Shown here one piece after another: positions 1 through 64,000 of a stretch of DNA of 64,000 bases. Origin of the DNA: Actinoplanes sp. L3-i22 (GTDB lineage Bacteria; Actinomycetota; Actinomycetes; Mycobacteriales; Micromonosporaceae). The notes below the pieces were generated by a model. That model was not told where the DNA came from. It did not search any database and saw only the letters and a list, made by a program, of their open reading frames with translations. The position numbers were made by a program, and so were the translations under genes. The stretch is taken from NCBI RefSeq assembly GCF_019704555.1, contig NZ_AP024745.1, forward strand, positions 8,812,501 to 8,876,500, in the 5' to 3' direction. Position 1 is the stretch's first letter. Each line of letters starts with the position of its first letter.

Positions 1-275
1 TGCACGAGTCGGGCGTGCCGGCCGGCGGCATCTACACCGCCGAGGACATCCTGGCCGACCCGCACGTGCGGGCCCGCGAGGCCGTGATCACCGTCGACCA
101 CCCCGAGCTCGGGCCGCTGAAGATGCAGAACGTCGCCCCGCGGCTCTCCGGGACCCCGGGCGCGGTGAAGTGGCCGGGGCCGGCGCTCGGCGCCAGCAAC
201 GACGAGGTCTACCAGGGCATTCTCGGTCTGACCGGCGATGAGATGGCCGGCCTGCGCGAGCGCGGCATCATCTGA
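1..275 (+). CDS. CaiB/BaiF family CoA-transferase, C-terminal fragment
   Basis: This is the 3' end of a gene that begins before the window; the reading frame is open from base 3 (H-E-S-G-V-P-A-G-G) to a TGA at 273-275. The sequence ESGVPAGGIYT, then DPHVRAREAV and a final G-L-R-E-R-G-I-I, matches the C-terminal part of class III CoA-transferases (CaiB/BaiF, formyl-CoA transferase-like), which move CoA between carboxylic acids. The catalytic Asp of the family lies in the missing N-terminal part, so the substrate cannot be judged. Its stop overlaps the next ATG by one base (TGATG), which suggests an operon with the hydrolase that follows. Confidence 0.8.
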   Translation, partial: HESGVPAGGIYTAEDILADPHVRAREAVITVDHPELGPLKMQNVAPRLSGTPGAVKWPGPALGASNDEVYQGILGLTGDEMAGLRERGII

Positions 276-943
276 TGACCGGGCTCGGCGAGGACTACGC
301 GACCGCCGGGTTCGCCCGCCGGCTCGGCTGGGGAGACCGGCCGGCGGTGCTGCTCGTGGACCCGGCGGTCGCGTACACCCGGCCCGGTTCGCCGCTCTAC
401 CTGGGCACCGGGGAGATCGCGGCGCAGGCGATGGCCGCGCTGGCCGCGTCGGCGCGGGCGGCCGGTGTCCCGGTGGTCTGGACCCGGGTCCACTTCGCGG
501 ACGCGTCGTGCGCCGAGGCGCCGCTGTTCGCCGCGAAGGTGCCCGCGCTGAAGGCGTTCGCCGAGGGCAGCGCGCTGGCCGGTTTCGCGCCGCCGCTCTC
601 CCCCGCGCCCGGCGAGACGGTCGTGGTCAAGCACTACGCGAGCGCGTTCGCCGGCACGTCGCTGGCCGCCTGGCTGACCTCGCACCGGATCGACACGCTG
701 GTCATCGGCGGTTTCTCGACCAGCGGGTGCGTGCGGGCGTCGGCGCTCGACGCGCTGCAGCACGGCTTCCGGCCGATGGTCGTGCGCGAGGCATGCGCCG
801 ATCGCGCGCCCGGCCCGCACGAGGCCAACCTGTTCGACCTGGACGCCAAGTATGCCGACGTCATCGCCCTCGACGAGGCGCTCACCGAGATCCCGCGCCG
901 AGGACCAGATCAAGATCAAGACCATTCCGCCGTACGGCGATAG
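275..943 (+). CDS. Isochorismatase-family cysteine hydrolase (amidase-like)
   Basis: A 222-residue isochorismatase-fold protein. The expected catalytic triad is visible: Asp29 in VLLVDPAVAY, Lys119 in VVVKHYASAFAGT and Cys152 in GFSTSGCVRASALDA. The Cys makes it a cysteine hydrolase of the N-carbamoylsarcosine amidase/nicotinamidase type rather than a true isochorismatase. It starts with an ATG sharing one base with the stop of the CoA-transferase fragment, so the two are probably cotranscribed. The exact amide substrate is unknown; N-carbamoyl compounds or maleamate-like acids are possible. It ends convergently with the hydrolase gene on the other strand, with about 100 bases between them that hold nothing I recognise. 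Confidence 0.8.
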   Translation: MTGLGEDYATAGFARRLGWGDRPAVLLVDPAVAYTRPGSPLYLGTGEIAAQAMAALAASARAAGVPVVWTRVHFADASCAEAPLFAAKVPALKAFAEGSALAGFAPPLSPAPGETVVVKHYASAFAGTSLAAWLTSHRIDTLVIGGFSTSGCVRASALDALQHGFRPMVVREACADRAPGPHEANLFDLDAKYADVIALDEALTEIPRRGPDQDQDHSAVRR

Positions 944-1049
944 CCCGCGCTTCTCCGAGCCGGGCGCGGTGCTGCGGCCGTACGTCGCCATGGTCTTGAT
1001 GGAAGCCGGCGCCCACGGCGAACCGTGCCGTGAGCGCCGGGTCTTCAGC

Positions 1050-2000
1050 CTAGGGAAGCGTGACGATCGTGCCGGCGGTGAGCAGCGACTGGTAGTAGGT
1101 GCCGCCGGGGTAGTTCGTCGCGGTGGTGGTCCCGGCGACCGTGTCGTTCGCCCAGGCCACCGCGAGGGTCTGCAGCGCGGTGACGTTGGCGGCCTTCGAC
1201 GCCCCGGCGGTCAGCGTGCAGAGGAAGTTCGTGCTGGAACCCTCGGCGTCGCAGTGGCTGCCGGTGGTCAGCCGGACCCCGAGGAACGGCCGGTTCAGCG
1301 TCGTGGTCAGCTCGACCGTGCCGCTGGCGTTGCTGTTGGCGGTGTAGGGCGGCGACGAGATCGTGTAGATCGGCAGCGTCGTGCCGCCGATCGCGGCCAG
1401 CCCGGTCGCCATGTTGGTGCCGGACGGGGACTTCACCGGGTCGAGCAGCTGCAGGAACCTGAGGTTGGCGAAGGCCGCCGGATAGGTCGTCCTGAGGATC
1501 CCGGCGACGTAGGTGACCGCCTCACCGCCGGCCGAGTGCCCGGCCAGGACGAGCGGGGCGGGCAGCGTGCTGCCGGTTCGCCCGGCCGTCGCCGCCGCGG
1601 ACGCGTAGCTCACCGCGAGCGGGCCGGCCGGGTTGCCGAACCAGGCGGCGACGTTCTTCAGGAAGGCCGGGTTGCTGCCGGTGTTGTTGACCGTGCAGCC
1701 GGAGCCGTTGGTCGACGGCAGGGTCGGCACGAACACCAGGAAGCCCGCGGCCTGGTACTTGCCGGCCAGCGCGGCCATGTTGCCCTTCGAGCGGGAGAAG
1801 CCGTGCTGCAGGTAGACCAGCGCCTTCGGGCTGGTCGCCGCCGGGAAGTACCAGTCGGCGGCCTGGTGGTTCGTGCTGCTGCCGCAGGCGACGTCGACGG
1901 TGTTGCTGACCACGGTGGCCGCCGCGGACGCTGGTGCTGGGACGCCCAGCAGGGCCGCCGCGGTCACGACGATCGCGGCGAGAAGACGGGACAGGGACAC
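1050..2000 (-). CDS. Secreted alpha/beta hydrolase
   Basis: A 316-residue secreted protein. The GTG start at 2000 is preferred over an upstream frame extension to 2081 because a clear GGAGGT ribosome-binding site sits 4-5 bases before it and the protein then opens with a signal peptide (SLSRLLAAI, hydrophobic core, APASA cleavage region). The nucleophile elbow G-H-S-A-G-G places the catalytic Ser at residue 156, and the oxyanion-strand motif YLQHGFS is present. The family includes esterases, lipases and depolymerases of the Gram-positive cell exterior; nothing in the neighbourhood identifies the substrate. The C-terminal part holds a GSHCDAEG segment that probably supplies the catalytic His. 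Confidence 0.75.
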   Translation of the reverse strand: MSLSRLLAAIVVTAAALLGVPAPASAAATVVSNTVDVACGSSTNHQAADWYFPAATSPKALVYLQHGFSRSKGNMAALAGKYQAAGFLVFVPTLPSTNGSGCTVNNTGSNPAFLKNVAAWFGNPAGPLAVSYASAAATAGRTGSTLPAPLVLAGHSAGGEAVTYVAGILRTTYPAAFANLRFLQLLDPVKSPSGTNMATGLAAIGGTTLPIYTISSPPYTANSNASGTVELTTTLNRPFLGVRLTTGSHCDAEGSSTNFLCTLTAGASKAANVTALQTLAVAWANDTVAGTTTATNYPGGTYYQSLLTAGTIVTLP

Positions 2001-2084
2001 GGGACCTCCAAGGTCAGCCGTAACACTCTCCGAAACAGTGTTTCCATTAGCGTGTATCGATGCCCGAGTGTCAAGGCCCACCCC

Positions 2085-2729
2085 TCAGCCGCCGACGTGC
2101 CGCAGCACCGCCAGGACCCGCCGGTTGTCGTTGTCCGAGGCCGGCAGGCCGAGCTTGGCGAAGATGCTCGCCACGTGCTTCTCCACCACGCCGGGCGTGA
2201 TGACCAGGGCCGCCGCGATCCCGGCGTTGGACCGGCCCTCGGCCATCAGCGCCAGCACCTCGCGTTCGCGGGGCGTCAGCGCCGCCACCCCGGCCGGGCC
2301 CGGCCCGGCCCGCATCAGGTGGCCGACCACCTCCGGGTCCAGCGCGGTACCGCCGGAGGCCACCCGGGTCAGCGCGTCCACGAAGTCGGCGACGTCGGCG
2401 ACCCGGTCCTTGAGCAGGTAGCCGACGCCGGACGGCCGGTCCGCGAGCAGGCGCGTCGCGTAGCGGGTCTCCACGTACTGCGAGAAGACCAGCACGCCGA
2501 CGCCGGGATGGTCGCGCCGGATGTCGAGCGCGGCGCGCAGGCCCTCGTCGGTGTGCGTCGGCGGCATCCGGATGTCGACGATCGCCACGTCCGGCACGAA
2601 GGCCGCGATCGCCGACCGCAGCGCGTCCGCGTCGCCGACCGCCGCGCACACCTCGAAGCCGCGGTCGGTGAGCAGCCGGACCAGCCCCTCGCGCATCATC
2701 GCGGCGTCCTCCGCGATCACCACCCGCAT
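2085..2729 (-). CDS. NarL/LuxR-type two-component response regulator
   Basis: A 214-residue response regulator. The N-terminal receiver domain has the acidic pair at Glu7/Asp8 (VVIAED) and the phospho-acceptor Asp52 in VAIVDIRMPP. The C-terminal LuxR helix-turn-helix begins with LTPREREVLALMAEG and contains the recognition segment TPGVVEKHVASIFAKLGL. It is the last gene of a four-gene minus-strand operon (ABC ATPase, ABC permease, histidine kinase, this gene) and is only 22 bases from the kinase, so it is the likely partner of that kinase. By analogy with similar actinobacterial loci it probably controls expression of the adjacent transporter; that is inference. Confidence 0.9.
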   Translation of the reverse strand: MRVVIAEDAAMMREGLVRLLTDRGFEVCAAVGDADALRSAIAAFVPDVAIVDIRMPPTHTDEGLRAALDIRRDHPGVGVLVFSQYVETRYATRLLADRPSGVGYLLKDRVADVADFVDALTRVASGGTALDPEVVGHLMRAGPGPAGVAALTPREREVLALMAEGRSNAGIAAALVITPGVVEKHVASIFAKLGLPASDNDNRRVLAVLRHVGG

Positions 2730-2751
2730 GTCGTCCTCCCCGCTGCCCGCA

Positions 2752-4086
2752 TCACACGTGGGTGGGCAGGTCGATCGCGACCCGGGTCGGGCCGCCGGCC
2801 GGGCTGTGCACGCGCATCCGGCCGTCCACCACGGCGATCCGGCGGGCCAGGCCGGACAGGCCGGGACCGGCCGGGTCGGCGCCGCCGCAGCCGTCGTCCT
2901 CGACGGTCAGCGTCAGGTGCTCGCCGGAGCCGGTGACGCCGAGCGTGATCCGGCGCGCCCGGCTGTGCTTGGCCGCGTTCGCCAGCAGCTCGGCGGCGCA
3001 GAAGTAGGCGATCGTCTCGATCGCGGGCGCCGGGCGGCCGGGCAGCGCGACGCCGACCGCGACCGGGACGGCGCTGCTCGACGCGAGCGTCGCCAGCGCG
3101 TCGCCGAGGCCGTTGTCGAGCACCGGTGGGTGGATCCCGCGGACCAGATCGCGCAGGTCGGCGAGGGCCTCCTTGGCCCCGCGGTGGGCGAGCGCGACCA
3201 GCTCGCGGGCCTGCGCGAGGTCGGGTGGCGGGCCGTCGGCGCCGAGCTTCTCGGTGGCCATGCCGAGGTTCATCGCGAGCGTGGCCAGCCGGATCTGCGC
3301 GCCGTCGTGCAGGTCGCGCTCCAGCCGGCGCATCATCGCGGCCGCGTCGTCGATCGCCCGGGCCCGGCTGACCCGCAGCTCACGGACCCGCTCGGCGAGC
3401 CGGGGCGGGGCCAGCAGCCGGCGCATCGCGGCCACGTCCAGGGCGGCGCCGGCCCGCATCACCCAGGGCGCGGCCAGCAGCATGGCGAGGCCGGCCGCGG
3501 CGATCAGGAACGACCCGGCGAACGTCCGGGCGCTGATCATCCCGAACGGCGTCAGGGCCCGGACCGGCCCGAGGGTGGTGCCGGGCGGGTGGTTGCGGAA
3601 CAGCGGCCACCACACCGGGTAGCTGAGGTTGACCACGCCGAACAGGTAGCAGAACGCGCCGTACCCCTCGGGGATCGCCAGGGGCACCTTGAGCAGGGCG
3701 TACCCGACGGCGCGCCAGCCCGGCCCGTCGGCGACCCACCGCGCGGCCCGGGGCGGCGGGCCGTCGACGCGCACGCCGAGCTGCCGGTCGGCGAGGGCGC
3801 GCTGCCCGGCGCCGAGCGCGCGCCCGAGCCGGGGCGCCAGCACGACCAGCAGCGCGACGGTGAGCGGGAACAGGACCAGGAAGACCGGCGCGACCACCGG
3901 CGCGGGCTCGTCGGCCATCGCGCCGGCCGCCTTGAGGATCAGGACGGCCGCGGCCGGCAGCGCCGCCGGGACGGCCAGGACGGCGACGGCGACGACCACG
4001 CCGGCGACGCAGAACACCACGTGGCGCAGGGCCAGGCTGGTGAACGGGGCGCGCAGCGCGGTCATCGGCTCATTCTCTCCGGTCAT
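2752..4086 (-). CDS. Membrane sensor histidine kinase (HisKA_3 type)
   Basis: A 444-residue sensor kinase. The first 200 residues hold several hydrophobic segments (VVFCVAGVVVAVAVLAVPAAL, PVFLVLFPLTVALLVVL, SFLIAAAGLAMLLAAPWVM) that resemble the membrane sensor module common in actinobacterial kinases. The dimerisation/phosphoacceptor motif RDLHDGAQ contains His260, typical of the NarX/DesK class, and the C-terminal ATPase domain has the N-box (ELLANAAKHS) and G-box (EDDGCGGAD). An alternative ATG at 4065 is preceded by GGAGAG 9 bases upstream and may be the true start, giving 437 residues. It partners with the response regulator downstream and the ABC genes upstream. Confidence 0.88.
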   Translation of the reverse strand: MTGENEPMTALRAPFTSLALRHVVFCVAGVVVAVAVLAVPAALPAAAVLILKAAGAMADEPAPVVAPVFLVLFPLTVALLVVLAPRLGRALGAGQRALADRQLGVRVDGPPPRAARWVADGPGWRAVGYALLKVPLAIPEGYGAFCYLFGVVNLSYPVWWPLFRNHPPGTTLGPVRALTPFGMISARTFAGSFLIAAAGLAMLLAAPWVMRAGAALDVAAMRRLLAPPRLAERVRELRVSRARAIDDAAAMMRRLERDLHDGAQIRLATLAMNLGMATEKLGADGPPPDLAQARELVALAHRGAKEALADLRDLVRGIHPPVLDNGLGDALATLASSSAVPVAVGVALPGRPAPAIETIAYFCAAELLANAAKHSRARRITLGVTGSGEHLTLTVEDDGCGGADPAGPGLSGLARRIAVVDGRMRVHSPAGGPTRVAIDLPTHV

Positions 4087-4099
4087 GCCGCTACCGGTC

Positions 4100-4855
4100 T
4101 CACGCGTCCCGGCTGCGGAGCAGGACGCCGCCGAGCAGCAGCGCGACCGCCGCGTACCCGCACATCAGCAGGGCGCTGACCCAGCCGGCGAACAGCCCGG
4201 GGATCGGCGCGGTCACCGCGATCGAGTTGAGCAGCATCAGCAGCGGGACGAACCGGCCGACCTCGATGCCGCTCGCGCCGAACAGGCCCACCACGATCAT
4301 CGGGACGAAGGTCAGCCCGAACAGCGTGCCGATCGCCGCCCCCGAGTGCCGCAGGACCGTGCCGACACCGACCCCGATCAGCGCGGTGGCGCCCAGGTAG
4401 ACCCCGGTCAGCAGGACCGGGCGCAGGATCGCCGGGTCGCCGAGCGAGGCGGCCGGAATGGCGGTCCCGCGGATCGCGAGCTGCCCGCCCAGGTAGCCGG
4501 CGAAGCTCGCGAGCAGCCCGGTGGCCAGCGCCGCACCGCCGCCCACCACGGCCTTCGCGGTCAGCACGGTCCGGCGCCGGGGGACGGCGGCGAACGTGGA
4601 GCGGATCATCCCGGTGCTGTACTCCCCGGTCACCGCGAGGACGCCGAGCGCGCCGAGCAGCAGCTGGGCCAGGATCGCGCCGCCGAGGCTGTTGTTCAGG
4701 ATCTGGGCGGCGGTGGCGACCGGCGTGTGTGACCGGTACCCGACACCCACGCCGGCGCCGGTGGCGGCCATCGCGACCACCGACGTGATCGCCAGCCACC
4801 ACGTCGACCGGACGCTGCGCAGCTTGATCCACTCCATCCGCATCGTGGCGCTCAT
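4100..4855 (-). CDS. ABC-2 type transporter permease
   Basis: A 251-residue integral membrane protein with about six hydrophobic segments (WWLAITSVVAMAATGAGVGV, ILAQLLLGALGVLAVTGEYSTGMIR and others). The short loop G-E-Y-S-T-G-M-I-R is characteristic of ABC-2 family permeases in actinobacterial export systems. Its ATG overlaps the stop of the ATPase gene by four bases (ATGA), indicating translational coupling to that ATPase. Together they form an exporter; its substrate is not determinable, but the linked two-component system suggests an envelope-active compound such as a peptide antibiotic. Confidence 0.85.
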   Translation of the reverse strand: MSATMRMEWIKLRSVRSTWWLAITSVVAMAATGAGVGVGYRSHTPVATAAQILNNSLGGAILAQLLLGALGVLAVTGEYSTGMIRSTFAAVPRRRTVLTAKAVVGGGAALATGLLASFAGYLGGQLAIRGTAIPAASLGDPAILRPVLLTGVYLGATALIGVGVGTVLRHSGAAIGTLFGLTFVPMIVVGLFGASGIEVGRFVPLLMLLNSIAVTAPIPGLFAGWVSALLMCGYAAVALLLGGVLLRSRDA

Positions 4856-5574
4856 GCCGCTGCTCCCCGGTAGTCGGTGGCCTCGTCGGTGAGCCGGAAG
4901 AACGCGTCCTCCAGGCTCTCGGCGCCGGCGGCGAGCTCGGCGACGGTCGTCTCGGCCAGCAGCCGGCCGCGCCCGATCACCACCAGCCGGTCGGCGGTCA
5001 GCGCCATCTCGGCGATCAGGTGGCTGGACACGAAGACCGTCCGGCCCTCGGCGGCGAGCCCGCGCAGCAGGTCCCGGATCCAGCGGATGCCCTCCGGGTC
5101 CAGCCCGTTGACCGGCTCGTCGAGCAGCAGCACGCCCGGGTCGCCGAGCAGGGCCACCGCGACGCCGAGCCGCTGGCGCATGCCGAGCGAGTAGGTGCCG
5201 GCCCGGCGCCCGGCCGCCTCGGTCAGGCCGACGACCCGCAGCACCTGCTCGACCCGGGCGGCGGGCAGGTCGTTGCCGGCGGCCAGCGCGGCGAGGTGGG
5301 CGCGGGCGCTCCGGCCGGGGTGGAACGCGCCCGCGTCGAGCAGCGCGCCGACCCTGGTCAGCGGCTGTTTCAGGGCGGTGTACCGGACGCCGTCGAGCAG
5401 CGCCTCGCCGCTGTCCGGGGCGTCCAGGCCGAGGATCATCCGCATCGTGGTGGACTTGCCGGAGCCGTTCGGACCGAGGAAGCCGGTCACCACGCCCGGC
5501 TGGACCCGGAAGCTCAGCCGGTCGACGGCGACCCGGCGCCCGTAGCGTTTGGTCAGTTCACGTAGTTCGATCAC
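4852..5574 (-). CDS. ABC transporter ATP-binding protein (drug/peptide exporter type)
   Basis: A 240-residue ATPase. Walker A is GPNGSGKS, the signature motif lies in YSLGMRQRLGVAVALLG, Walker B is VLLLDEPVNGLDP, and the H-loop is in VFVSSHLIAEM. The GTG at 5574 is chosen because a -10-like TAGCGT ends 7 bases upstream, the spacing for a leaderless mRNA; a TTG at 5592 would extend the protein by six residues without a ribosome-binding site. It is first in the operon ATPase-permease-kinase-regulator. The C-terminal LEDAFFRLT is typical of daunorubicin/bacitracin-type ATPases. Confidence 0.9.
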   Translation of the reverse strand: MIELRELTKRYGRRVAVDRLSFRVQPGVVTGFLGPNGSGKSTTMRMILGLDAPDSGEALLDGVRYTALKQPLTRVGALLDAGAFHPGRSARAHLAALAAGNDLPAARVEQVLRVVGLTEAAGRRAGTYSLGMRQRLGVAVALLGDPGVLLLDEPVNGLDPEGIRWIRDLLRGLAAEGRTVFVSSHLIAEMALTADRLVVIGRGRLLAETTVAELAAGAESLEDAFFRLTDEATDYRGAAA

Positions 5575-5615
5575 ACGAACGACGCTAGGCAAATCCGGCG
5601 GTGGTCAGAAGCCGG
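5575..5615 (-). promoter_or_regulatory. Candidate promoter of the ABC/two-component operon
   Basis: Reading the minus strand, TCTGAC is followed after 16 bases by TAGCGT, and the GTG of the ATPase comes 7 bases later. This is the spacing expected for a leaderless actinobacterial transcript. The -35 match is weak, so this rests mainly on the -10/start-codon spacing. Confidence 0.35.
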
Positions 5616-5671
5616 ACAGCCCCCGCTTCGCGGTGGGGGTTTTCCCCGGGGTGTCCCGCCCGGGAACGACG

Positions 5672-5699
5672 GAGCCCGGCGCCACCGGGCGCCGGGCTC
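5672..5699. terminator. Perfect 12-bp hairpin between minus-strand genes
   Basis: GAGCCCGGCGCC, a 4-base loop and the exact reverse complement GGCGCCGGGCTC. It lies just after the stop of the small membrane protein at 5724 and before the ABC operon, both on the minus strand, so it most likely ends transcription of the former. No T-run follows, which is usual in high-GC actinobacteria. Confidence 0.65.
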
Positions 5700-5723
5700 A
5701 CCTTCCGGATTCGTCGCGCTGCG

Positions 5724-5999
5724 TCACTCCTCGCCCGCGCCGAGGTGCCACGGAACGACCAGCGGATGGCGTTCCTCGTCGCGCGCGGCGATGCCCTCCA
5801 TCGATCGCAGGTATTGCCGGCGCGTGATGTCGCCGTCCATCAGCTGGGTACAGAGCACGCCCTCCAGGCTCGCCGGAGCGAAGAAGGCCTCCGGCACGAG
5901 CAGCGGTTCTTCCGCTTTGCGTGCCTCGGCGCGGACCCCCCGCACTGCGAGCACGCAGGCGGCGACCAGGACCAGGATGAGCAGGAAGAGGATCAGCAT
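5724..5999 (-). CDS. Small single-pass membrane protein, function unknown
   Basis: A 91-residue protein if the ATG at 5999 is used; AAGG lies 8 bases upstream. A TTG at 6050 in the same frame would add 17 residues. The N-terminus is one strong transmembrane segment (LILFLLILVLVAACVLAV) followed by a basic stop-transfer stretch and a soluble tail of about 65 residues containing LCTQLMDGDITRRQYLRSMEGIAARDEERHP. The tail resembles the short oligomerisation-type domain (SHOCT-like: a leader, then D-G-x-I-x-x-x-x-Y-x-x) found at the ends of many bacterial membrane proteins. I do not recognise a specific function. Confidence 0.6.
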   Translation of the reverse strand: MLILFLLILVLVAACVLAVRGVRAEARKAEEPLLVPEAFFAPASLEGVLCTQLMDGDITRRQYLRSMEGIAARDEERHPLVVPWHLGAGEE

Positions 6000-6280
6000 C
6001 GCCACCGCCTTGTCGAATCTTGAGCGGGCCGAATTCGTCCGCCTTGTCAAAGCAAACGGATCACAGGGCGTATCGGTTCACGGTTTCCGGACGATCTCTG
6101 TCAAGCCCGGATCCGGGCGTTCCCCCGAACGGCTCCCCGATCGGGTACGGGGGATGTCCACGACTGGTGATCACTGGCTACTGTCCAGATGTGCCCGGAA
6201 AATCCGGTTCACCGCTTAAAACACACTAAATGCGTGCTGTGCGCAACCGGGCCGTCTGTCCACATTGCTCAGGGAGCACG

Positions 6281-7969
6281 ATGCCCTACGACTACGACAG
6301 CTTCAGCCGTCTCGCCGGATCCGCGGATCCGGCCCCCGAGGGTGACTACCGGGTCCGGCTCAAGCGCCTGGCCCACCATCGCCCGGTACGCAGCCTCCTG
6401 ATCGCGGGTTTCGCGTTCACCTGTGAGGCCACGTTCTTCGGCTGGCTGCTCACCTCCGCCGACCTGTCCGGCGGGCTCGCCGCGCCGACCACGATCATGA
6501 TCGCGGCGATCACCCTGATCGAACTGTTCCGCCTGGTCAACGTGGTGACCCTGTGCCTGGCCACGCTGCGGGCCCGGGACCCGGTGCCGGTGCCGCCGGA
6601 GCGCGGGCTGCGGGTCGCCTTCCTCACCACGATCGTGCCCGGCAAGGAGCCGATCGAGATGGTCGAGGGCACCCTGCGGGCCGCCCTGCGGATCTACGGC
6701 TCGCCGGACGTCTGGTTGCTCGACGAGGGTGACGACGACCAGGTCAAGGACATGTGCAAGCGGGTCGGGGCGCATCATTTCAGCCGGAAAGGCGTACCCA
6801 GGTGGAACGCCGAAGGCGGCGCCTTCAAGGCCCGGACCAAGCACGGCAACTACAACGCCTGGATGGACCGGCACGGCGACGAGTACGACGTGTTCGTCTC
6901 GGTCGACCCGGACCACGTCCCGCTGCCGTCGTTCTGCGAGCGCCTGCTCGGCTACTTCCGCGACCCGGACGTGGCGTTCGTGGTCGGCCCGCAGATCTAC
7001 GGCAACTACGACAACCTGGTCACCCGGTGGGCGGAGTCGCAGCAGTACCTGTTCCACTCGCTGCTGCAGCGGGCCGGCAACAAACTGGGCTCGCCGATGC
7101 TGGTGGGGACGAACAACGCCGTACGCATCAAGGCTCTTCGCTCTGTCGGGGGTCTGCAGGATTCGATCACCGAGGACATGGCGACCAGCCTGGCGATCCA
7201 CGCGGCCCGCAACCCGGCGACCGGCCGGCGCTGGAGCTCGGTCTACACGCCGGACGTGCTCGCGGTCGGCGAGGGGCCGTCCTCCTGGACCGACCTGTTC
7301 AGCCAGCAGCACCGCTGGTCACGCGGCACCGACGAGGTCTGCGTGGCCGGGTTCTGGAAGCGCGTCCCGAAGCTCGGCGTGCGCCGGTCGCTGCACTACG
7401 GGCTGCTGATGGCGTACTACCCGCTGACCGCGATCGCGTGGCTGCTCGGCACCGCCACCGCGGTCGGGCACATCGTGCTCGGCGTGCGCGGCGTGCAGGT
7501 GCCGCAGCAGGTCTGGTCGATGCTCTACGTCGACGCGGCACTGTTCCAGGTCGGGCTCTACCTGTGGAACCGGCGGCACAACGTCAGCCCGCACGAGGAG
7601 GCCGGCTCCTCCGGGTTCGCCGGGATGCTGCTCTCCACGCTGTGCGCGCCGGTCTACGTGGCCTCGTTCCGGCAGACGCTGCTGCGGCAGCGGGCCGGTT
7701 TCGTGGTCACCCCGAAGGGCGACTCGGCCAGCCCGGACCGGATCGCCACCTTCCGGGCGCACCTGAACTGGGCCGCGTTCTTCGCGGTGCTGCTGGTCAC
7801 GGCGGTGGTCACCGGTCGCACCCAGGGGCTGATGTGGCTCTGGCCGACGGTCAACCTGGCGATCTGCCTGGCCCCGCCCGTGCTCTGGGCGTTCGGCCGG
7901 CGACCTGCGCCGGCCCCCGCGCGAATTCCCCACCAACGAACAAAAGAGCCGATTAGGACGTACGCATGA
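6281..7969 (+). CDS. cslA: Cellulose synthase-like family 2 glycosyltransferase (CslA-like)
   Basis: A 562-residue processive GT2 enzyme. The start at 6281 has AGGGAG four bases upstream; a frame extension to 6230 lacks one. Two N-terminal membrane segments precede the catalytic domain, which shows D-x-D (Asp209/Asp211 in SVDPDHVP), the TED motif (Glu298/Asp299 in ITEDMA) and QxxRW (Gln342-Trp346 in SQQHRWSRG), the set used by cellulose and chitin synthases. Several C-terminal membrane segments complete the translocation channel. Its stop overlaps the start of the copper oxidase by four bases. In Streptomyces the cslA-glxA pair makes a beta-(1,4)-linked glycan at hyphal tips; assignment of that role here is by homology and synteny. 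Confidence 0.88.
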   Translation: MPYDYDSFSRLAGSADPAPEGDYRVRLKRLAHHRPVRSLLIAGFAFTCEATFFGWLLTSADLSGGLAAPTTIMIAAITLIELFRLVNVVTLCLATLRARDPVPVPPERGLRVAFLTTIVPGKEPIEMVEGTLRAALRIYGSPDVWLLDEGDDDQVKDMCKRVGAHHFSRKGVPRWNAEGGAFKARTKHGNYNAWMDRHGDEYDVFVSVDPDHVPLPSFCERLLGYFRDPDVAFVVGPQIYGNYDNLVTRWAESQQYLFHSLLQRAGNKLGSPMLVGTNNAVRIKALRSVGGLQDSITEDMATSLAIHAARNPATGRRWSSVYTPDVLAVGEGPSSWTDLFSQQHRWSRGTDEVCVAGFWKRVPKLGVRRSLHYGLLMAYYPLTAIAWLLGTATAVGHIVLGVRGVQVPQQVWSMLYVDAALFQVGLYLWNRRHNVSPHEEAGSSGFAGMLLSTLCAPVYVASFRQTLLRQRAGFVVTPKGDSASPDRIATFRAHLNWAAFFAVLLVTAVVTGRTQGLMWLWPTVNLAICLAPPVLWAFGRRPAPAPARIPHQRTKEPIRTYA

Positions 7970-9915
7970 TCCCCCGACCCCAGCCCACCATGGCCCGCCG
8001 CCTCCTCCGCGGCCTGGCCGTGCTCCCCGCCGTCGCGGCGATCCTCGCCGCCAACCGCCCGATCGTGGTCTTCGCCGCGGACCGCTACCACGAGTTCCGG
8101 ATCGACCGGCCCGCCTACAAGGAGACCTACGGCCACTGGTCGATGCTGGCGGTCCCGGACCAGTTCAAGATCAACGCGATCCACGCGGCCCTGCTCAGCA
8201 CCGGCAAGGTGCTGATCGTGGCCGGCTCCGGGAACAACCGGCAGAACTTCGAGGCCGGCACCTTCAAGACCATCCTGTGGGACCCGGCCACCGACAAGTA
8301 CTCGCTGGTCCCGACGCCGACCGACATGTTCTGCGGCGGCCACACGTTCCTCGCCGACGGCAACCTGCTGGTCGCGGGAGGCACCAAGTCCTACGAGGTA
8401 CTTCCGGAGAACATCAAGTTCGCGGCCGGCGTCATGAAGATCAAGAACGAGTCGCCGGACGGCGGGCCCCGGCTGATCAAGAAGGGCACGGTCTTCCTGG
8501 CCCCGGACGGCAGGCGGTACGCGACCCGCACCGACGTGACCGTGCCGGTCGCGATGAAGATGCGGCACAACGGGCAGACCATGGTGCACGCCGGCGAGGT
8601 CGAGGTGTGGGCCGACGCGCTGATCGCCGGGGACTCGCAGGTGATCGAGCAGCCGGCGCAGTACCGGATCGAGGGACTGACCGGGCCGGCCGCGCGCAAC
8701 CTCTACGGCGTCGCCGACAAGATCAGCCGGGACAAGCAGGAGTACGGCGGGGACAACACCTCGTACGAGTTCGACCCCAAGACCGAGCAGTACGTCCGGA
8801 CCGGCAACCTCACCGACCACCGCTGGTACCCGACGCTGGCCCCGCTCCCCGGCGGCAACGTCATCGCCGTGTCCGGTCTCGATCAGTTCGGCCGGATGCT
8901 GCCCGGCCGTAACGAGGTCTACTACGCCAAGGACAAGCGCTGGGTCGCCGCACCGAAGCTGACCCGGGTCTTCCCCACCTACCCGGCCCTGTTCGTCGCC
9001 CGCGACGAGCGGCTGTTCTTCTCCGGCTCGAACGCCGGGTACGGCTCGGCGAGCGAGGGCCGCACCCCCGGGCTGTGGAACATGCGCACCAACGACTTCC
9101 AGCCGGTGCCCGGCCTGCGCGACGCGACGATGACCGAGACCAGCGCGTCGGTGCTGCTCCCGCCGGCCCAGAAGCAGCGGGTGATGATCCTCGGCGGCGG
9201 CGCGGTCGGCGACTCCCCGGTCTCCACCGCCCGGACCGCGATCGCCGACCTGGCCGCGAAGCACCCGGTCTGGGAGCCCGGGCCGGACCTGCCGCATCCG
9301 ACGCGCTACCTGAACACCGTGGTCCTGCCCGACGACACGGTCTTCACCAGCGGCGGGTCGGCCGGCTACCGCGGCGGGCCGTACCACGGGCAGACCCGCA
9401 GCGACCTGCTCACCGCGCAGATCTACGACGTGGGCGCGAACGTCTTCCGGACCGCGGCCGCGCCGACGGTCGGCCGCGACTACCACTCGGAGGCGCTACT
9501 CCTGCCGGACGGCCGGGTGATCACCATGGGCAGCGACCCGATCTACGACCGCGACGGCAAGAACCCGGGCGTGTTCGAGCAACGCATCGAGATCTACAGC
9601 CCGCCGTACCTGTTCAAGGGCGCCCGCCCGGCGATCGTCGACGGCCCGGCCGAGGTGGCCCGCGGCGCGGTCGTCCAGTACGCCACCCCGGACGCCGCCC
9701 GGATCGAGACCGCCCGCCTGATCCGCCCGGCCGCGGTCACCCATGCGACCGATGTCGATCAGCGCTCGGTGGCGCTGCCGCTGCGCCGCACCGCGGGCGG
9801 CGTCATGGTCCAGATCCCGAAGGAGAAGGGCCTGATCCCGCCGGGCTGGTACATGCTCTTCGTCACCGACACCAAGGGCGTCCCCTCCCCCGCCCGGTGG
9901 GTCCACGTCTCTTAG
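7966..9915 (+). CDS. glxA: Radical copper oxidase of the galactose oxidase family (GlxA-like)
   Basis: A 649-residue extracytoplasmic protein anchored by an N-terminal hydrophobic segment (LAVLPAVAAILAANRPIVVFA). It has kelch-type blades and the C-terminal DUF1929 domain of galactose/glyoxal oxidases. The mononuclear copper site residues can be placed by comparison with galactose oxidase: Cys123 (DMFCGGHTF) and Tyr288 (RWYPTL) for the Tyr-Cys radical cofactor, Tyr506-His507 (RDYHSEALLLPDGRV) and His593 (VTHATDVDQR). It is translationally coupled (ATGA) to the CslA-like synthase, as in Streptomyces, where GlxA is required with CslA for tip glycan deposition. A strong hairpin follows. Confidence 0.88.
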   Translation: MIPRPQPTMARRLLRGLAVLPAVAAILAANRPIVVFAADRYHEFRIDRPAYKETYGHWSMLAVPDQFKINAIHAALLSTGKVLIVAGSGNNRQNFEAGTFKTILWDPATDKYSLVPTPTDMFCGGHTFLADGNLLVAGGTKSYEVLPENIKFAAGVMKIKNESPDGGPRLIKKGTVFLAPDGRRYATRTDVTVPVAMKMRHNGQTMVHAGEVEVWADALIAGDSQVIEQPAQYRIEGLTGPAARNLYGVADKISRDKQEYGGDNTSYEFDPKTEQYVRTGNLTDHRWYPTLAPLPGGNVIAVSGLDQFGRMLPGRNEVYYAKDKRWVAAPKLTRVFPTYPALFVARDERLFFSGSNAGYGSASEGRTPGLWNMRTNDFQPVPGLRDATMTETSASVLLPPAQKQRVMILGGGAVGDSPVSTARTAIADLAAKHPVWEPGPDLPHPTRYLNTVVLPDDTVFTSGGSAGYRGGPYHGQTRSDLLTAQIYDVGANVFRTAAAPTVGRDYHSEALLLPDGRVITMGSDPIYDRDGKNPGVFEQRIEIYSPPYLFKGARPAIVDGPAEVARGAVVQYATPDAARIETARLIRPAAVTHATDVDQRSVALPLRRTAGGVMVQIPKEKGLIPPGWYMLFVTDTKGVPSPARWVHVS

Positions 9916-9934
9916 ATCAAAATCCGCCGACGGT

Positions 9935-9960
9935 ACGGCCCGGGCCCACGCCCGGGCCGT
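9935..9960. terminator. Terminator hairpin after glxA-like gene
   Basis: Perfect 11-bp stem ACGGCCCGGGC / GCCCGGGCCGT with a CCAC loop, 20 bases after the glxA-like stop codon. Confidence 0.75.
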
Positions 9961-10099
9961 GGCCGCCCGCCACGCGCGGCCGTTTTCCCCCAGCCGCTCC
10001 CGGTTCGGGCCGGGCTGCAGGCTACCGTCTGATTATCCGGGCGGCCGCGCTTCCGACCCGCGGCGACCCGTCCGGTCCTGAGCAGCACGAGGAGACACC

Positions 10100-10297
10100 A
10101 TGACCGACGCCACCGGCGACGTTCCCACCGCCGACGCCGAAGGGGAAGCCGAGGAGCAGCCCTTCGAGAACCGTGCGACCCGGCGGGCCAAGGGCAAGTC
10201 GACCGCCAAGCACACCGGGGACACCGGGACCCACGTCCACGGCCGCTCCGGCACGACCCCGAGCCCCCGCCAGTACGGCAACCGCCGCAGCGGCTGA
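10100..10297 (+). CDS. Small hydrophilic protein, function unknown
   Basis: A 65-residue protein with AGGAG placed 5-6 bases before its ATG. The first 20 residues are acidic (EGEAEEQPFE); the rest is basic and Gly/Ser/Thr-rich, with the segment NRATRRAKGKSTAKH. It is probably disordered and nucleic-acid or ribosome associated in character, but I cannot name a function. It stands alone between two hairpins, so it is likely its own transcription unit. Confidence 0.6.
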   Translation: MTDATGDVPTADAEGEAEEQPFENRATRRAKGKSTAKHTGDTGTHVHGRSGTTPSPRQYGNRRSG

Positions 10298-10318
10298 CCG
10301 GCAAGCAGTCCAGGCCGC

Positions 10319-10342
10319 GGCCGCACCCACCCGGGTGCGGCC
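10319..10342. terminator. Terminator hairpin after the small basic protein
   Basis: Perfect 10-bp stem GGCCGCACCC / GGGTGCGGCC with a 4-base loop, 21 bases after the stop codon. The following 340 bases (10343-10685) hold no gene I can support; only a possible -10 hexamer TACGAT at 10660-10665 before the next gene stands out. Confidence 0.7.
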
Positions 10343-10685
10343 GCCGCCCGGCGTTCCACTCTCCCGCTCCAGAAACGCCAGGGTCACCGCGGCGAACAGC
10401 CACCCCGCCGCCGAGCGCGACGCCGACCGCGGCCGGCGCCGGCAGTCCCGCCGTACCCCGCGGGCCGACCAGGACGACCCGCTGCCGGTACCGACCGGGC
10501 GGGTGCCGGGCCCGCATCGTCGCGCGCTAAATTTTTCTCGCGCGGCCGACACGACGATGGAATCGCGGTCGGCGCCGAACTCCCGGCCCGCGAACCGGAC
10601 CGCACGCCGCCCCGGGCCTCCGGTACAGGCCTACTACCACGGCGGCTACGCTGTGTCACTACGATCTGAAGGAAAGTAGTTGCAG

Positions 10686-11039
10686 ATGATTGATGTGCAG
10701 GAGTTCGCCCGTCGGCTCAGCACGCTCGGCCCCGCCGTCACCACCGAGGACATCGAGGACCTGGCCGATGCCGCCGGGGTGCGCATCGACCCGGCCCGGG
10801 GCATCGACGCCGACCAGGCCCAGCGGATGCTGGATCACCACTCCTCGTCGGCGGGCGTCAGCGGGGTCGAGCTGGTCGCCACCCAGTGGCCGCCGTCGGC
10901 GGACGTGCGCTCGGTGGCTCCCCCGGTGGTGTTCTCCAGCCCGGGCGCCGTGGACAACCCGACCGGCCCGCCGGCCCGGCCGCGCCGGTCCGGCCCCGCG
11001 CACCACGGCCGCCCGGACTCGCGGCGCTCCGGCCGGTGA
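10686..11039 (+). CDS. Small protein, function unknown
   Basis: A 117-residue protein from an ATG at 10686 with GGAAAG 9 bases upstream. The N-terminal 60 residues look folded and partly helical (MIDVQEFARRLSTLGP, EDIEDLADAAGVRID, ADQAQRMLDHHSSS), whereas the C-terminus is Pro/Arg-rich and probably disordered. Codon use fits neighbouring genes. No family recognised. Confidence 0.55.
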   Translation: MIDVQEFARRLSTLGPAVTTEDIEDLADAAGVRIDPARGIDADQAQRMLDHHSSSAGVSGVELVATQWPPSADVRSVAPPVVFSSPGAVDNPTGPPARPRRSGPAHHGRPDSRRSGR

Positions 11040-11111
11040 CGGCACCGCGCGCCATGATCCGGTAGCGGCCGGGTCCGGGGGCATCGGGCGGCGCCGGGTA
11101 TGGTTCGGCCG

Positions 11112-11942
11112 GTGAATCCCGCTGACCTGCAAGGCCTTCGATCGGGAACGCTCGAGACCCGCGAGGCACACGTGCACCGCCTGCTCGATCGGGCCAGGGC
11201 GCACGAGGACGAGTCGGCGATCGCGGCGCTGCACGTACTCGTCCGCGACTATCCGGACTTCCACCGGTCGCTGTATTCGCGGGCGATGAACCAGGCGGAG
11301 GTCTTCGCCGACGCCGGCCTGGCCGAGCCGCTGCTCGCCGCGCTCGGCGACACCCGGTACAACTGCCAGGCCTGGGCCGTGATGGGCTGCGCGGCGATGG
11401 ACATCCGGGCCGCCGTGCCGCAACTGGTCACGCTGCTCGACCACCCGCAGTGGATCGTCCGGGGCGAGACGGTGACAGCGCTCGGGCAGCTCGGTGACGC
11501 CTCGGTGGTGCCCGCGCTGCGGCCGCTGCTCGGCGACCAGGCCGACTGGCTGCGCCAGCGGACCGCCGACACCCTGGCCAAGATCGGCGGGGACGCGGCG
11601 CTGGAGGCGCTCTGGCACGAGTTCGAGCACCGGCGGTTCCCCCGGATCGGCTATCTGGCCAGCACGCTCGCGCTGTTCACGCCGGAGGTGGTGCCCCGGC
11701 TGCTGGCCGCGACCGACAGCCCGGACCCGGACCAGCGGTACTGGGCCGCCGTCGCGCTCGGCTCGACCGGCGACGATCGGGCCGTCCCGGCGCTGGAGCG
11801 GCTGATGGCCGAGGACCGCGGCGTGACCGTCTTCGACGGGGAGGTGCGCACCGCGGCGAAGAAGGCCCTGCGCACGCTCCGCCGCATCCAGGCCGCCATC
11901 GCCGGCCGGGAAAAGACCGAGACCGAGACCCCGACTTCCTGA
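11112..11942 (+). CDS. HEAT-repeat (PBS lyase-like) protein
   Basis: About 276 residues of alpha-helical repeats: the segments ALGDTRYNCQAWAVMGCAAM, LLDHPQWIVRGETVTALGQL, LLGDQADWLRQRTADTLAKIG and RYWAAVALGSTGDDRAVPAL are successive HEAT-like units, a protein-protein interaction scaffold. The GTG at 11112 is preferred because TATGGT (11099-11104) ends 7 bases before it, as in a leaderless promoter; the ATG at 11100, inside that hexamer, has no ribosome-binding site. No enzymatic domain is visible. It is convergent with the diguanylate cyclase gene. Confidence 0.75.
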   Translation: MNPADLQGLRSGTLETREAHVHRLLDRARAHEDESAIAALHVLVRDYPDFHRSLYSRAMNQAEVFADAGLAEPLLAALGDTRYNCQAWAVMGCAAMDIRAAVPQLVTLLDHPQWIVRGETVTALGQLGDASVVPALRPLLGDQADWLRQRTADTLAKIGGDAALEALWHEFEHRRFPRIGYLASTLALFTPEVVPRLLAATDSPDPDQRYWAAVALGSTGDDRAVPALERLMAEDRGVTVFDGEVRTAAKKALRTLRRIQAAIAGREKTETETPTS

Positions 11943-11951
11943 CGTACGGCG

Positions 11952-13385
11952 TCAGGCGGCCAGGACCAGGCTCAGGGTGCCGACCCGCTTGGACTTCTTC
12001 GCCTCGTACATGGCCAGGTCGGCCCGGCGGATCAGGGCGTCGACGGTGTCGCCGGGGTGGGCCTCGGCGGCGCCGACGCTGATCCCGATCCGGACCTGTT
12101 CGCCGGCCGTCCGGAACGGCTCGGCGGTCATCGCGGCGATCCGGCCGGTGACCGCCTCGACCGCGTCCGGGCCCCGGCAGATCAGCACGAACTCGTCCCC
12201 GCCGAAGCGGCTGACCAGGTCGTTCTCCCGCACGCAGCCGCGCAGCCGGGCGGCGACCGCGATCAGCAGCTCGTCGCCGGCGGCGTGCCCGAGGCGGTCG
12301 TTGACCGGCTTGAACCCGTCCAGGTCGCAGAAGAGCACGGCGATCCCGGCGTCGCCCGGCCCGCCGGCGGCGCCGAGCAGGTCGCCGAGGTGGGTCAGGC
12401 AGGCGGCCCGGTTGGGCAACTCGGTGAGGCCGTCCCGGGTCGCGAGGTGGTGCAGCGCCTGCTCGGCCGCGCGGCGCTGGTCGGCGAGGCGGGCGATCCG
12501 GACCATCACCAGCGGGACCACCGCGGCCGACGAGAGGGCGATCAGCGTGCCGTCGACCGGCAGCCCGAGCATCGCCCGGCCGCCGCCGACCAGCGGGGTC
12601 AGCGCGAGCATCACGCCCAGGAACGTCATCCGGCCGCGGCTCAGGTCGTCCTGCGGCGCCTGACCGGGACTGATCACCGCCCGGACCGAGGGGTGCACGG
12701 CCGCGCAGCCGAGCGCGGCGTACGCCGCGAGGTAGACCATGTTCGTCCAGTCGGCGCGCGCCCCGGCGGAGTCCACGGCCAGCACCGACGCCACGTCCCC
12801 GACCAGGGTCAGCGCCACCCCGCCGGTGAACAACCGCACCGACCACGACCGGCCGCCGGCCATCGAGACCCGCAGCATCGCGCCGAGCGTCCCGCTGATC
12901 ATCATCACGCCGGCGAACATCGACGCCTGCCGCCCGAGCGTCTGGTGCTGCGCGGTCATCGCCGGCCACAGCAGCGCGTCCCAGAGCACCCCGCCGGCCG
13001 CGACCGCGGTGATCACCGAGTCGATGATCCCGCCGACGTCGCCACGGCCCCGCAGCCGCACCAGCGCGACCGCCGCGACCAGCAGGAACAGTCCGCCCGC
13101 GGAGTAGAAGACCTCGGCCAGGCTGCCGTCCCCGCTGGCCCGGCCACCGACCGTCGCCAGCCAGATCCAGATGACGTTGCCGATGTTGTAGAACGTCATC
13201 GCGACGAGCATCAGCCACCACGGCGCGCGGGCGCCGGCCGGGGCGCGGCGCAGCGCGTGGACGACGGCCGGCAGCACCGCGCCGAGCGTCACCGCGAGGA
13301 ACGGCCACTGCCGCAGCTCGAACGGCCACGCCAGATACGTCGCCACCAGGGCGGTGGTGACCACGGCGTAGCAACGGAGCAGCAC
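11952..13385 (-). CDS. Membrane diguanylate cyclase (GGDEF)
   Basis: A 477-residue protein with an N-terminal half of roughly eight to nine membrane segments and a C-terminal GGDEF domain. The active-site motif is intact (Gly395-Phe399 in SRFGGDEFVLICRG), and the product-inhibition I-site RxxD is present exactly five residues upstream (Arg386-Asp389, RENDLVSRF), so it should make c-di-GMP and be feedback inhibited. The linker ATRDGLTELPNRAACL is the usual start of the domain. It starts with GTG. The propeller-protein gene lies 51 bases upstream on the same strand, so the two may be cotranscribed. No EAL domain is present. Confidence 0.88.
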   Translation of the reverse strand: MLLRCYAVVTTALVATYLAWPFELRQWPFLAVTLGAVLPAVVHALRRAPAGARAPWWLMLVAMTFYNIGNVIWIWLATVGGRASGDGSLAEVFYSAGGLFLLVAAVALVRLRGRGDVGGIIDSVITAVAAGGVLWDALLWPAMTAQHQTLGRQASMFAGVMMISGTLGAMLRVSMAGGRSWSVRLFTGGVALTLVGDVASVLAVDSAGARADWTNMVYLAAYAALGCAAVHPSVRAVISPGQAPQDDLSRGRMTFLGVMLALTPLVGGGRAMLGLPVDGTLIALSSAAVVPLVMVRIARLADQRRAAEQALHHLATRDGLTELPNRAACLTHLGDLLGAAGGPGDAGIAVLFCDLDGFKPVNDRLGHAAGDELLIAVAARLRGCVRENDLVSRFGGDEFVLICRGPDAVEAVTGRIAAMTAEPFRTAGEQVRIGISVGAAEAHPGDTVDALIRRADLAMYEAKKSKRVGTLSLVLAA

Positions 13386-13436
13386 GTGCGCCCTGATCGG
13401 CCGCGACCGGCCGAACCTAAGACGTATCCGGTTCGC

Positions 13437-14639
13437 CTACCCGGGCGTCAGGACTTTTCGCAGCCCGGTCAACCCCTCGACGGCGACCTTGCCGAGCGCG
13501 GCGCCGGTCGCGGCGTCGAACCAGTGCACCCCGCCGGGCACCCCGGCGTACAGCCGGGCGCCGTCCGCGCTGAGCCCGAGCCCGCGCAGCGGCCCCGGCA
13601 CCGGCCGGCTCGCCTCGACCCCGTCGTGATCCCGGCTCAGCACCAGGATCCGGTCCCCGGCGCCGGCGAAGACCCGGCGCCCGGCCGCCAGCACCAGCGA
13701 CGCCGCCCCGCCCGGCACCGGCGCCGCCCCGACCCGGTCCACGGCGAGCGACTCCAGATCCGCGTACGCCAGCCGCCCGCTCCCGCTGTCCACCACCGCG
13801 GCCCCCGAACCGTCCACCGCGATCGCGTGCCCGTCCGCCGGCCCCTCGCCGAACGGGTGCGGCAGGTCCAGGCAGTACGCCCACCCCTCGGCCAGGTTCA
13901 GCACGTGCACGAACGCGTGCGCGTTGCCGGGCCGCCCGGAGAGCAGGTCCCGGGTGTGCCGGTGCCCGGGCTGGTGGGTGTAGAGCGTGAGCAGCAACCG
14001 TCCGTTCCCGGTCAGCACCGCCTGCCGCCCCTCGCCGCGCATCTCCTCCTCGGCCCCGGTCGGCACCGGCACCTTGTCCCGGGTGTTCAGCGGCTGCAAC
14101 CGCCCGGTCGCGAGCTCCAGCCGCCGGACCCGATAGTGGTCGGGCTGCCCGGCCGGCAGCCACTGCAGGACGAACAGGCCGGCGGCGTCGGTGCTGAACG
14201 CGTCCGGCTCGACCACCCCGGGCAGGTCGTACTCGCGGGCGGCGCCGTCGACCACGACCAGCAGCGGGGTGCGGGCGCGACCGGACGGGACCACCGCGGC
14301 CGGGGTCCGGGTCAGGGCGCAGGCGCGGCCGTCCGGCGAGACCGCCCGGGGCAGCCAGCCGGCGGCCAGGCGGGTGGTCCCGGTCGTCCCGCCGGTCCCG
14401 GTCACGACGTGCGACAACTGCTGCTCCCGTACGACGGCGAGCCGCCCCCCGTCACTGCTGAGCACCGCCGCCGGCCCGTACTCCTGCGCGCCCCGCGGCG
14501 TCAGCCGCACCAGCCCCCGGCCGGTGTCGGCGAGGAGCGGATCCGGCGTGGTCGTCGCGAGCGCCGGGGTGTCCCGGCATCCGGCCAGGGCGAGCCCGGT
14601 CGCCCCGGCGAGGGCGAGGAAGTTCCGGCGAGTCGTCAT
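13437..14639 (-). CDS. Exported beta-propeller protein with Tat/lipoprotein-like leader
   Basis: A 400-residue protein. From the ATG at 14639 the N-terminus is MTTRRNFLALAGATGLALAGC: twin arginines with F-L (Tat-like) followed by an LAGC lipobox, so it is likely a Tat-exported lipoprotein. The body has repeating short strands with DG and G-G turns (VLSSDGGRLAV, AVSPDGRACAL, VLTGNGRLLLTLY, GLSADGARLYAG) as in WD40/YVTN-type propellers. The ATG lies 8 bases from a GTGTC -10 element of an ECF-like promoter shared with the divergent sigma gene, so it probably belongs to that regulon. The ligand is unknown. Confidence 0.72.
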   Translation of the reverse strand: MTTRRNFLALAGATGLALAGCRDTPALATTTPDPLLADTGRGLVRLTPRGAQEYGPAAVLSSDGGRLAVVREQQLSHVVTGTGGTTGTTRLAAGWLPRAVSPDGRACALTRTPAAVVPSGRARTPLLVVVDGAAREYDLPGVVEPDAFSTDAAGLFVLQWLPAGQPDHYRVRRLELATGRLQPLNTRDKVPVPTGAEEEMRGEGRQAVLTGNGRLLLTLYTHQPGHRHTRDLLSGRPGNAHAFVHVLNLAEGWAYCLDLPHPFGEGPADGHAIAVDGSGAAVVDSGSGRLAYADLESLAVDRVGAAPVPGGAASLVLAAGRRVFAGAGDRILVLSRDHDGVEASRPVPGPLRGLGLSADGARLYAGVPGGVHWFDAATGAALGKVAVEGLTGLRKVLTPG

Positions 14640-14647
14640 GTCACGGT

Positions 14648-14688
14648 GACACCACTCGATGGGGAACCGGTTCCCGATCAGTGGTGTC
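14648..14688. promoter_or_regulatory. Divergent ECF-type promoter pair sharing a palindromic -35
   Basis: The palindrome GGGAACCGGTTCCC (14662-14675) supplies GGAACC on each strand. Rightward it is followed by 15 bases and GTGTC (14684-14688); leftward by 16 bases and GTGTC (14652-14648). GGAAC with a 15-17 base spacer to a GTC-type -10 is the classic ECF sigma promoter shape. Each GTGTC lies 8 bases before a start codon (GTG 14697 rightward, ATG 14639 leftward), fitting leaderless transcripts in both directions. Confidence 0.65.
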
Positions 14689-14690
14689 CT

Positions 14691-15254
14691 ATGGATGTGG
14701 TGGCAGACGAGGCGGCCGTGGTGGCCCGGGCGCGTGCGGGGGATCTGGACGCCTACGAGATCCTGGTCGGGCACTGCACCGCGCCCGCGCACCGGGCCGC
14801 CGTGCTGCTCGGGGCGGGCGCGGACGCGGACGACGTGGTCCAGGAGGCGTTCGTGAAGGCGTACCGGCAGCTCGGCCGCTATCGCGGGGACGCCGGGTTC
14901 AAGGCCTGGCTGCTCGCCATCGTCGCGAACGAGACCCGCAACCTGGTGCGGTCCCGGCGGCGGCGCGACGGCGTGCTGCAGCGGGCCGGGGTGCGGGCCG
15001 GCCCCGAGCCGTACGAGCCGGATCCGGCCGAGACCGCGGTGGCCGGGGAGCGGCGGCGGTTCCTGCTCGACCAGTTGCGGGCGCTCGACGCGCGCGACCG
15101 GGACGTGCTGGTCTGCCGCTACCTGCTGGACCTGTCCGAGGCGGAGACCGCGATGACGCTCGGGCTGCCCCGCGGCACGGTGAAGTCGCGGACCGCACGG
15201 GCGCTCGGCAAACTGCGCGACCGGATCCCGGCGGAGGGGGTGCCCGGTGCCTGA
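14691..15254 (+). CDS. ECF RNA polymerase sigma factor
   Basis: A 187-residue sigma-70 factor of the ECF group. Region 2 contains the core-binding helix and ALLGAGADADDVVQEAFVKAYRQL; region 4 is FLLDQLRALDARDRDVLVCRYLLDLSEAETAMTLGL with the recognition helix in PRGTVKSRTARALGKLRDRI. The ATG at 14691 is given, but the promoter geometry favours the in-frame GTG at 14697. The gene overlaps the downstream membrane-protein gene by 8 bases, the usual sigma/anti-sigma arrangement, and its own upstream region carries ECF-like elements, suggesting autoregulation. Confidence 0.88.
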   Translation: MDVVADEAAVVARARAGDLDAYEILVGHCTAPAHRAAVLLGAGADADDVVQEAFVKAYRQLGRYRGDAGFKAWLLAIVANETRNLVRSRRRRDGVLQRAGVRAGPEPYEPDPAETAVAGERRRFLLDQLRALDARDRDVLVCRYLLDLSEAETAMTLGLPRGTVKSRTARALGKLRDRIPAEGVPGA

Positions 15255-15969
15255 TCAGGAGTTCGACGACCTCGTCGCGGAGCTGCGCGAGCTGGGGCGG
15301 GCCATCGCCGTACCGGAAGCAATTGATCAGCGGGCCGCGGTCCGGAGTCGCCTCGCGCGCCCGGCACCGCGCCGGCATCGCGGCCGTTTTTATCTTTCCG
15401 CGATCGTCGCGGCCCTGGTCCTCGCCGTGGCGGTGATCTCGCCGGCCCGGGCCGCCGTGCTCGGCGCCATCCGCCGGATCGCCGGGATCGAGCTGCGGCA
15501 GGAGACGCCGCGCGGACCGCTGCCGGCCACGCCGAGTCCGATTCCGTCCATCCGGAGCGCGGACCTCGACCAGGCCCGGCGGGTCGCGCTCTTCCCGGTG
15601 ACGGCGCCGGCGGCGCTGGGGTCGCCCGACCGGGTGCTTCTGGCAGATTCGGACAAAAACGGCGCGCCGCGTGTGGTCTCGCTCGTCTACCGGGGCGGTA
15701 CGGTGCGTTTTGACCAGTTCGACGGGACGCTGGAGCCGGCGTTCCTGAAGACCGCTCCGAACGCGGAGTGGGTGACTCTCGGCGACAGCGCGATCTGGCT
15801 GGCCGCGCCGCACCCGGTCACGTACGTCGGCCGCGACGGCGTGACCAGGACCGAGACCGCCCGCCTCGCCGGGCCGACGCTGATCTGGGCTTCCGGGGGC
15901 GTCACCTACCGGCTGGAGGGACTGCCGACGCTCACCGAAGCCCTCGACGTCGCCCGGTCGGTGCGCTGA
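15247..15969 (+). CDS. Single-pass membrane protein, probable anti-sigma partner
   Basis: A 240-residue protein starting with GTG inside the end of the ECF sigma gene. The layout is a cytoplasmic N-terminus of about 45 residues (DDLVAELRELGRAIAVPEAIDQRAAVRSRLA), one membrane segment (YLSAIVAALVLAVAVISPARA) and an extracytoplasmic domain of about 170 residues. No HxxxCxxC zinc anti-sigma motif is visible in the N-terminus, so it is not a ZAS-type factor. Overlap with the sigma gene and topology suggest it holds the sigma factor at the membrane; that is inference. Confidence 0.68.
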   Translation: MPDQEFDDLVAELRELGRAIAVPEAIDQRAAVRSRLARPAPRRHRGRFYLSAIVAALVLAVAVISPARAAVLGAIRRIAGIELRQETPRGPLPATPSPIPSIRSADLDQARRVALFPVTAPAALGSPDRVLLADSDKNGAPRVVSLVYRGGTVRFDQFDGTLEPAFLKTAPNAEWVTLGDSAIWLAAPHPVTYVGRDGVTRTETARLAGPTLIWASGGVTYRLEGLPTLTEALDVARSVR

Positions 15970-15986
15970 CCAGCGCTGAAGGGGAT

Positions 15987-16982
15987 ATGAGAGTTCGTTT
16001 CGTGGTCCTGGCCGTCGTCGCCAGCCTGGCCCTGGTGGCCTGCTCCGACGACCCCGCCCCCCGGCCCGCCCCGACGACGGCCAGCCCGTCCGCGTCCGTC
16101 GAGCAGTTCTACGTGCAGCCGTCCGGGCCGGCGGTCGCCCAGGTCCAGCAGTGGACCGCGGAGGGCCGGACCGCCGACGCCACCGCGGTGCAGCGGATCG
16201 CCGACGCGCCGACCGCGGTCTGGTTCGCCGACGCCGATCCGGGTTTCGCCGACAAGGCCCGGGACCTGGTCACCGCCGCGCAGGCGGCCGGCCGGACCCC
16301 GGTGCTGGTGGCCTACTACGTTCCGCAACGGGACTGCGGCGGGCACTCCGGCGGCGGCGCGCCCGACGCGCAGGCCTACCGCCAGTGGATCGCCCAGCTC
16401 GCGGCCGCGGTGAACGGCTCCCCGGCGCTCGTCGTGCTGGAGCCGGACGCGGTCACGCACGTACTGCAGAATTGTCTTTCGGAATCGGCCGCCACGGAGC
16501 GTTATCAGCTCCTCGGGGAGGCCATCCGGGCCTTCAAGGCGGATCCTTGGGTGCGCGTCTACCTCGACGGCGGCAATCCGGGCTGGATCAAGGACATCGA
16601 TCGCGTCGTCGACTCGCTGCGGAAGGCCGGGGTCGCCGACGCGGACGGTTTCAGCCTCAACGTCGCCAACTTCGAAACCACCAAAGCCAACCTCGATTAC
16701 GGTACGGCCATCTCGGATCACCTGGGTGGCAAGCACTTCGTGATCGACACGAGCCGCAACGGCAACGGCCCCGCCGAGACCGAGGGGTCCGGGGACGGCC
16801 ACTGGTGCAACCCGCCCGGCCGCGCCCTCGGTCCGGCGCCGACCACCCAGACCGGCCAGCCCCGGGTCGACGCCTACCTGTGGGTGAAACGCCCCGGCGA
16901 GTCCGACGGCGCGTGCGGCGGCGGCGCCCCGGAGGCCGGCCGGTGGTGGCCGGAGTACGCCCTCGATCTGGCCACCGGCTGA
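15987..16982 (+). CDS. GH6 endoglucanase-like lipoprotein
   Basis: A 331-residue lipoprotein (lipobox LVAC after FVVLAVVASLA) with a glycoside hydrolase family 6 domain. Diagnostic segments are AYYVPQRDCGGHSGGG, LVVLEPDAVTHV (carrying the general-acid Asp region), VYLDGGNPGWI, GFSLNVANFETT, FVIDTSRNGNGP and WCNPPGRALG. GH6 enzymes cut beta-1,4-glucans by inversion. In Streptomyces a GH6 enzyme is encoded next to cslA-glxA and helps process the tip glycan; here the GH6 gene is about 6 kb from the CslA/GlxA-like pair, so a shared role is possible but unproven. AAGGGG precedes the ATG. Confidence 0.85.
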   Translation: MRVRFVVLAVVASLALVACSDDPAPRPAPTTASPSASVEQFYVQPSGPAVAQVQQWTAEGRTADATAVQRIADAPTAVWFADADPGFADKARDLVTAAQAAGRTPVLVAYYVPQRDCGGHSGGGAPDAQAYRQWIAQLAAAVNGSPALVVLEPDAVTHVLQNCLSESAATERYQLLGEAIRAFKADPWVRVYLDGGNPGWIKDIDRVVDSLRKAGVADADGFSLNVANFETTKANLDYGTAISDHLGGKHFVIDTSRNGNGPAETEGSGDGHWCNPPGRALGPAPTTQTGQPRVDAYLWVKRPGESDGACGGGAPEAGRWWPEYALDLATG

Positions 16983-17077
16983 CCCGTCCGGACGGTGGCA
17001 CGAATCGGTGATCTCCGATCCCGCAAGGTCCCCTAGATTTTTGGTCACCACACCGCACCGACACGGGGAGACCGAAA

Positions 17078-17533
17078 ATGTCCGCACGCAACCTTGCCCT
17101 TCTGATCGCCGCCGCCGGCCTCGCGCTGGGCGCCGCCGCCTGCGACTCCACCGGGGACACCGCCGGCGCGGCGCCGGCCCCGGGCGCCACCTCGGCCCGG
17201 CCCACGGCCGGCGCGACGCCTGCCGCGACCGCGACGACAACCGCCACCACGCGCGCCGCCTGCCCGGTCACCTCGGACGACCTGCAGCCCGCGGTCCGGA
17301 AGAAAGCCGGCGACAACACCGCGGAGATCGCGTTCGAGAAGATCGTCTGCTACCGGGACTACGCGGCGGCCACGACGCCGGAGAACAAGATCTCCGACGA
17401 GGAGTACTACGTCTTCAAGTACACCGCCGGCGACTGGTCGGTCCTCTCCAGCGGCACCGGCGACATCTGCCCCGGCGTCCCGGCCGACGTCACCAAGCAC
17501 TTCCGCGCCGCCCACTACGGCGCCTGCGACTGA
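17078..17533 (+). CDS. Small lipoprotein, function unknown
   Basis: A 151-residue lipoprotein: signal peptide SARNLALLIAAAGLALGAAAC with Cys at the lipobox, then an Ala/Thr/Pro-rich linker of about 45 residues, then a compact domain with three further Cys residues (AACPVTSDDLQ, KIVCYRDYAA, DICPGVPADV) and a final AHYGACD. The even number of Cys in the mature domain suggests disulfides. GGGGAG lies 7 bases before the ATG, and TAGATT at 17034-17039 is a candidate -10. No family recognised. Confidence 0.65.
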   Translation: MSARNLALLIAAAGLALGAAACDSTGDTAGAAPAPGATSARPTAGATPAATATTTATTRAACPVTSDDLQPAVRKKAGDNTAEIAFEKIVCYRDYAAATTPENKISDEEYYVFKYTAGDWSVLSSGTGDICPGVPADVTKHFRAAHYGACD

Positions 17534-17612
17534 CCGAATCGGCAGACAGGGCTCGCCGGCGGTCCGGGGAAATCGGTTGGCCGGGCGGCGCGTCTCCGGC
17601 AATCTTCCATCC

Positions 17613-18164
17613 ATGACCGCTGATGAGCTGACCGGCTGCGTGATCGTCTCCGGCATGCCGGGTGCCGGGAAGTCCACGGTGACCGGCCTGGCCGCCCGGC
17701 TGCTGCCCCGGGCCGCCCAGGTCAAAGGTGACGCCGTGAACGAGATGATCCGCAGCGGCCGGGTCGGCTTCCTGGGTGAGCCCGCGGACGAGGCCCTGCG
17801 CCAGGGCGACCTGTGCAACCGCAACATGGGCGCGCTCGCGGCCAACTTCGTCGACTTCGGCTTCACCGCGCTGATGGACACCGTGGTGGCCGACCGGGCC
17901 GAACTGGACCAGCTGTGCGGCCTGCTGGCCCCACGGCCGGTCCGGCTGGTCGTCCTGGCCCCGGGCGCGGCGGTCTGCCGGCACCGCAACGCCACCCGCG
18001 ACCCGGACGAGCGGTTCGAGTTCGACGGCTACGACCAGCTCGACGCCGACATGCGCGCCCAGCTCGGCCACCTCTGCTGGTGGTTCGACACGTCCACGCT
18101 GACCCCGCGGGAGACCGCCGCCCGACTGGTCCGCGAAACCACCCGACTAGCCCCGCTGCTGTGA
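17613..18164 (+). CDS. P-loop kinase-like protein (AAA_33 type)
   Basis: A 183-residue soluble protein with Walker A GMPGAGKST at residues 14-22 and a short-chain kinase fold similar to chloramphenicol phosphotransferase, gluconate kinase and zeta-like nucleotide kinases. DTVVADRAELDQLCGLL and LVVLAPGAAVCRHRNATRDP follow the pattern of these proteins (second strand, then a phosphate-sensing Arg region). The start at 17613 lacks an obvious ribosome-binding site; a TTG at 17577 in the same frame would add 12 residues. Substrate unknown. Confidence 0.7.
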   Translation: MTADELTGCVIVSGMPGAGKSTVTGLAARLLPRAAQVKGDAVNEMIRSGRVGFLGEPADEALRQGDLCNRNMGALAANFVDFGFTALMDTVVADRAELDQLCGLLAPRPVRLVVLAPGAAVCRHRNATRDPDERFEFDGYDQLDADMRAQLGHLCWWFDTSTLTPRETAARLVRETTRLAPLL

Positions 18165-18212
18165 CCGTCGCCCCAGCTCAGGGCGCGGCGCGACGGAGGA
18201 TTACGGTGTGGC

Positions 18213-19229
18213 GTGCCTGATGCCCGCCTCGTCGCGACCGTGACCGCTCCCCTGGGTGCCGCCGGCGCGCCCGAGATCATCCACCGGACCCTGCTCGTGC
18301 AGCGCGGCGACGCCGAGCTGGTCGTCCGGGATCTCGACGGGATCCGGCCGGAGCGGCGCTTCCCCGCGCCCTGGCCCCGCGACTACGGCTCGGTGACCGT
18401 CTCCCCGGGCGGCGATCTCGCGGTGTTCGGTGGGGTGCACGCGATCCGGGCCGTGGACGTCACCGGCGCGGTCCGCTGGGAGCTGCGGCACGGCTGCTGG
18501 TCGGCGGCCGTCTGCGAGGTGGCCCACGAGGCCTTCGACGAATACGCCGGCGAGCACTACCACGCCACGGCCGACAGCGGGTCGGCGGCGTTCTCCGCGG
18601 ACGGCCGGGTGGTCTGGGCGCACGTCCGCGCGAACCAGGGTGACGGCGAGGAGTGGCTGGTCCTGGACGCCGGGGACGGGACGGTGCTGGCGCGGGCCGA
18701 CACGATGACCGTCGGCTCGATGTCCTGGCACGTCGCGCATCCGGATCCGGCGTTCATGGGGCTGAGCATCGGCACCGGCGACGAGGACGCGCCGACGCTG
18801 TGGGGCCGCTGGGCCGGCGGGACCCTGACCGTGACACGCCTCCCGGGGGAGGTGCTGCTCGACGTCAGCCCGTCCGGCGAGCACTTCCTGACCGTGGACG
18901 TCGAGCAGTCGTCGCTGGGCCTGTACCGGGCCGTGGACGGCGCCGAGCTGCGGCGGGCGGACGCCGAGGACGACGACGAGGAGATCTGGGAGTACGCCGG
19001 CGCGGTCCCCTGGGACACCGTCGCGCTGGCCGGCGTCGAGGTCGAGGTCGACGAGCCGGAGCACTGGCTGATCGACCTGGGCACGATGACCGCGCGCGGG
19101 CCGGTGGCCTACCCGTTCCCGGTGTGGGGCCCGCCCCGGCCGGTGGGCCCGGGCACCTGGTGCACGGTCGCGCGCGACGACACCGCCGTGCACCTCTGGG
19201 CGCTAGCCGGCCTTCCGGAAGACGTCTAG
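18213..19229 (+). CDS. WD40/beta-propeller-like protein, function unknown
   Basis: A 338-residue protein without signal peptide or membrane segment. It has repeated strand-turn patterns (VTVSPGGDLAVFGG, AAFSADGRVVWAHV, LDVSPSGEHFLTVD) of a cytoplasmic propeller and an acidic stretch RADAEDDDEEIWEY. It starts with GTG; TACGGT ends 5 bases before it and GGAGGA lies 12 bases before it, so either a leaderless or a leadered start is possible. Its last 27 bases overlap the convergent methyltransferase gene. Confidence 0.6.
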   Translation: MPDARLVATVTAPLGAAGAPEIIHRTLLVQRGDAELVVRDLDGIRPERRFPAPWPRDYGSVTVSPGGDLAVFGGVHAIRAVDVTGAVRWELRHGCWSAAVCEVAHEAFDEYAGEHYHATADSGSAAFSADGRVVWAHVRANQGDGEEWLVLDAGDGTVLARADTMTVGSMSWHVAHPDPAFMGLSIGTGDEDAPTLWGRWAGGTLTVTRLPGEVLLDVSPSGEHFLTVDVEQSSLGLYRAVDGAELRRADAEDDDEEIWEYAGAVPWDTVALAGVEVEVDEPEHWLIDLGTMTARGPVAYPFPVWGPPRPVGPGTWCTVARDDTAVHLWALAGLPEDV

Positions 19230-19808
19230 GACGAACCACTCGTCCTCGTGGTGGATCAGCCGCTCCAGGCCGGGGCGGGCGGCGATCTCGGCGTGCACGT
19301 TGAAGCCGTCGTAGTTGCCCGGGTTCTCCCGGTCGCGGAAGTGGACCGAGAGCAGGTCGCCGCCCGGTTCCAGGCGGGCCAGCACGCCGTCCAGCATCGT
19401 CCGCAGGTCGGCGGCGGACAGGTAGTACAGCAGGTCGCCGATGACGACCAGGTCGAACGTGCCGTCCGGGAGTTCGGCGGGCAGGAGCGCCCGCTCCACC
19501 CGTACCGAAGGAATGTCGGTGACCAGGGAGCGGGCCTGGACCACCGCCTCGTCGACGCAGTCGACGGCCAGAATCTCGTCGCAGCGCGCCGCGAGCATCA
19601 CGGTGAGCCTGCCCACCGCGCAGCCCGGCTCGTAGCCGCGGCGGTAGCGCGGCCGGGGCAGACTGGCCATGGCGACCGCGTATTTGCGCTGGTCGCTCCA
19701 CTTGCTGGCATTGTCCCAGGGGTCGTCCTTGGCCTCGTAGAGGCCGATGAAATGGTCGAGGGAGAAGGACGCCTCCGGCGGAACGGCGTCACCCTGGGTA
19801 CGTGTCAC
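19203..19808 (-). CDS. SAM-dependent methyltransferase (NodS-like)
   Basis: A 201-residue class I methyltransferase. Motif I is GYEPGCAVGRLTVMLAARC, followed by the acidic residue of strand 2 in ILAVDCVDEAV, and motif post-I/IV is FDLVVIGDLLYYLS. The N-terminal FIGLYEAKDDPWDNASKWSDQRKY segment is typical of the NodS/nodulation methyltransferase subfamily. The GTG at 19808 has GGGAG about 8 bases upstream. A longer frame to 20018 overlaps the next gene and is rejected. Substrate unknown. Confidence 0.8.
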   Translation of the reverse strand: MTRTQGDAVPPEASFSLDHFIGLYEAKDDPWDNASKWSDQRKYAVAMASLPRPRYRRGYEPGCAVGRLTVMLAARCDEILAVDCVDEAVVQARSLVTDIPSVRVERALLPAELPDGTFDLVVIGDLLYYLSAADLRTMLDGVLARLEPGGDLLSVHFRDRENPGNYDGFNVHAEIAARPGLERLIHHEDEWFVLDVFRKAG

Positions 19809-19828
19809 CCGGCGATTCTCCCAAGCGG

Positions 19829-20962
19829 TCACCGGGACTGGACGGTCAGGGCGCCGACCCCCTCCTCCGAGTCGATCTTGAGGAAGGCGTCCTCCCGGAA
19901 ACGGACCGTCTCCCCCTTGTCGATGCCCTTGTCGGTGTCGCCGTAGAGGGTGACCGAGCCGGCGCCGTGCCGGAAGTACGCGCGCACCGCCTCCTTGCCG
20001 TCGGTGACGATCCGCCACGTGCCGATCCCGCCGCGCTCGACGATCGGGATCGCCGCGTCCTGATCAGGAACGGACATGTCCACGGTGGCCGCGCCGCCGT
20101 TCAGCTCGATGCCGCCGACCCGCCCGCCGGACAGGTCGAGGCCGGCCTCGCTGACCCCGCCGCGCAACCGCAGCGACCACCGCACCTTGTCGCTGAGCAG
20201 CACGTCGAGACGGGCCGTGCCGTTCTTCTTGCCGTTCGGGGCGACCGAGACCTTGACCGTGCCGTTGACCACGGCGGCCTTCGCGGTGATCGTGCTGTCG
20301 TCGGCGACCCCGATCTTGAAGAAGCCGTCGTCCACGTCGCCGATCTTGACGCGCAGCTGGGTGACGCCGTTGACCAGCTCGAAGGTGGCGGTGTTCGGGA
20401 TCGCGGGTGAGGTGGCGGGCGCGACCGGCGGGGCGGCGGCGGTGGTGGGCGCGACCGAGGCGGCGGCCGGTGGGGAGGCGCCGATCGAGACCGGCGGGGT
20501 GGCCGGCGGCGAGACGGCCGCGGTCGGCGCCGGCAGCGGCGGCGCCGGCAGGCCGGTGTCCTTCCCCAGGTCGTTGCGCGCGTAGCCGACGGCGGCGAAG
20601 ACACCGCCGCCGACCAGGACGGCGACGGCGGCGAGGAGCAGCGCGGGCTTCAGATCCTTTGTGGTACGGCCGTCCGGATCCCCGATCCACCGCGTGCCGT
20701 CGGACGTCTCGGACTCCCCCGCCGGCGGCCCGGTGTGCAGGGCCGGTCCGGTCCGGGTGGCGTCCACTCCGGGCAGCTCGTAGTGGTCGGCCGGCGGCCC
20801 GAGCCGGTGCGGGGCGTCGGGCCAGTAGTCGGAGATCCGGGGCCACCCGCTCGGAGCCCCGGACGGCTCGGTCTTCGGAACAGGACTCTCCACGTACGTC
20901 TCCTCGCTGCGGCCACGCGGCTCCCCATGCCCACGCCGGGTGGTCCGCTGAGGTATACGCAT
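19829..20962 (-). CDS. Single-pass membrane protein with extracellular domain, function unknown
   Basis: A 377-residue protein from an ATG at 20962 (AGGAG just upstream). A cytoplasmic Pro/Gly-rich N-terminus of about 100 residues is followed by one membrane segment (ALLLAAVAVLVGGGVFAAVGYA), an Ala/Pro/Thr-rich linker of about 60 residues, and an extracellular beta-rich domain containing LRVKIGDVDDGFFKIGVADDS and LDLSGGRVGGIELNGGAATVDMSVP. That last part has the repetitive strand pattern of surface domains that form a beta-solenoid. It is divergent from the AbfB-domain protein with a 144-base shared promoter region. Confidence 0.65.
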   Translation of the reverse strand: MRIPQRTTRRGHGEPRGRSEETYVESPVPKTEPSGAPSGWPRISDYWPDAPHRLGPPADHYELPGVDATRTGPALHTGPPAGESETSDGTRWIGDPDGRTTKDLKPALLLAAVAVLVGGGVFAAVGYARNDLGKDTGLPAPPLPAPTAAVSPPATPPVSIGASPPAAASVAPTTAAAPPVAPATSPAIPNTATFELVNGVTQLRVKIGDVDDGFFKIGVADDSTITAKAAVVNGTVKVSVAPNGKKNGTARLDVLLSDKVRWSLRLRGGVSEAGLDLSGGRVGGIELNGGAATVDMSVPDQDAAIPIVERGGIGTWRIVTDGKEAVRAYFRHGAGSVTLYGDTDKGIDKGETVRFREDAFLKIDSEEGVGALTVQSR

Positions 20963-21106
20963 CGGCTCCTGGTTCGGTTCGGCGACCGGAAGAAAAGATT
21001 TGTACGCGGTTTCCGGTGAAACCCTTGATATCCGGCACGCGCCCGACAAAGATCCTTATCGCTTCATTAAGTTCGTTTGCGTCAGGTTCTGCAGGAAGCG
21101 AATTAC

Positions 21107-21994
21107 ATGCCGGAAGAAGACTCCCCAGAGGGGTTGCGGGTCGGCGGCTGGTTGCCGCCGTATTCCCCCGAAGCGATGTTCCGCAAAGCTCCGATCCGGC
21201 CCACCACGCCCGCCGCTTTCCCGCCCGCGCCGATCCCCGGCTTTCCGGGCTGGAACCGCAGGTCCAGGCCGTTCCGGCGGCGGGCCGCGTTGGTCGCCGT
21301 CGCGGTGGCCACGCTGGGCGTGGCCGGGGTGACCGCCGGGTCCCTCGGCAGCGCTCAGAAGAAAGGCGATCCGGAGTTTCTCGCCGGTGGTGTCCCGCCA
21401 GCGCCACCGGTCGCCCAGACCGTCGTCATCGCCCCGATCCCCAGTTCAAGCCCGTCCACATTCGGGAGCGCTCCCACGACAACGCCATTGCGATATCGGC
21501 CGACGTCAAAGCCCGCCCCGTCGAAGAACCGGACCACCACCCCCGCCCCCTCCCCCACCGCCGTCACGTTGCGTGTCGGCACGACGGTTGCCCTGACCCT
21601 CGCCGACCAGCCCGGTTACCGGGTCCGGCACCGTAATTTCCTGGGTCGGACCGACGCCATCGGAACGTCCGGCAACCCCGGCGACCGGGCCGACTCGAGC
21701 TTCACCGTACGTATCGGTCTGGGGAATTCCGGATGCGTCTCGCTCGAATCTGTTAACTATCCCGGCTATTTCCTTCGGCACCAGAACTTCGAAATAAAGC
21801 TGAACCGCCGGGACCGGTCAGATCTGTTCGACCAGGACGCCACTTTCTGTCCGGTCGCGATTCGCTCGGGTGCCGCACTCACGTTGCGAGGCAACAATTA
21901 TCCGAAACGGTTCGTGACCGAATCGGGCGGGCGGCTGTATCTGCGGGAGACCACCGCGGAACGGGCGCTCGCACTCGTGCCGGGCCCCGCCTGA
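21107..21994 (+). CDS. Membrane-anchored protein with AbfB (CBM42-like) domain
   Basis: A 295-residue protein; the ATG at 21107 has AGGAAG 8 bases upstream. A 60-residue Pro-rich cytoplasmic part, one membrane segment (AALVAVAVATLGVAGVTAG) and a Pro/Ser/Thr linker lead to a domain of about 130 residues with two beta-trefoil-like units: GYRVRHRNFLGRT...ADSSFTVRIGL and NYPGYFLRHQNFEIKLNRRDRSDLFDQDATFCPV. This [Y-F]-x-R-H-x-N-F pattern is the hallmark of the AbfB arabinose-binding domain of arabinofuranosidases. No catalytic domain is attached, so it probably binds arabinose-containing glycan at the cell surface. Confidence 0.78.
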   Translation: MPEEDSPEGLRVGGWLPPYSPEAMFRKAPIRPTTPAAFPPAPIPGFPGWNRRSRPFRRRAALVAVAVATLGVAGVTAGSLGSAQKKGDPEFLAGGVPPAPPVAQTVVIAPIPSSSPSTFGSAPTTTPLRYRPTSKPAPSKNRTTTPAPSPTAVTLRVGTTVALTLADQPGYRVRHRNFLGRTDAIGTSGNPGDRADSSFTVRIGLGNSGCVSLESVNYPGYFLRHQNFEIKLNRRDRSDLFDQDATFCPVAIRSGAALTLRGNNYPKRFVTESGGRLYLRETTAERALALVPGPA

Positions 21995-22007
21995 GCCGAA
22001 CACGGCA

Positions 22008-22039
22008 TCAGCCGGAGCCGCGCGAACGGCTCCGGCTGA
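22008..22039. terminator. Terminator hairpin after the AbfB-domain gene
   Basis: Perfect 13-bp stem TCAGCCGGAGCCG / CGGCTCCGGCTGA with loop CGCGAA, 13 bases after the stop codon. Confidence 0.75.
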
Positions 22040-22052
22040 AGTGACAAAGACC

Positions 22053-22095
22053 GCGCTGGGTGCTGCCTCAAGGCCCCCGAAGCAGCACCCAGCGC
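22053..22095. terminator. Terminator hairpin after the beta-galactosidase operon
   Basis: Perfect 14-bp stem GCGCTGGGTGCTGC / GCAGCACCCAGCGC with a 15-base loop. It lies 13 bases beyond the GH42 stop, reading the minus strand. With the hairpin at 22008 it separates two convergent units. Confidence 0.75.
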
Positions 22096-22108
22096 CTGTC
22101 TCCGCAGC

Positions 22109-24085
22109 TCAGGCGCGCAGGATCAGCACGCCCCGGGGTTCCAGCACCCCGTCCGGGCCGAGGTCGACCGGCTCGGACGTCCGGTTGATCAGGAACCGGT
22201 GGTTCCCGCGCCGGGCCAGCTCCACCCGCCCACGCAGGGCGGACGGCAGCTCACTGGTCACCCCCGCGGCGTCCAGCAGTCCGGGCAGCACCGCGGCGAG
22301 CCCGTCCGCGCCGAGACGGGTGGAGACGTACGCCGCGGATCCGGCGCCCACCGCGCGCCGGGTGATCGCCGCACGTTCCGCCTGATCCCCGGTCTTGTAC
22401 CGGGCCAGGATCTCGACATCAGAATCGGTCACGTCGACCCGGTCGGTCCACAGCGTGCCGGTCGTCCCGTTGTCCAGCTCGACGGTCTCGCCGTCGAGCA
22501 GCGGGGCGAACTCCTCGATCCGGATGCCGAGCACGTCCCGCAGCGCACCCGGGTAGCCGCCGAGCCAGATCTGGTCGTTCTGGTCGACGACCCCGGAGAA
22601 GTACGTGGTGACCAGGTGGCCACCGCCCGCGACGTACGCTTCGAGCCGCTCCTTCAGCGCGGCCGGCACCATGTGCAGCACCGGCGCGATGACCATTTTA
22701 AAATCAAGAGCCCGGCTTGCCGGTACGACGTCGGCCCGGATGCCGTGGTCGAGCAGCGCCGTGTACCAGTCGAGCGCCTCCTGCCGGTACCGCAGCCGGT
22801 CGGTCGGGTGCGAGTCGTTCTCGGCCACCCACCACGACTCCCAGTCGAACAGGATCGCCACGTCGGCCGGCACCCGGTCGCTGCCGGCCAGGTCGGCCAG
22901 GTCCCGCAACCGCCCGCCGAGCTCGACCACCGAGCGGAACAGCGCGCTGTTCTCCCCGGCGTGCGGCACCATCGCCGAGTGGTACTTCTCGGCGCCGGCC
23001 TTCGACTGCCGCCACTGGAAGAAGCAGACCGCGTCGGCGCCGTGCGCCACGTGCGTGAGCGAGTCCCGGTGCAGCTCACCGGGCTTCTTCGCGACGTTGA
23101 TCGGCTGCCAGTTGACCGCGCTGGTGGAGTGCTCCATCAGGAACCACGGCCGGCCGCCGGCGATGTTGCCGGTCAGGTTCGCCGAGAAGGAGAGCTCGTC
23201 GCGGGCCTGCGGGCCGGGCAGCACGTAGTGGTCGTTGGAGACGAAGTCCACCTCGGGCGCCCAGTCGGCGTAGTTCATCGTGTTCATCTGGCCCATCACC
23301 ATGAAGTTCGTGGTGACCGGCACGTCCGGGCTGAGCTCGTGCAGCAGGTCCCGCTCGGCGCGCAGGTGGTCCTTGAGCGCGTCCGAGGAGAACCGTTTGA
23401 AGTCCAGGTTCTGCGTCGGGTTCGGGTGGGTGGCGGCCTGCCGGGGCGGGATGATCTGGTCCCAGTCGGAGTAGCGCTGGGACCAGAAGTCGGTGCCCCA
23501 CGCCTCGTTCAGCCCGTCCAGCGTGACGTACCGGTCGCGCAGCCAGGTGCGGAACGCGGTCGCCGCGTCGTCCGAGTAGTCGTAGACGTTGTGGCAGCCC
23601 AGCTCGTTGTTGACGTGCCACGCGGCGACGGCCGGGTGCTTGCCGTACCGGGTGGCCAGGGCCCGCACCAGGCGCAGGGCGTGCGCCCGGAACACCGGTG
23701 AGGTGGGCCGCCAGTGCTGACGGCCGCCCGGCCAGACGGTGTTGCCGAACTTGTCGACCGGCAGGATCTCCGGGTGCCGGGCGGTCAGCCACGGCGGCGG
23801 GGACGCGGTCGCGGTGGCCAGGTCGACCGCGATGCCACCGGCGTGCAGGAGATCGATGATCTCGTCCAGCCAGGCGAAGTCGTACACCTCGGGCCGGGGT
23901 TGGATCCTGGCCCAGGAGAAGATCGCCAGCGAGACGATGGTGACTCCGGCCTCGCGCATCGCGCGGACGTCCTCGACCCAGACCTCCCGCGGCCACTGCT
24001 CGGGGTTGTAGTCGGCGCCGTACTCCAGGCGGGGCGCCCCGGCGCGGCGCAGCCAGCGCCGGGGCGTCGTGTTGTCCGTTGTCAT
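22109..24085 (-). CDS. GH42 beta-galactosidase
   Basis: A 658-residue cytoplasmic enzyme (no signal peptide) of glycoside hydrolase family 42. The opening GADYNPEQWP is the family's signature; the acid/base Glu161 is in AWHVNNELGCH and the nucleophile Glu318 in WFLMEHSTSAVNW, positions typical for the family. The trimerisation domain and C-terminal beta-sandwich follow. Its ATG overlaps the stop of the binding-protein gene (ATGA), and it is the last gene of the uptake operon. It should hydrolyse beta-galactosides or short galactan oligomers taken up by the ABC system. Confidence 0.92.
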   Translation of the reverse strand: MTTDNTTPRRWLRRAGAPRLEYGADYNPEQWPREVWVEDVRAMREAGVTIVSLAIFSWARIQPRPEVYDFAWLDEIIDLLHAGGIAVDLATATASPPPWLTARHPEILPVDKFGNTVWPGGRQHWRPTSPVFRAHALRLVRALATRYGKHPAVAAWHVNNELGCHNVYDYSDDAATAFRTWLRDRYVTLDGLNEAWGTDFWSQRYSDWDQIIPPRQAATHPNPTQNLDFKRFSSDALKDHLRAERDLLHELSPDVPVTTNFMVMGQMNTMNYADWAPEVDFVSNDHYVLPGPQARDELSFSANLTGNIAGGRPWFLMEHSTSAVNWQPINVAKKPGELHRDSLTHVAHGADAVCFFQWRQSKAGAEKYHSAMVPHAGENSALFRSVVELGGRLRDLADLAGSDRVPADVAILFDWESWWVAENDSHPTDRLRYRQEALDWYTALLDHGIRADVVPASRALDFKMVIAPVLHMVPAALKERLEAYVAGGGHLVTTYFSGVVDQNDQIWLGGYPGALRDVLGIRIEEFAPLLDGETVELDNGTTGTLWTDRVDVTDSDVEILARYKTGDQAERAAITRRAVGAGSAAYVSTRLGADGLAAVLPGLLDAAGVTSELPSALRGRVELARRGNHRFLINRTSEPVDLGPDGVLEPRGVLILRA

Positions 24086-25425
24086 TTAACCGTGAAGCCC
24101 TGTTCCTGGCCGTACTTGACGGATGCGTCCTGCCAGCCCTTGAGGCCGTCCTGCAGGGTGCTTCCGCCGGTGTAGGCCTTACCGACGGAGTCGTTGAAGA
24201 CGCTGTTCGCGTAGACCTGGAACGGCAGGTACGACCAGCCGGTCGCCACCTCGTTCGCGGCCTCGGCGAGGATCTCGTTGGCCTTCTGGCCGCCCAGGTA
24301 CGGGAACTCCTTGTTCTTGAAGGCGTCCGCCTTGAGCTGCGCCGTGGTGGCCGGGAACGCACCCTGGTCGGTGCGGCTCTGCGCGCCGTCGGTGACCGTG
24401 GCGTACTTCATGAAGCCGTACGCGATGGTCTTGTTCTGGCTCGCCTCGGTGACGGCGAGGGAGCTGCCGCCGTTCTCCGAGGTGACCTTCTCGCCGGACG
24501 CCCACTGCGGCATCGGCGCGACCCGCCACTTGCCGGACGCGGCCTTGACGCCGGACTCCAGGTTCGGCGGCATCCAGGCGCCGATCACCAGGCTGGCGAT
24601 GGTGCCGTCGCCGAGGCCCTTGTACCAGGCGTCGCTCCAGCCGGGGATCGGCGCGAGCAGCTTCTTGTCGATCATGCCCTGCCAGAGGCCGGTGAACTTC
24701 TGGGTGCCGGCGTCGGCGAAGTTGATCCCGACGTTGGTGCCGTCGACCGTGTACGGACGGCCGCCGGCCTGCCAGATCATGCTGGTGGTGAAGCCGGCGT
24801 CGCCGCTGTCACTGGTGATCCAGGACTTCGGGTTCGCGGTGTGCAGCTTCTCGCCCGCGGCGGCGTACTCCTCCCAGGTGGTCGGGACCTGGATGCCGTA
24901 CTTGTCGAAGACCTCTTTGTTGTAGAACAGCGCCATCGGGCCGGAGTCCATCGGCAGGCCGTAGATCTTCTCGCCGGAGTGCACCGAGCTCCACGGGCCG
25001 GGCGTGAACGTGCCGTCCAGCGCCTTCGCGCCGAACGCGTTCAGGTCGGCGACCGACTTGCCCAGGGCGAACTGCGGCAGCGCGAAGTACTCGATCTGCG
25101 CCAGGTCGGGCACGCCGGTGCCGGCCTTGATCGCGTTGGCCAGCGCGGTGTACTGGTCGTTGCCGCTGCCGTTCTTGATCAGGTTGACCTTGACCTTGGG
25201 GTACTTGACCTGGAAGTCGGCGACCACCTTGGTCAGCGTGGGCTCCCAGGCCCAGACCGTGATGCTGCCCCCGGCCTGCAGGGCCGCTTCGACGTCGGCG
25301 TCGGAGACGGTGGTGCTGGCGGCCTTCGTGTCGTCGCTGCTGTCGTCGGACGAGCCGCAACCGGCGGCGAGGAGGGCCAAGGACGAGGCGGCGCCGAGAA
25401 GCAGGCGCCGGCGGGAGAGTTCCAT
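24082..25425 (-). CDS. Carbohydrate ABC transporter substrate-binding lipoprotein
   Basis: A 447-residue extracytoplasmic binding protein of the family 1 (MalE-like) type. The ATG at 25425 is preferred over one 6 bases upstream because AAAGGA then has ideal spacing. The N-terminus SRRRLLLGAASSLALLAAGC has a lipobox with basic/Arg-rich n-region, followed by a Ser/Asp-rich linker. Motifs include ITVWAWEPTLTKVVADFQVKYPKVKVNL and ALFYNKEVFDKYGIQVPTTWEEY, both standard for sugar-binding proteins. Position between permeases and the GH42 gene implies binding of beta-galactosides. Confidence 0.9.
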   Translation of the reverse strand: MELSRRRLLLGAASSLALLAAGCGSSDDSSDDTKAASTTVSDADVEAALQAGGSITVWAWEPTLTKVVADFQVKYPKVKVNLIKNGSGNDQYTALANAIKAGTGVPDLAQIEYFALPQFALGKSVADLNAFGAKALDGTFTPGPWSSVHSGEKIYGLPMDSGPMALFYNKEVFDKYGIQVPTTWEEYAAAGEKLHTANPKSWITSDSGDAGFTTSMIWQAGGRPYTVDGTNVGINFADAGTQKFTGLWQGMIDKKLLAPIPGWSDAWYKGLGDGTIASLVIGAWMPPNLESGVKAASGKWRVAPMPQWASGEKVTSENGGSSLAVTEASQNKTIAYGFMKYATVTDGAQSRTDQGAFPATTAQLKADAFKNKEFPYLGGQKANEILAEAANEVATGWSYLPFQVYANSVFNDSVGKAYTGGSTLQDGLKGWQDASVKYGQEQGFTVK

Positions 25426-25462
25426 GCGCATTCCTTTTTCTAAGGGGATTCTCTGAGGGGAT

Positions 25463-26371
25463 TCACTGCTTGACGCTGCCCACCGCGAGGCCCGACTGCC
25501 AGTAACGCTGGAGCAGCAGGAAGGCGGCGATGAGCGGGACGATGGCCAGCAGGGACCCGGTGATGACCAGGTTGAAGACGACGTCGCCGCCGACCGTTTG
25601 CGCCTGCTGGTTCCAGGTGTAGATACCCAGCGTGATCGGGTACAGGTTGCGGTCCTTCAGCATGATCAGCGGAAGGAACAGGTTGTTCCAGGTCACCACG
25701 ATGTTGAAGAGCAGGGCGGTGACCAGGCCGGGCGAGAGCAACGGGACGGCCAGCTTGAAGAAGATCCGGAACTCGCCGGCGCCGTCCACCCGGGCCGACT
25801 CGAGGATCTCGTCCGGCACCGCGTCGCGGCTGAACGACCACATCAGGTAGAGGCTGAACGGGACCATCAGCGACGGGATGATCACCGCCCAGACCGTGTC
25901 GGTGATGCCGGACTTCGCGAACAGCAGGAACGTCGGCACCGCCAGCGCCGTCGGCGGGACGGCGACCGCGCCGAGGATCACGGCGAAGACGGCCCGGCGA
26001 CCGGGGAAGGCGAACTTGGCCAGGCCGTACCCGGCCAGCGTGGAGAGCAACGTGGCGCCACCCGCCCCGACGATCACGTAGAACACCGTGTTGCCGAGCC
26101 AGCGCAGATAGATGCCGTCCTGGTAGGTGAAGACCTTGCCGATGTTGTCGAAGAGCGCGAAGTCGCCCCCGAACCACAGCCCGAACGTGCCGAGCAGGCT
26201 GTCCTGGGTCTTGGTCGCACTGATCACCAGCCAGGCCAGCGGCAGCAACGTGTAGAGCAGCATGACGGTGGTGAGTGCGGTCAGCGACCAGCTCTTGGTC
26301 GATTTCCGCGAGGCCGCGGCCGGTTGCGCCTTGCGGCGCGCCTGCGGGCGGATCGTGGGTGCGGAGACCAT
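25463..26371 (-). CDS. Carbohydrate ABC transporter permease (MalG-like)
   Basis: A 302-residue inner-membrane permease with six predicted membrane segments. The EAA loop that contacts the ATPase is ILESARVDGAGEFRIFFKLAVPLLSPGLV. The ATG at 26371 shares one base with the stop of the MalF-like gene (TGATG). A long upstream frame extension is antisense/other-frame noise over that gene. No ATP-binding subunit is encoded in the operon; such systems often share an MsiK-type ATPase encoded elsewhere. Confidence 0.9.
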   Translation of the reverse strand: MVSAPTIRPQARRKAQPAAASRKSTKSWSLTALTTVMLLYTLLPLAWLVISATKTQDSLLGTFGLWFGGDFALFDNIGKVFTYQDGIYLRWLGNTVFYVIVGAGGATLLSTLAGYGLAKFAFPGRRAVFAVILGAVAVPPTALAVPTFLLFAKSGITDTVWAVIIPSLMVPFSLYLMWSFSRDAVPDEILESARVDGAGEFRIFFKLAVPLLSPGLVTALLFNIVVTWNNLFLPLIMLKDRNLYPITLGIYTWNQQAQTVGGDVVFNLVITGSLLAIVPLIAAFLLLQRYWQSGLAVGSVKQ

Positions 26372-27237
26372 CACCCCGCCTTTCGTACGGTGCGGGCCTG
26401 CACCAGGTAGGCCACGAGCATGGTGAGCAGCCCCATCACGACCGCGACGGTGGCCGAGTAGTTGAACTGCTGGCCGCCGACGGAGAGCTGCCAGGCGTAG
26501 TAGTTCGGGGTGAAGTAGGTGAGGATCGCGTTCGGGGCGATGGTCCGCAGCACCACCGGCTCGGTGAAGAGCTGGAAGCTGCCGATGATCGAGAACATCG
26601 TGGTGATCAGCAGCGGACCGCGCAGGGCGGGCAGCTTGATCGCCCGGATGATCCGGAACTGGCCGGCGCCGTCGATCGCCGCCGCCTCGTACAGCGAGGG
26701 GTCGACGACCCGCAGCGCGGCGAACAGGATGATCATGTTGTAGCCGACGAATTCCCAGGTCGTGATGTTGCCGATCGCCGCCAGCACCAGGTTCGGGGCG
26801 AGCGGGTCGGGCAGCGACAGCCCGGACCAGTCGTTGATGTAGCGGATCAGGCCGAACTGGTTGCCGTACATGAAGCCCCACATCAGCGTGGCCACCACGG
26901 CCGGCACCGCGTAGGGCAGGAAGATCGAGACGCGGAAGAAGGACGAGCCGTAGAGGCGTCCGCTGTCGATCGCGAGCGCCACGAGCAGCGCGAGGACCAG
27001 CATGATCGGCACCTGGACGACCAGGAACAGGCTCACCCGGCCGACCGCGGACCAGAACTGCGGGTCCTCGATCGCCTTGGTGTAGTTGTCCAGGCCGACG
27101 AAGCTGGTGCCGCCGATCAGCTTGGTCCGGTACAGGCTCAGGTAGAGCGAATAGGCGATCGGCGCGAGGAAGACCAGCGCGAACACCGCCAGGAACGGGG
27201 CAACGAACTGCCAGCCGATCCAGGACCGCCGTGTCAC
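26371..27237 (-). CDS. Carbohydrate ABC transporter permease (MalF-like)
   Basis: A 288-residue permease and first gene of the operon. The GTG at 27237 has a near-perfect AAGGAGG four bases upstream, so the in-frame extension to 27489, which would run through the operator region, is rejected. The EAA loop is LYEAAAIDGAGQFRIIRAIKLPALRGPLL. Together with the MalG-like protein it forms the membrane pore for oligosaccharide import. Confidence 0.9.
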   Translation of the reverse strand: MTRRSWIGWQFVAPFLAVFALVFLAPIAYSLYLSLYRTKLIGGTSFVGLDNYTKAIEDPQFWSAVGRVSLFLVVQVPIMLVLALLVALAIDSGRLYGSSFFRVSIFLPYAVPAVVATLMWGFMYGNQFGLIRYINDWSGLSLPDPLAPNLVLAAIGNITTWEFVGYNMIILFAALRVVDPSLYEAAAIDGAGQFRIIRAIKLPALRGPLLITTMFSIIGSFQLFTEPVVLRTIAPNAILTYFTPNYYAWQLSVGGQQFNYSATVAVVMGLLTMLVAYLVQARTVRKAG

Positions 27238-27307
27238 CGTGCCTCCTTGGGTTCTTGTCACTTCGCCCGGGCTTTGATTCGTTCGAAGTTGATGGATGAA
27301 TTTGTCG

Positions 27308-27357
27308 ATGTTTACGTAAACATGTTCGACCGCGGTCGGAAATGTTTGCGTAAACAT
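27308..27357. promoter_or_regulatory. LacI-family operator pair with central palindrome
   Basis: Two 16-bp sites, ATGTTTACGTAAACAT (27308-27323, perfect palindrome) and ATGTTTGCGTAAACAT (27342-27357, one mismatch), flank CGACCGCGGTCG (27327-27338, perfect). Centres lie at 27315.5, 27332.5 and 27349.5, exactly evenly spaced. TGTTTACGTAAACA-type sites are characteristic LacI-family operators. The block sits between the divergent permease operon and the LacI gene; TATAGT at 27366-27371 is a likely -10 for the latter. Confidence 0.85.
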
Positions 27358-27439
27358 GTGTGCCGTATAGTGGCACGCGTCACCAGGTCGGTCAAGGAGT
27401 AACAACATCGAAACACAGCGTCTCCGCGGTGGATCCGAC

Positions 27440-28453
27440 GTGCCCGGCGGGCGCCGCAAGCAACGGGTGTCGATGGCCGACGTGGCCAAACTGGCCGGCG
27501 TCTCCTCACAGACCGTCTCCCGGGTGGCGAACGGGCAGGCCGGCGTCGTCGAGTCGACCCGCGAACAGGTCCTCGCCGCGATGCGGGAGCTCGGCTACCG
27601 GCCGAACAGCGCGGCCCGCTCATTGCGGTACGGGCGCTTCAACACGCTCGGGGTGATCCTCTTCGGGCTCTCGTCGACCGGCAACAGCCGGACCGTCGAG
27701 GCCATCGCGACCCACGCCGCGGCCGAGGGCTACGCGACCACGCTGATCCCGGTCGGCGTCCCCACCCAGGACAACGTGCTCGGCGCGTTCACCAGGATGG
27801 GCGAACTGGCCGTCGACGGCGTCATCGTGATCATCGAGGTGCACCTGCTGGACGCGGCGACCGTCGCGCTGCCGCCCGGCGCGCACGTGGTGGTCGTCGA
27901 CTCGGACGCGGGAGAGCGTTACCCGGTGGTCGACACCGACCAGGCCGACGGGGCCCGGCAGGCCGTCCGGCACCTGCTCGGGCTCGGCCACGCCACGGTC
28001 TGGCACATCGCCGGGCCGGCCGAGTCGTACTCCGCGGAGCGCCGCGCCCTGGCCTGGCGGACCGTCCTGGAAGAGGCCGGGCGGGAAGTACCGACCGTCG
28101 GGCGCGGGGACTGGTCCGCGGAGAGCGGCTACCGGGCCGGGCTCGAGCTGCCGGCGTCCTGCACCGCCGTGTTCGTGGCCAACGACCAGATGGCGCTCGG
28201 GGTGCTGCGGGCGCTGAACTCGCTCGGGCGGCGGGTGCCGGAGGACGTGAGCGTGGTCGGCTTCGACGACATTCCCGACGCGTCCTCGTATCAGCCGCCG
28301 CTGACCACTGTGCATCAGGACTTCGCCGAGGTGGGGCGGCGGTGCGTGGAGGCGCTGCTGGAGCAGATCGGCTCTGGCGCGGCAGCCCCCGGGACCGACC
28401 TGGTCCCGACCCACCTGGTCGTCCGCGGCAGCACCTCGGCACCCCGCCGTTGA
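27440..28453 (+). CDS. LacI-family transcriptional regulator
   Basis: A 337-residue repressor. The N-terminal helix-turn-helix is VSMADVAKLAGVSSQTVSRVANG with the hinge region NSAARSLRYGRFNTLGVI, then a periplasmic-binding-protein-like effector domain (VFVANDQMALGVLRALNSLG, VSVVGFDDIPDASSYQPPLTTV). It starts with GTG and is divergent from the GH42/ABC operon across a double operator, so it most likely represses both and is released by a galactoside. Confidence 0.92.
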   Translation: MPGGRRKQRVSMADVAKLAGVSSQTVSRVANGQAGVVESTREQVLAAMRELGYRPNSAARSLRYGRFNTLGVILFGLSSTGNSRTVEAIATHAAAEGYATTLIPVGVPTQDNVLGAFTRMGELAVDGVIVIIEVHLLDAATVALPPGAHVVVVDSDAGERYPVVDTDQADGARQAVRHLLGLGHATVWHIAGPAESYSAERRALAWRTVLEEAGREVPTVGRGDWSAESGYRAGLELPASCTAVFVANDQMALGVLRALNSLGRRVPEDVSVVGFDDIPDASSYQPPLTTVHQDFAEVGRRCVEALLEQIGSGAAAPGTDLVPTHLVVRGSTSAPRR

Positions 28454-28690
28454 CCCCGCCCCTGCCCCCTTCCGCCCCAGCCCTGCCCCCTTCCGCCCCA
28501 GCCCTGCCCCCTTCCAGCCCAGCCCTGCCCCCTTCCAGCCCGGACCTGACCACTCCCGGCCCAGCCCTGCCCCCTTCCAGCCCGGACCTGACCACTCCCG
28601 GCCCAGCCCTGCCCCCTTCCAGCCCGGACCTGACCACTCCCGGCCCAGCCCTGCCCCCTTCCAGCCCGGACCTGACCACTTCCGGCCCGT
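28454..28690. repeat. Tandem 21-bp and 42-bp repeats
   Basis: Directly after the LacI stop there are about three copies of a 21-bp unit (AGCCCTGCCCCCTTCCGCCC type) followed by about four copies of a 42-bp unit made of that 21-mer plus AGCCCGGACCTGACCACTCC-type sequence. Both periods are multiples of three, so several frames stay open on each strand, but none has a start and ribosome-binding site that I would trust. The following stretch to 28855 contains no gene. Confidence 0.85.
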
Positions 28691-28855
28691 CGGATGATCC
28701 GCGGCGGCCCGGCGGCGCTTCCTCCACCGCGGCTCGTTCGGGCACTCGGAGGCCTGGGTTTCTGGGCTGATGGCGCGGGATGTCGGCTGTCCGACCCACC
28801 ACCCCGGCCCGGTTTGCCAGGCTGGTCCTTTCACGCCAGGCGAGAGGAGAGCCCG

Positions 28856-29248
28856 ATGGACAGCGCCACCCTGCTCGAGAAGGCCAAGGCCGCGACCGAC
28901 AACGCCACGGTCGGCCGGGTGTTCGGCGACCCGGTCGAGCGGGACGGCATCGTGCTGCTGCCGGTGGCCAAGGTCTCGGCGGGCGGCGGAGGTGGCAGCG
29001 GCAGCGGCTTCACCCCGACCGGCGACGCGGCGGTCACCGACCAGAAGCCGGGGCAGGGCGAGGGGTCGGGCGCCGGCTACGGCCTGCACGCCGAACCGGC
29101 CGGCGTCTTCATCCTGCGGGACGGCGAGGTGACCTGGAAACCGGCCCTCGACATCAACAAGATCATCCTGGGCGGCCAGGCGGTCGCGGTCGTGGCACTG
29201 CTGGTGGCCCGCTCGATCCTGCGCCGCCACCTGCGTCACCACCACTGA
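28856..29248 (+). CDS. GerW/YtfJ-family sporulation-like protein
   Basis: A 130-residue protein with GAGGAG 6 bases before its ATG. It matches the GerW (YtfJ) family: LLEKAKAATDNATVGRVFGDPVERDGIVLLPVAKVSAGGGGGSG, a Gly-rich middle, and GYGLHAEPAGVFILRDGEVTWKPALDINKIILG. A C-terminal hydrophobic segment (AVAVVALLVARSIL) with a His/Arg tail may anchor it. In Bacillus the family is needed for spore germination; in actinobacteria its role is not established. Confidence 0.82.
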   Translation: MDSATLLEKAKAATDNATVGRVFGDPVERDGIVLLPVAKVSAGGGGGSGSGFTPTGDAAVTDQKPGQGEGSGAGYGLHAEPAGVFILRDGEVTWKPALDINKIILGGQAVAVVALLVARSILRRHLRHHH

Positions 29249-29743
29249 CCCGGGCGCCGCCGCCCACTCGCCCGGCCACCGCTCAGCTGCGGGCCGGGGC
29301 GCCGCCGTCCACTCGCCCACCCACTCACCCGGCCACCGCTCAGCCGCGGGCCGGGTCGCCGGCCACTCGCCCGGTAGGCGCGAAGCCGCAGGCCGGGCGA
29401 CCGTTGGCTGCCCACCCGGCAAGCGCGAAGCCGCGGACCGGGCCGCCGCGGGCTGCCCGTCCGGCGAGTGCGCAGCCGCGGGACGGCTTGCTGGTGGTCG
29501 CCCAGCTGCTGGTCGTTCGACTACTGGTCGTGCCGCAAGCAACCGCACCAACCACATAACCCACCCACCCGAGGGGGAAGACCCGCTGACCAGTATCGCC
29601 GCAAATCGCAAGATCACGTGGCCGGCCTGTGGACAACCCGCTTGTGTGGACAACGGCTCCGGGCAGCGAACTTCGGTGTATAAGGCCACCTCGCCTCAGC
29701 GCGCTCACCGCTCCGAACTTCAGCGCCTCCGTGCCTCAGTGCC
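29249..29743. other. Low-complexity intergenic stretch with a DnaA-box pair
   Basis: About 500 bases without a supported gene. The first 200 bases are imperfect GC-rich repeats built on CACTCGCCCGGCCACCGCTC. Near the right end lie two copies of TGTGGACAA (29628-29636 and 29645-29653), the reverse complement of the actinobacterial DnaA box TTGTCCACA, spaced 17 bases apart. Confidence 0.5.
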
Positions 29744-30418
29744 TCATGGCTCCGGGTAGCGGGCGAGCCGCAGGCGGTGGGCGAAGACCGCCAGGGTGCC
29801 GGCCGTGCAGATCACCCAGACCACGGCGAAGTGGGCCAGTCCCCGCCACAGGAAGCCGATGTCCGCGTCGTCCACCGCGTACGTACCGATCTCCCGCACC
29901 GACCAGAACGGCATCAGTTTCGCGGCCAGGCCGGCCGGGTCGGCGAGCATCTGGACCGCGCAGACGCTGAGCAGGGCCAGGGCTCCTTCCAACTCGCGGG
30001 GCAGCAGGGCGCCGACGAGGCTGCCGAACGGGGCGGCGACCAGGGCGGCCATCAGCATGATCAGGCCGGCCGCGAACGGGTGCGGGACGGTCTGGTCGAG
30101 GCTGACCAGCACCCAGTAGCCGAGGGCGAGCAGCGTCCCGGCGCCGCTCATGGCCAGCAGGCGGCCGCCGACCAGGCCGGCGACCGAGGCGCCGGAGAGC
30201 CGCAGGCGCGGGTCGACGCCGCGGGACGCGTTCACCACGAACAGGGTGAGCGTGGAGATGGCCCAGCCGATGCCGAGCGACAGCATCCGCAGCGACTGGC
30301 CGGTCAGGTCCCGCCGGACCAGGTAGAACCAGAGCGGCAGGGCGATCACCAGCAGGACCGCGGCGCGCCGGCGGCTCACCTCGCGGGCCGAGAGTCCGGC
30401 CACCACCAGCGCGGTCAT
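29744..30418 (-). CDS. ABC transporter membrane subunit
   Basis: A 224-residue membrane protein with about six hydrophobic segments (AAVLLVIALPLWFYLV, MLSLGIGWAISTLTLFVV, LAMSGAGTLLALGYWVLVSL and others). Its ATG overlaps the stop of the ATPase gene by four bases, so they form one exporter. I see no motif that defines the substrate. Confidence 0.75.
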   Translation of the reverse strand: MTALVVAGLSAREVSRRRAAVLLVIALPLWFYLVRRDLTGQSLRMLSLGIGWAISTLTLFVVNASRGVDPRLRLSGASVAGLVGGRLLAMSGAGTLLALGYWVLVSLDQTVPHPFAAGLIMLMAALVAAPFGSLVGALLPRELEGALALLSVCAVQMLADPAGLAAKLMPFWSVREIGTYAVDDADIGFLWRGLAHFAVVWVICTAGTLAVFAHRLRLARYPEP

Positions 30419-31236
30419 CGGCGCTCCCCCAGGTCCAGCACGTGGTCGACGCTGGTCAGGTCGTGCAGCAGGTGGGTGACGACGACCACGGCGCGGCCGG
30501 CGTCCCGCCAGGCGTGTACCTGGCGCCAGAAGTCCAGGTACGTCCCCTGGTCGAAGCCCTGGTACGGCTCGTCGAGCAGGAGCAGGTCCGGAGCGTGGAG
30601 CTGGCCGAGGACCAGGTTGAGCTTCTGCCGGGTGCCGCCGGACAGCTGCTGTGCCCGCTGGGCCCGTTCCGGGCGCCAGGCCAGCTTGGCGGCCAGGTGG
30701 GCGCCGGTGGAGCGGGCTCGGCGCGGGACCACGCCGGCCGCCGCGCCGAACAGGGTGAAGTGTTCGTCGGCGGTGAGCCAGCCGGCGGTGCCGCCGTCCT
30801 GCGGGACGTAGCCGACCCGCCGGGTGCGGTGGACCGTTCCGCTGTCCGGGCGGGTCAGGCCGGCGCAGATGCGCAACAGGGTCGACTTGCCGCAGCCGTT
30901 CGCGCCGACGACGGCGGCGACCTCGCCACCCCGTACCGTCAAATCGACGTCTTGGAGGACGGCCCGGCGCCGGAAGCGCTTCCCGACGCCGGCGAGACTG
31001 AGCAGGACCGGGCCGGCCGTGGCGAAGCGGGGTGCGGCGGCGACCGGCGCGGCGAGCTCGGCGACCAGGTGGCGGGCGTAGAGGTGGGCCGGGCCGAACA
31101 GGCCGGCCGGGTCGGCGGCGTGCTCGGCGGCCTGGGCCGAGGTGTCCTCGGCGAGCCGCCGGGCGCGCGGTTCGGGCACGCCGAGCCGGACCAGCTCGGC
31201 CTGGAAACGGGCGGGCCAGCTCTCCTCCGTACGCAT
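30415..31236 (-). CDS. ABC transporter ATP-binding protein with N-terminal extension
   Basis: A 273-residue ATPase. Walker A is GANGCGKST, the signature LSGGTRQKL, Walker B LLLLDEPYQGFD and the H-loop VVVVTHLLHDL. Before the ATPase domain there is a helical extension of about 75 residues (WPARFQAELVRLGVPEPRARRLAEDTSAQAAEH) that is not part of the usual fold; it resembles a stand-alone helical domain found in some PadR-linked loci. It follows the PadR gene with a one-base overlap. Confidence 0.85.
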   Translation of the reverse strand: MRTEESWPARFQAELVRLGVPEPRARRLAEDTSAQAAEHAADPAGLFGPAHLYARHLVAELAAPVAAAPRFATAGPVLLSLAGVGKRFRRRAVLQDVDLTVRGGEVAAVVGANGCGKSTLLRICAGLTRPDSGTVHRTRRVGYVPQDGGTAGWLTADEHFTLFGAAAGVVPRRARSTGAHLAAKLAWRPERAQRAQQLSGGTRQKLNLVLGQLHAPDLLLLDEPYQGFDQGTYLDFWRQVHAWRDAGRAVVVVTHLLHDLTSVDHVLDLGERR

Positions 31237-31592
31237 CAGGCGTCTCCTGAATGATCGCGGACCGTGACCGGCGCAGCGGCCTCGAGCAGGGAGTGCACGC
31301 CCTGGCTGAAGCGGGCCCAGTGCGCGGCCTGCTCGGTGAGCACGGACTGGCCGGCGGGGGTGATCTCGTAGTACTTCCGGCGGGGGCCGAATTCGGACGG
31401 CGTCCAGGTCGGCACGGCAAGACCCTGCTCTTCGAGACGGAGCAGCGCAGGATAGAGGGTGCCGCCGGGGACGTCGGCGACCCCGGCCGCGGCCAGGCGC
31501 TGGGCCAGGCCGTAGCCGTAGTCGGCACGTTCACGCAGCATGGCCAGCAGGCACAGGTCGAGGACGCCGTGCAGCCACGGCTTGGGCATCAT
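31236..31592 (-). CDS. PadR-family transcriptional regulator
   Basis: A 118-residue winged-helix repressor: LLAMLRERADYGYGLAQRLAAAG, then the recognition/wing segment GGTLYPALLRLEEQGLAVPTW and RRKYYEITPAGQSVL. It is the first gene of the PadR-ATPase-permease operon and has a clear palindrome just upstream, so it probably represses its own operon and responds to a compound exported by the ABC pair. Confidence 0.9.
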   Translation of the reverse strand: MMPKPWLHGVLDLCLLAMLRERADYGYGLAQRLAAAGVADVPGGTLYPALLRLEEQGLAVPTWTPSEFGPRRKYYEITPAGQSVLTEQAAHWARFSQGVHSLLEAAAPVTVRDHSGDA

Positions 31593-31598
31593 GTAGTC

Positions 31599-31623
31599 AG
31601 GCTAACTGCTTAGCAGTCTGCCT
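31599..31623. promoter_or_regulatory. Palindromic operator upstream of padR
   Basis: A 25-bp dyad: inner arms ACTGCT / AGCAGT around one central base (31605-31617) and outer arms AGGC / GCCT. It lies 7 bases upstream of the PadR start, between it and the divergent ECF sigma gene; PadR proteins bind such dyads to autoregulate. Confidence 0.65.
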
Positions 31624-31672
31624 ACCTAGTCGGGTCACGGAAAAATAAAGTTGGACGGGGTGGTGCACAGAA

Positions 31673-32215
31673 GTGGGGGCGGCCGGCGTCGATGAGGATG
31701 TGACCTTCGAGCAATTCGCGATGGCCCGCCTGCCCAGCCTGCTGCGGTACGCGGTCGTCCTCACCGGCGACCGTCATCTCGCACAGGATGTCGTGCAGGA
31801 GGTGCTGGCCCGAGCCCACGTCAAGTGGCGGCGGATCAGTGGCGCGGACTCTCCGGAGGCGTACGTCCGGCGCATGGTGCTCAACGAGTACCTGTCCTGG
31901 CGGCGTTCCTGGGCGGTCCGCAACCTGCATCTGGCCGGAGAGCGACTGGTCGAGATCGACGACGCGCGAGGCGGGGTCCACGACCACGCCGACCGGATCG
32001 CCGAATCGGACGAGCTCTGGAACAGGCTGGCCACGCTGGGACGTAAGCAGCGTGCAGTGCTCGTACTCCGCTACTACGAGCAACTGGACGACGAAAGCAT
32101 CGCGGACCTGCTCAACTGCTCACCGGCGACGGTGCGCAGCCAGGCCTCGAAGGCACTCCGCACGCTCCGCATGGAATCGGAGCGACAGTTACATTTTGCC
32201 GAGGAGAAGTCGTGA
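31673..32215 (+). CDS. ECF RNA polymerase sigma factor (SigE-like subfamily)
   Basis: A 180-residue sigma factor. Region 2: FEQFAMARLPSLLRYAVVLTGDRHLAQDVVQEVLARAHVKWRRI; region 4: LGRKQRAVLVLRYYEQLDDESIADLLNCSPATVRSQASKALRTLR. This is the SigE70 subfamily common in actinomycetes. It starts with GTG at 31673 (upstream ribosome-binding site weak). Its stop overlaps the GTG of the repeat-protein gene by four bases, and that in turn overlaps the amidoligase gene, so all three form one tightly coupled operon. Confidence 0.88.
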   Translation: MGAAGVDEDVTFEQFAMARLPSLLRYAVVLTGDRHLAQDVVQEVLARAHVKWRRISGADSPEAYVRRMVLNEYLSWRRSWAVRNLHLAGERLVEIDDARGGVHDHADRIAESDELWNRLATLGRKQRAVLVLRYYEQLDDESIADLLNCSPATVRSQASKALRTLRMESERQLHFAEEKS

Positions 32216-33000
32216 CCGACCACGGTGACCGGCTGCGCGAGGCCTTCGTGAGCCGCGAGTCCCAGACCCCAGACCCGGCCGAGGTTTACGCCCGGGTCGT
32301 CGAACTGTCCAGCAAGCACAAGTGGCGCCGCCGCGGCATGACCGTCGCCGGGGGCACCGCGCTCGGCGCCGGCCTGATCGCCGCCGTCGTCAACCTGCCG
32401 GCCGTCCTCCCCGGCAGCCCGTCGGGCGGGAGCGCGGCCACGGCCCCGATCGTGGCGGCGGCCCCGGCCTCCGCGACGCCGAGCGCCGACCCGACCGCCG
32501 AGTGGGACGCCTACGGCCAGGCCGGCTACGGCTACGACGAGGCCCTCGCCCTGGCCAAGCTGTGGAACATGCCGACCAGTGACATCGGCGCGGTCAAGGG
32601 TGAGGCCGGGCGCCGCCTGCTCGCCGGGCAGACCCTGCCGATCAAGCCGGCCCAGGTGGAGGCGGTGCCGGACTCGGTGACCGAGTTCTTCAGCGCCGGC
32701 TACGGCTACGACGACGCGGTCAAGCTGGCCAAGTTGTGGCACCTCAAGACGCCGTACGACGCCAAGGTCGCCGGTGGCAAGAAGCTGCTCGCCGGCCAGC
32801 ACCTCCCGTTCAAGCCGAACCCGGCGACGGCCCAGGAGAACCGCGAAGGCATCCAGGTCGACGCGTTCTTCGCCAAGGGTTACAACTACGACGACGCGGT
32901 CAAGCTGGCCAAGCTGTGGAAGCTCAAGACGCCGTACGACGCCAAGGTCGCCGGCGGAAAGCAGCTGCTCGCCGGACAGACCCTGCCGATCAAGCCGTGA
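32212..33000 (+). CDS. Membrane protein with three 45-residue tandem repeats
   Basis: A 262-residue protein with a 42-residue cytoplasmic N-terminus like those of SigE70-linked anti-sigma proteins (MTDHGDRLREAFVSRES), one membrane segment (about residues 43-65), an Ala/Ser/Pro linker and three extracytoplasmic repeats at residues 100-146, 159-202 and 219-262. Each reads G-Y-x-Y-D-[D/E]-A-x-x-L-A-K-L-W, then a middle part (T-P-Y-D-A-K-V-A-G-G-K in repeats 2 and 3), then L-L-A-G-Q-x-L-P-[I/F]-K-P. Repeats 2 and 3 are also close at DNA level, indicating recent duplication. I do not recognise the repeat family. It is encoded between a sigma factor and an amidoligase-like enzyme. Confidence 0.75.
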   Translation: MTDHGDRLREAFVSRESQTPDPAEVYARVVELSSKHKWRRRGMTVAGGTALGAGLIAAVVNLPAVLPGSPSGGSAATAPIVAAAPASATPSADPTAEWDAYGQAGYGYDEALALAKLWNMPTSDIGAVKGEAGRRLLAGQTLPIKPAQVEAVPDSVTEFFSAGYGYDDAVKLAKLWHLKTPYDAKVAGGKKLLAGQHLPFKPNPATAQENREGIQVDAFFAKGYNYDDAVKLAKLWKLKTPYDAKVAGGKQLLAGQTLPIKP

Positions 33001-34046
33001 CATCGAGGTTGCGCCGGCGCACCGGCTTCGAGATCGAGCTGATGGCCCCCGCCGGGGTCAGCCGGCGCACCCTCGCCATGGACCTGGCCGGACGCTGCGG
33101 GGGCAGCGTCCGGCCGGTGTGGCACTCCGACAGCGAGCCGTCCCTGGTCCCCGGGCTCGGGCGGTTCCTGCACCTCACCCAAGGCTTCGAGGTACGCCGC
33201 CCGGACGGCACGCTGCTGTGCACCCTGGTCGACGACATCACGCTGCTGGCCGGCCTCGACCCGGCCACCCCGCCGCTGCCCGGCTGGTTCCGGGTGCTCA
33301 CCGACGACTCGCGGCTGGTGCGCCTGCTCGCCCGGCACAGCGATCCCGGCGGCACGATCGACACCGCGCTGGCCCCGGCCGCCGAGCTGTGGGGCACCAA
33401 GGTCCAGCAGCACGGCGAGTTCTACCGGCTCAACGACGCCGCCGAGACGACCATCGCGCTCGCCGCGCCGCTCGGCGGGGAACGCGAACGGCCCTGCGAG
33501 ATCGTCACGCCGCCGCTCACCACCGACCACGCCGCCCGCCTCGAAGAGCTGCTCGAGCCGGCCCGTGCGCTCGGGTTCACCGTGCCCTACGAGGCGGCGG
33601 TGCACCTGCACGTGGACGGGGCGCCGTTCCGGGCGCCGCACGCGCTCGCCAATCTGGTGCGGCTCTTCGCCTACTGGCGCGAGCCCCTGCGGGCGGTGCT
33701 TCGCACCAACCCGGCCTGCCGCCGGCTCGCTCCCCTGCCCGGGCCGCTGGTGGATGCGGTTCAGAGCATTCCTACGTACGGCGATCTGCGCGCGGCCGCG
33801 ACGGCGGGGGAACTCACCAAGTTCTTCGACGTGAACCTGACCCAGCTGCTGACCGACACGCCGGTGCGGGACACCGTGGAGATCCGGATCCTGCCCGGGG
33901 CGATCACGGCCGGGCCGATCGTGGATCAGGCGGCGCTGGTGGAGCTGCTGCTCGACCGATGCCTGGATCCGGCGCCGATCCCGCGCGGGGATGATGTCGA
34001 GGGGCTGCTGGAGCTGGCCGCGGAGGCGCTCGCCGCACGGGACTAG
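32997..34046 (+). CDS. Putative amidoligase (GS-like COOH-NH2 ligase)
   Basis: A 349-residue soluble protein starting with a GTG that overlaps the previous stop by four bases. It has the landmarks of the Amidoligase_2 family: G-F-E-I-E-L near the N-terminus (Glu12, Glu14), RPCEIVTPPL in the middle and VHLHVD (His203, His205, Asp207), followed by ALANLVRLFAYWREPLRAVL. These enzymes have a glutamine synthetase-like fold and are thought to form amide bonds on peptides or proteins using ATP. The substrate here is unknown; the adjacent repeat protein is an obvious candidate partner. Family assignment is from motif recall. Confidence 0.65.
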   Translation: MTSRLRRRTGFEIELMAPAGVSRRTLAMDLAGRCGGSVRPVWHSDSEPSLVPGLGRFLHLTQGFEVRRPDGTLLCTLVDDITLLAGLDPATPPLPGWFRVLTDDSRLVRLLARHSDPGGTIDTALAPAAELWGTKVQQHGEFYRLNDAAETTIALAAPLGGERERPCEIVTPPLTTDHAARLEELLEPARALGFTVPYEAAVHLHVDGAPFRAPHALANLVRLFAYWREPLRAVLRTNPACRRLAPLPGPLVDAVQSIPTYGDLRAAATAGELTKFFDVNLTQLLTDTPVRDTVEIRILPGAITAGPIVDQAALVELLLDRCLDPAPIPRGDDVEGLLELAAEALAARD

Positions 34047-34121
34047 CCTTTTGGGTGACATTGTGACTACTGTCCGTTCGGCCCACTGTGGATGCGCTGA
34101 GGGGCGGCTGAGACTGGACGG

Positions 34122-34820
34122 GTGACGTACCCGCCACAGCAGCCGTCATCGCCTTTCCCACAGCCGCCGCCCTTTCCGCAGCCGGACCCGGCCTTTCTGC
34201 CGCCGCAGGATCCGTACGTCAGCTATCCGCTGACTCAGCCGTACACCGATCCGTACGGGCAAGCGGGTTTTGCCTCTGGGTCTCAAGGTTTTCCGGCCCA
34301 GCAGCCGGGGCCGGCCGCTCCCCCGCGGCGCCCGCTGTGGCCGTGGCTTGCCGTCGTCACGGCACTGTCGCTCGTGCTGCTGGCCGGGGGTGGGTGGCTG
34401 CTCTATGACCGGGTGCTGCGGGAGGACTCCGGGGTGGCCGCGTGCAAGTCGCTGGCCGCGCAGTCGCTGACCGGTCAGTCGCGGGCCGCCCCATCGACGG
34501 ACGCCCCATCGGCCGATGGCCAATCGACGGACGGCCAGTCGACGGACGGCCAGGAAATGAGCGACTCGGCCGACAGCGCCGACCAGCGGCTGACCCGTGA
34601 CGAGTACGTGCGGATGCGGAAGGTCTTCGCCGACTCTCGGTACGCTGACCTGCGGGAACATGGGACGAAGCTGATGGATGTCCTGTGGCAGGTGACCCAG
34701 CTCGGCGCTGACAACGAGGCGGCGATGGCCTACGTTCAGCCGCTGACCGAACATGTGAGTGGCTTGCAGTCGGCCTGCGCGGACCACGGGGTCATCATCG
34801 ACCTGAAAATCACCGACTGA
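34122..34820 (+). CDS. Single-pass surface protein with Pro-rich N-terminus
   Basis: A 232-residue protein starting with GTG. The first 70 residues are Pro/Gln/Tyr-rich (YPPQQPSSPFPQPPPFPQPD) and cytoplasmic, followed by one membrane segment (LWPWLAVVTALSLVLLAGGGWLLY) and an extracytoplasmic part with Ser/Thr/Asp repeats (APSTDAPSADGQSTDGQ) and a helical C-terminal domain (RDEYVRMRKVFADSRYADLREHGTKLMDVLWQVTQL). Function unknown. It lies 75 bases after the amidoligase gene, with unclear cotranscription. Confidence 0.7.
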   Translation: MTYPPQQPSSPFPQPPPFPQPDPAFLPPQDPYVSYPLTQPYTDPYGQAGFASGSQGFPAQQPGPAAPPRRPLWPWLAVVTALSLVLLAGGGWLLYDRVLREDSGVAACKSLAAQSLTGQSRAAPSTDAPSADGQSTDGQSTDGQEMSDSADSADQRLTRDEYVRMRKVFADSRYADLREHGTKLMDVLWQVTQLGADNEAAMAYVQPLTEHVSGLQSACADHGVIIDLKITD

Positions 34821-35810
34821 CCGGGGTGCCGAGTTATCCACAGACTGTCTGCACGATCTTGAGGTTTGGCGTAATAATCGTCGGCATGAGGACGATCTCA
34901 GGCGCTGTAGCAGATTCATCCGTCCGGCACGATTCAGGTGACATCCGGTCAGGTCGGAAACTTTCTTTCGACTGGCCGGCTTATCGCGTTCGGCCGCGTG
35001 CGGCGTCAGCACCTTTCGCCGGGGCTCCCGGTGCATTACGCCCATCGCAGAATTCGCCGCCTTACGTCGGCAAGATGTGAGTGATACGGTTTCCGGAGAA
35101 GGCCTCCCGGCAATTGCTTCCGCTGATTCCGCAGATCGTTCGCGACCGGTCGTGCCGTCCGCTGATCGCGCGTAAACGGCCATGCGGGCGGTAGATCGTG
35201 CGCCGCCGGTCGCGCCGTCCGCGGATCGGGTTGCCGCCGCTGCTTGACCTGTGGCCGAGTCCGTTCGTGACGGCGATGGCAGCCGGGTGTCCGCCCTCGC
35301 CGTGACGGCCGAAGTCTGCAGTGGCTCAGCCGGTTCGTGAGTCCGCGGTGGCTCAGCCGGTTCGCGCGGAGGGGGCGCGACCTGCGCAAAGTCCGCGGCT
35401 GGAGTCGGCACCGGGGCCAAGGCCGTGCCCGGAACCGAGGCGAAGGGCTGGGCGGGAGTCGGGACCGGGGTCGGAGTGGGGGTTGGGACTGAGACCGAGG
35501 GCCGAGCAGGAGCCGGGGTTGGGGCTGGCGCTGGGGTGGGAGTTGGGGCTGAGACCGAGGGCCGGGCAGAAGCCGGGGTTGGGGTTGGGGTTGGGGTTGG
35601 GGCCTTATCGTCCCGGGTTGAGGCTGCGGCTTTGTCGCGGATTTGGCGCAGGCGCCTGGAATGTCTTTGTTGCAGGCCCCATGCGCGATGCCTTTCATGC
35701 TCCCGGCGAAACTCGTCGCGAGCTGCCGAATAGTTCCGAGATGCGGTTCGATCCCGCAATTTACTGAGTTCGCTTCGACTGAACAGTGATAGCTGTGAGG
35801 GCTTCGGCAT
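34146..35810 (-). CDS. Uncharacterised protein with conserved-looking N-terminus; 3' end doubtful
   Basis: An ATG at 35810 is preceded by GATAAT ending 7 bases upstream, a good leaderless promoter. The first 67 residues look like a real domain (PKPSQLSLFSRSELSKLRD, NYSAARDEFRREHERHRAWG, RRLRQIRDK): charged, helical, DNA-binding in character. After that come long Pro-Thr/Pro-Ala repeats and then sequence without protein-like character. The open frame runs to 34146, but its last 675 bases are antisense to the membrane-protein gene at 34122-34820 and are unlikely to be translated. The gene is probably shorter, frameshifted or decaying. Confidence 0.35.
   Translation of the reverse strand: MPKPSQLSLFSRSELSKLRDRTASRNYSAARDEFRREHERHRAWGLQQRHSRRLRQIRDKAAASTRDDKAPTPTPTPTPASARPSVSAPTPTPAPAPTPAPARPSVSVPTPTPTPVPTPAQPFASVPGTALAPVPTPAADFAQVAPPPREPAEPPRTHEPAEPLQTSAVTARADTRLPSPSRTDSATGQAAAATRSADGATGGARSTARMAVYARSADGTTGRERSAESAEAIAGRPSPETVSLTSCRRKAANSAMGVMHREPRRKVLTPHAAERDKPASRKKVSDLTGCHLNRAGRMNLLQRLRSSSCRRLLRQTSRSCRQSVDNSAPRSVGDFQVDDDPVVRAGRLQATHMFGQRLNVGHRRLVVSAELGHLPQDIHQLRPMFPQVSVPRVGEDLPHPHVLVTGQPLVGAVGRVAHFLAVRRLAVRRLAIGRWGVRRWGGPRLTGQRLRGQRLARGHPGVLPQHPVIEQPPTPGQQHERQCRDDGKPRPQRAPRGSGRPRLLGRKTLRPRGKTRLPVRIGVRLSQRIADVRILRRQKGRVRLRKGRRLWERR
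34821..35100. other. AT-richer intergenic stretch with a perfect DnaA box
   Basis: This stretch is visibly less GC-rich than its surroundings. It contains TTATCCACA (34834-34842), a perfect consensus DnaA box, immediately after the stop of the surface-protein gene. No supported gene on the plus strand. Confidence 0.4.
35455..35605. repeat. 60-bp direct repeat and (GGGGTT)n run
   Basis: A unit starting with GAGACCGAGGGCCG recurs at 35491 and 35551 (60-bp period). It leads into five runs of four G separated by TT at 35575-35602. On the minus strand this encodes the Pro-Thr repeats of the gene beginning at 35810. The next stretch, 35811-36299, holds nothing I can support as a gene. Confidence 0.8.
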
Positions 35811-36299
35811 ACGACAATTATCCGGCCTACCGGAATCCGAGTGTAAGCGCTCGATCGTGCCGCTCTTGGCAAATACCGAACGTTCCGCACTCCGCGGCCG
35901 ACCCACCGATTATTGCAAAATGAACAGCCTCGAAAACCCGCAAAGAGCGACCGGCGTCAACTACCGCGACCAACCCGCCACGCCGCCTGGCAAGCCAACC
36001 CCAACCACCCACCCACCATGACCGCCCCAACCACCGGACGGCCGGATCACCCCACGACCACCAGCCCATCGAGCCGTGAAGCCCGACGGACCGCACGACC
36101 CGCGTGGTCATGCGGCCCGCCAACAAAGGTCGCCAAAAGCGCCCGTCAAGGGAGGCCCGCCAAGGACGGGACACGGCGGAGGGCCGGGCGCGCGGAGAGC
36201 CGGGCGCGCGGAAGGGCAGCGCGGAGGCGCCGGCACCGACCGCCGGCAAGGACGGGCACCGTGGAGGGGCCGGCGTGGAGGGGGCGATGGAGGGTGCTC

Positions 36300-37283
36300 T
36301 CAGTAAACCGTGGGCCAGCCTGTCGCGCTCCAGGACAGCAGGTTCAAGCCGAGCTTCGCGTCACCAGCGGCGGTGTAGTAGTGATACACCAGCACGTCCG
36401 CGTCGGTGTCGGCGAAGACTGCCGGGTGGCCTGGTCCATAGATGGCGTCGTGGGAGGCCAGGATCTCGGTGCCGCCGCCGGCTGTGGTCAGGGTGCCGGC
36501 TCGGTCCTTGTACGGGCCGGTGATCGACGTCGAGCGGGCGACCATCGTCCGGTAGGTGCTGGACGCGCCCTTGCAGCACAGGTCGAACGCCATGAACAGG
36601 TAGTAGTAGCCGTTGCGGTAGAAGATGTACGGCGCCTCGACCGACTTGCTGTTCACGAACCGCTCGGCGATGTTGTACAGCGTGCTGTCGGCGCGCTTGC
36701 CGGTCGACGGGTTCAGCTTGACCATTTTGAGGCCGGTCCAGAACGAGCCGAAGCTCAGGTACCAGTCGCCGGCCGGGGTGACGGTCAGGTTCGGGTCGAT
36801 GGCGTTCCAGCCGCTGCTGGTGGTGGACTCGACGACCTTGCCGTAGTCGGTCCAGGTGCCGGCCGCGCCGGTGGTCGAGGTGGCCATGAAGATCGCCGAC
36901 TTGCTGGAGCCGAAGGTGGAGGCGGCGTAGTACATGACGTACTTGCCGCCGTGGTAGGAGATGTCCGGTGCCCACAGGTTCGCGCTGCCGCCGGTGTACG
37001 CGTCCGCCCAGGACGTGCCGTTCGGGAACGCCTTGCCGGCGTCGGTGAACTTCGTCCGGTCGGTGGACGTCTTCAGCGTGATGCCGTCACCGGTGGTCGC
37101 CATCAGGTAGCCGCCGCCGGGCTTCTTGACGATCGTCGGGTCGTGCGCCGCGGTCGAGCCGGTGACCGCGCCCGGGTTGGGGTACGTGGCGGCGCTTGCC
37201 GTGGTCAGGCCGTAGACGCTGGCCGCGATCGCGACGACGCCGGTGACACCGGCGAGCAGCGTCTTGCGGAGACGGGATTTCAT
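36300..37283 (-). CDS. Secreted GH43 arabinan endo-1,5-alpha-L-arabinosidase-like enzyme
   Basis: A 327-residue secreted enzyme. From the ATG at 37283 there is a signal peptide (KSRLRKTLLAGVTGVVAIAAS, cleavage after ASA near residue 31). The GH43 catalytic set is visible: Asp48 (AAHDPTIVKK, base), Asp163 (WNAIDPNLTV, pKa modulator) and Glu216 (KSVEAPYIFYRNGYYYLF, acid). The active-site segments GSANLWAPDISYHGGKYVMYYAAS and GPGHPAVF are those of arabinanases. With the AbfB surface protein and the GH42 operon it suggests breakdown of arabinogalactan-type plant polymers. Confidence 0.88.
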   Translation of the reverse strand: MKSRLRKTLLAGVTGVVAIAASVYGLTTASAATYPNPGAVTGSTAAHDPTIVKKPGGGYLMATTGDGITLKTSTDRTKFTDAGKAFPNGTSWADAYTGGSANLWAPDISYHGGKYVMYYAASTFGSSKSAIFMATSTTGAAGTWTDYGKVVESTTSSGWNAIDPNLTVTPAGDWYLSFGSFWTGLKMVKLNPSTGKRADSTLYNIAERFVNSKSVEAPYIFYRNGYYYLFMAFDLCCKGASSTYRTMVARSTSITGPYKDRAGTLTTAGGGTEILASHDAIYGPGHPAVFADTDADVLVYHYYTAAGDAKLGLNLLSWSATGWPTVY

Positions 37284-37401
37284 CGGGGGCAACACCTTCC
37301 GGGGATGGGGATGTACCCGCAAGGTGTGCCACCACCCCGGAAAGGTTGCCCAGCCGGACAAAGAGCCAGACAAAGGGCCGGGCGAAGGGCCGGGCGAAGA
37401 G

Positions 37402-38157
37402 TCAGGCGGAGAGATCACCCAACAGGTCACGGGCCGCCGGGGCGATTCGAGGGGTGACTCCGAGTTCCGCCAGCAACTCGGTGGCGGCGGCCATCTCCTC
37501 CCGGCGGCGGACGGCGTGCTTCGATGAGCCTTCGACCAGCCGGTCCAACGTGGCCGCGTCCGCCTTGATCAGCTCGGCGGCGATGTTGCCGCGCAGCCAC
37601 TCCTCCAGGCCGGCTGCCCGGGCCGCGGTCAGCGCCTCGACCACCGCGGCCGCCATACCCTTGTAGAAGACGCTGCGCAGGAGCTTGCGGGTGGCCGCGG
37701 TGCCCACCGGACCGTCCAGGACAAGCACGTCGGCGCCGAGCCCGGCGAGGATGTCGGCGAGCCGGGACGCGGCCGCGCCCGCCATCGTCATCGGCGTGCA
37801 CAGGCCCTTGCCCGGGACCGGGGACATCAACGCGACGTCGACCACGTCGACCGCCCCGGCCGCCTCGGTGCTCAGCAGCTGCTTCAACGACGGGGTGGCC
37901 GTGTTGAGGTCCGCCCAGATGGCACCGGGTTCGCACGCCGGGAGGGCGGCACGCAGCGCGTCGACGGCGTCGGCGGCACTGTTGACGCTGAGGACGACGC
38001 GCGCGCCGCGGCAGGCATCGGCATCGCTCTCCGCGGGATGGACACCCGGCGGCGGGGCCACCTTGGGGTCGAAGCCACGGACGGTGACGCCGGCGGCGAC
38101 GAGGTCGGCGGCAATCAGGCGGCCGGCCTCGCCGAGCCCCAGTACAGCGATGATCAC
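37402..38157 (-). CDS. NAD(P)-binding 6-phosphogluconate dehydrogenase-like protein (DUF1932)
   Basis: A 251-residue beta-hydroxyacid dehydrogenase-like protein. The Rossmann motif is AVLGLGEAG at residues 4-12, followed by SVNSAADAVDALRAAL, and a C-terminal DUF1932-type helical domain (TRKLLRSVFYKGMAAAVVEALTAARAAGLEEWLRG). The start is GTG with GGAGG 7 bases upstream. It is divergent from the galB-like gene across a pair of GntR operators. Such genes recur in gallate and protocatechuate 4,5-cleavage clusters; the reaction is not settled, but reduction of a keto acid intermediate is plausible. Confidence 0.78.
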   Translation of the reverse strand: MIIAVLGLGEAGRLIAADLVAAGVTVRGFDPKVAPPPGVHPAESDADACRGARVVLSVNSAADAVDALRAALPACEPGAIWADLNTATPSLKQLLSTEAAGAVDVVDVALMSPVPGKGLCTPMTMAGAAASRLADILAGLGADVLVLDGPVGTAATRKLLRSVFYKGMAAAVVEALTAARAAGLEEWLRGNIAAELIKADAATLDRLVEGSSKHAVRRREEMAAATELLAELGVTPRIAPAARDLLGDLSA

Positions 38158-38206
38158 GACGGTGCCTCCAGGGGTGTGGGACAGCGAGCCTGCAGTCCGG
38201 CGACAG

Positions 38207-38289
38207 GATTGTCAACAATTGAAACGACCCGACTGCCGGCCATAGCCTAAACCGTGTACCGTCAGCCGAAACGCAGATTGTCAACAATC
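38207..38289. promoter_or_regulatory. GntR operator pair, promoter region 1
   Basis: ATTGTCAACAAT at 38208-38219 and GATTGTCAACAATC at 38276-38289, centres 69 bp apart, between the divergent dehydrogenase and galB-like genes. On the minus strand the first site contains TTGACA, followed after 17 bases by CAGGCT, a likely promoter for the dehydrogenase gene. Confidence 0.85.
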
Positions 38290-38315
38290 CTATTGGCGAA
38301 CGCTGGGGAGCCCTC

Positions 38316-39041
38316 ATGACCGATTCCACCCTGGTACTCACCGCCCACGTCGGCGACTTCGTGTGGCGCGCGGCGGGCGCGATCGCCCTGGCCACGTCGC
38401 GTGGCGAGCGCGTGGTGATCGGCTGCATGAGCTTCGGCGAGCGCGGCGAGTCGGCGTCGCTGTGGCGCAAGGGGTACAACCTCGACCAGGTCAAGGCGGT
38501 CCGCCGGCAGGAGGCCGAGGAGGCCGCCAAGGTGCTCGGCGCGGAGATCCGGTTCTTCGACGCGAACGACTACCCGCTGGTCGAGACGCCGGCGCTGCTG
38601 CAGGGCCTGATCGATCTGTACCGCGAGGTCCAGCCGGGCGTGGTGCTGACGCACGCGCCGGCCGATCCGTACAACGGCGACCACGCGTTCGCGCACCAGA
38701 TCGCGCTCAAGGCCCGGGTGCTGGCGCAGGCGCCGGGCGTCGAGGGGCCGGGCGAGGTGATCGGGGCGCCGCCGGTCTTCTGCTTCGAGCCGCACCAGCC
38801 CGAGCAGTGCGGCTTCCTGCCGAACGTGCTGCTCGACGTCACGCCGGTGTGGGAGCGCAAGCGCGAGGCGATGCAGGTGCTGGCCGCGCAGAAGCACCTG
38901 CACGCGTACTACACCGAGCTCGGCGCGCGCCGGGGGCTGCAGGCCGCCCGCAACTCCGGGCCGAACCTGGGCCTGCCGAACGAGACCCGCGCCGAGGCCT
39001 ACATGCGCATCTACCCGCAGGTCACCCAGGAGCTGTCATGA
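38316..39041 (+). CDS. galB: 4-oxalmesaconate hydratase-like protein (PIG-L/LmbE fold)
   Basis: A 241-residue PIG-L (LmbE) family protein. The metal-site motif normally AHPDD is AHVGDF here, with a second metal region in THAPADPYNGDHAFAHQIALKA. GalB of Pseudomonas putida, the gallate-pathway 4-oxalmesaconate hydratase, belongs to this fold, and this gene is flanked by GalC- and GalD-like genes, which makes that assignment far more likely than a deacetylase. GGGGAG precedes the ATG. Its stop overlaps the next start (ATGA). Confidence 0.8.
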   Translation: MTDSTLVLTAHVGDFVWRAAGAIALATSRGERVVIGCMSFGERGESASLWRKGYNLDQVKAVRRQEAEEAAKVLGAEIRFFDANDYPLVETPALLQGLIDLYREVQPGVVLTHAPADPYNGDHAFAHQIALKARVLAQAPGVEGPGEVIGAPPVFCFEPHQPEQCGFLPNVLLDVTPVWERKREAMQVLAAQKHLHAYYTELGARRGLQAARNSGPNLGLPNETRAEAYMRIYPQVTQELS

Positions 39042-39715
39042 GCCGGCATGTGGTGGTCCGGGAGTTCCCCAGGGTTGACCTCGACATTGCGCGCCAACTA
39101 GAAGAGCAGGGCGCGTCGACCGTGCACGAGGCGGACGGGCGGCGCGGCGCGTTCAGAAGCGAACTGCACCCCCTGCAACAGGGGGCAAGGATCGCGGGCC
39201 CGGCGGTGACCGTTTCCTGCCATCCGGGCGACAACCTGATGATCCACGCGGCGGTCGAGACGGTCCGGCCCGGTGACGTCGTGGTCATCACGACCACCTC
39301 GCCGTCCACCGACGGGATGCTCGGTGACCTGCTCGCGACGTCGCTGCGGGCGCACGGCGCGATCGGCGTGATCATGGACGCCGGGGTGCGGGACGCGGCC
39401 GAGCTGCGCGAGATGGGCTTCCCGGTGTGGACGCGCGCGATCAGTCCGCAGGGCACGGTCAAGGCCAGCCCGGGAAGCGTGAACGTGCCGGTGACGGTCT
39501 GCGGCCAGGTGGTCAATCCGGGCGACGCGATCGTGGCGGATGACGACGGAATTGTCGTGATCCCGCGTGATCGAGCGGCAGATGTCCTGAAAAAGGCGAC
39601 CGAACGCACCGCCAACGAGGCGTCCAAGCGGGAGCGACTCGCCGCCGGCGAACTCGGCGTGGACATGTACCGGCTTCGGCCGCTGCTCGAACAGCTCGGC
39701 GTGGAGTACCGATGA
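39038..39715 (+). CDS. galC: 4-carboxy-4-hydroxy-2-oxoadipate aldolase (RraA-like)
   Basis: A 225-residue class II aldolase of the RraA/HMG-CHA aldolase family. Segments that identify it are VHEADGRRGAF, VTVSCHPGDNLMIHAAVETVRPGDVVVI, LLATSLRAHGAIGVIMDAGVRD (the metal/pyruvate-binding Gly-x-x-x-D-x-x-x-R-D region) and VNPGDAIVADDDGIVVIP. It would cleave 4-carboxy-4-hydroxy-2-oxoadipate to pyruvate and oxaloacetate, the last step of gallate catabolism. It overlaps both neighbours by four bases. Confidence 0.88.
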   Translation: MSRHVVVREFPRVDLDIARQLEEQGASTVHEADGRRGAFRSELHPLQQGARIAGPAVTVSCHPGDNLMIHAAVETVRPGDVVVITTTSPSTDGMLGDLLATSLRAHGAIGVIMDAGVRDAAELREMGFPVWTRAISPQGTVKASPGSVNVPVTVCGQVVNPGDAIVADDDGIVVIPRDRAADVLKKATERTANEASKRERLAAGELGVDMYRLRPLLEQLGVEYR

Positions 39716-40788
39716 CCGCGCCGGTCCCGGTTCTGATCATGCGCGGTGGCACCTCCAAGGGCGCCTATTTCCGCGCCGAGGACCTGCCGGCCGACCCGGC
39801 CGAGCGGGACCGCCTGCTGCTCGCGATCATGGGCTCGCCGGACCCGCGGCAGATCGACGGGATCGGCGGCGGGCACCCGCTGACCAGCAAGGTCGCCGTG
39901 ATCAGCCGCTCCGCGGACCCGGCCGCCGACGTCGACTACCTGTTCCTGCAGGTCCAGGTCGACAAACCGATCGTCAGCGCGGAACAGCCGTGCGGCAACA
40001 TCCTGGCCGGCGTGGGCCCGTTCGCGATCGAGCGTGGTCTGGTGCACATTCAAGATCAGAAAACCGCGGTTCGGGTACGGATGGTGAACACCGGCGCCCT
40101 CGCGATCGTCACCGTGCCCACCCCGGACGGCCGCGTGCGCTACTCCGGGGACACCGCGCTCAGCGGCGTGCCCGGCACCGCCGCGCGGATCGAGGTGGAG
40201 TTCCGGGACACGGCCGGCTCGGTCGCGCCCGGACTGCTGCCCACCGGCCGGGTCCGCGACGACCTGGACGGCGTCCCGGCCACGCTGATCGACAACGGCA
40301 TGCCGGTGGTCCTGCTGAACGCCGCGGAGCTGGGCGTCACCGGCTACGAGTCGCCGGCCCAGCTGGAGGCGGACCACGCGCTGCGGCGCCGTGTCGAGGA
40401 GCTGCGGCTGATCGCCGGGAAGCTGATGGGCCTCGGCGACGTCGCGGCGACCACGGTGCCGAAGATGTGCCTGGTCGCTCCCCCGGCGCACGGCGGGGCG
40501 CTGAGCACCCGGATGTTCATCCCGCACCGGGTGCACGCCTCGATCGGGGTGCTGGCCGCGGTGAGTGTGGGGACGGCTGCCGCCGTACCGGGAAGCGTCT
40601 GTTTCTTGAAAGATCTTCCGGAGACGATCCGGCTGGAACATCCGACCGGCTTCTACGACGTGGTGATCGACGTCGACGCGGCCGGTGCCGAGATCACGGT
40701 CGGTCGCTCGGCGATCGTGAGCACCGCCCGCCTGCTCCTCGACGGGCAGGTCCACCCCCGTACGCAGGAGGAATTTGATCATGGGTGA
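39712..40788 (+). CDS. galD: 4-oxalomesaconate tautomerase (PrpF-like)
   Basis: A 358-residue PrpF/GalD family isomerase with the diaminopimelate epimerase-like fold. MRGGTSKGAYF opens the protein, the catalytic Cys lies in SAEQPCGNILAGVGPFAIERG, and MVNTG and GGALSTRMFIPHRVHASIGVLAAVSV are family landmarks. GalD converts the keto form of 4-oxalomesaconate to its enol tautomer before hydration by GalB. Overlaps galC by four bases and the dioxygenase start by eight. Confidence 0.88.
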   Translation: MTAPVPVLIMRGGTSKGAYFRAEDLPADPAERDRLLLAIMGSPDPRQIDGIGGGHPLTSKVAVISRSADPAADVDYLFLQVQVDKPIVSAEQPCGNILAGVGPFAIERGLVHIQDQKTAVRVRMVNTGALAIVTVPTPDGRVRYSGDTALSGVPGTAARIEVEFRDTAGSVAPGLLPTGRVRDDLDGVPATLIDNGMPVVLLNAAELGVTGYESPAQLEADHALRRRVEELRLIAGKLMGLGDVAATTVPKMCLVAPPAHGGALSTRMFIPHRVHASIGVLAAVSVGTAAAVPGSVCFLKDLPETIRLEHPTGFYDVVIDVDAAGAEITVGRSAIVSTARLLLDGQVHPRTQEEFDHG

Positions 40789-41746
40789 AAAGCTTCGCGA
40801 CGTCGCGCACGTCTCCGCGGTCGAGCTGTTCACGCCGGTGCTCGACGAGACCGTGCGGTTCTTCACCGACCAGATGGCGATGGAGGTGGTGGACCGTCGC
40901 GGCGACAGCGTCTACCTGCACACCTGGGACGACTACGAGCGGTTCTCGCTGAAGGTGACCGCCGCGGGCACCTCCGGCATCGGCCGGCTGTGGCTGCGCG
41001 CGCGCAGCCCGGAGGCGCTGGAGCGGCGGGTCGCCGAGATCGAGCGCGCCGGGCTCGGCGAGGGGTGGAGCAAGGACGAGCCGGCGTACGGGCCGGTGTA
41101 CCACTTCACCGATCCGGACGGCCACCGGTTCGGGCTCTACTGGGAGACGCAGCGCTACGTCGCCTCCGACGAGACCCGGCCGTCGCTGAAGAACCAGGCC
41201 GCGAGGTTCCCCGGCCGCGGTTCCAACGTGCGGCGCCTGGACCACGTCAACTTCCTGGCCCGGGACGTGCCGGCGAACGAGACGTTCGTCAGCGAGGTGC
41301 TCACCGGGCGGGCCAGCGAGCAGATCGTGCTGGACAGCGGGGTGAAGGCGGCGATCTGGTACACGTTCAGCGACAAGTCCTACGACGTCGTCTACACCCG
41401 CGACTGGACCGGCTCGACCGGGCGGCTGCACCACATCGCGTTCGCCACCGACACCCGCGAGGACATCCTGCGGGCCGCGGACGTGTTCCTGGAGGCCGGC
41501 GTGCACATCGAGACCGGGCCGCACAAACACGCCATTCAGCAAACCTTCTTCCTGTACGTCTATGAGCCCGGCGGCAACCGCATCGAGCTCTGCAACGCCG
41601 GTGCCCGTCTGCTGCTCGCCCCGGACCACGAGGTGGTCACCTGGACCGAGGCGGAGCGGGCGAAGGGCCAGGCCTGGGGCCTGAAGACGATCGAGACGTT
41701 CCACACGCACGGGACGCCGCCGGTCGCCGAGGCGGAGTGGGCCTGA
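40781..41746 (+). CDS. Type I (VOC-fold) extradiol ring-cleavage dioxygenase
   Basis: A 321-residue two-domain vicinal-oxygen-chelate protein of the catechol 2,3-dioxygenase/BphC type. Likely Fe(II) ligands in the C-terminal domain are His155 (RRLDHVNFLARD), His217 or His218 (RLHHIAFATD) and Glu269 (GNRIELCNAG); their spacing matches BphC-type enzymes. AGGAGG lies 9 bases before the ATG at 40781. Position in a GalB-C-D operon implies cleavage of gallate or a related trihydroxybenzoate or protocatechuate-like substrate, although known gallate dioxygenases are of the unrelated LigB fold. The substrate is therefore inference. Confidence 0.82.
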   Translation: MGEKLRDVAHVSAVELFTPVLDETVRFFTDQMAMEVVDRRGDSVYLHTWDDYERFSLKVTAAGTSGIGRLWLRARSPEALERRVAEIERAGLGEGWSKDEPAYGPVYHFTDPDGHRFGLYWETQRYVASDETRPSLKNQAARFPGRGSNVRRLDHVNFLARDVPANETFVSEVLTGRASEQIVLDSGVKAAIWYTFSDKSYDVVYTRDWTGSTGRLHHIAFATDTREDILRAADVFLEAGVHIETGPHKHAIQQTFFLYVYEPGGNRIELCNAGARLLLAPDHEVVTWTEAERAKGQAWGLKTIETFHTHGTPPVAEAEWA

Positions 41747-41750
41747 TCCG

Positions 41751-42377
41751 CTAGGGCATGTCGTCGAGGCTGGTCAGGACCTCGATCACGCTGGCGATGT
41801 GCGCCCGCATCGCCAGCTCGGCGGCCTTCGGATCCCGCGCCCGGATCGCCGCGACGATCGCCTCGTGCTGCGGCAGGGACTGCTGCGGGCGGCCCGGCAC
41901 CAGCGCCAGCATGATCTGGTGGCGCGCCTGCTGGGCCTTCAGCGTGTCGATCAACCGGTCCGCGGTGCCGTGCGCGGCGATCGTCCGGACCAGCGCGTGC
42001 AGCCGCTGGTTGAGGTCGCTGTAGCGGCGGTGCTCGCCGGTCTCCACCGCGCGCCGCATCAGCAGGGCGATCTCGTCCAGCTCGGCGGCCTGCTCGGCGG
42101 TGACCCGCTCAGCGGCGTGCGCGGCGACCAGGCCCTCCAGGACCATCCGCACCTGGGTGATCTCGATCGTCTCGGCCAGACTGATCTTGCGGACCACCGC
42201 GCCCCGGTTGCGCTGGATCTCCACCAGGCCCTCGGCGGCCATGTCCTGCAGCGCCAGCCGGACGGTGAACCGGCTCGCGCCGAGCCGCTCGATCAGCTGG
42301 GCCTCGACCAGCCGTTCGCCGGGCAGGTAGGCGCCGGTCAGGATCGCCTCGCGCAGGGCGTCGCGCGCGCTGGTCAT
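41751..42377 (-). CDS. GntR-family (FCD) transcriptional regulator
   Basis: A 208-residue regulator. The winged helix-turn-helix is DALREAILTGAYLPGERLVEAQLIERLGASRFTVRLALQDMAAEGLVEIQRNRGAVV, and the all-helical FCD ligand domain contains ITQVRMVLEGLVAAHAAERV, RRYSDLNQRLHALV and LPQHEAIVAAIRARDPKAAELAMRAHI with the metal-binding Asp/His pattern. The ATG at 42377 follows GGGGGA. It is convergent with the dioxygenase and divergent from the transporter. It is the likely binder of the six GATTGTNNACAATC palindromes in this locus. Confidence 0.88.
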   Translation of the reverse strand: MTSARDALREAILTGAYLPGERLVEAQLIERLGASRFTVRLALQDMAAEGLVEIQRNRGAVVRKISLAETIEITQVRMVLEGLVAAHAAERVTAEQAAELDEIALLMRRAVETGEHRRYSDLNQRLHALVRTIAAHGTADRLIDTLKAQQARHQIMLALVPGRPQQSLPQHEAIVAAIRARDPKAAELAMRAHIASVIEVLTSLDDMP

Positions 42378-42466
42378 CGGTCCCCCGTTATGGATTGCAC
42401 AGCCGGAGCACAGCCGGCGGCCTCGTCGTGACCGGTACGATACCGCGCCCCCGCCAGCCCAATTCA

Positions 42467-42545
42467 AATCGTCAACAATCGCTGTGCCGGCAAGGCATGC
42501 TGGGACACAGGCTGGACTTACGGCCGAAACTGATTGTTGACAATC
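42467..42545. promoter_or_regulatory. GntR operator pair, promoter region 2
   Basis: ATCGTCAACAAT (42468-42479) and GATTGTTGACAATC (42532-42545), centres exactly 65 bp apart, between the GntR and MFS genes. The second contains TTGACA on the plus strand, followed after 17 bases by CACGAT, a candidate promoter for the transporter gene. Confidence 0.85.
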
Positions 42546-42603
42546 CTGCGAACAACCAGCACGATCCGGTGACGCGCACCACTCCCCCGAGAGGAAGCCC
42601 CGG

Positions 42604-43926
42604 ATGTCCTCCAGTTCCGTCATCACCGCCGGGCGCGGCAACCGGCTCGCCCGGCTGGTCGTCGCCATCTGCTGGCTCGTCGTCCTGTTCGACGGCGTCG
42701 ACCTGTTCATCTACGGCGCCGTGCTGCCCGGCATGCTCGACGACCGGTCGCTCGGCCTGACCCCGGCGATGGCCGGCGGGCTGGGCAGCTACGCGACCTT
42801 CGGCATGCTGATCGGCGCGGTCGCCTCCGGGCCGCTCACCGACCGGCTCGGCCGCAAGGCGATCATCATCGCGGACACCGTGATCTTCTCCCTGGCGTCG
42901 GTGGCCTGCGCGGTCGCGCCCAGCATCGGTGCGTTCGGCTGGGCCCGGTTCGTCGCCGGGCTGGGCCTGGGCGGCCTGCTGCCGATCGCGCTCACCCTGG
43001 TCGCCGAGTACGCCCCGACCGGCCGGCGCAACCTGATGATCGGCTCCCTGATGACCGCCCACCAGGTCGGCGGCATCGTGGCCGGCAGCCTCGGGCTCTA
43101 CCTGCTGAACAACCACGGGTGGCGCTCGGCGTACTGGGTCGGGGTGCTGCCGCTGTTCATCGCGGTGCCGCTGATCGCCAAGTTCCTGCCCGAGTCGCTG
43201 AGCTTCCTGGTCGCCCGCGGCCGCACCGAGGAGGCCCGGGCGCTCGCCGCCCGCTACGAGGTCGACGTGCCGGACCCGGCGGCCACCCGGACCGGCAGCA
43301 AGCTGGACAGCGTCATCGACCTGTTCCGCGAGGGCCGCTGGCGGCCGACCCTGCTGTTCTGGATCACCTCGTTCGGCGGGCTGCTCCTGGTCTACGGCGT
43401 CAACACCTGGCTGCCGACGATGATGCGCGCCCAGGGCTACAACCTCGGCTCGTCGCTCGCCTTCCTGATCGTGATCAACCTGGGTGGCGTGCTCGGCATG
43501 CTGATCGCCGGCCGGGTCGCCGACCGGTTCGGGGCGGTGCCGGTCGCGGCCGTCTGGTTCGCGCTCACCGCGGTCGGCGTCTACCTGCTCGGCGTGCACA
43601 CGCCGCTGGCGGTCACCTACGCGGTGGTCTTCCTGGCCGGCGTCTTCCTGTTCAGCGCGCAGACCATGGTGTACGCCGCGGTCACCGCCCGCTACGGCGA
43701 CGCGAGCCGGGCGACCGCGGTGGGCTCGGCGGCCGGGATCGGGCGCTTCGGCGCGGTCTTCGGGCCGTGGCTCGGCGGGCAGCTGGTCGCCGCCGGGAAC
43801 CAGGGGTGGGGGTTCACGGCGTTCGCCGTCACCGCCGTGCTGGCCACGGTGTTCGTCCTGCTCGCCGGTGCGGCGAGCCGGAACGCGGTGACCGCCGGCG
43901 CCGGCGCCCCGGTGCCCGTGCACTGA
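42604..43926 (+). CDS. MFS aromatic acid:H+ symporter (AAHS family)
   Basis: A 440-residue transporter with 12 membrane segments. The AAHS signature near the first helix, VLFDGVDLFIYGAVLP with the D-G-x-D acidic pair, and the loop GPLTDRLGRKAIII between helices 2 and 3 are visible, as is GRVADRFGAVP in the second half. PcaK, BenK and GalT belong to this family. Operator-linked to the gallate genes, so it probably imports gallate or protocatechuate. AGGA lies 8 bases before the ATG. A hairpin follows the stop. Confidence 0.9.
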   Translation: MSSSSVITAGRGNRLARLVVAICWLVVLFDGVDLFIYGAVLPGMLDDRSLGLTPAMAGGLGSYATFGMLIGAVASGPLTDRLGRKAIIIADTVIFSLASVACAVAPSIGAFGWARFVAGLGLGGLLPIALTLVAEYAPTGRRNLMIGSLMTAHQVGGIVAGSLGLYLLNNHGWRSAYWVGVLPLFIAVPLIAKFLPESLSFLVARGRTEEARALAARYEVDVPDPAATRTGSKLDSVIDLFREGRWRPTLLFWITSFGGLLLVYGVNTWLPTMMRAQGYNLGSSLAFLIVINLGGVLGMLIAGRVADRFGAVPVAAVWFALTAVGVYLLGVHTPLAVTYAVVFLAGVFLFSAQTMVYAAVTARYGDASRATAVGSAAGIGRFGAVFGPWLGGQLVAAGNQGWGFTAFAVTAVLATVFVLLAGAASRNAVTAGAGAPVPVH

Positions 43927-43938
43927 TCGTCGTGCCCG

Positions 43939-43972
43939 CCGGCCCGCTTCGCGACCGCGCGAGGCGGGCCGG
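43939..43972. terminator. Terminator hairpin after the transporter gene
   Basis: 9-bp stem CCGGCCCGC / GCGGGCCGG; the 16-base loop contains a further CGCG/CGCG pairing. Confidence 0.65.
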
Positions 43973-44068
43973 TTCGGTTCGCCGTACCGTCGCAAGCCCG
44001 AACCTCAGGAAAAAGCGGCCCGGCGGCGCGGCGGATTGTCGGCACCGAGCCCACCCCGCGCTGCACTG

Positions 44069-44147
44069 GATCATCGACAATCCAGCACGCACGGCCAACG
44101 AGAGTGGATCAAGCTGGCGCTTCGCGTGATCTGGATTGTTGACAATT
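44069..44147. promoter_or_regulatory. GntR operator pair, promoter region 3 (tannase)
   Basis: GATCATCGACAATC (44069-44082) and GATTGTTGACAATT (44134-44147), centres 65 bp apart, upstream of the tannase gene. The second contains TTGACA on the coding strand. A half-site GATTGTC also occurs at 44034-44040. Confidence 0.8.
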
Positions 44148-44246
44148 CTGGTCGCCATCTTGTTTCCGGGGTGTATCGAGACTTATCGTTTGGCACACCT
44201 CCTGGCGCCAGGGATGTCATCAACGTCGATCGACGGGAGCTCCCGC

Positions 44247-44294
44247 ATGTCCTCTGCGACCAACCCCACGCCACTCCGCCGGCGGTCCCGGTGA
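44247..44294 (+). CDS. Possible 15-codon leader peptide before tannase
   Basis: ATG at 44247 has GGGAG about 7 bases upstream and encodes M-S-S-A-T-N-P-T-P-L-R-R-R-S-R then TGA at 44292-44294. That TGA overlaps the probable GTG start of tannase (GTGA at 44291-44294). Either it couples translation, or it marks an indel so that the two frames were once one signal-peptide-bearing start. Confidence 0.4.
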   Translation: MSSATNPTPLRRRSR

Positions 44295-45967
44295 GGCCGG
44301 CGGTCCCGGTGATCCGGCCGGTCCGCACCCTCGCGCTGATCGCGGCCGCCCTGCTGGCCCTGACCACGCTGGTGCCCGGCGGCGCGACCGCCGCCCCGCG
44401 CGCCCGCGAGCTCGCCCCGCTGCTGCCCGTCATCGACTGCGCCGCGGTCCCCGGACTCGATCTGACCGGCGTGACCGACGCCCCGGTCACCATCAAGTCG
44501 GCGACCGTGACCAGCGCGAACGCGCCCGCGCCCTACTGCGCGGTGACCGGGACGATCGCCCCGGCGGACACCTTCGTGATGCGCCTGCCGGTCAACGGCT
44601 GGACCCAGCGCTACCTGCAGACCGGCTGCGGCGGGCTGTGCGGGAGCGCCAACATCGGCTACACCCAGGCGGCGAGCTGCGAGCCGGTCGCGGACGGGAC
44701 GATCGCCAGCGCCACCACCGACATGGGTCACCAGGGACTCAACGACGGCTCGTGGGCGGCGGACAACCCGCAGGCGCTGATCGACTTCGCGTACCGGGGC
44801 GTGCACGTCACCTCGCAGGTGGCGCAGGAGCTGATCAAGCGGTTCTACGGGCGGTCGGCGGCGTACAGCTACTTCGACGGGTGCTCGGACGGCGGGCGCG
44901 AGGCGCTGATGGAGGCGCAGCGGTACCCGGACGACTTCGACGGGATCGCGGCCGGGGCGCCGGCCAGCAACATCGTCGTGCAGAACACGTACCACCACGC
45001 GTGGAACGTGCTCGCCAACCAGGACGCGAACGGGAACTACCTCCTGCTCGCCGACAAGCTGCCGCTGATCCACTCCGCCGTGCTGCACCAGTGCGACAGC
45101 CTGGACGGGGTGGTCGACGGTGTGCTCGACGACCCGCGGAACTGCCGCTTCGACCCGCGGACGCTGGTCTGCGCGGACACCGCCAACTGCCTGACCGCGG
45201 CGCAGGCGGCGGTGGTCGAGCGGCTGCACGACGGCGCGACCGACGGGCACGGCCGGCGCCTGGAGCAGGAGATCTCCCACGAGTGGGGCTCCGAGCTGGA
45301 CTGGACGCTGTTCGTCCCGGCGAAGCAGGGCGACGTGACGTTCAGTGAGAACATCGCGCTGTCGTTCCTGCGCTACCTCGCCTACCGCAACGTGGCGAAC
45401 CCGTCGTACCAGCTCACCGACCTCGAGTTCACGATGGCCTCGTTCCGGAAGACGGTGCAGACCTCCGACTACCTGTCCGCGACCGATCCGGATCTGAGCC
45501 GGTTCCGGCGCGGCGGCGGGAAGCTGCTGCTCTGGCACGGCTGGTCCGACCAGCACATCTCACCGCAGGCGACGCTGAACTACTGGGACGCGATGCGGCG
45601 GACGATGGGGTCCCGGGCGGTGGACGGCTTCGCCAAGCTGTACCTGCTTCCCGGCATGGCGCACTGCGGCGGCGGGCTCGGGCCGAACAGCTTCGACGTG
45701 CTCACCCCGGTGATGAACTGGGTCGAGTCCGGCACCGCGCCCGGGAGGATCGTCGCGTCGATGACCGGACGGACCCGGCCGGTCTTCCCGTATCCGCAGG
45801 TGGCCCGCTACGACGGCACCGGCAGCACCGATGACCAGGCGAACTTCGTGGCGGTGACGCCGCGGCGGGAGTCCACGGTCGGGTATGCGTGGGCCGGGGC
45901 CTGGCTCTACTCGCACGGCTACCAGAAGACGTGCCGCGCGGTGAACGGCAAGCTCGTCTGCGGTTAG
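44291..45967 (+). CDS. Secreted tannase/feruloyl esterase
   Basis: About 558 residues from a GTG at 44291 (another GTG at 44309 is possible); a signal peptide (TLALIAAALLALTTLVPGGATAAP) follows. The tannase-family catalytic CS-D-HC motif is complete: Cys198-Ser199 (FDGCSDGGREAL), Asp420 (HGWSDQHISP) and His458-Cys459 (PGMAHCGGG), with the two Cys expected to form the disulfide that joins Ser and His. It would hydrolyse gallate or ferulate esters outside the cell, feeding the gallate pathway encoded upstream. GntR operators precede it. Confidence 0.9.
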   Translation: MRPAVPVIRPVRTLALIAAALLALTTLVPGGATAAPRARELAPLLPVIDCAAVPGLDLTGVTDAPVTIKSATVTSANAPAPYCAVTGTIAPADTFVMRLPVNGWTQRYLQTGCGGLCGSANIGYTQAASCEPVADGTIASATTDMGHQGLNDGSWAADNPQALIDFAYRGVHVTSQVAQELIKRFYGRSAAYSYFDGCSDGGREALMEAQRYPDDFDGIAAGAPASNIVVQNTYHHAWNVLANQDANGNYLLLADKLPLIHSAVLHQCDSLDGVVDGVLDDPRNCRFDPRTLVCADTANCLTAAQAAVVERLHDGATDGHGRRLEQEISHEWGSELDWTLFVPAKQGDVTFSENIALSFLRYLAYRNVANPSYQLTDLEFTMASFRKTVQTSDYLSATDPDLSRFRRGGGKLLLWHGWSDQHISPQATLNYWDAMRRTMGSRAVDGFAKLYLLPGMAHCGGGLGPNSFDVLTPVMNWVESGTAPGRIVASMTGRTRPVFPYPQVARYDGTGSTDDQANFVAVTPRRESTVGYAWAGAWLYSHGYQKTCRAVNGKLVCG

Positions 45968-45988
45968 CGCCTTCGGCAGGATCAACAT

Positions 45989-46031
45989 CATTGGTGGGTA
46001 CGGGCGTGCGCCGCGGCCGTACCCACCAATG
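45989..46031. terminator. Bidirectional terminator between convergent genes
   Basis: Perfect 15-bp stem CATTGGTGGGTACGG / CCGTACCCACCAATG with a 13-base loop, between the tannase stop and the stop of the minus-strand hydrolase. Confidence 0.8.
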
Positions 46032-46045
46032 CGGTGAGCCCGGCG

Positions 46046-46828
46046 TCAGGCGCCGAGGAAGCCGGTGAGGGTGGGGATGAACGTCGGCGCGCGCAGCGCC
46101 GACATGTGATCCCCGGGAACCGTGTGCAGCACCGCGCCCGGGATCGCGCCGGCCAGGACCGCCGGGCGGGTGGCGAGCGGATCCGACTCACCGGCCAGCA
46201 CCAGGGTCGGCGCCTTGATCATCTCCAGCGGGATCGGCGCGGCGTGGACCGCGGCCGCCTGCGCGGCCAGGGCCAGCCGGTCGCCGCCGACCGCCTCGAC
46301 GAACTGCCGGAAGCCGGCCGCCGCCGGATCGGTGACCGACGACGGGTCGTCGGTGCGCAGCGCGTGCAGCAGGCGGTCGCCGCCGATCACCCGGGTGTCC
46401 AGCCCGCCGACCTCGACCACCCCGGCACCGACCCCGCCGACGACCAGGCGGCGGACCCGCGGGTCGCGGATCGTGGTGAGCAGCGCGACGATCGCGCCCA
46501 TCGAATAGCCGACCAGATCGACCTCGGTGATGCCGAGCAGGTCCAGCAGCGCGATCACGTCGCCGGCCATCCGGGACTCGCCGTAGAGCGCCGGGTCGTG
46601 CGGCTTGCCGGACCGGCCGTGTCCGCGCGCGTCGATCGCGACCACCCGGCGGCCGGCCCCGGTCAGCGCGGCGACCACGCCGGGCAGCACCCAGTTGGTC
46701 CGGCCGTCGGCGATGAAGCCGTGGTGCAGCAGCACCGGCGGAAGATCGGACGGGTTCTCCCAGAGCTCGTAGAAGATCTCCACGCCATCGGCGGATCGGA
46801 AGGTCGACATGCCGAGATCATTCCGCAT
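46046..46828 (-). CDS. Alpha/beta hydrolase
   Basis: A 260-residue cytoplasmic hydrolase. The nucleophile elbow is GYSMGA, the oxyanion region LLHHGFIAD, the conserved D-A-R-G-H-G-R-S-G motif is intact, the acid is in LVLAGESDPLA and the His is in TVPGDHMSAL. This is the 3-oxoadipate enol-lactonase/haloperoxidase-like subfamily. An ATG at 46810 gives a slightly shorter alternative start. It is divergent from a LysR regulator, which may control it. Substrate unknown. Confidence 0.82.
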   Translation of the reverse strand: MRNDLGMSTFRSADGVEIFYELWENPSDLPPVLLHHGFIADGRTNWVLPGVVAALTGAGRRVVAIDARGHGRSGKPHDPALYGESRMAGDVIALLDLLGITEVDLVGYSMGAIVALLTTIRDPRVRRLVVGGVGAGVVEVGGLDTRVIGGDRLLHALRTDDPSSVTDPAAAGFRQFVEAVGGDRLALAAQAAAVHAAPIPLEMIKAPTLVLAGESDPLATRPAVLAGAIPGAVLHTVPGDHMSALRAPTFIPTLTGFLGA

Positions 46829-46882
46829 GTGCGCTAGATTTCGGGAGAGCTTCCGGTCACTCCATAGGGGGATGGCAGGGTT

Positions 46883-47839
46883 GTGACGCCCACCCAGTTA
46901 CGTGCGTACTCCGCGGTCGTCCGCCTCGGCTCCGTCAAGCTGGCCGCCGCCCACCTCGAGGTCTCCGAGGCGGCCGTCTCGCTCCACATCGGACAACTCC
47001 GCAAGGAGCTCGGCGACCAGCTCTTCACCCGTACCTCGTCCGGGCTGGCGTTCACCCCGGGCGGGCTGCGCCTGGCCAGCCGGGCCGCCGAGCTGCTCGG
47101 CCTACAGGACATCACGGTGCTGGAGGTGAGCGCGGCCGGGCGCGGGCGGCGGCTGCTGCGGGTCGGCGCGTCCAGCCTGTTCGCCGAGCACGCCGCGCCC
47201 GGGCTGATCGAGCTGTTCGCCGGGCGCGCCGCCGACCTGGACGTGGAGCTGAGCGTGCGCAGCCCGGCCACGTTCGCCGCGCTGCTGCAGACCCGGACCA
47301 TCGACATCGCGATCGGGCCGGCCCCGAGCCTGCCGGACGCCACGGTCAGCGGGCGACCGGTGATGAACTACCGGATCGTGCTGGTCGCCGGGCCGGAGCA
47401 CCCGCTCGCCGGGACCCGCCCGTCGGCCGGGCAACTGCGCGAGCAGACGTGGCTGCTCGGGCCGTCCGCGGCGGCCGACGGCGGGGCGATCCGGACGCTG
47501 CTGCGGCGGCTGGCGGTGCCCGACGAGCGTCAGCAGATCTTCCAGAGTCATGCGGCCGCGCTCGAAGAGGCGAAACGGGGGCGTGGGGTGGCCGCGGCGC
47601 TCTCGTTCACGGTGGCTCCGGAGGTTCGGCAGGGGCGGCTGGTGCAGTTCAGCGGGCCGTGGACCGCGGTGGATCAGGTCTGGCACGCGTACACGCTGAG
47701 CGAGCGGGGGGCGCCGGCGGCGGCCGCGGAGCTGGCCCGGTTCGCGGCGACACCGCGGGCGCTGCAGGCGATGATCCGCGGGGCCGGGGTGCACGTGGGG
47801 CGTTTCCGGCCCTCGGTGCACGTCACACTCTGGAGCTGA
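46883..47839 (+). CDS. LysR-family transcriptional regulator
   Basis: A 318-residue regulator starting with GTG. The N-terminal helix-turn-helix is QLRAYSAVVRLGSVKLAAAHLEVSEAAVSLHIGQLRKELGDQLFTRT, followed by the substrate-binding domain (LLRVGASSLFAEHAAPGLIELF, DIAIGPAPSLPD, YRIVLVAGPEHPLA). It lies 54 bases from the divergent hydrolase gene, the usual layout for a LysR regulator and its target. The last 17 bases overlap the convergent SDR gene. Confidence 0.9.
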   Translation: MTPTQLRAYSAVVRLGSVKLAAAHLEVSEAAVSLHIGQLRKELGDQLFTRTSSGLAFTPGGLRLASRAAELLGLQDITVLEVSAAGRGRRLLRVGASSLFAEHAAPGLIELFAGRAADLDVELSVRSPATFAALLQTRTIDIAIGPAPSLPDATVSGRPVMNYRIVLVAGPEHPLAGTRPSAGQLREQTWLLGPSAAADGGAIRTLLRRLAVPDERQQIFQSHAAALEEAKRGRGVAAALSFTVAPEVRQGRLVQFSGPWTAVDQVWHAYTLSERGAPAAAAELARFAATPRALQAMIRGAGVHVGRFRPSVHVTLWS

Positions 47840-48620
47840 CTTCGGTCGCTGCCCAGGATCGGTCCATCATCATGCCGACCACCCGGGTGACCAGGCGCCG
47901 GCTGGCGAATCGGCCGGCGAGCGCGGACGCCTTGTTCAGCGCGCCGGTCACCACGACCGGCGGCGGGTTGCGCCGCTCCACCGCGCGCAGCGCCCGCTCG
48001 ACCACCTGGTCGGCCCGCATCCGCCGGGTGCCGCCGTCCGCCCCCTGGCCGGCGACCTCGAAGAACTCGGTCTCGGTCGCGCCCGGGCAGATCGCCAGCA
48101 CGCGCAGCCGCGAGTCCCGGTTCTCGTACCAGAGCGCCTCGGTGAAGCTCAGCACGAACGCCTTCGTCGCGGCGTAGACGGCCATCCGCGGACTGGGCTG
48201 GAACGCCACCACGCTGGCCAGGTTGATCAGGAAGCCGTCGCCGGCCCGGAGCCGGTCGAGGAACGCGTGCGTGATGCTGACCAGGCTGGACACGTTCAGC
48301 ATGACCTCGGCGTCGACGTGCGCCGCGTCCCGCTCGTGGAACAGCCGCTGGGCGCCGAAGCCGGCGTTGTTGATCAGGCTGGTGACGGTCACGCCGGCCG
48401 CGTCGACGGCGGCGCTGAGCTTGGCGCCGGCCTCCGGGACGGCCAGGTCCATGGCGATCGTGGTCACCCGGACGCCGGTCAGCTCGGCGGCCAGCCGCTC
48501 CAGCCGGTCGGCGCGGCGGGCGACGAGCACCAGGTCATCGCCGCGGGCGGCGAGGCGGCGGGCGAACTCGGCGCCGAGGCCCGCGCTCGCACCGGTGATC
48601 AGAACGGTCTGCTTCTTCAT
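47823..48620 (-). CDS. Short-chain dehydrogenase/reductase
   Basis: A 265-residue classical SDR. The cofactor motif is TGASAGLGAEFARRL, NNAGFG is intact, the catalytic Tyr-x-x-x-Lys is YAATKAF, and ICPGATETEFF follows. The basic residues after the second strand (RRADR) suggest NADP(H). The ATG at 48620 is preferred: on the minus strand TTGGCA, 18 bases, TACGAT and then 7 bases lead to it, giving a leaderless promoter that overlaps the TetR operator. Substrate unknown. Confidence 0.88.
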   Translation of the reverse strand: MKKQTVLITGASAGLGAEFARRLAARGDDLVLVARRADRLERLAAELTGVRVTTIAMDLAVPEAGAKLSAAVDAAGVTVTSLINNAGFGAQRLFHERDAAHVDAEVMLNVSSLVSITHAFLDRLRAGDGFLINLASVVAFQPSPRMAVYAATKAFVLSFTEALWYENRDSRLRVLAICPGATETEFFEVAGQGADGGTRRMRADQVVERALRAVERRNPPPVVVTGALNKASALAGRFASRRLVTRVVGMMMDRSWAATEVSSRV

Positions 48621-48640
48621 GGTCGGCATCGTATGCCTAC

Positions 48641-48657
48641 TTGGCACTCAGTGCCAA
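48641..48657. promoter_or_regulatory. TetR-type palindromic operator
   Basis: TTGGCACTCAGTGCCAA, a perfect 17-bp palindrome around one base, located between the divergent SDR and TetR genes and overlapping the -35 region of the SDR promoter. TAGGGT at 48673-48678 is a -10 candidate for the TetR gene, 6 bases from its ATG. Confidence 0.8.
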
Positions 48658-48684
48658 CCAGTCACCGACTGCTAGGGTGGGGGC

Positions 48685-49266
48685 ATGACGCTCTGGAACC
48701 GCACCCGCCAGGCGGTCTACGACGAGATCGCGGGCACGGCGATGGAGATGTTCCTGACCCGCGGCTTCGAGGCGACGACGATCGACGACATCGCCCGGGC
48801 CGCCGGGATCTCGCGGCGCTCCTTCTTCCGGTACTTCGGCACCAAGGAGGACATCGTCCTCGGCGACGTGGCCGGCAAGGGCGAGCTGGCGGCCCGGGCC
48901 CTCGCCGACCGGCCGGACGGCGAGGATCCGTGGACGGCGCTGCGGAACGCGTTCCACGTCAGCAAGGACGCGGCCTACGACCCGGCGACCATGCTCAAGA
49001 TCTTCACGATGATGTATGAGACGCCCTCGCTGCGCGCCCGGCACATCGAGAAACACCTGCAGTGGCAGGCCGCGCTGGTCCCGGAGCTGCGGCGCCGGCT
49101 CGGCGCCGATCCGGCAGACCCCTTGGACGTCCGGGCGGAGGCGCTCGTCGCCTGCGCGATCACCTGCCTGGACGTGGCCGGCGAGGCGTGGACCCGGTCG
49201 AAGGGCGCGGTCCCGCTGGAGGACCTGTTCGACTCGGCGGCCGACGCGCTCCGCCCGGGCCCCTAG
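48685..49266 (+). CDS. TetR-family transcriptional regulator
   Basis: A 193-residue repressor. The helix-turn-helix is EIAGTAMEMFLTRGFEATTIDDIARAAGISRRSFFRYFGTKEDIV; the C-terminal domain resembles the AcrR/MftR-like group. The ATG is probably at or near the transcription start. It likely binds the palindrome upstream and represses both itself and the divergent SDR. Its end overlaps the convergent small membrane-protein gene by four bases. Confidence 0.9.
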   Translation: MTLWNRTRQAVYDEIAGTAMEMFLTRGFEATTIDDIARAAGISRRSFFRYFGTKEDIVLGDVAGKGELAARALADRPDGEDPWTALRNAFHVSKDAAYDPATMLKIFTMMYETPSLRARHIEKHLQWQAALVPELRRRLGADPADPLDVRAEALVACAITCLDVAGEAWTRSKGAVPLEDLFDSAADALRPGP

Positions 49267-49541
49267 TACCAGGTCGAGACGTCGATCCCGAACCCGTGGA
49301 CGACGGCGGCCAGCGCGATCGCGATGACCAGGGCGGCCCCGATCAGCACGCCGACCGAGACCAGGGCCGCGGTCAGGGCCTTGCCGATGCCGCCCAGCTC
49401 GCCCGCGAGCACCTGTGCGGTGGTCGGGCGGGACCAGGTCATCGGCGGGTAGGTGGCGCTCGGACCGACTCCGGCCGGCCGGGTGATGTCGCCCCGGATC
49501 CGGGCGCGGGCGGGGGTGGCGGGGGTCTGCTGCTGCTCCAT
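49263..49541 (-). CDS. Small membrane protein, function unknown
   Basis: A 92-residue protein; AAGGAGG lies 7 bases before the ATG at 49541, so a frame extension to 49646 is rejected. A 60-residue polar N-terminus leads to one membrane segment near the C-terminus (AALVSVGVLIGAALVIAIALAAVV) and a short tail ending DVSTWY. It lies 108 bases downstream of coxE on the same strand; membership in that operon is unproven. Confidence 0.65.
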   Translation of the reverse strand: MEQQQTPATPARARIRGDITRPAGVGPSATYPPMTWSRPTTAQVLAGELGGIGKALTAALVSVGVLIGAALVIAIALAAVVHGFGIDVSTWY

Positions 49542-49649
49542 GACGGCGCCTCCTTGGCAACCAACTTGCTCTACTCGGAGCATGCGCCGCCGGCGCCCCG
49601 AACGTCTCGTGCGTTCGGTCATAAAATGTCGTCTCAAATCGTGCAATAA

Positions 49650-50822
49650 CTACAGAGCCAGCGTCGCCCGGACCGCGGTGGTGAGATCCCCGAACGTCGC
49701 GGCCGGAAGCATCAGGTCGCAGAACGGCAGCGCCGCCGACATCCCGGCCACCGCCGGGGCGAATCCGTGCGTGCCGGCCCGTGGATTGAGCCACACGACC
49801 CGGTGCGCCCGGCGCCTCAGCCGGGACATCGCGGCGGTCATCTGCTCGGGTGGGTCGCTGTCCCAGCCGTCCGAGGCGATCAGGACCAGGGCGCCGCGCA
49901 CCGTGTCGCCGTGGTGCGAGTCCAGCAGCGCGACGAGGTTCGAGGCGATCCGGGTGCCGCCGAACCGGTCGGTCGCCGCCGACGACGCGCGCTCGATCGC
50001 CTCCCGCGCCGACGGCCGGCGCAGCGCCGGGGTCAGCCGGGTCAGCGTCGTCGCGAACGCGAACACCTCGGCCGCGGTGACCGTGGTGAACGCCCGCATC
50101 AGGTGCAGGTAGGCGGCGGTCTGCGCGCGCATCGAAGCACTCACGTCGCAGAGCAGCACGGCCCGGCGCGGCCGTCGCACCGGACGCTCACGGACCAGCG
50201 TGACCGGCTCGAACGCGGTCCGGCGGGACTGCGCGACGGTGTGCCGCAACGAGATCCGGGGACCGCGCGCGTCGACCGCACGACGACGGCCGCGCCGGTG
50301 CGGCCAGTGGTGCAGCTCGGCGGCCAGGGCCCCGGCGAGGGCGTCGAGCTGCGCGGAGTCGAGTTCGTCGAACGGCCGCTCGGCGAGCGCGGCAAGAGCT
50401 TCCGGGCGCATTTCCGGTACGGCCGGCTCCTCGCCCCCGACCTCATCCCGCGCCGCCACCGGCGTCGGCAGCATCGCCCACGGCAACCCGCCGTCCGCAC
50501 TGCCCCGGGCCGTCGCGCCGGGCAGCGGCAGCTGCACCTCGTCCTCGCGCCGCGCGCCCGGCGCCGACTCCCGGGTCAGCGGCAGCGGCACCGCGTCGTC
50601 GAACACGGCGGCGAACACGCCCTCGAACGCGGCCAGGTCGGCCTCGCGGCGCACCAGCGTCACCCGGGCCACCCAGTAGATCTCCGCCCGGGAGCCGGCC
50701 GGGACGACCCCCAGCCCCCGGATGAGATCGTCGGTCTCGGTCAGCCCGGCCGACAGCCCGGCCCGCCGGCACCGCGCCACGAAGGCCACCGCGAAGGCGG
50801 CCCGGTCCACCCCGCGCAGCAC
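49650..50822 (-). CDS. coxE: VWA-domain protein of the CO dehydrogenase maturation set (CoxE)
   Basis: A 390-residue protein with a C-terminal von Willebrand A domain. The metal-ion-dependent adhesion site is DVSASM (DxSxS) in AVLLCDVSASMRAQTAAY, followed by TRIASNLVALLDSHHG and IASDGWDSD. The N-terminal half contains the CoxE-type segment GLSAGLTETDDLIRGL. In Oligotropha, CoxD (MoxR ATPase) and CoxE help insert copper and sulfur into the Mo-Cu site. It starts with GTG and is the last gene of the main cox operon here. Confidence 0.85.
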   Translation of the reverse strand: MLRGVDRAAFAVAFVARCRRAGLSAGLTETDDLIRGLGVVPAGSRAEIYWVARVTLVRREADLAAFEGVFAAVFDDAVPLPLTRESAPGARREDEVQLPLPGATARGSADGGLPWAMLPTPVAARDEVGGEEPAVPEMRPEALAALAERPFDELDSAQLDALAGALAAELHHWPHRRGRRRAVDARGPRISLRHTVAQSRRTAFEPVTLVRERPVRRPRRAVLLCDVSASMRAQTAAYLHLMRAFTTVTAAEVFAFATTLTRLTPALRRPSAREAIERASSAATDRFGGTRIASNLVALLDSHHGDTVRGALVLIASDGWDSDPPEQMTAAMSRLRRRAHRVVWLNPRAGTHGFAPAVAGMSAALPFCDLMLPAATFGDLTTAVRATLAL

Positions 50823-50823
50823 C

Positions 50824-51504
50824 TCAGCGACGGCCCACCAGCCAGACCACTACGGCGACGGCCACCACCGCGCCGACCGCCACCGGGATGAGGCGCTTGT
50901 AGACCGACCCGCCGGCTACCGCGAGCAGATCAAGCGGCGCGTCGTCCGAAGCGACCGCCGGAACAGCCGCGGCGGGCGCGACGGGAGCGGGAGCCGGAGC
51001 CGGGGAGTCGGTGACCCCGGTGGTCACCGGAACCGGGGTGGTGACGGTGGGCGAGGGCAGATCAGCGGCCAGCTTCGCCTCCAGATTCGCGGCGAACTGG
51101 GTCAGCAGCTTCGCCGAGATCTCCTTGATCATGCCGCTGCCGAACTGGGCCAGCTTCCCGGTGATCTTCAGGTCGGTGTCCACGCTCACCCGGGTGGCGT
51201 CGCCGTCCGGGGTCAGCACCGCGGTGACCACCGCCGCCGCGTTGCCCGCCGAGCGCGGGTCCCGGCCCTTGGCGTCGATCACCGCGCGGTAGCCCTCGGC
51301 GTCCTTCGCGGTGAACCGGGCCGTACCGGTGAACTCCGAGATCACCGGGCCCACCTTGACCTTCACCTTGCCCCGGTAGTCGTCGCCGTCGACCCCGGTG
51401 AGCTGGGCGCCCGGCAGGCAGGGGGCGATCCCGGCCAGATCGGTCAGCACCTCCCAGGCCCGGTCGATCGAGGTGGGCACGGTGAACTCGTTCGTGATCT
51501 TCAC
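50824..51504 (-). CDS. coxG: CoxG-like SRPBCC protein
   Basis: A 226-residue protein. Residues 1-150 form the CoxG/SRPBCC lipid-binding-like fold (KITNEFTVPTSIDRAWEVLTDLAGIAPCLPGAQL, YRGKVKVKVGPVISEFTGTARF); a Pro/Ala-rich linker and a C-terminal membrane segment (LIPVAVGAVVAVAVVVWLVG) follow. CoxG recruits CO dehydrogenase to the cytoplasmic membrane. The GTG at 51504 has GGAGA upstream and overlaps the MoxR stop by four bases. The membrane tail fits an anchoring role. Confidence 0.88.
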   Translation of the reverse strand: MKITNEFTVPTSIDRAWEVLTDLAGIAPCLPGAQLTGVDGDDYRGKVKVKVGPVISEFTGTARFTAKDAEGYRAVIDAKGRDPRSAGNAAAVVTAVLTPDGDATRVSVDTDLKITGKLAQFGSGMIKEISAKLLTQFAANLEAKLAADLPSPTVTTPVPVTTGVTDSPAPAPAPVAPAAAVPAVASDDAPLDLLAVAGGSVYKRLIPVAVGAVVAVAVVVWLVGRR

Positions 51505-52379
51505 GGTTGTTCTCCAAGCGGAGCGGCGGACGGAGGGAGGGCGGCGACGACGGCGCGCCGGTCGGCCGGGGTCTTCGCGATGGTGCCGATGGTCTGCGGG
51601 ACCAGCGGCTCGACCAGCTCGGTGACGCCGAGCGCGGCCAGCGCCGACACCCAGTCGATGGTCTCGGCGAGGCCGGGCGCCTTGTCCAGGTCGAGCCCGC
51701 GGACCCGCCCGACGAACGCCGTGGTGTCCCGGATCAGCGGCTCGACCGCGCCCGGCACGGCCCGCCGGACGATCGCCGCCGCCCGCGCCGGCCCGGGGAA
51801 CTCGATCCAGTGGTAGAGGCACCGCCGGCGCAGCGCGTCGTGCAGGTCCCGGCTGTGGTTCGAGGTCAGCACCACGACCGGCGGGCGGGTGGCGGCGAAC
51901 GTGCCCAGCTCCGGGATGGTGATCGCGGCCTCCCCGAGGAACTCGAAGAGCAGCGCCTCGAACTCGTCGTCGGCCCGGTCGATCTCGTCGATCAGCAGCA
52001 CCGGCGGCCGCGGCCCGGCGTGCCGGACGGCCCGCAGGATGGCCCGCTCCTGCAGGAAGTCGGCGGTGAACAGGTCCGCGTCGTCGAGCCGGTCCCCGCG
52101 CGCCTCGGCGAGCCGGATCGCGAGGAGCTGCCGCTGGTAGTTCCACTCGTAGAGCGCCTCGGACGCGGTCAGGCCCTCGTAGCACTGCAGCCGGATCAGC
52201 GGGGTGTCCAGGGCGAGCGCGAGCGCCTTGGCCGCGGCCGTCTTCCCGACCCCGGGCTCCCCTTCGAGCAGCAGCGGCTTGCCCAGGCGCAGCGCCAGGA
52301 ACACCGCCATCGCCAGCCCGTCGTCGACCAGGTAGTCGACCGCGTCGAGCCGGGCGCGGACCTCCTCGTACGAGTTCAC
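51501..52379 (-). CDS. coxD: MoxR-type AAA+ ATPase (CoxD)
   Basis: A 292-residue AAA+ protein. Walker A is GEPGVGKTAAAKALA, Walker B VLLIDEIDRADDEFEALLFEFL and sensor 1 is in VVVLTSNHSRDLHDALRRRCLYHW. The GTG at 52379 overlaps the previous stop by four bases. In Oligotropha, CoxD is a chaperone for assembly of the [CuSMoO2] centre, working with the VWA protein CoxE, which is encoded two genes downstream here. Confidence 0.9.
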   Translation of the reverse strand: MNSYEEVRARLDAVDYLVDDGLAMAVFLALRLGKPLLLEGEPGVGKTAAAKALALALDTPLIRLQCYEGLTASEALYEWNYQRQLLAIRLAEARGDRLDDADLFTADFLQERAILRAVRHAGPRPPVLLIDEIDRADDEFEALLFEFLGEAAITIPELGTFAATRPPVVVLTSNHSRDLHDALRRRCLYHWIEFPGPARAAAIVRRAVPGAVEPLIRDTTAFVGRVRGLDLDKAPGLAETIDWVSALAALGVTELVEPLVPQTIGTIAKTPADRRAVVAALPPSAAPLGEQP

Positions 52380-52951
52380 CGCCGGTCCTCCCCGAGCAGC
52401 CGCTCGTAGTCCTCGCGGGTGTCCACGTCGATCGGCACCGGGCCGTCGACCGGCACCTCGGTCACCGCGAAGCGCCCGGAGTGCAGCAGCTTCCACACCG
52501 CCTTGTCGCCGTGCAGCCCGGCCAGCTCGGCGAAGACCGGCCGCTGGAACAGGAACGGGTGCCCGAGCCCGTCGGCGTACCGGCACACGCCGATCGGGGT
52601 GTCCACGGCGGCGACCCGGCGGGCGTCGGACGGGCGGACCCGGGGCTGGTCGCCCAGCAGGAGCAGCAGGCGATCGGTGGTCACGAACGGGACGGCCGAC
52701 CGGATCGACGACCCGCAGCCGGTGCCGAAATCCGGGTTCTCGATCACCCGTACGCCGGCAAGGTCCACCGTGGCCCGGATCGCCGCCGCCGAACCGCCCA
52801 GGGTGACCAGCAGCTCCGCGCAGCCGCAGGCGCGCGCGGTGTCCAGCGTCGCGTCGAGCAGGGTCCGCCCGCGGAACGGCAGCAGCTGCTTGGCCTCGCC
52901 GAGCCGCCGGGAGCCGCCCGCCGCCAGGACCAGCGCGGAAACCGGTGCCAT
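52376..52951 (-). CDS. MocA-like molybdopterin cytidylyltransferase
   Basis: A 191-residue NTP-transferase with the signature LAAGGSRRLGEAKQLLPFRG, then a nucleotide-binding LLLLLGDQPRV and a GHPFLF segment typical of MocA. CO dehydrogenase carries molybdopterin cytosine dinucleotide, so an enzyme that adds CMP to the cofactor fits this operon. It overlaps XdhC (one base) and the MoxR gene (four bases). Confidence 0.85.
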   Translation of the reverse strand: MAPVSALVLAAGGSRRLGEAKQLLPFRGRTLLDATLDTARACGCAELLVTLGGSAAAIRATVDLAGVRVIENPDFGTGCGSSIRSAVPFVTTDRLLLLLGDQPRVRPSDARRVAAVDTPIGVCRYADGLGHPFLFQRPVFAELAGLHGDKAVWKLLHSGRFAVTEVPVDGPVPIDVDTREDYERLLGEDRR

Positions 52952-53855
52952 CAGGCCGCCGTGTGCTTCTTCAGGCAGCCGGGGCAGCAGTACCAGAAGT
53001 CGGCGCCGCCGACCACGGCGTGCGGGGTGTCCGGGCCGATCAGCACGGTCATGCCGCAGATCGGGTCCACCGCCTGCCGCGAAGCCTCGATCTCCTGCGG
53101 CACGGGGGGACCTATGGAGAGAAGCTCCGCGGCAGGGGCCGCCGGAGACGCGGGGGCGGCCAGGCCACCGGTCCGCATCTCCCGGACGATCTCGGCGAGG
53201 ACCGACAGGGCGATTTCTTTCGGGGTACGGGCACCGATGGCCAACCCTGGATGAGTACGGATCCGGGCCCGCTCCGGATCGGTGAGCTCCATCGCATCGA
53301 GCACCACCGCGCCCCGCTTGTGGCTGGCGATCAGCGCGAGGTACGGCACCCCGGCATCCAGCGCGCCGCGCAGCGCCGCCTCCTCGTCGCGCCCGAGCCC
53401 GGCGACGACCGCCGCGGTCACCCCGCCGAACCCGGTCGCGGCGACCTCGAAGTCGAGGAACGCGGCGAGCTCGCGAATCGCCGTACCGATCGGAGTTGAT
53501 CCTTGAACCGCGACCAACGGGCGCGGAAGGACCGGCCGCAGGAAGATCTCCACGGCGCCGCCGGAGTGGCAGGGGTTGACCGCGATCCGCGCGCCGGGCG
53601 CCTCCGGGAACGCCTCGGCATCCTCCGGCAGCACCCTGAGCAGCAGACTGTTGCCGTCCTTGAGGGTGTCGAGGGCGGCGACGCGGACCGAGGTCTCGGC
53701 GCAGACCCCGCCGACGAAGCCCTCGATCGAGCCGTCGGCGAGGATCACCGCGTCGTCGCCGGCCCGGGCCGAGGTGGGTTCCTGGGCCCGGACGACGGTG
53801 GCGTGCACGAACGGGAGCCGGGCCGCGGTCAGCTGGGAGACGCGTTCGGCGAGCA

Positions 53856-53856
<1 letters not shown>
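52951..53856 (-). CDS. XdhC/CoxI-family maturation factor fused to a YHS-type metal domain
   Basis: A 301-residue protein. The first 240 residues are XdhC-like: VHATVVRAQEPTSARAGDDAVILADGSIEGFVGGVCAETSV and a C-terminal Rossmann part (LVAVQGSTPIGTAIRELAAFLDFEV, ALIASHKRGAVVLDA, LAIGARTPKEIALSVLAEIV). XdhC proteins sulfurate the molybdenum cofactor. The last 40 residues, DPICGMTVLIG and FWYCCPGCLKKH, are a YHS/TRASH-type domain with Cys residues suited to bind a metal ion. It directly follows coxL. Confidence 0.85.
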
Positions 53857-56215
<2,359 letters not shown>

Positions 56216-56219
<4 letters not shown>

Positions 56220-56686
56220 GCCTTCACCGCCTCCGCGGCCGCGGCCCACCGCACCGAACGGACGATCGACGCGTAGCCGGTGCATCGGCAGATCTGCCCG
56301 GAGATCGCCTCCCGGATCTCGCCCTCCGACGGATCCGGATTGCGGTCCAGCAGCGCCCGGCAGGTCATCAGCATGCCCGGCGTGCAGAAGCCGCACTGCA
56401 ACCCGTGGCACTGCCGGAACCCCTCCTGGATCGGGTCCAGCTCGGCGCCCTTGGCAAGACCTTCGACGGTACGGACCTCGTGCCCACCCGCCATCGCGGC
56501 GAGCACCGTGCACGACTTGACCGGCTCGCCGTCCAGCCACACCACGCAGGTCCCGCAGTTGCTGGTGTCGCAGCCCCAGTGCGTGCCGGTCAGGCCGAGC
56601 GTGTCCCGCAGGAAGTGCACGAGCAGCAGCCGGCCCTCGATCTCCCGGGTGACCTCGGTGTCGTTGACGATCATGGTGACCTGCAT
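56216..56686 (-). CDS. coxS: CO dehydrogenase small (2Fe-2S) subunit
   Basis: A 156-residue iron-sulfur subunit. The plant-type ferredoxin cluster ligands lie in [22 protein letters not shown], and the second cluster in QCGFCTPGM with [35 protein letters not shown] is nearly diagnostic of CoxS. The ATG at 56686 is chosen because the family begins with M-x-V-T; an ATG at 56674 is possible. It lies four bases after the coxM stop. Confidence 0.93.
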
Positions 56687-56690
56687 GGAC

Positions 56691-57569
56691 TCAGCCCCTA
56701 GCTCGTTCGACGGCCTTGCGCAGGGTTCGTTTGGTGAGCTCGTGCGCCAGGTGACGCTTGTAGTCCTCGGTGCCGCGCTGGTCGGTGACCGGGTCGCAGG
56801 AACGGGCGGCGATCGCCCCGGCCGCCTCGTACAGCTCCTCGGCCGGCTCGTGACCGCGCAGCGCGGCGCTGATCTCCGGGATGCCGGTGGTGTTCGGCCC
56901 GACCGCGGCCAGGCCCACCCGGGCGTCCACGATCGTCCCGTCGTCACCCAGCCAGACCGCCGAGCCGGCCGAGACGACCGCCCAGTCGCCGGCCCGGCGC
57001 TCCACCTTCGCGTACGCGCTGCCGCACCGGTCCGGCTTGAACGGGAGCCGGATCTCGGTGAGGATCTCGTTCTCCGCGACGGCCGTCTCGTACGGCCCGA
57101 CGTGGAACTCCTCCATCGACACCACCCGCTCGGCGCCGCCCGGCCCGCGGATCACGCAGCTCGCGTCGAGCGTGGTGCAGACCGCGGACAGATCCTCGGA
57201 CGGGTCCGCCTGGCAGAGCGAGCCGCCCAGCGTGCCACGGTTGCGGACGACCGGGTCGGCGATCACCCGCTCGGCGTCCCGGAAGATCGGGAAGACCGCG
57301 GCCAGCTCGTCCGACTCCAGCAGCTCGCGGTGCCGGGTCATCGCGCCGATCCGCACGTGACTGCCGTCGAACCGGAGATAGCCCAGCTCGGCGTGCAGAT
57401 CGTTGATGTCGATCAGGTACTCGAAGTTCGCCAGCCGGAGCTTCATCATCGGCAGCAGACTGTGCCCGCCGGCCACCAGACGGGCCGACCCGCCGAGCCG
57501 TTCCAGCAGGTCGATCGCCTGGTCCACGCTTGTCGCACGCTCATATTCGAATGGAGCCGGCACCTGCAC
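56691..57569 (-). CDS. coxM: CO dehydrogenase medium (FAD) subunit
   Basis: A 292-residue flavoprotein subunit. The two FAD-binding signatures are [15 protein letters not shown] and [19 protein letters not shown]; the N-terminal [19 protein letters not shown] and C-terminal domain are typical. The GTG at 57569 has GGAGG six bases upstream. It accepts electrons from CoxS and delivers them to the respiratory chain. It is the first gene of the minus-strand operon M-S-L-XdhC-MocA-D-G-E. Confidence 0.92.
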
Positions 57570-57724
57570 GCCGCACCTCCCCCTTCCAACCACCCGTGAT
57601 GCGGAAGAGAACCTTTCCAAATTTGCCGAAAACCTCTCGCGCCCCGCGTCCAAAGTCAACAGTCACCTAAGCGATCTATTAATCAGCCGTTGACGATTGT
57701 TGCGGGCTCAAGCAGTGTTCCGGC

Positions 57725-58789
57725 ATGCGCGACATCGTGGACGGTCTGGCCGCCTGGCGTGCCGCCGGGCGAGAGTTCGCGGTGGCCACCGTCGTGCGCA
57801 CGTGGCAGTCCGCGCCGCGCCCGCCGGGAGCCGCGATGGCGGTCGACGAGCACGGTTCGGTGCTCGGCAGCATCTCCGGCGGCTGCGTCGAGGGAGCGGT
57901 CCACGAGGCCGCCACAGAGACCATCAAAACCGGAAAACCACAATTGCTGACGTACGGCGTGAGCGACGGCGACGCCTTCACGGTCGGCCTCACCTGCGGC
58001 GGCACGATCGAAGTCCTGATCCAGCCGAGCAGCGCCCTGACCGACCTCGACGCCGTCCTGGCCGACATCGCAGCCGGCCGCCAGGTCGCCACAGCCACCA
58101 TCCCCGGCGCCCAGGTGACCATCCGCCCCGGCGTGACCGACGCCGTACCGCGAGTCTCTGGAACCCTGGGCGAAGCGGACCTGGACCGGGCCGCGTCTCT
58201 GCAGGCCGCAGGCATGTTGGCGCAGGGCCGCACCGGTCTAGTGCAAGCCTGCGACCGCGAGGTCTTCGTCCAGTCGTTCACGACCCCGCCCCGGATGATC
58301 GTCTTCGGCGCGATCGACTTCGCGGCGGCGGTCGCCCGGATCGGCAAGTTCCTGGGCTACCGCGTGACGGTCTGCGACGCACGCCCGGTGTTCGCCACCC
58401 CGGCCCGCTTCCCGGAAGCCGACGAGGTGATCGTCGACTGGCCCCACCGGTACCTCGCGTCCACCCGGATCGACGCCCGGACCGTGCTCTGCGTACTCAC
58501 CCACGACCCGAAGTTCGACGTCCCCCTGCTGGAGGTCGCCCTGCGCACCCCGGCCGCCTACATCGGCGCGATGGGCAGCCGCCGCACCTGCGCCGACCGC
58601 ATCGACCGCCTCCGCGCGAACGGCGTCACCGAGCCCGCCCTGTCCCGCCTCCGCGCCCCGATCGGTCTCGACCTCGGCGCCCGCACCCCGGAGGAGACCG
58701 CGATCGCCGTCGCCTCCGAGATCATCGCCCTCTCCTGGGGCGGGTCCGGCTCCCCTCTCACCACCTTGACCACCCCGATCCACGGGTAG
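57725..58789 (+). CDS. XdhC/CoxF-family maturation protein
   Basis: A 354-residue full-length XdhC family protein: VVRTWQSAPRPPGAAMAVDEHGSVLGSISGGCVEGAV (N-terminal domain) and FGAIDFAAAVARIGKFLGYRVTVCDARPVFATPARFPEAD, CVLTHDPKFDVPLLEVAL, IGAMGSRRT, DLGARTPEETAIAVASEI (Rossmann domain). It is divergent from coxM across 155 bases that include a TTGACG/CAGTGT promoter candidate for this gene. A second, shorter XdhC lies in the cox operon, so this one may act on the same enzyme at another step. Confidence 0.88.
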   Translation: MRDIVDGLAAWRAAGREFAVATVVRTWQSAPRPPGAAMAVDEHGSVLGSISGGCVEGAVHEAATETIKTGKPQLLTYGVSDGDAFTVGLTCGGTIEVLIQPSSALTDLDAVLADIAAGRQVATATIPGAQVTIRPGVTDAVPRVSGTLGEADLDRAASLQAAGMLAQGRTGLVQACDREVFVQSFTTPPRMIVFGAIDFAAAVARIGKFLGYRVTVCDARPVFATPARFPEADEVIVDWPHRYLASTRIDARTVLCVLTHDPKFDVPLLEVALRTPAAYIGAMGSRRTCADRIDRLRANGVTEPALSRLRAPIGLDLGARTPEETAIAVASEIIALSWGGSGSPLTTLTTPIHG

Positions 58790-58799
58790 CCGACCGGCC

Positions 58800-58836
58800 G
58801 TGAGGAGCGCCTCCACTGCCCGGTGGCGCTCCTCAC
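58800..58836. terminator. Terminator hairpin after the XdhC gene
   Basis: Perfect 12-bp stem GTGAGGAGCGCC / GGCGCTCCTCAC with a 13-base loop, 10 bases after the stop. Confidence 0.8.
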
Positions 58837-58848
58837 GACCTCGCCACC

Positions 58849-59097
58849 CCGGACCGCCGCCCCACCCCGGACCGCCGCCCCACTCCGGACCGCCGCCCCA
58901 CTCCGGACCGCCGCCCCACTCCGGACCGCCGCCCCACTCCGGACCGCCGCCCCACTCCGGACCGCTGCCCCACCCTCACGCCAGCACCCCCTCTCCAAGC
59001 CCCGCGGCCACCCCGCTCTCACCCCTGCCCCCAGCTCCAAGCCGAGCGGCCACCCCGCTCTCACCCCGGCACCCCGCTCCAAGCCGGGCGGCCACGC
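58849..59097. repeat. Tandem 18-bp repeat followed by a 42-bp repeat
   Basis: Seven copies of an 18-bp unit, CCGGACCGCCGCCCCACT type, run from 58849 to 58974. A second series begins at 58993 with a 42-bp unit starting CTCCAAGCC at 58993, 59035 and 59077, ending near the stop of the minus-strand YciI-like gene. No gene is supported here. Confidence 0.85.
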
Positions 59098-59652
59098 TCA
59101 CCCCGGGCGGCCGCCGAAGGTCCACGTGTGCACCTCGACGGCGGCGTACCGGCCGGCGGTCAGAATCTCGCGGGCCTCGACCGGCGAGGCCGCACTGACC
59201 AGCGCGGCCGTACCCAGCCACTGCGAGCCGTCGTCCGAGAGCAGCGGGCCGTAGGCGATCAGCGCGGCGCCGGCCGGCGGGTCCAGATCCGCGGCCGGAC
59301 CCGCGGACAGACCCAGGACCAGGAAATACGGCCCACCGTCGCGGCCGGGCGGGAAGTCCCACATGGTCCGGCCGAGGCGGTTCTCCCAGCGGCGGATCAG
59401 CACGTCCCGATACGCCCCGGCCTGGTAGCCCGGCTCGTCGAAGGCGAACGCGCGGGCCGCCGCCGCGTCCGGCAGGGTGAGGACGTGCAGGCTGCCGGTC
59501 AGCGTGTCGCCCTCGAACGTGGGACCCCGGGCGATCATCGCGCCGGCGAAGCCGTCCATATACCCCCAGTGCGCCTCTCGCAGGGCGAATCGCAGGTCAC
59601 CCGAGCCGGGCCGGTCACGGTGGTAACAGAGGAACTCCACGGCGGCGATCAT
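59098..59652 (-). CDS. YciI-like protein
   Basis: A 184-residue protein from an ATG at 59652. The N-terminal 95 residues match the YCII domain (AVEFLCYHRDRPGSGDLRFALREAHWGYMDGFAGAMIARGPTF, then TGSLHVLTLPDAAAARAFAFDEPGYQAGAYRDVLIRRWENRLG); the rest looks like a second, diverged copy (GGPYFLVLGLSAGPA ... AREILTAGRYAAVEVHTWTFGG). YciI proteins are small ferredoxin-like folds, mostly of unknown activity. It is divergent from the copper operon and may share its operator. Confidence 0.72.
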   Translation of the reverse strand: MIAAVEFLCYHRDRPGSGDLRFALREAHWGYMDGFAGAMIARGPTFEGDTLTGSLHVLTLPDAAAARAFAFDEPGYQAGAYRDVLIRRWENRLGRTMWDFPPGRDGGPYFLVLGLSAGPAADLDPPAGAALIAYGPLLSDDGSQWLGTAALVSAASPVEAREILTAGRYAAVEVHTWTFGGRPG

Positions 59653-59666
59653 ATCCGGCTCATTGG

Positions 59667-59681
59667 TACCCCCCAGGGGTA
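59667..59681. promoter_or_regulatory. CsoR-like copper operator
   Basis: TACCCCCCAGGGGTA: half-sites TACCCC and GGGGTA separated by three bases, the shape of CsoR-family binding sites. TATGGT at 59686-59691 follows and is a likely -10 element, immediately followed by the GGAGG of the His-rich protein gene. No CsoR gene is in the window. Confidence 0.72.
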
Positions 59682-59697
59682 TGTGTATGGTGGAGGT

Positions 59698-60576
59698 ATG
59701 AAGACTTCGGTGCGGCTCATCGCGTACGCCACGGGATTGATCGTGGTTTTCGCAGGCGCCGCGGGTGCCGGTCGGGCCTTCGGGCCGGCGGGGAAACCGG
59801 CGCCGGCGCACACCGAGGCGCACGCGGTCGCCGACGAGCACGCCGGGCACGAGGCGACCGTGCTGCCCGCGGGGTTGCAGGTCACCCAGGCCGGATACAC
59901 ATTGAGTCCGCTGACCACATTGTTCATGTCAGGTAAGACGCAGACGTTCGCGTTCCGGATTCTCGGACCGGACGGACGTTCCGTGACGCAGTTCACCCCC
60001 GAGCACGGAACCGAGCTGCACCTGATCGTCGTCCGGCAGGACATGAGTGGCTATCAGCATCTGCACCCGGTCCGGGCCGCCGACGGCACCTGGTCGGCGC
60101 CGGTGACCATTCGCGAGCCGGGGGCCTATCGCGCCTTCGCCGACTTCACGCCCCGCGCCCGCGCGGAGAACATGGTGCTCGGCGTCGACCTGACCGCCCC
60201 CGGTGACTACCAGCCCCGCCTGCTGCCGCAGCCCACCTGGGAGACCACCGTCGACGGCTACACCGTGACCCGGGCCGGCGAGCCCCAGTCCGGCGCCGCC
60301 TCCTGGCTGACCGTCTCGGTGAGCAGAAACGGTCAGCCGGTGACCCTGGAGCCCTATCTGGGCTCGTTCGGCCACCTGGTCGCGCTGCGCCAGGGCGACC
60401 TCGCCTACCTGCACATGCATCCGCAGGCCGGCACCCCCGCCGGGCCGGACGTCACGGTGAACGCGGACGTGCCCTCCACCGGGGCCTATCGATTGTTCTT
60501 CGAGTTCCAGCACGGCGGGAAGGTGCATCTCGCCGAGTTCACCGCCGTCACCGGCGCCGGCCACACCCACAACTGA
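59698..60576 (+). CDS. Exported His-rich copper-associated protein
   Basis: A 292-residue exported protein with an N-terminal hydrophobic segment (LIAYATGLIVVFAGAAGAG) and His clusters: AHTEAHAVADEHAGHEA, QHLHPV and YLHMHPQAG. Two beta-sandwich-like halves each carry a H-x-H-P motif, which suggests copper-ligand sites. GGAGG directly precedes the ATG. It lies 10 bases before the CopA gene and behind a CsoR-like site, so it is probably a copper chaperone or sequestering protein of the envelope; no named family. Confidence 0.75.
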   Translation: MKTSVRLIAYATGLIVVFAGAAGAGRAFGPAGKPAPAHTEAHAVADEHAGHEATVLPAGLQVTQAGYTLSPLTTLFMSGKTQTFAFRILGPDGRSVTQFTPEHGTELHLIVVRQDMSGYQHLHPVRAADGTWSAPVTIREPGAYRAFADFTPRARAENMVLGVDLTAPGDYQPRLLPQPTWETTVDGYTVTRAGEPQSGAASWLTVSVSRNGQPVTLEPYLGSFGHLVALRQGDLAYLHMHPQAGTPAGPDVTVNADVPSTGAYRLFFEFQHGGKVHLAEFTAVTGAGHTHN

Positions 60577-60585
60577 GGATCCGCG

Positions 60586-62805
60586 ATGATTGTCGAGCTT
60601 GAGATCGGCGGGATGACCTGCGCGTCCTGCGCCTCGCGGATCGAGAAGAAGCTGAACCGGATGGACGGCGTCAGCGCCTCGGTCAACTACGCCACGGAGA
60701 AGGCTTCGGTGACCGCGCCGGCGGGCGTGACCGTGGCCGACCTGATCGCGACGGTCGAAAAGACGGGCTATACAGCCGCGCTGCCGACCGCCGAGCCGGA
60801 GCAACCGGAGACGTCGGATCCGCTGCGGACCCGGCTGCTGATCTCCGCCCTGCTCAGCCTCCCGGTGATCGTGCTGGCCATGGTCCCGGCCTGGCAGTTC
60901 ACCTACTGGCAGTGGCTGTCGCTGACCCTGGCCGCCCCGGTCGTCGTCTACGGAGGCTGGCCGTTCCACCGAGCCGCCTGGACCAACCTCCGGCACGGCG
61001 CGGCCACCATGGACACGCTGATCTCGCTCGGCACGCTCGCCGCGTTCGGCTGGTCGCTGTGGGCGCTGTTCCTGGGCACGGCCGGCGAGCCGGGCATGAC
61101 CCACCCGTTCCGCCTGGACATCGCCCGCACCGACGGCGCCGGCAACATCTACCTGGAAGCGGCCGCCGGCGTCACCACGTTCCTGCTGGCCGGCCGGTAT
61201 TTCGAGGCCCGGGCCAAGCGCCGTGCCGGCTCCGCGCTGCGCGCGCTGCTGGAGATGGGCGCCAAGGACGTCGCGGTGCTGCGCGAGGCGCACGAGATCC
61301 GGGTCCCGATCGACAGCCTGGCCGTCGGTGACCGCTTCGTGGTCCGCCCGGGGGAGAAGATCGCCACCGACGGCGTCGTCGAGGACGGGTCGTCCGCGGT
61401 CGACGAGTCGATGCTGACCGGCGAGAGCATGCCGGTCGAGGTGGCCCCGGGCGCCACCGTGACCGGCGGCACGGTCAACGCCGGCGGCCGCCTGATCGTC
61501 CGGGCCACCCGGGTCGGCGCGGAGACCCAGTTGGCCCAGATGGCCCGGCTGGTCGAGCAGGCCCAGACCGGCAAGGCCAGCGTGCAGCGCCTCGCCGACC
61601 GGATCTCCGGCGTCTTCGTCCCGATCGTGATCGGGCTCGCGGTCGCCACGCTGGGCTGGTGGTTCGGCACCGGCGCCGGCTGGACGTCCGCGTTCACCGC
61701 CGCGGTGGCCGTCCTGATCATCGCCTGCCCGTGCGCCCTGGGCCTGGCCACCCCGACGGCGCTGCTGGTCGGAACCGGTCGCGGCGCCCAGCTCGGCATC
61801 CTGATCAAGGGACCGGAGGCGCTCGAGTCCACCCGCCGCGTCGACACGATCGTCCTGGACAAGACCGGCACGGTGACCACCGGGCAGATGGCCCTGGCCG
61901 CCGTCCGCCCCACCTCCGGCCAGGATCCGGCCGAGCTGCTCCAGCTGGCCGCGGCGGTCGAGTCCGCTTCCGAACACCCGATCGCCAAGGCGATCGCCAC
62001 CGAGCTGGCTGCGCCGGTCACGGTGGGCGATTTCACCAGCTTCGCCGGATTTGGGGTACGTGGTGAGGTAACCGGCCGCGACGTCCTGGCCGGCCGGATC
62101 GCCCTGCTGGAGCGGGCGGGCTGGACCATCCCGGCCGAGGTCACGGCGGCCGTCGACGCAGAGGAGTCGGCCGGCCGGACAGCGATCGTCGCCGGCTGGG
62201 ACGGCGCGGCCCGCGGCGTCCTGGCGGTCGCCGACACGGTCAAGCCGACCAGCCGGGCGGCCGTCGCCGGCCTGCGGAAACTCGGCCTGACCCCGATCCT
62301 GCTGACCGGGGACAACGAGCGGGTCGCCCGGACGGTGGCCGCCGAGGTCGGGATCGACGAGGTGATCGCCGAGGTCCTGCCGGCCGACAAGGTCGCGGTG
62401 ATCGAGCGCCTGCAGAAGTCCGGCAAGGTGGTCGCGATGGTCGGCGACGGCGTCAACGACGCGGCCGCGCTGGCCCAGGCCGACCTGGGGCTGGCCATGG
62501 GCACCGGCACCGACGTGGCGATCGAGGCGTCCGACCTGACCCTGGTCCGCGGCGACCTGACGGTGGCGGTCGACGCGATCCGCCTGTCCCGCCGGACGTT
62601 GCGCATCATCCAGGGCAACCTGTTCTGGGCGTTCGCCTACAACGTGGCCGCGCTCCCACTGGCCGCCGCCGGCCTGCTGAACCCGATGATCGCCGGCGCC
62701 GCGATGGCCTTCTCCTCGGTCTTCGTCGTGGCCAACAGCCTCCGCCTGCGCACCTTCACCCCGGCCAGCGCCCGCCTGGCCCTCACCGCCACCTCCGAGC
62801 ACTGA
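60586..62805 (+). CDS. copA: Copper-exporting P1B-type ATPase (CopA)
   Basis: A 739-residue P-type ATPase. One N-terminal heavy-metal domain ([17 protein letters not shown], Cys12 and Cys15), the membrane metal site Cys381-Pro-Cys383 ([16 protein letters not shown]), the phosphorylation motif DKTGT (Asp425), [10 protein letters not shown] of the nucleotide domain and [11 protein letters not shown] are intact. MTLISLGT-type helices and the [19 protein letters not shown] end are typical of Cu(I)-ATPases. GAGG lies 7 bases before the ATG. Confidence 0.94.
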
Positions 62806-62849
62806 CAAACGCGGCACGGCGCCGGCCCATCGTGCTGCGGACCGGCGCC

Positions 62850-62968
62850 GCGCGACGTGACGGCGCGCGACGGGATGGCGCGCGACGGGATGGCGCGCGA
62901 CGGACCTCGCGCCATTTGTGCGGGACGTGGAAGGCCCGGTCTCGCAACGTGCTGCCGGGACGCGGAAG
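62850..62968. repeat. Short tandem repeats between copA and tuf
   Basis: Three copies of a 15-bp unit GGCGCGCGACGGGAT type at about 62860-62905, and a first imperfect copy of the later hairpin sequence (GGAAGGCCCGGTCTCGCAAC) at about 62930-62950. Nothing here suggests a gene. Confidence 0.65.
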
Positions 62969-63000
62969 GCCCGGTCCCGCAACGTGCTGCGGGACCGGGC
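62969..63000. terminator. Terminator between convergent copA and tuf
   Basis: Perfect 13-bp stem GCCCGGTCCCGCA / TGCGGGACCGGGC with loop ACGTGC, directly before the stop codon of the minus-strand EF-Tu gene and 163 bases after copA; probably serves both genes. Confidence 0.8.
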
Positions 63001-63005
63001 GTTTC

Positions 63006-64000
63006 CTAGTCGAGCAGTTCGGTGACGGTGCCGGCGGCGACCGTGCGGTTGCCCTCGCGGACCGCGAAGCCGAGGCCGACCTCCAGCGCGACCGGCTTGC
63101 CCAGCCGGACCGTCACGGCGTCCAGCGTGTCGCCCGGCATGACCAGGTCCCGGTCGCCCAGGTCCATCCCGCCGGACACGTCCGTCGTGTGGAAGTAGAA
63201 CTGCGGACGATAGTTCGCCTCGAACGGGGTGTGCCGCCCGCCCTCAGCCGCCGTCAAGGCGTACATCCGAGCCTGGAACGCCATGTGCGGACGCACCGAA
63301 CCCGGCGCCGCGAGCACCTGGCCCCGCTCGACCTGGTCCCGCTTGACACCGCGCAGCAGCACCGCCGCGTTGTCGCCGGCCTGCGCCGACTCCAGCACCT
63401 TGCCGAACGTCTCCAGCCCGGTCGCGACGCTGGTCAGCGTCGGCCCGAGGCCGACGATCTCGACCTGCTCTCCGGCCCGGAGCTCGCCCCGCTCGACCTT
63501 GCCGGTGACGACCGTGCCCCGCCCGCTGATCGAGAGCACGTTCTCGATCGGCATCAGGAACGGCTCGACCAGCGAACGCTCCGGGATCGGCACGTACGCG
63601 TCGACCGCGTCGAGCAGCTCGACGATCGAACCGACCCAGCGCGGGTCGCCCTCGAGCGCCTTGAGCGCGCTGACCCGGATCACCGGCACCTCGTCGCCGG
63701 GGAACCCGTACTCGGACAGCAGCTCCCGGACCTCGAGCTCGACCAGGTCGAGCAGCTCCGGGTCGTCCGCCATGTCGCTCTTGTTCAACGCCACCACCAG
63801 GTGCGGGACGCCGACCCGCTGGGCGAGCAGCACGTGCTCGCGGGTCTGCGGCATCGAGCCGTCCTGGGCGGACACGACCAGGATCGCGCCGTCCACCTGC
63901 GCCGCCCCCGTGATCATGTTCTTCACGTAGTCGGCGTGGCCGGGCATGTCGACGTGGGCGTAGTGCCGTCCCGCGGTCTCGTACTCGACGTGCGCGATGG
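63006..64000 (-). CDS. tuf: Elongation factor Tu, divergent copy, 5' end beyond window
   Basis: About 330 C-terminal residues of EF-Tu; the frame continues past base 64000. The G domain is represented by [18 protein letters not shown] (G3), NKSDM (G4) and [10 protein letters not shown] (G5), followed by domains 2 and 3. It differs from the standard actinobacterial protein at several usually invariant places: [37 protein letters not shown], and the C-terminus ends [10 protein letters not shown] rather than GAGTVTKIIK. It is alone, not beside fusA. This matches a second tuf paralogue such as Streptomyces tuf3. Confidence 0.9.

Follow-up and report, generated by a model that had tools for sequence, protein, structure and literature searches.

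An exported repeat protein encoded with an Amidoligase_2 enzyme and a SigE-family sigma factor in Actinoplanes: a candidate lysine-modifying surface module

The genome of Actinoplanes sp. L3-i22 (12.0 Mb on one contig) contains, within the 64,000-nucleotide stretch analysed here (the window), a plus-strand trio of genes at 31673-34046 that encodes an ECF sigma factor, a repeat membrane protein and an amidoligase. We find that the repeat gene and the ligase gene recur together in other genomes and very likely form a dedicated pair under a narrow sigma regulon. We tentatively read the trio as a surface module under an ECF sigma factor that controls its own operon, in which the ligase would modify a conserved lysine of the repeat.

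Results

Layout of the locus

A preliminary description of this DNA had noted three genes joined by four-base overlaps. All three are present, and both gene junctions are 4-bp overlaps reading GTGA (32212-32215 and 32997-33000). Since the trio is conserved in other genomes, a chance arrangement is excluded. The features, in window coordinates, are as follows.

31664..31693, plus strand: ECF-type promoter, TGCACA-N17-CGTCGAT, with the same element 5' of the sigma gene in relatives
31700..32215, plus strand: SigE-family ECF sigma factor, from a TIGR02983 match and a conserved start and promoter
32212..33000, plus strand: repeat protein of 262 aa with HMM-defined repeats
32509..32649, plus strand: repeat 1, aa 100-146 (HMM domain, 74.4 bits), with K129 at 32596-32598
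32686..32817, plus strand: repeat 2, aa 159-202 (HMM domain, 86.9 bits), with K185 at 32764-32766
32863..32997, plus strand: repeat 3, aa 218-262 (HMM domain, 85.2 bits), with K245 at 32944-32946
32997..34046, plus strand: Amidoligase_2 enzyme of 349 aa, from a PF12224 match and a predicted glutamine-synthetase-like fold

A PADLOC search returned one marginal match at the locus, to the sigma factor, and nothing else. Directly upstream of the sigma promoter lie divergent genes for a PadR-type regulator and an ABC transporter ATPase (30415-31592, minus strand), and the interval between these genes and the promoter holds a TAACTGCTTAGCAG-like near-palindrome that is found again in some close relatives. 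Elsewhere in the window are a GH43 family glycosyl hydrolase (36300-37430, minus strand; PF04616, 179.5 bits), a Spore_YtfJ (PF09579) protein (28694-29248, plus strand) adjoining tandem arrays of 21/42-bp and 45/57-bp units at 28455-28689 and 29263-29486, and an 18-bp unit in 7.2 copies with 98% match (58844-58973).

The repeat and ligase genes occur together

The preliminary description had treated the three genes as parts of one system, a reading that a lack of co-occurrence in other genomes would have refuted; the genes do co-occur widely. Our genome searches scored only candidates from a loose first look, and absence holds at that sensitivity. Among 60 relatives, the own genome included, 34 carry the repeats and the same 34 carry the ligase. 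The correspondence extends to 345 genomes of the class, where repeats and ligase were each found in the same five, again including the own genome; a search of the class genomes with the PF12224 model finds these five as well. In 296 genomes of the phylum, repeats were detected in the own genome, in one further genome where the ligase is present (G869) and, as a weak half-repeat, in a third where no ligase was found (G802). A search for the ligase only, across 250 genomes of the family, located it in 61. Two genomes of the same genus (G029 and G030) yielded neither repeats nor ligase.

To describe gene order we used as named loci the best 80 of 111 ligase relatives from a scan of GTDB contigs. 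These come from Actinoplanes and allied genera, Cellulomonas, Promicromonospora, Kineosporia, Kineococcus, Actinotalea, Curtobacterium, Frigoribacterium, Sanguibacter and MAGs. A repeat protein is present at all 80 loci, and at 79 its gene is directly upstream of the ligase gene, with its stop within 600 nt; at the exception (L150) a repeat gene follows the sigma gene, and a second ligase is preceded by a repeat gene. A 4-nt overlap between repeat and ligase genes is possible at 45 of the 80, a count made by a start-choosing script that leans towards overlap and that assigned no start codon at 7 loci.

A related sigma factor (E<1e-6) lies at 69 of the 80 loci. At the other 11 none was found: three of these contigs (L149, L165 and L172) stop just after the ligase, while the remaining eight continue past it, some of them beginning shortly upstream. 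Because of these 11 loci, we regard the repeat-ligase pair as the core unit. The layout is also not always an overlapping trio, since at one locus of G265 (L084) the repeat gene and an intact ligase gene are about 1.3 kb apart with no sigma match in the 9 kb of sequence read there; a second locus in this genome has a sigma gene, a repeat gene and a broken ligase gene. Cellulomonas and Promicromonospora loci mostly have two repeat genes, one (protein 1) ahead of the ligase gene and the other (protein 2) behind the sigma gene that follows the ligase; by inspection protein 1 begins with a plain export signal, and in protein 2 the hydrophobic segment is preceded by a longer N-terminus. The nearest named protein matches and loci come from Actinoplanes. 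Actinoplanes missouriensis carries the repeat and ligase genes as AMIS_57710 and AMIS_57720; none of the papers searched mentions either of them, or AMIS_57700, the extrapolated tag of the sigma gene.

The third gene encodes an Amidoligase_2 enzyme

The third protein scores 61.8 bits with Amidoligase_2 (PF12224), at an E value of 1.2e-16 and against a cut-off of 22. This is its sole Pfam match at E<=1, and the earlier assignment as amidoligase-like thus holds, with no unrelated family scoring better. Its predicted fold is glutamine-synthetase-like, common to YbdK, GS, GCL and Dop. The motifs comprise ExE (E12, E14), E168, HxHxD (203-207) and ExR (E295, R297), and the roles of the ExE, E, HxH and ExR active-site residues are known from GS. 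Across 81 relatives and the query, these residues are intact wherever aligned, with gaps at E12/E14 in two rows. By inspection the ligase has no signal sequence, and it is the single PF12224-type ligase found in its genome. Identity as a Pup ligase (PafA/Dop) was considered and rejected, since PF12224 is the sole Pfam family at E<=1 and no Pup-ligase HMM matched. Two ligase genes among the relatives have damaged reading frames, from assembly error or decay: one in G031 (L086), broken into three pieces, and the second copy in G265 (L085), which is interrupted.

The repeat protein appears to be an undescribed exported family

Three repeats of about 45 residues had been noted in the second protein, and an HMM recovers all three at 74-87 bits each, the model having been built from relatives together with the window protein itself. 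The protein begins with an N-terminus (aa 1-42), followed by a hydrophobic segment at about aa 43-66 and then by the repeats; by inspection, the N-terminus is presumed to be cytoplasmic and the repeats to lie outside. Each of the 103 repeat proteins encoded at the named loci has a hydrophobic export or membrane segment ahead of its first repeat, and the number of repeats per protein varies from 1 to 4. In the predicted structure (36 sequences; mean pLDDT 75, repeats about 90) each repeat consists of three helices and no strands. A simple scan (raw counts) found a twin arginine (RR) before the hydrophobic segment in 44 of 44 Micromonosporaceae-type proteins and in 41 of 59 other repeat proteins; the sequence of the window protein has it as well. 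RR is missing from 18 of these 59 and so is not a feature of the whole family, and a Tat route, with export in the folded state, is probably not general.

Searches of Pfam and NCBIfam with the repeat protein returned no family at E<=1, and the protein is apparently undescribed. The LysM label carried by some UniRef records was rejected, the predicted three helices without a strand being at odds with the beta-alpha-alpha-beta of LysM; PF01476 gave no match to the query at E<=1 and is absent among the 25 of 35 families listed for 36 members. The wall-binding CW_7/Cpl-7 repeat (PF08230), which also has three helices, is likewise absent among those 25 families and among the fold matches, a comparison that tests small helical folds poorly. 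Anti-sigma family HMMs from Pfam and NCBIfam did not match. The arrangement is nevertheless anti-sigma-like, with an N-terminus, a membrane segment, an outer domain and an adjoining sigma gene, and by this layout the N-terminus may be an anti-sigma domain.

A near-invariant lysine in the repeat

The only near-invariant charged residue of the repeat is a lysine, which forms an invariant column for each of the three repeats in a plain alignment (A2, 36 rows). In the HMM alignment of 259 repeats from the named loci, Trp and Gly32 each occur 259 times, Lys 257 times and Arg, at the lysine position, 0 times. Position 11 is acidic in most of these repeats (210 Asp and 27 Glu of 259), the others having Asn (13), Ala (3), Ser (3), Thr or Gln.

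A wider set of 215 proteins, gathered by protein searches, was aligned with the same HMM, which was seeded with units picked by a Lys-demanding pattern and so favours Lys-bearing repeats; Lys is present in 562 of its 598 repeats. Lys-less repeats were found anyway: 36 of them, with Q (15), V (6), E (5), I (4), M (2), R (1) or a gap (3) in its place. They all fall in 23 proteins from a group in which Clavibacter and Frigoribacterium are represented, and these proteins are related, so that few independent events are represented. The search set that contains the Lys-less group has 216 repeats, of which all retain Trp and 214 retain Gly32. Every one of the 215 proteins retains at least one repeat Lys, and in the 23 it lies in the middle repeat of 22 (three repeats found) and in the first repeat of one (two found). 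The lysine thus looks functional rather than structural, since in this set it is lost from single repeats in which Trp is kept and never from a whole protein. As read from the alignments, this pattern would fit a modification site and a binding site alike and does not separate the two.

The sigma factor and its promoter element

The sigma factor had been described as a SigE-type ECF factor, which agrees with a match to TIGR02983 (SigE-fam_strep) at 144.4 bits, above the cut-off of 141.55. Its reading frame had been given as starting at 31673, but the true start is probably the GTG at 31700, since a conserved promoter occupies 31664-31693 and the relatives use the aligned GTG. As this GTG comes immediately after the promoter, the transcript in the window probably has no leader. 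For Actinoplanes sp. SE50/110, leaderless transcripts are described from 1179 start sites (14.03% of CDS; PMC7682106).

By a rule that tolerates one mismatch in TGCACA and requires a spacer of 16 or 17 bases and an exact CGTC, the element is found 5' of the sigma gene at 38 of 46 loci (L097-L142; raw local-scan counts), with the other 8 failing the rule. A version of the promoter with a GAAAA tract has a single occurrence in the own genome, at the sigma operon. Across 40 genomes this version has 19 matches against 5 for a reversed control, and 10 of the 19 sit at the sigma operon, as judged by comparing positions with the places found in the repeat search. The sigma factor may transcribe from the TGCACA/CGTC promoter. 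The SipA/SsdA sigma system of A. missouriensis (AMIS_54230/54240) is another locus (PMC10733313).

The element is also found at other genes. Nine orphan repeat genes, with no sigma or ligase gene adjoining, occur in the relatives' genomes; the set derives from 10 secondary repeat places, of which one proved to be the operon itself (L207), with weak places in G022 and G027 left out. The element is directly upstream of eight of the nine (raw local-scan counts), exact in seven and with one mismatch in one; at the ninth (L203) the scan gave just one copy, which lies about 100 bases off and has one mismatch. As read from the sequences, the repeats of these orphan genes all have the conserved lysine. 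At loci L143-L176, of which 33 of 34 were scanned (L161 omitted; raw local-scan counts), the element with at most one mismatch precedes the first repeat gene at 19 and is absent at 14.

The pattern TGCACA-N16-CGTCNTA is not enriched by itself: in 60 genomes it occurs 26 times and its reversed control 25 times. Because the two counts are equal in effect, only its placement is informative. By position, 7 of the 26 matches are at sigma operons and 2 at orphan repeat genes. The own genome has a single match, and the gene that starts 6 bases after it encodes a second class E sortase (G000:C1:9965389-9966414; NF033747, 211.7 bits against a cut-off of 160), the first being at G000:C1:54148-55125. The G031 ortholog of the second sortase has TGCACG-N16-CGTCTAA at the same place, with one mismatch. 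Among 28 other sortase loci, a comparison that left out the first class E sortase of the own genome, 27 lack the element even when one mismatch is allowed, and the remaining locus has such a site at a different position. No gene with a sorting signal was seen among the neighbours of the second sortase. In A. missouriensis, of five sortases only the single class E enzyme is described as needed for sporangium formation (PMC13251363), and against this single enzyme we regard the second class E sortase here as an extra copy.

Discussion

The reading of the locus as a signalling or surface-modification system, put forward in the preliminary description, is strengthened by the hydrophobic segment in 103 of 103 repeat proteins, the shared promoter and a sortase gene with the same promoter. 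The gene pairing, the predicted GS fold with intact active-site motifs, the lysine conservation, the hydrophobic export or membrane segments and the shared promoter element are seen in the sequence; the repeat protein as substrate, the lysine as acceptor, the donor, use of the promoter by the sigma factor, an anti-sigma function and a surface role are inferences. In the module that we tentatively propose, the sigma factor would drive its own operon from the TGCACA/CGTC promoter and would act in trans on stand-alone repeat genes in relatives and on the second class E sortase gene in this genome. The operon would produce an exported protein of three-helix repeats and a dedicated cytoplasmic, ATP-dependent ligase of GS fold. 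Before or during export, the ligase would activate a carboxylate and attach it, through the epsilon-amine, to the conserved lysine of the third repeat helix, and the decorated repeats would be displayed at the wall. The form of the repeat protein that has a cytoplasmic N-terminus might double as the anti-sigma factor, so that the state of the surface repeats would feed back on transcription.

That the lysine is the acceptor of the ligase is a possibility we hold with reserve. It is favoured by the pairing of the genes and their possible overlap, by the pattern of lysine conservation and by the precedent of Dop/PafA, whereas the topology speaks against it: the ligase has no signal sequence and the repeats lie behind a hydrophobic segment. 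The conserved Lys and Trp, moreover, could equally be a ligand-binding site. Also weighing against the module as a whole are the lack of an anti-sigma HMM match, the 11 loci at which no related sigma factor was found, and the sigma genes (8 of 46) and first repeat genes (14 of 33) that lack the promoter element by the rules used. Nearly as likely as the lysine-modifying module is an arrangement in which the ligase makes or modifies a wall precursor or small metabolite in the cytoplasm and the outer repeats bind the product through a Trp/Lys site; the membrane-anchored repeat protein would then be a sensor and anti-sigma factor, and the free repeat proteins would be binding proteins, a scheme similar to that of RsgI anti-sigma factors, which share their binding modules with the cellulosome under their control. 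An enzyme inside and repeats outside fit the topology, for which binding accounts better than lysine modification does, and the conservation of W, K and G, the variation from 1 to 4 repeats as in binding repeats and the class E sortase with the same promoter suit it too. However, comparisons by Pfam, PDB sequence and fold yielded no known binding-domain family for the repeat, small helical folds being poorly tested, and binding alone leaves the possible repeat-ligase overlap at 45 of 80 loci unexplained.

An ordinary ECF envelope-stress operon, with an unrelated protective metabolite, a plain anti-sigma factor and a structural lysine, seems unlikely. SigE-family sigma factors with short membrane partners are common in actinobacteria, and a ligase family of the Amidoligase_2 type can serve metabolite synthesis, both of which speak for such an operon; yet the pair occurs without a related sigma factor at eight loci that do not end just after the ligase, ligase and repeats are found in the same genomes, and Lys-less repeats keep Trp, which indicates that the lysine is not needed for the fold signature. 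Still less probable is a ligase that cross-links the repeats to one another or to the wall by Lys-Asp/Glu isopeptide bonds, yielding a covalent surface polymer. The mostly acidic position 11 beside the conserved lysine and the sortase with the same promoter are compatible with it, but that position is also Asn, Ala, Ser, Thr or Gln and may be a helix cap, and the reaction would be required before export.

If the lysine-modifying module is right, it would add a lysine modification serving a dedicated exported protein, coupled to a sigma circuit that senses the product. A related formulation, which we consider somewhat doubtful, is a new protein-modification system: the amidoligase, of GS fold, would link an amino acid or other small molecule to the fixed lysine of the exported three-helix repeat, and the regulator of the sigma factor, bearing that same repeat, would sense whether modified product is there; if true, this would be a surface counterpart of pupylation. 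Since the unit points to a single partner protein, residue and promoter, and the model organism A. missouriensis has the repeat and ligase genes, it is directly testable.

The ligase resembles Amidoligase_2 enzymes in its family HMM score above cut-off, its predicted GS-like fold and its ExE, HxH and ExR residues, and differs from the family at large in belonging to a subfamily whose partner is a single family of exported repeat proteins. Iyer et al. 2009 is reportedly the main comparative study of amidoligases, and to our knowledge no protein has been demonstrated to be the substrate of an Amidoligase_2 enzyme; in titles and abstract openings of the amidoligase literature, no such unit, partner or protein substrate is described among the matches listed. 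In contrast to pupylation, where PafA/Dop act with Pup, the partner here is an exported repeat protein rather than a cytoplasmic tag, and the acceptor is putative. As in SigE-family (TIGR02983) sigma/anti-sigma pairs, a gene for a membrane partner adjoins the sigma gene and a conserved promoter precedes it, whereas here the outer part is a repeat also found in proteins with plain export signals, and a ligase is added. In SigI/RsgI of cellulosome bacteria, too, a membrane regulator shares its extracellular module with proteins that would be under its control; the sigma class and the modules here are different, and the ligase is part of the unit.
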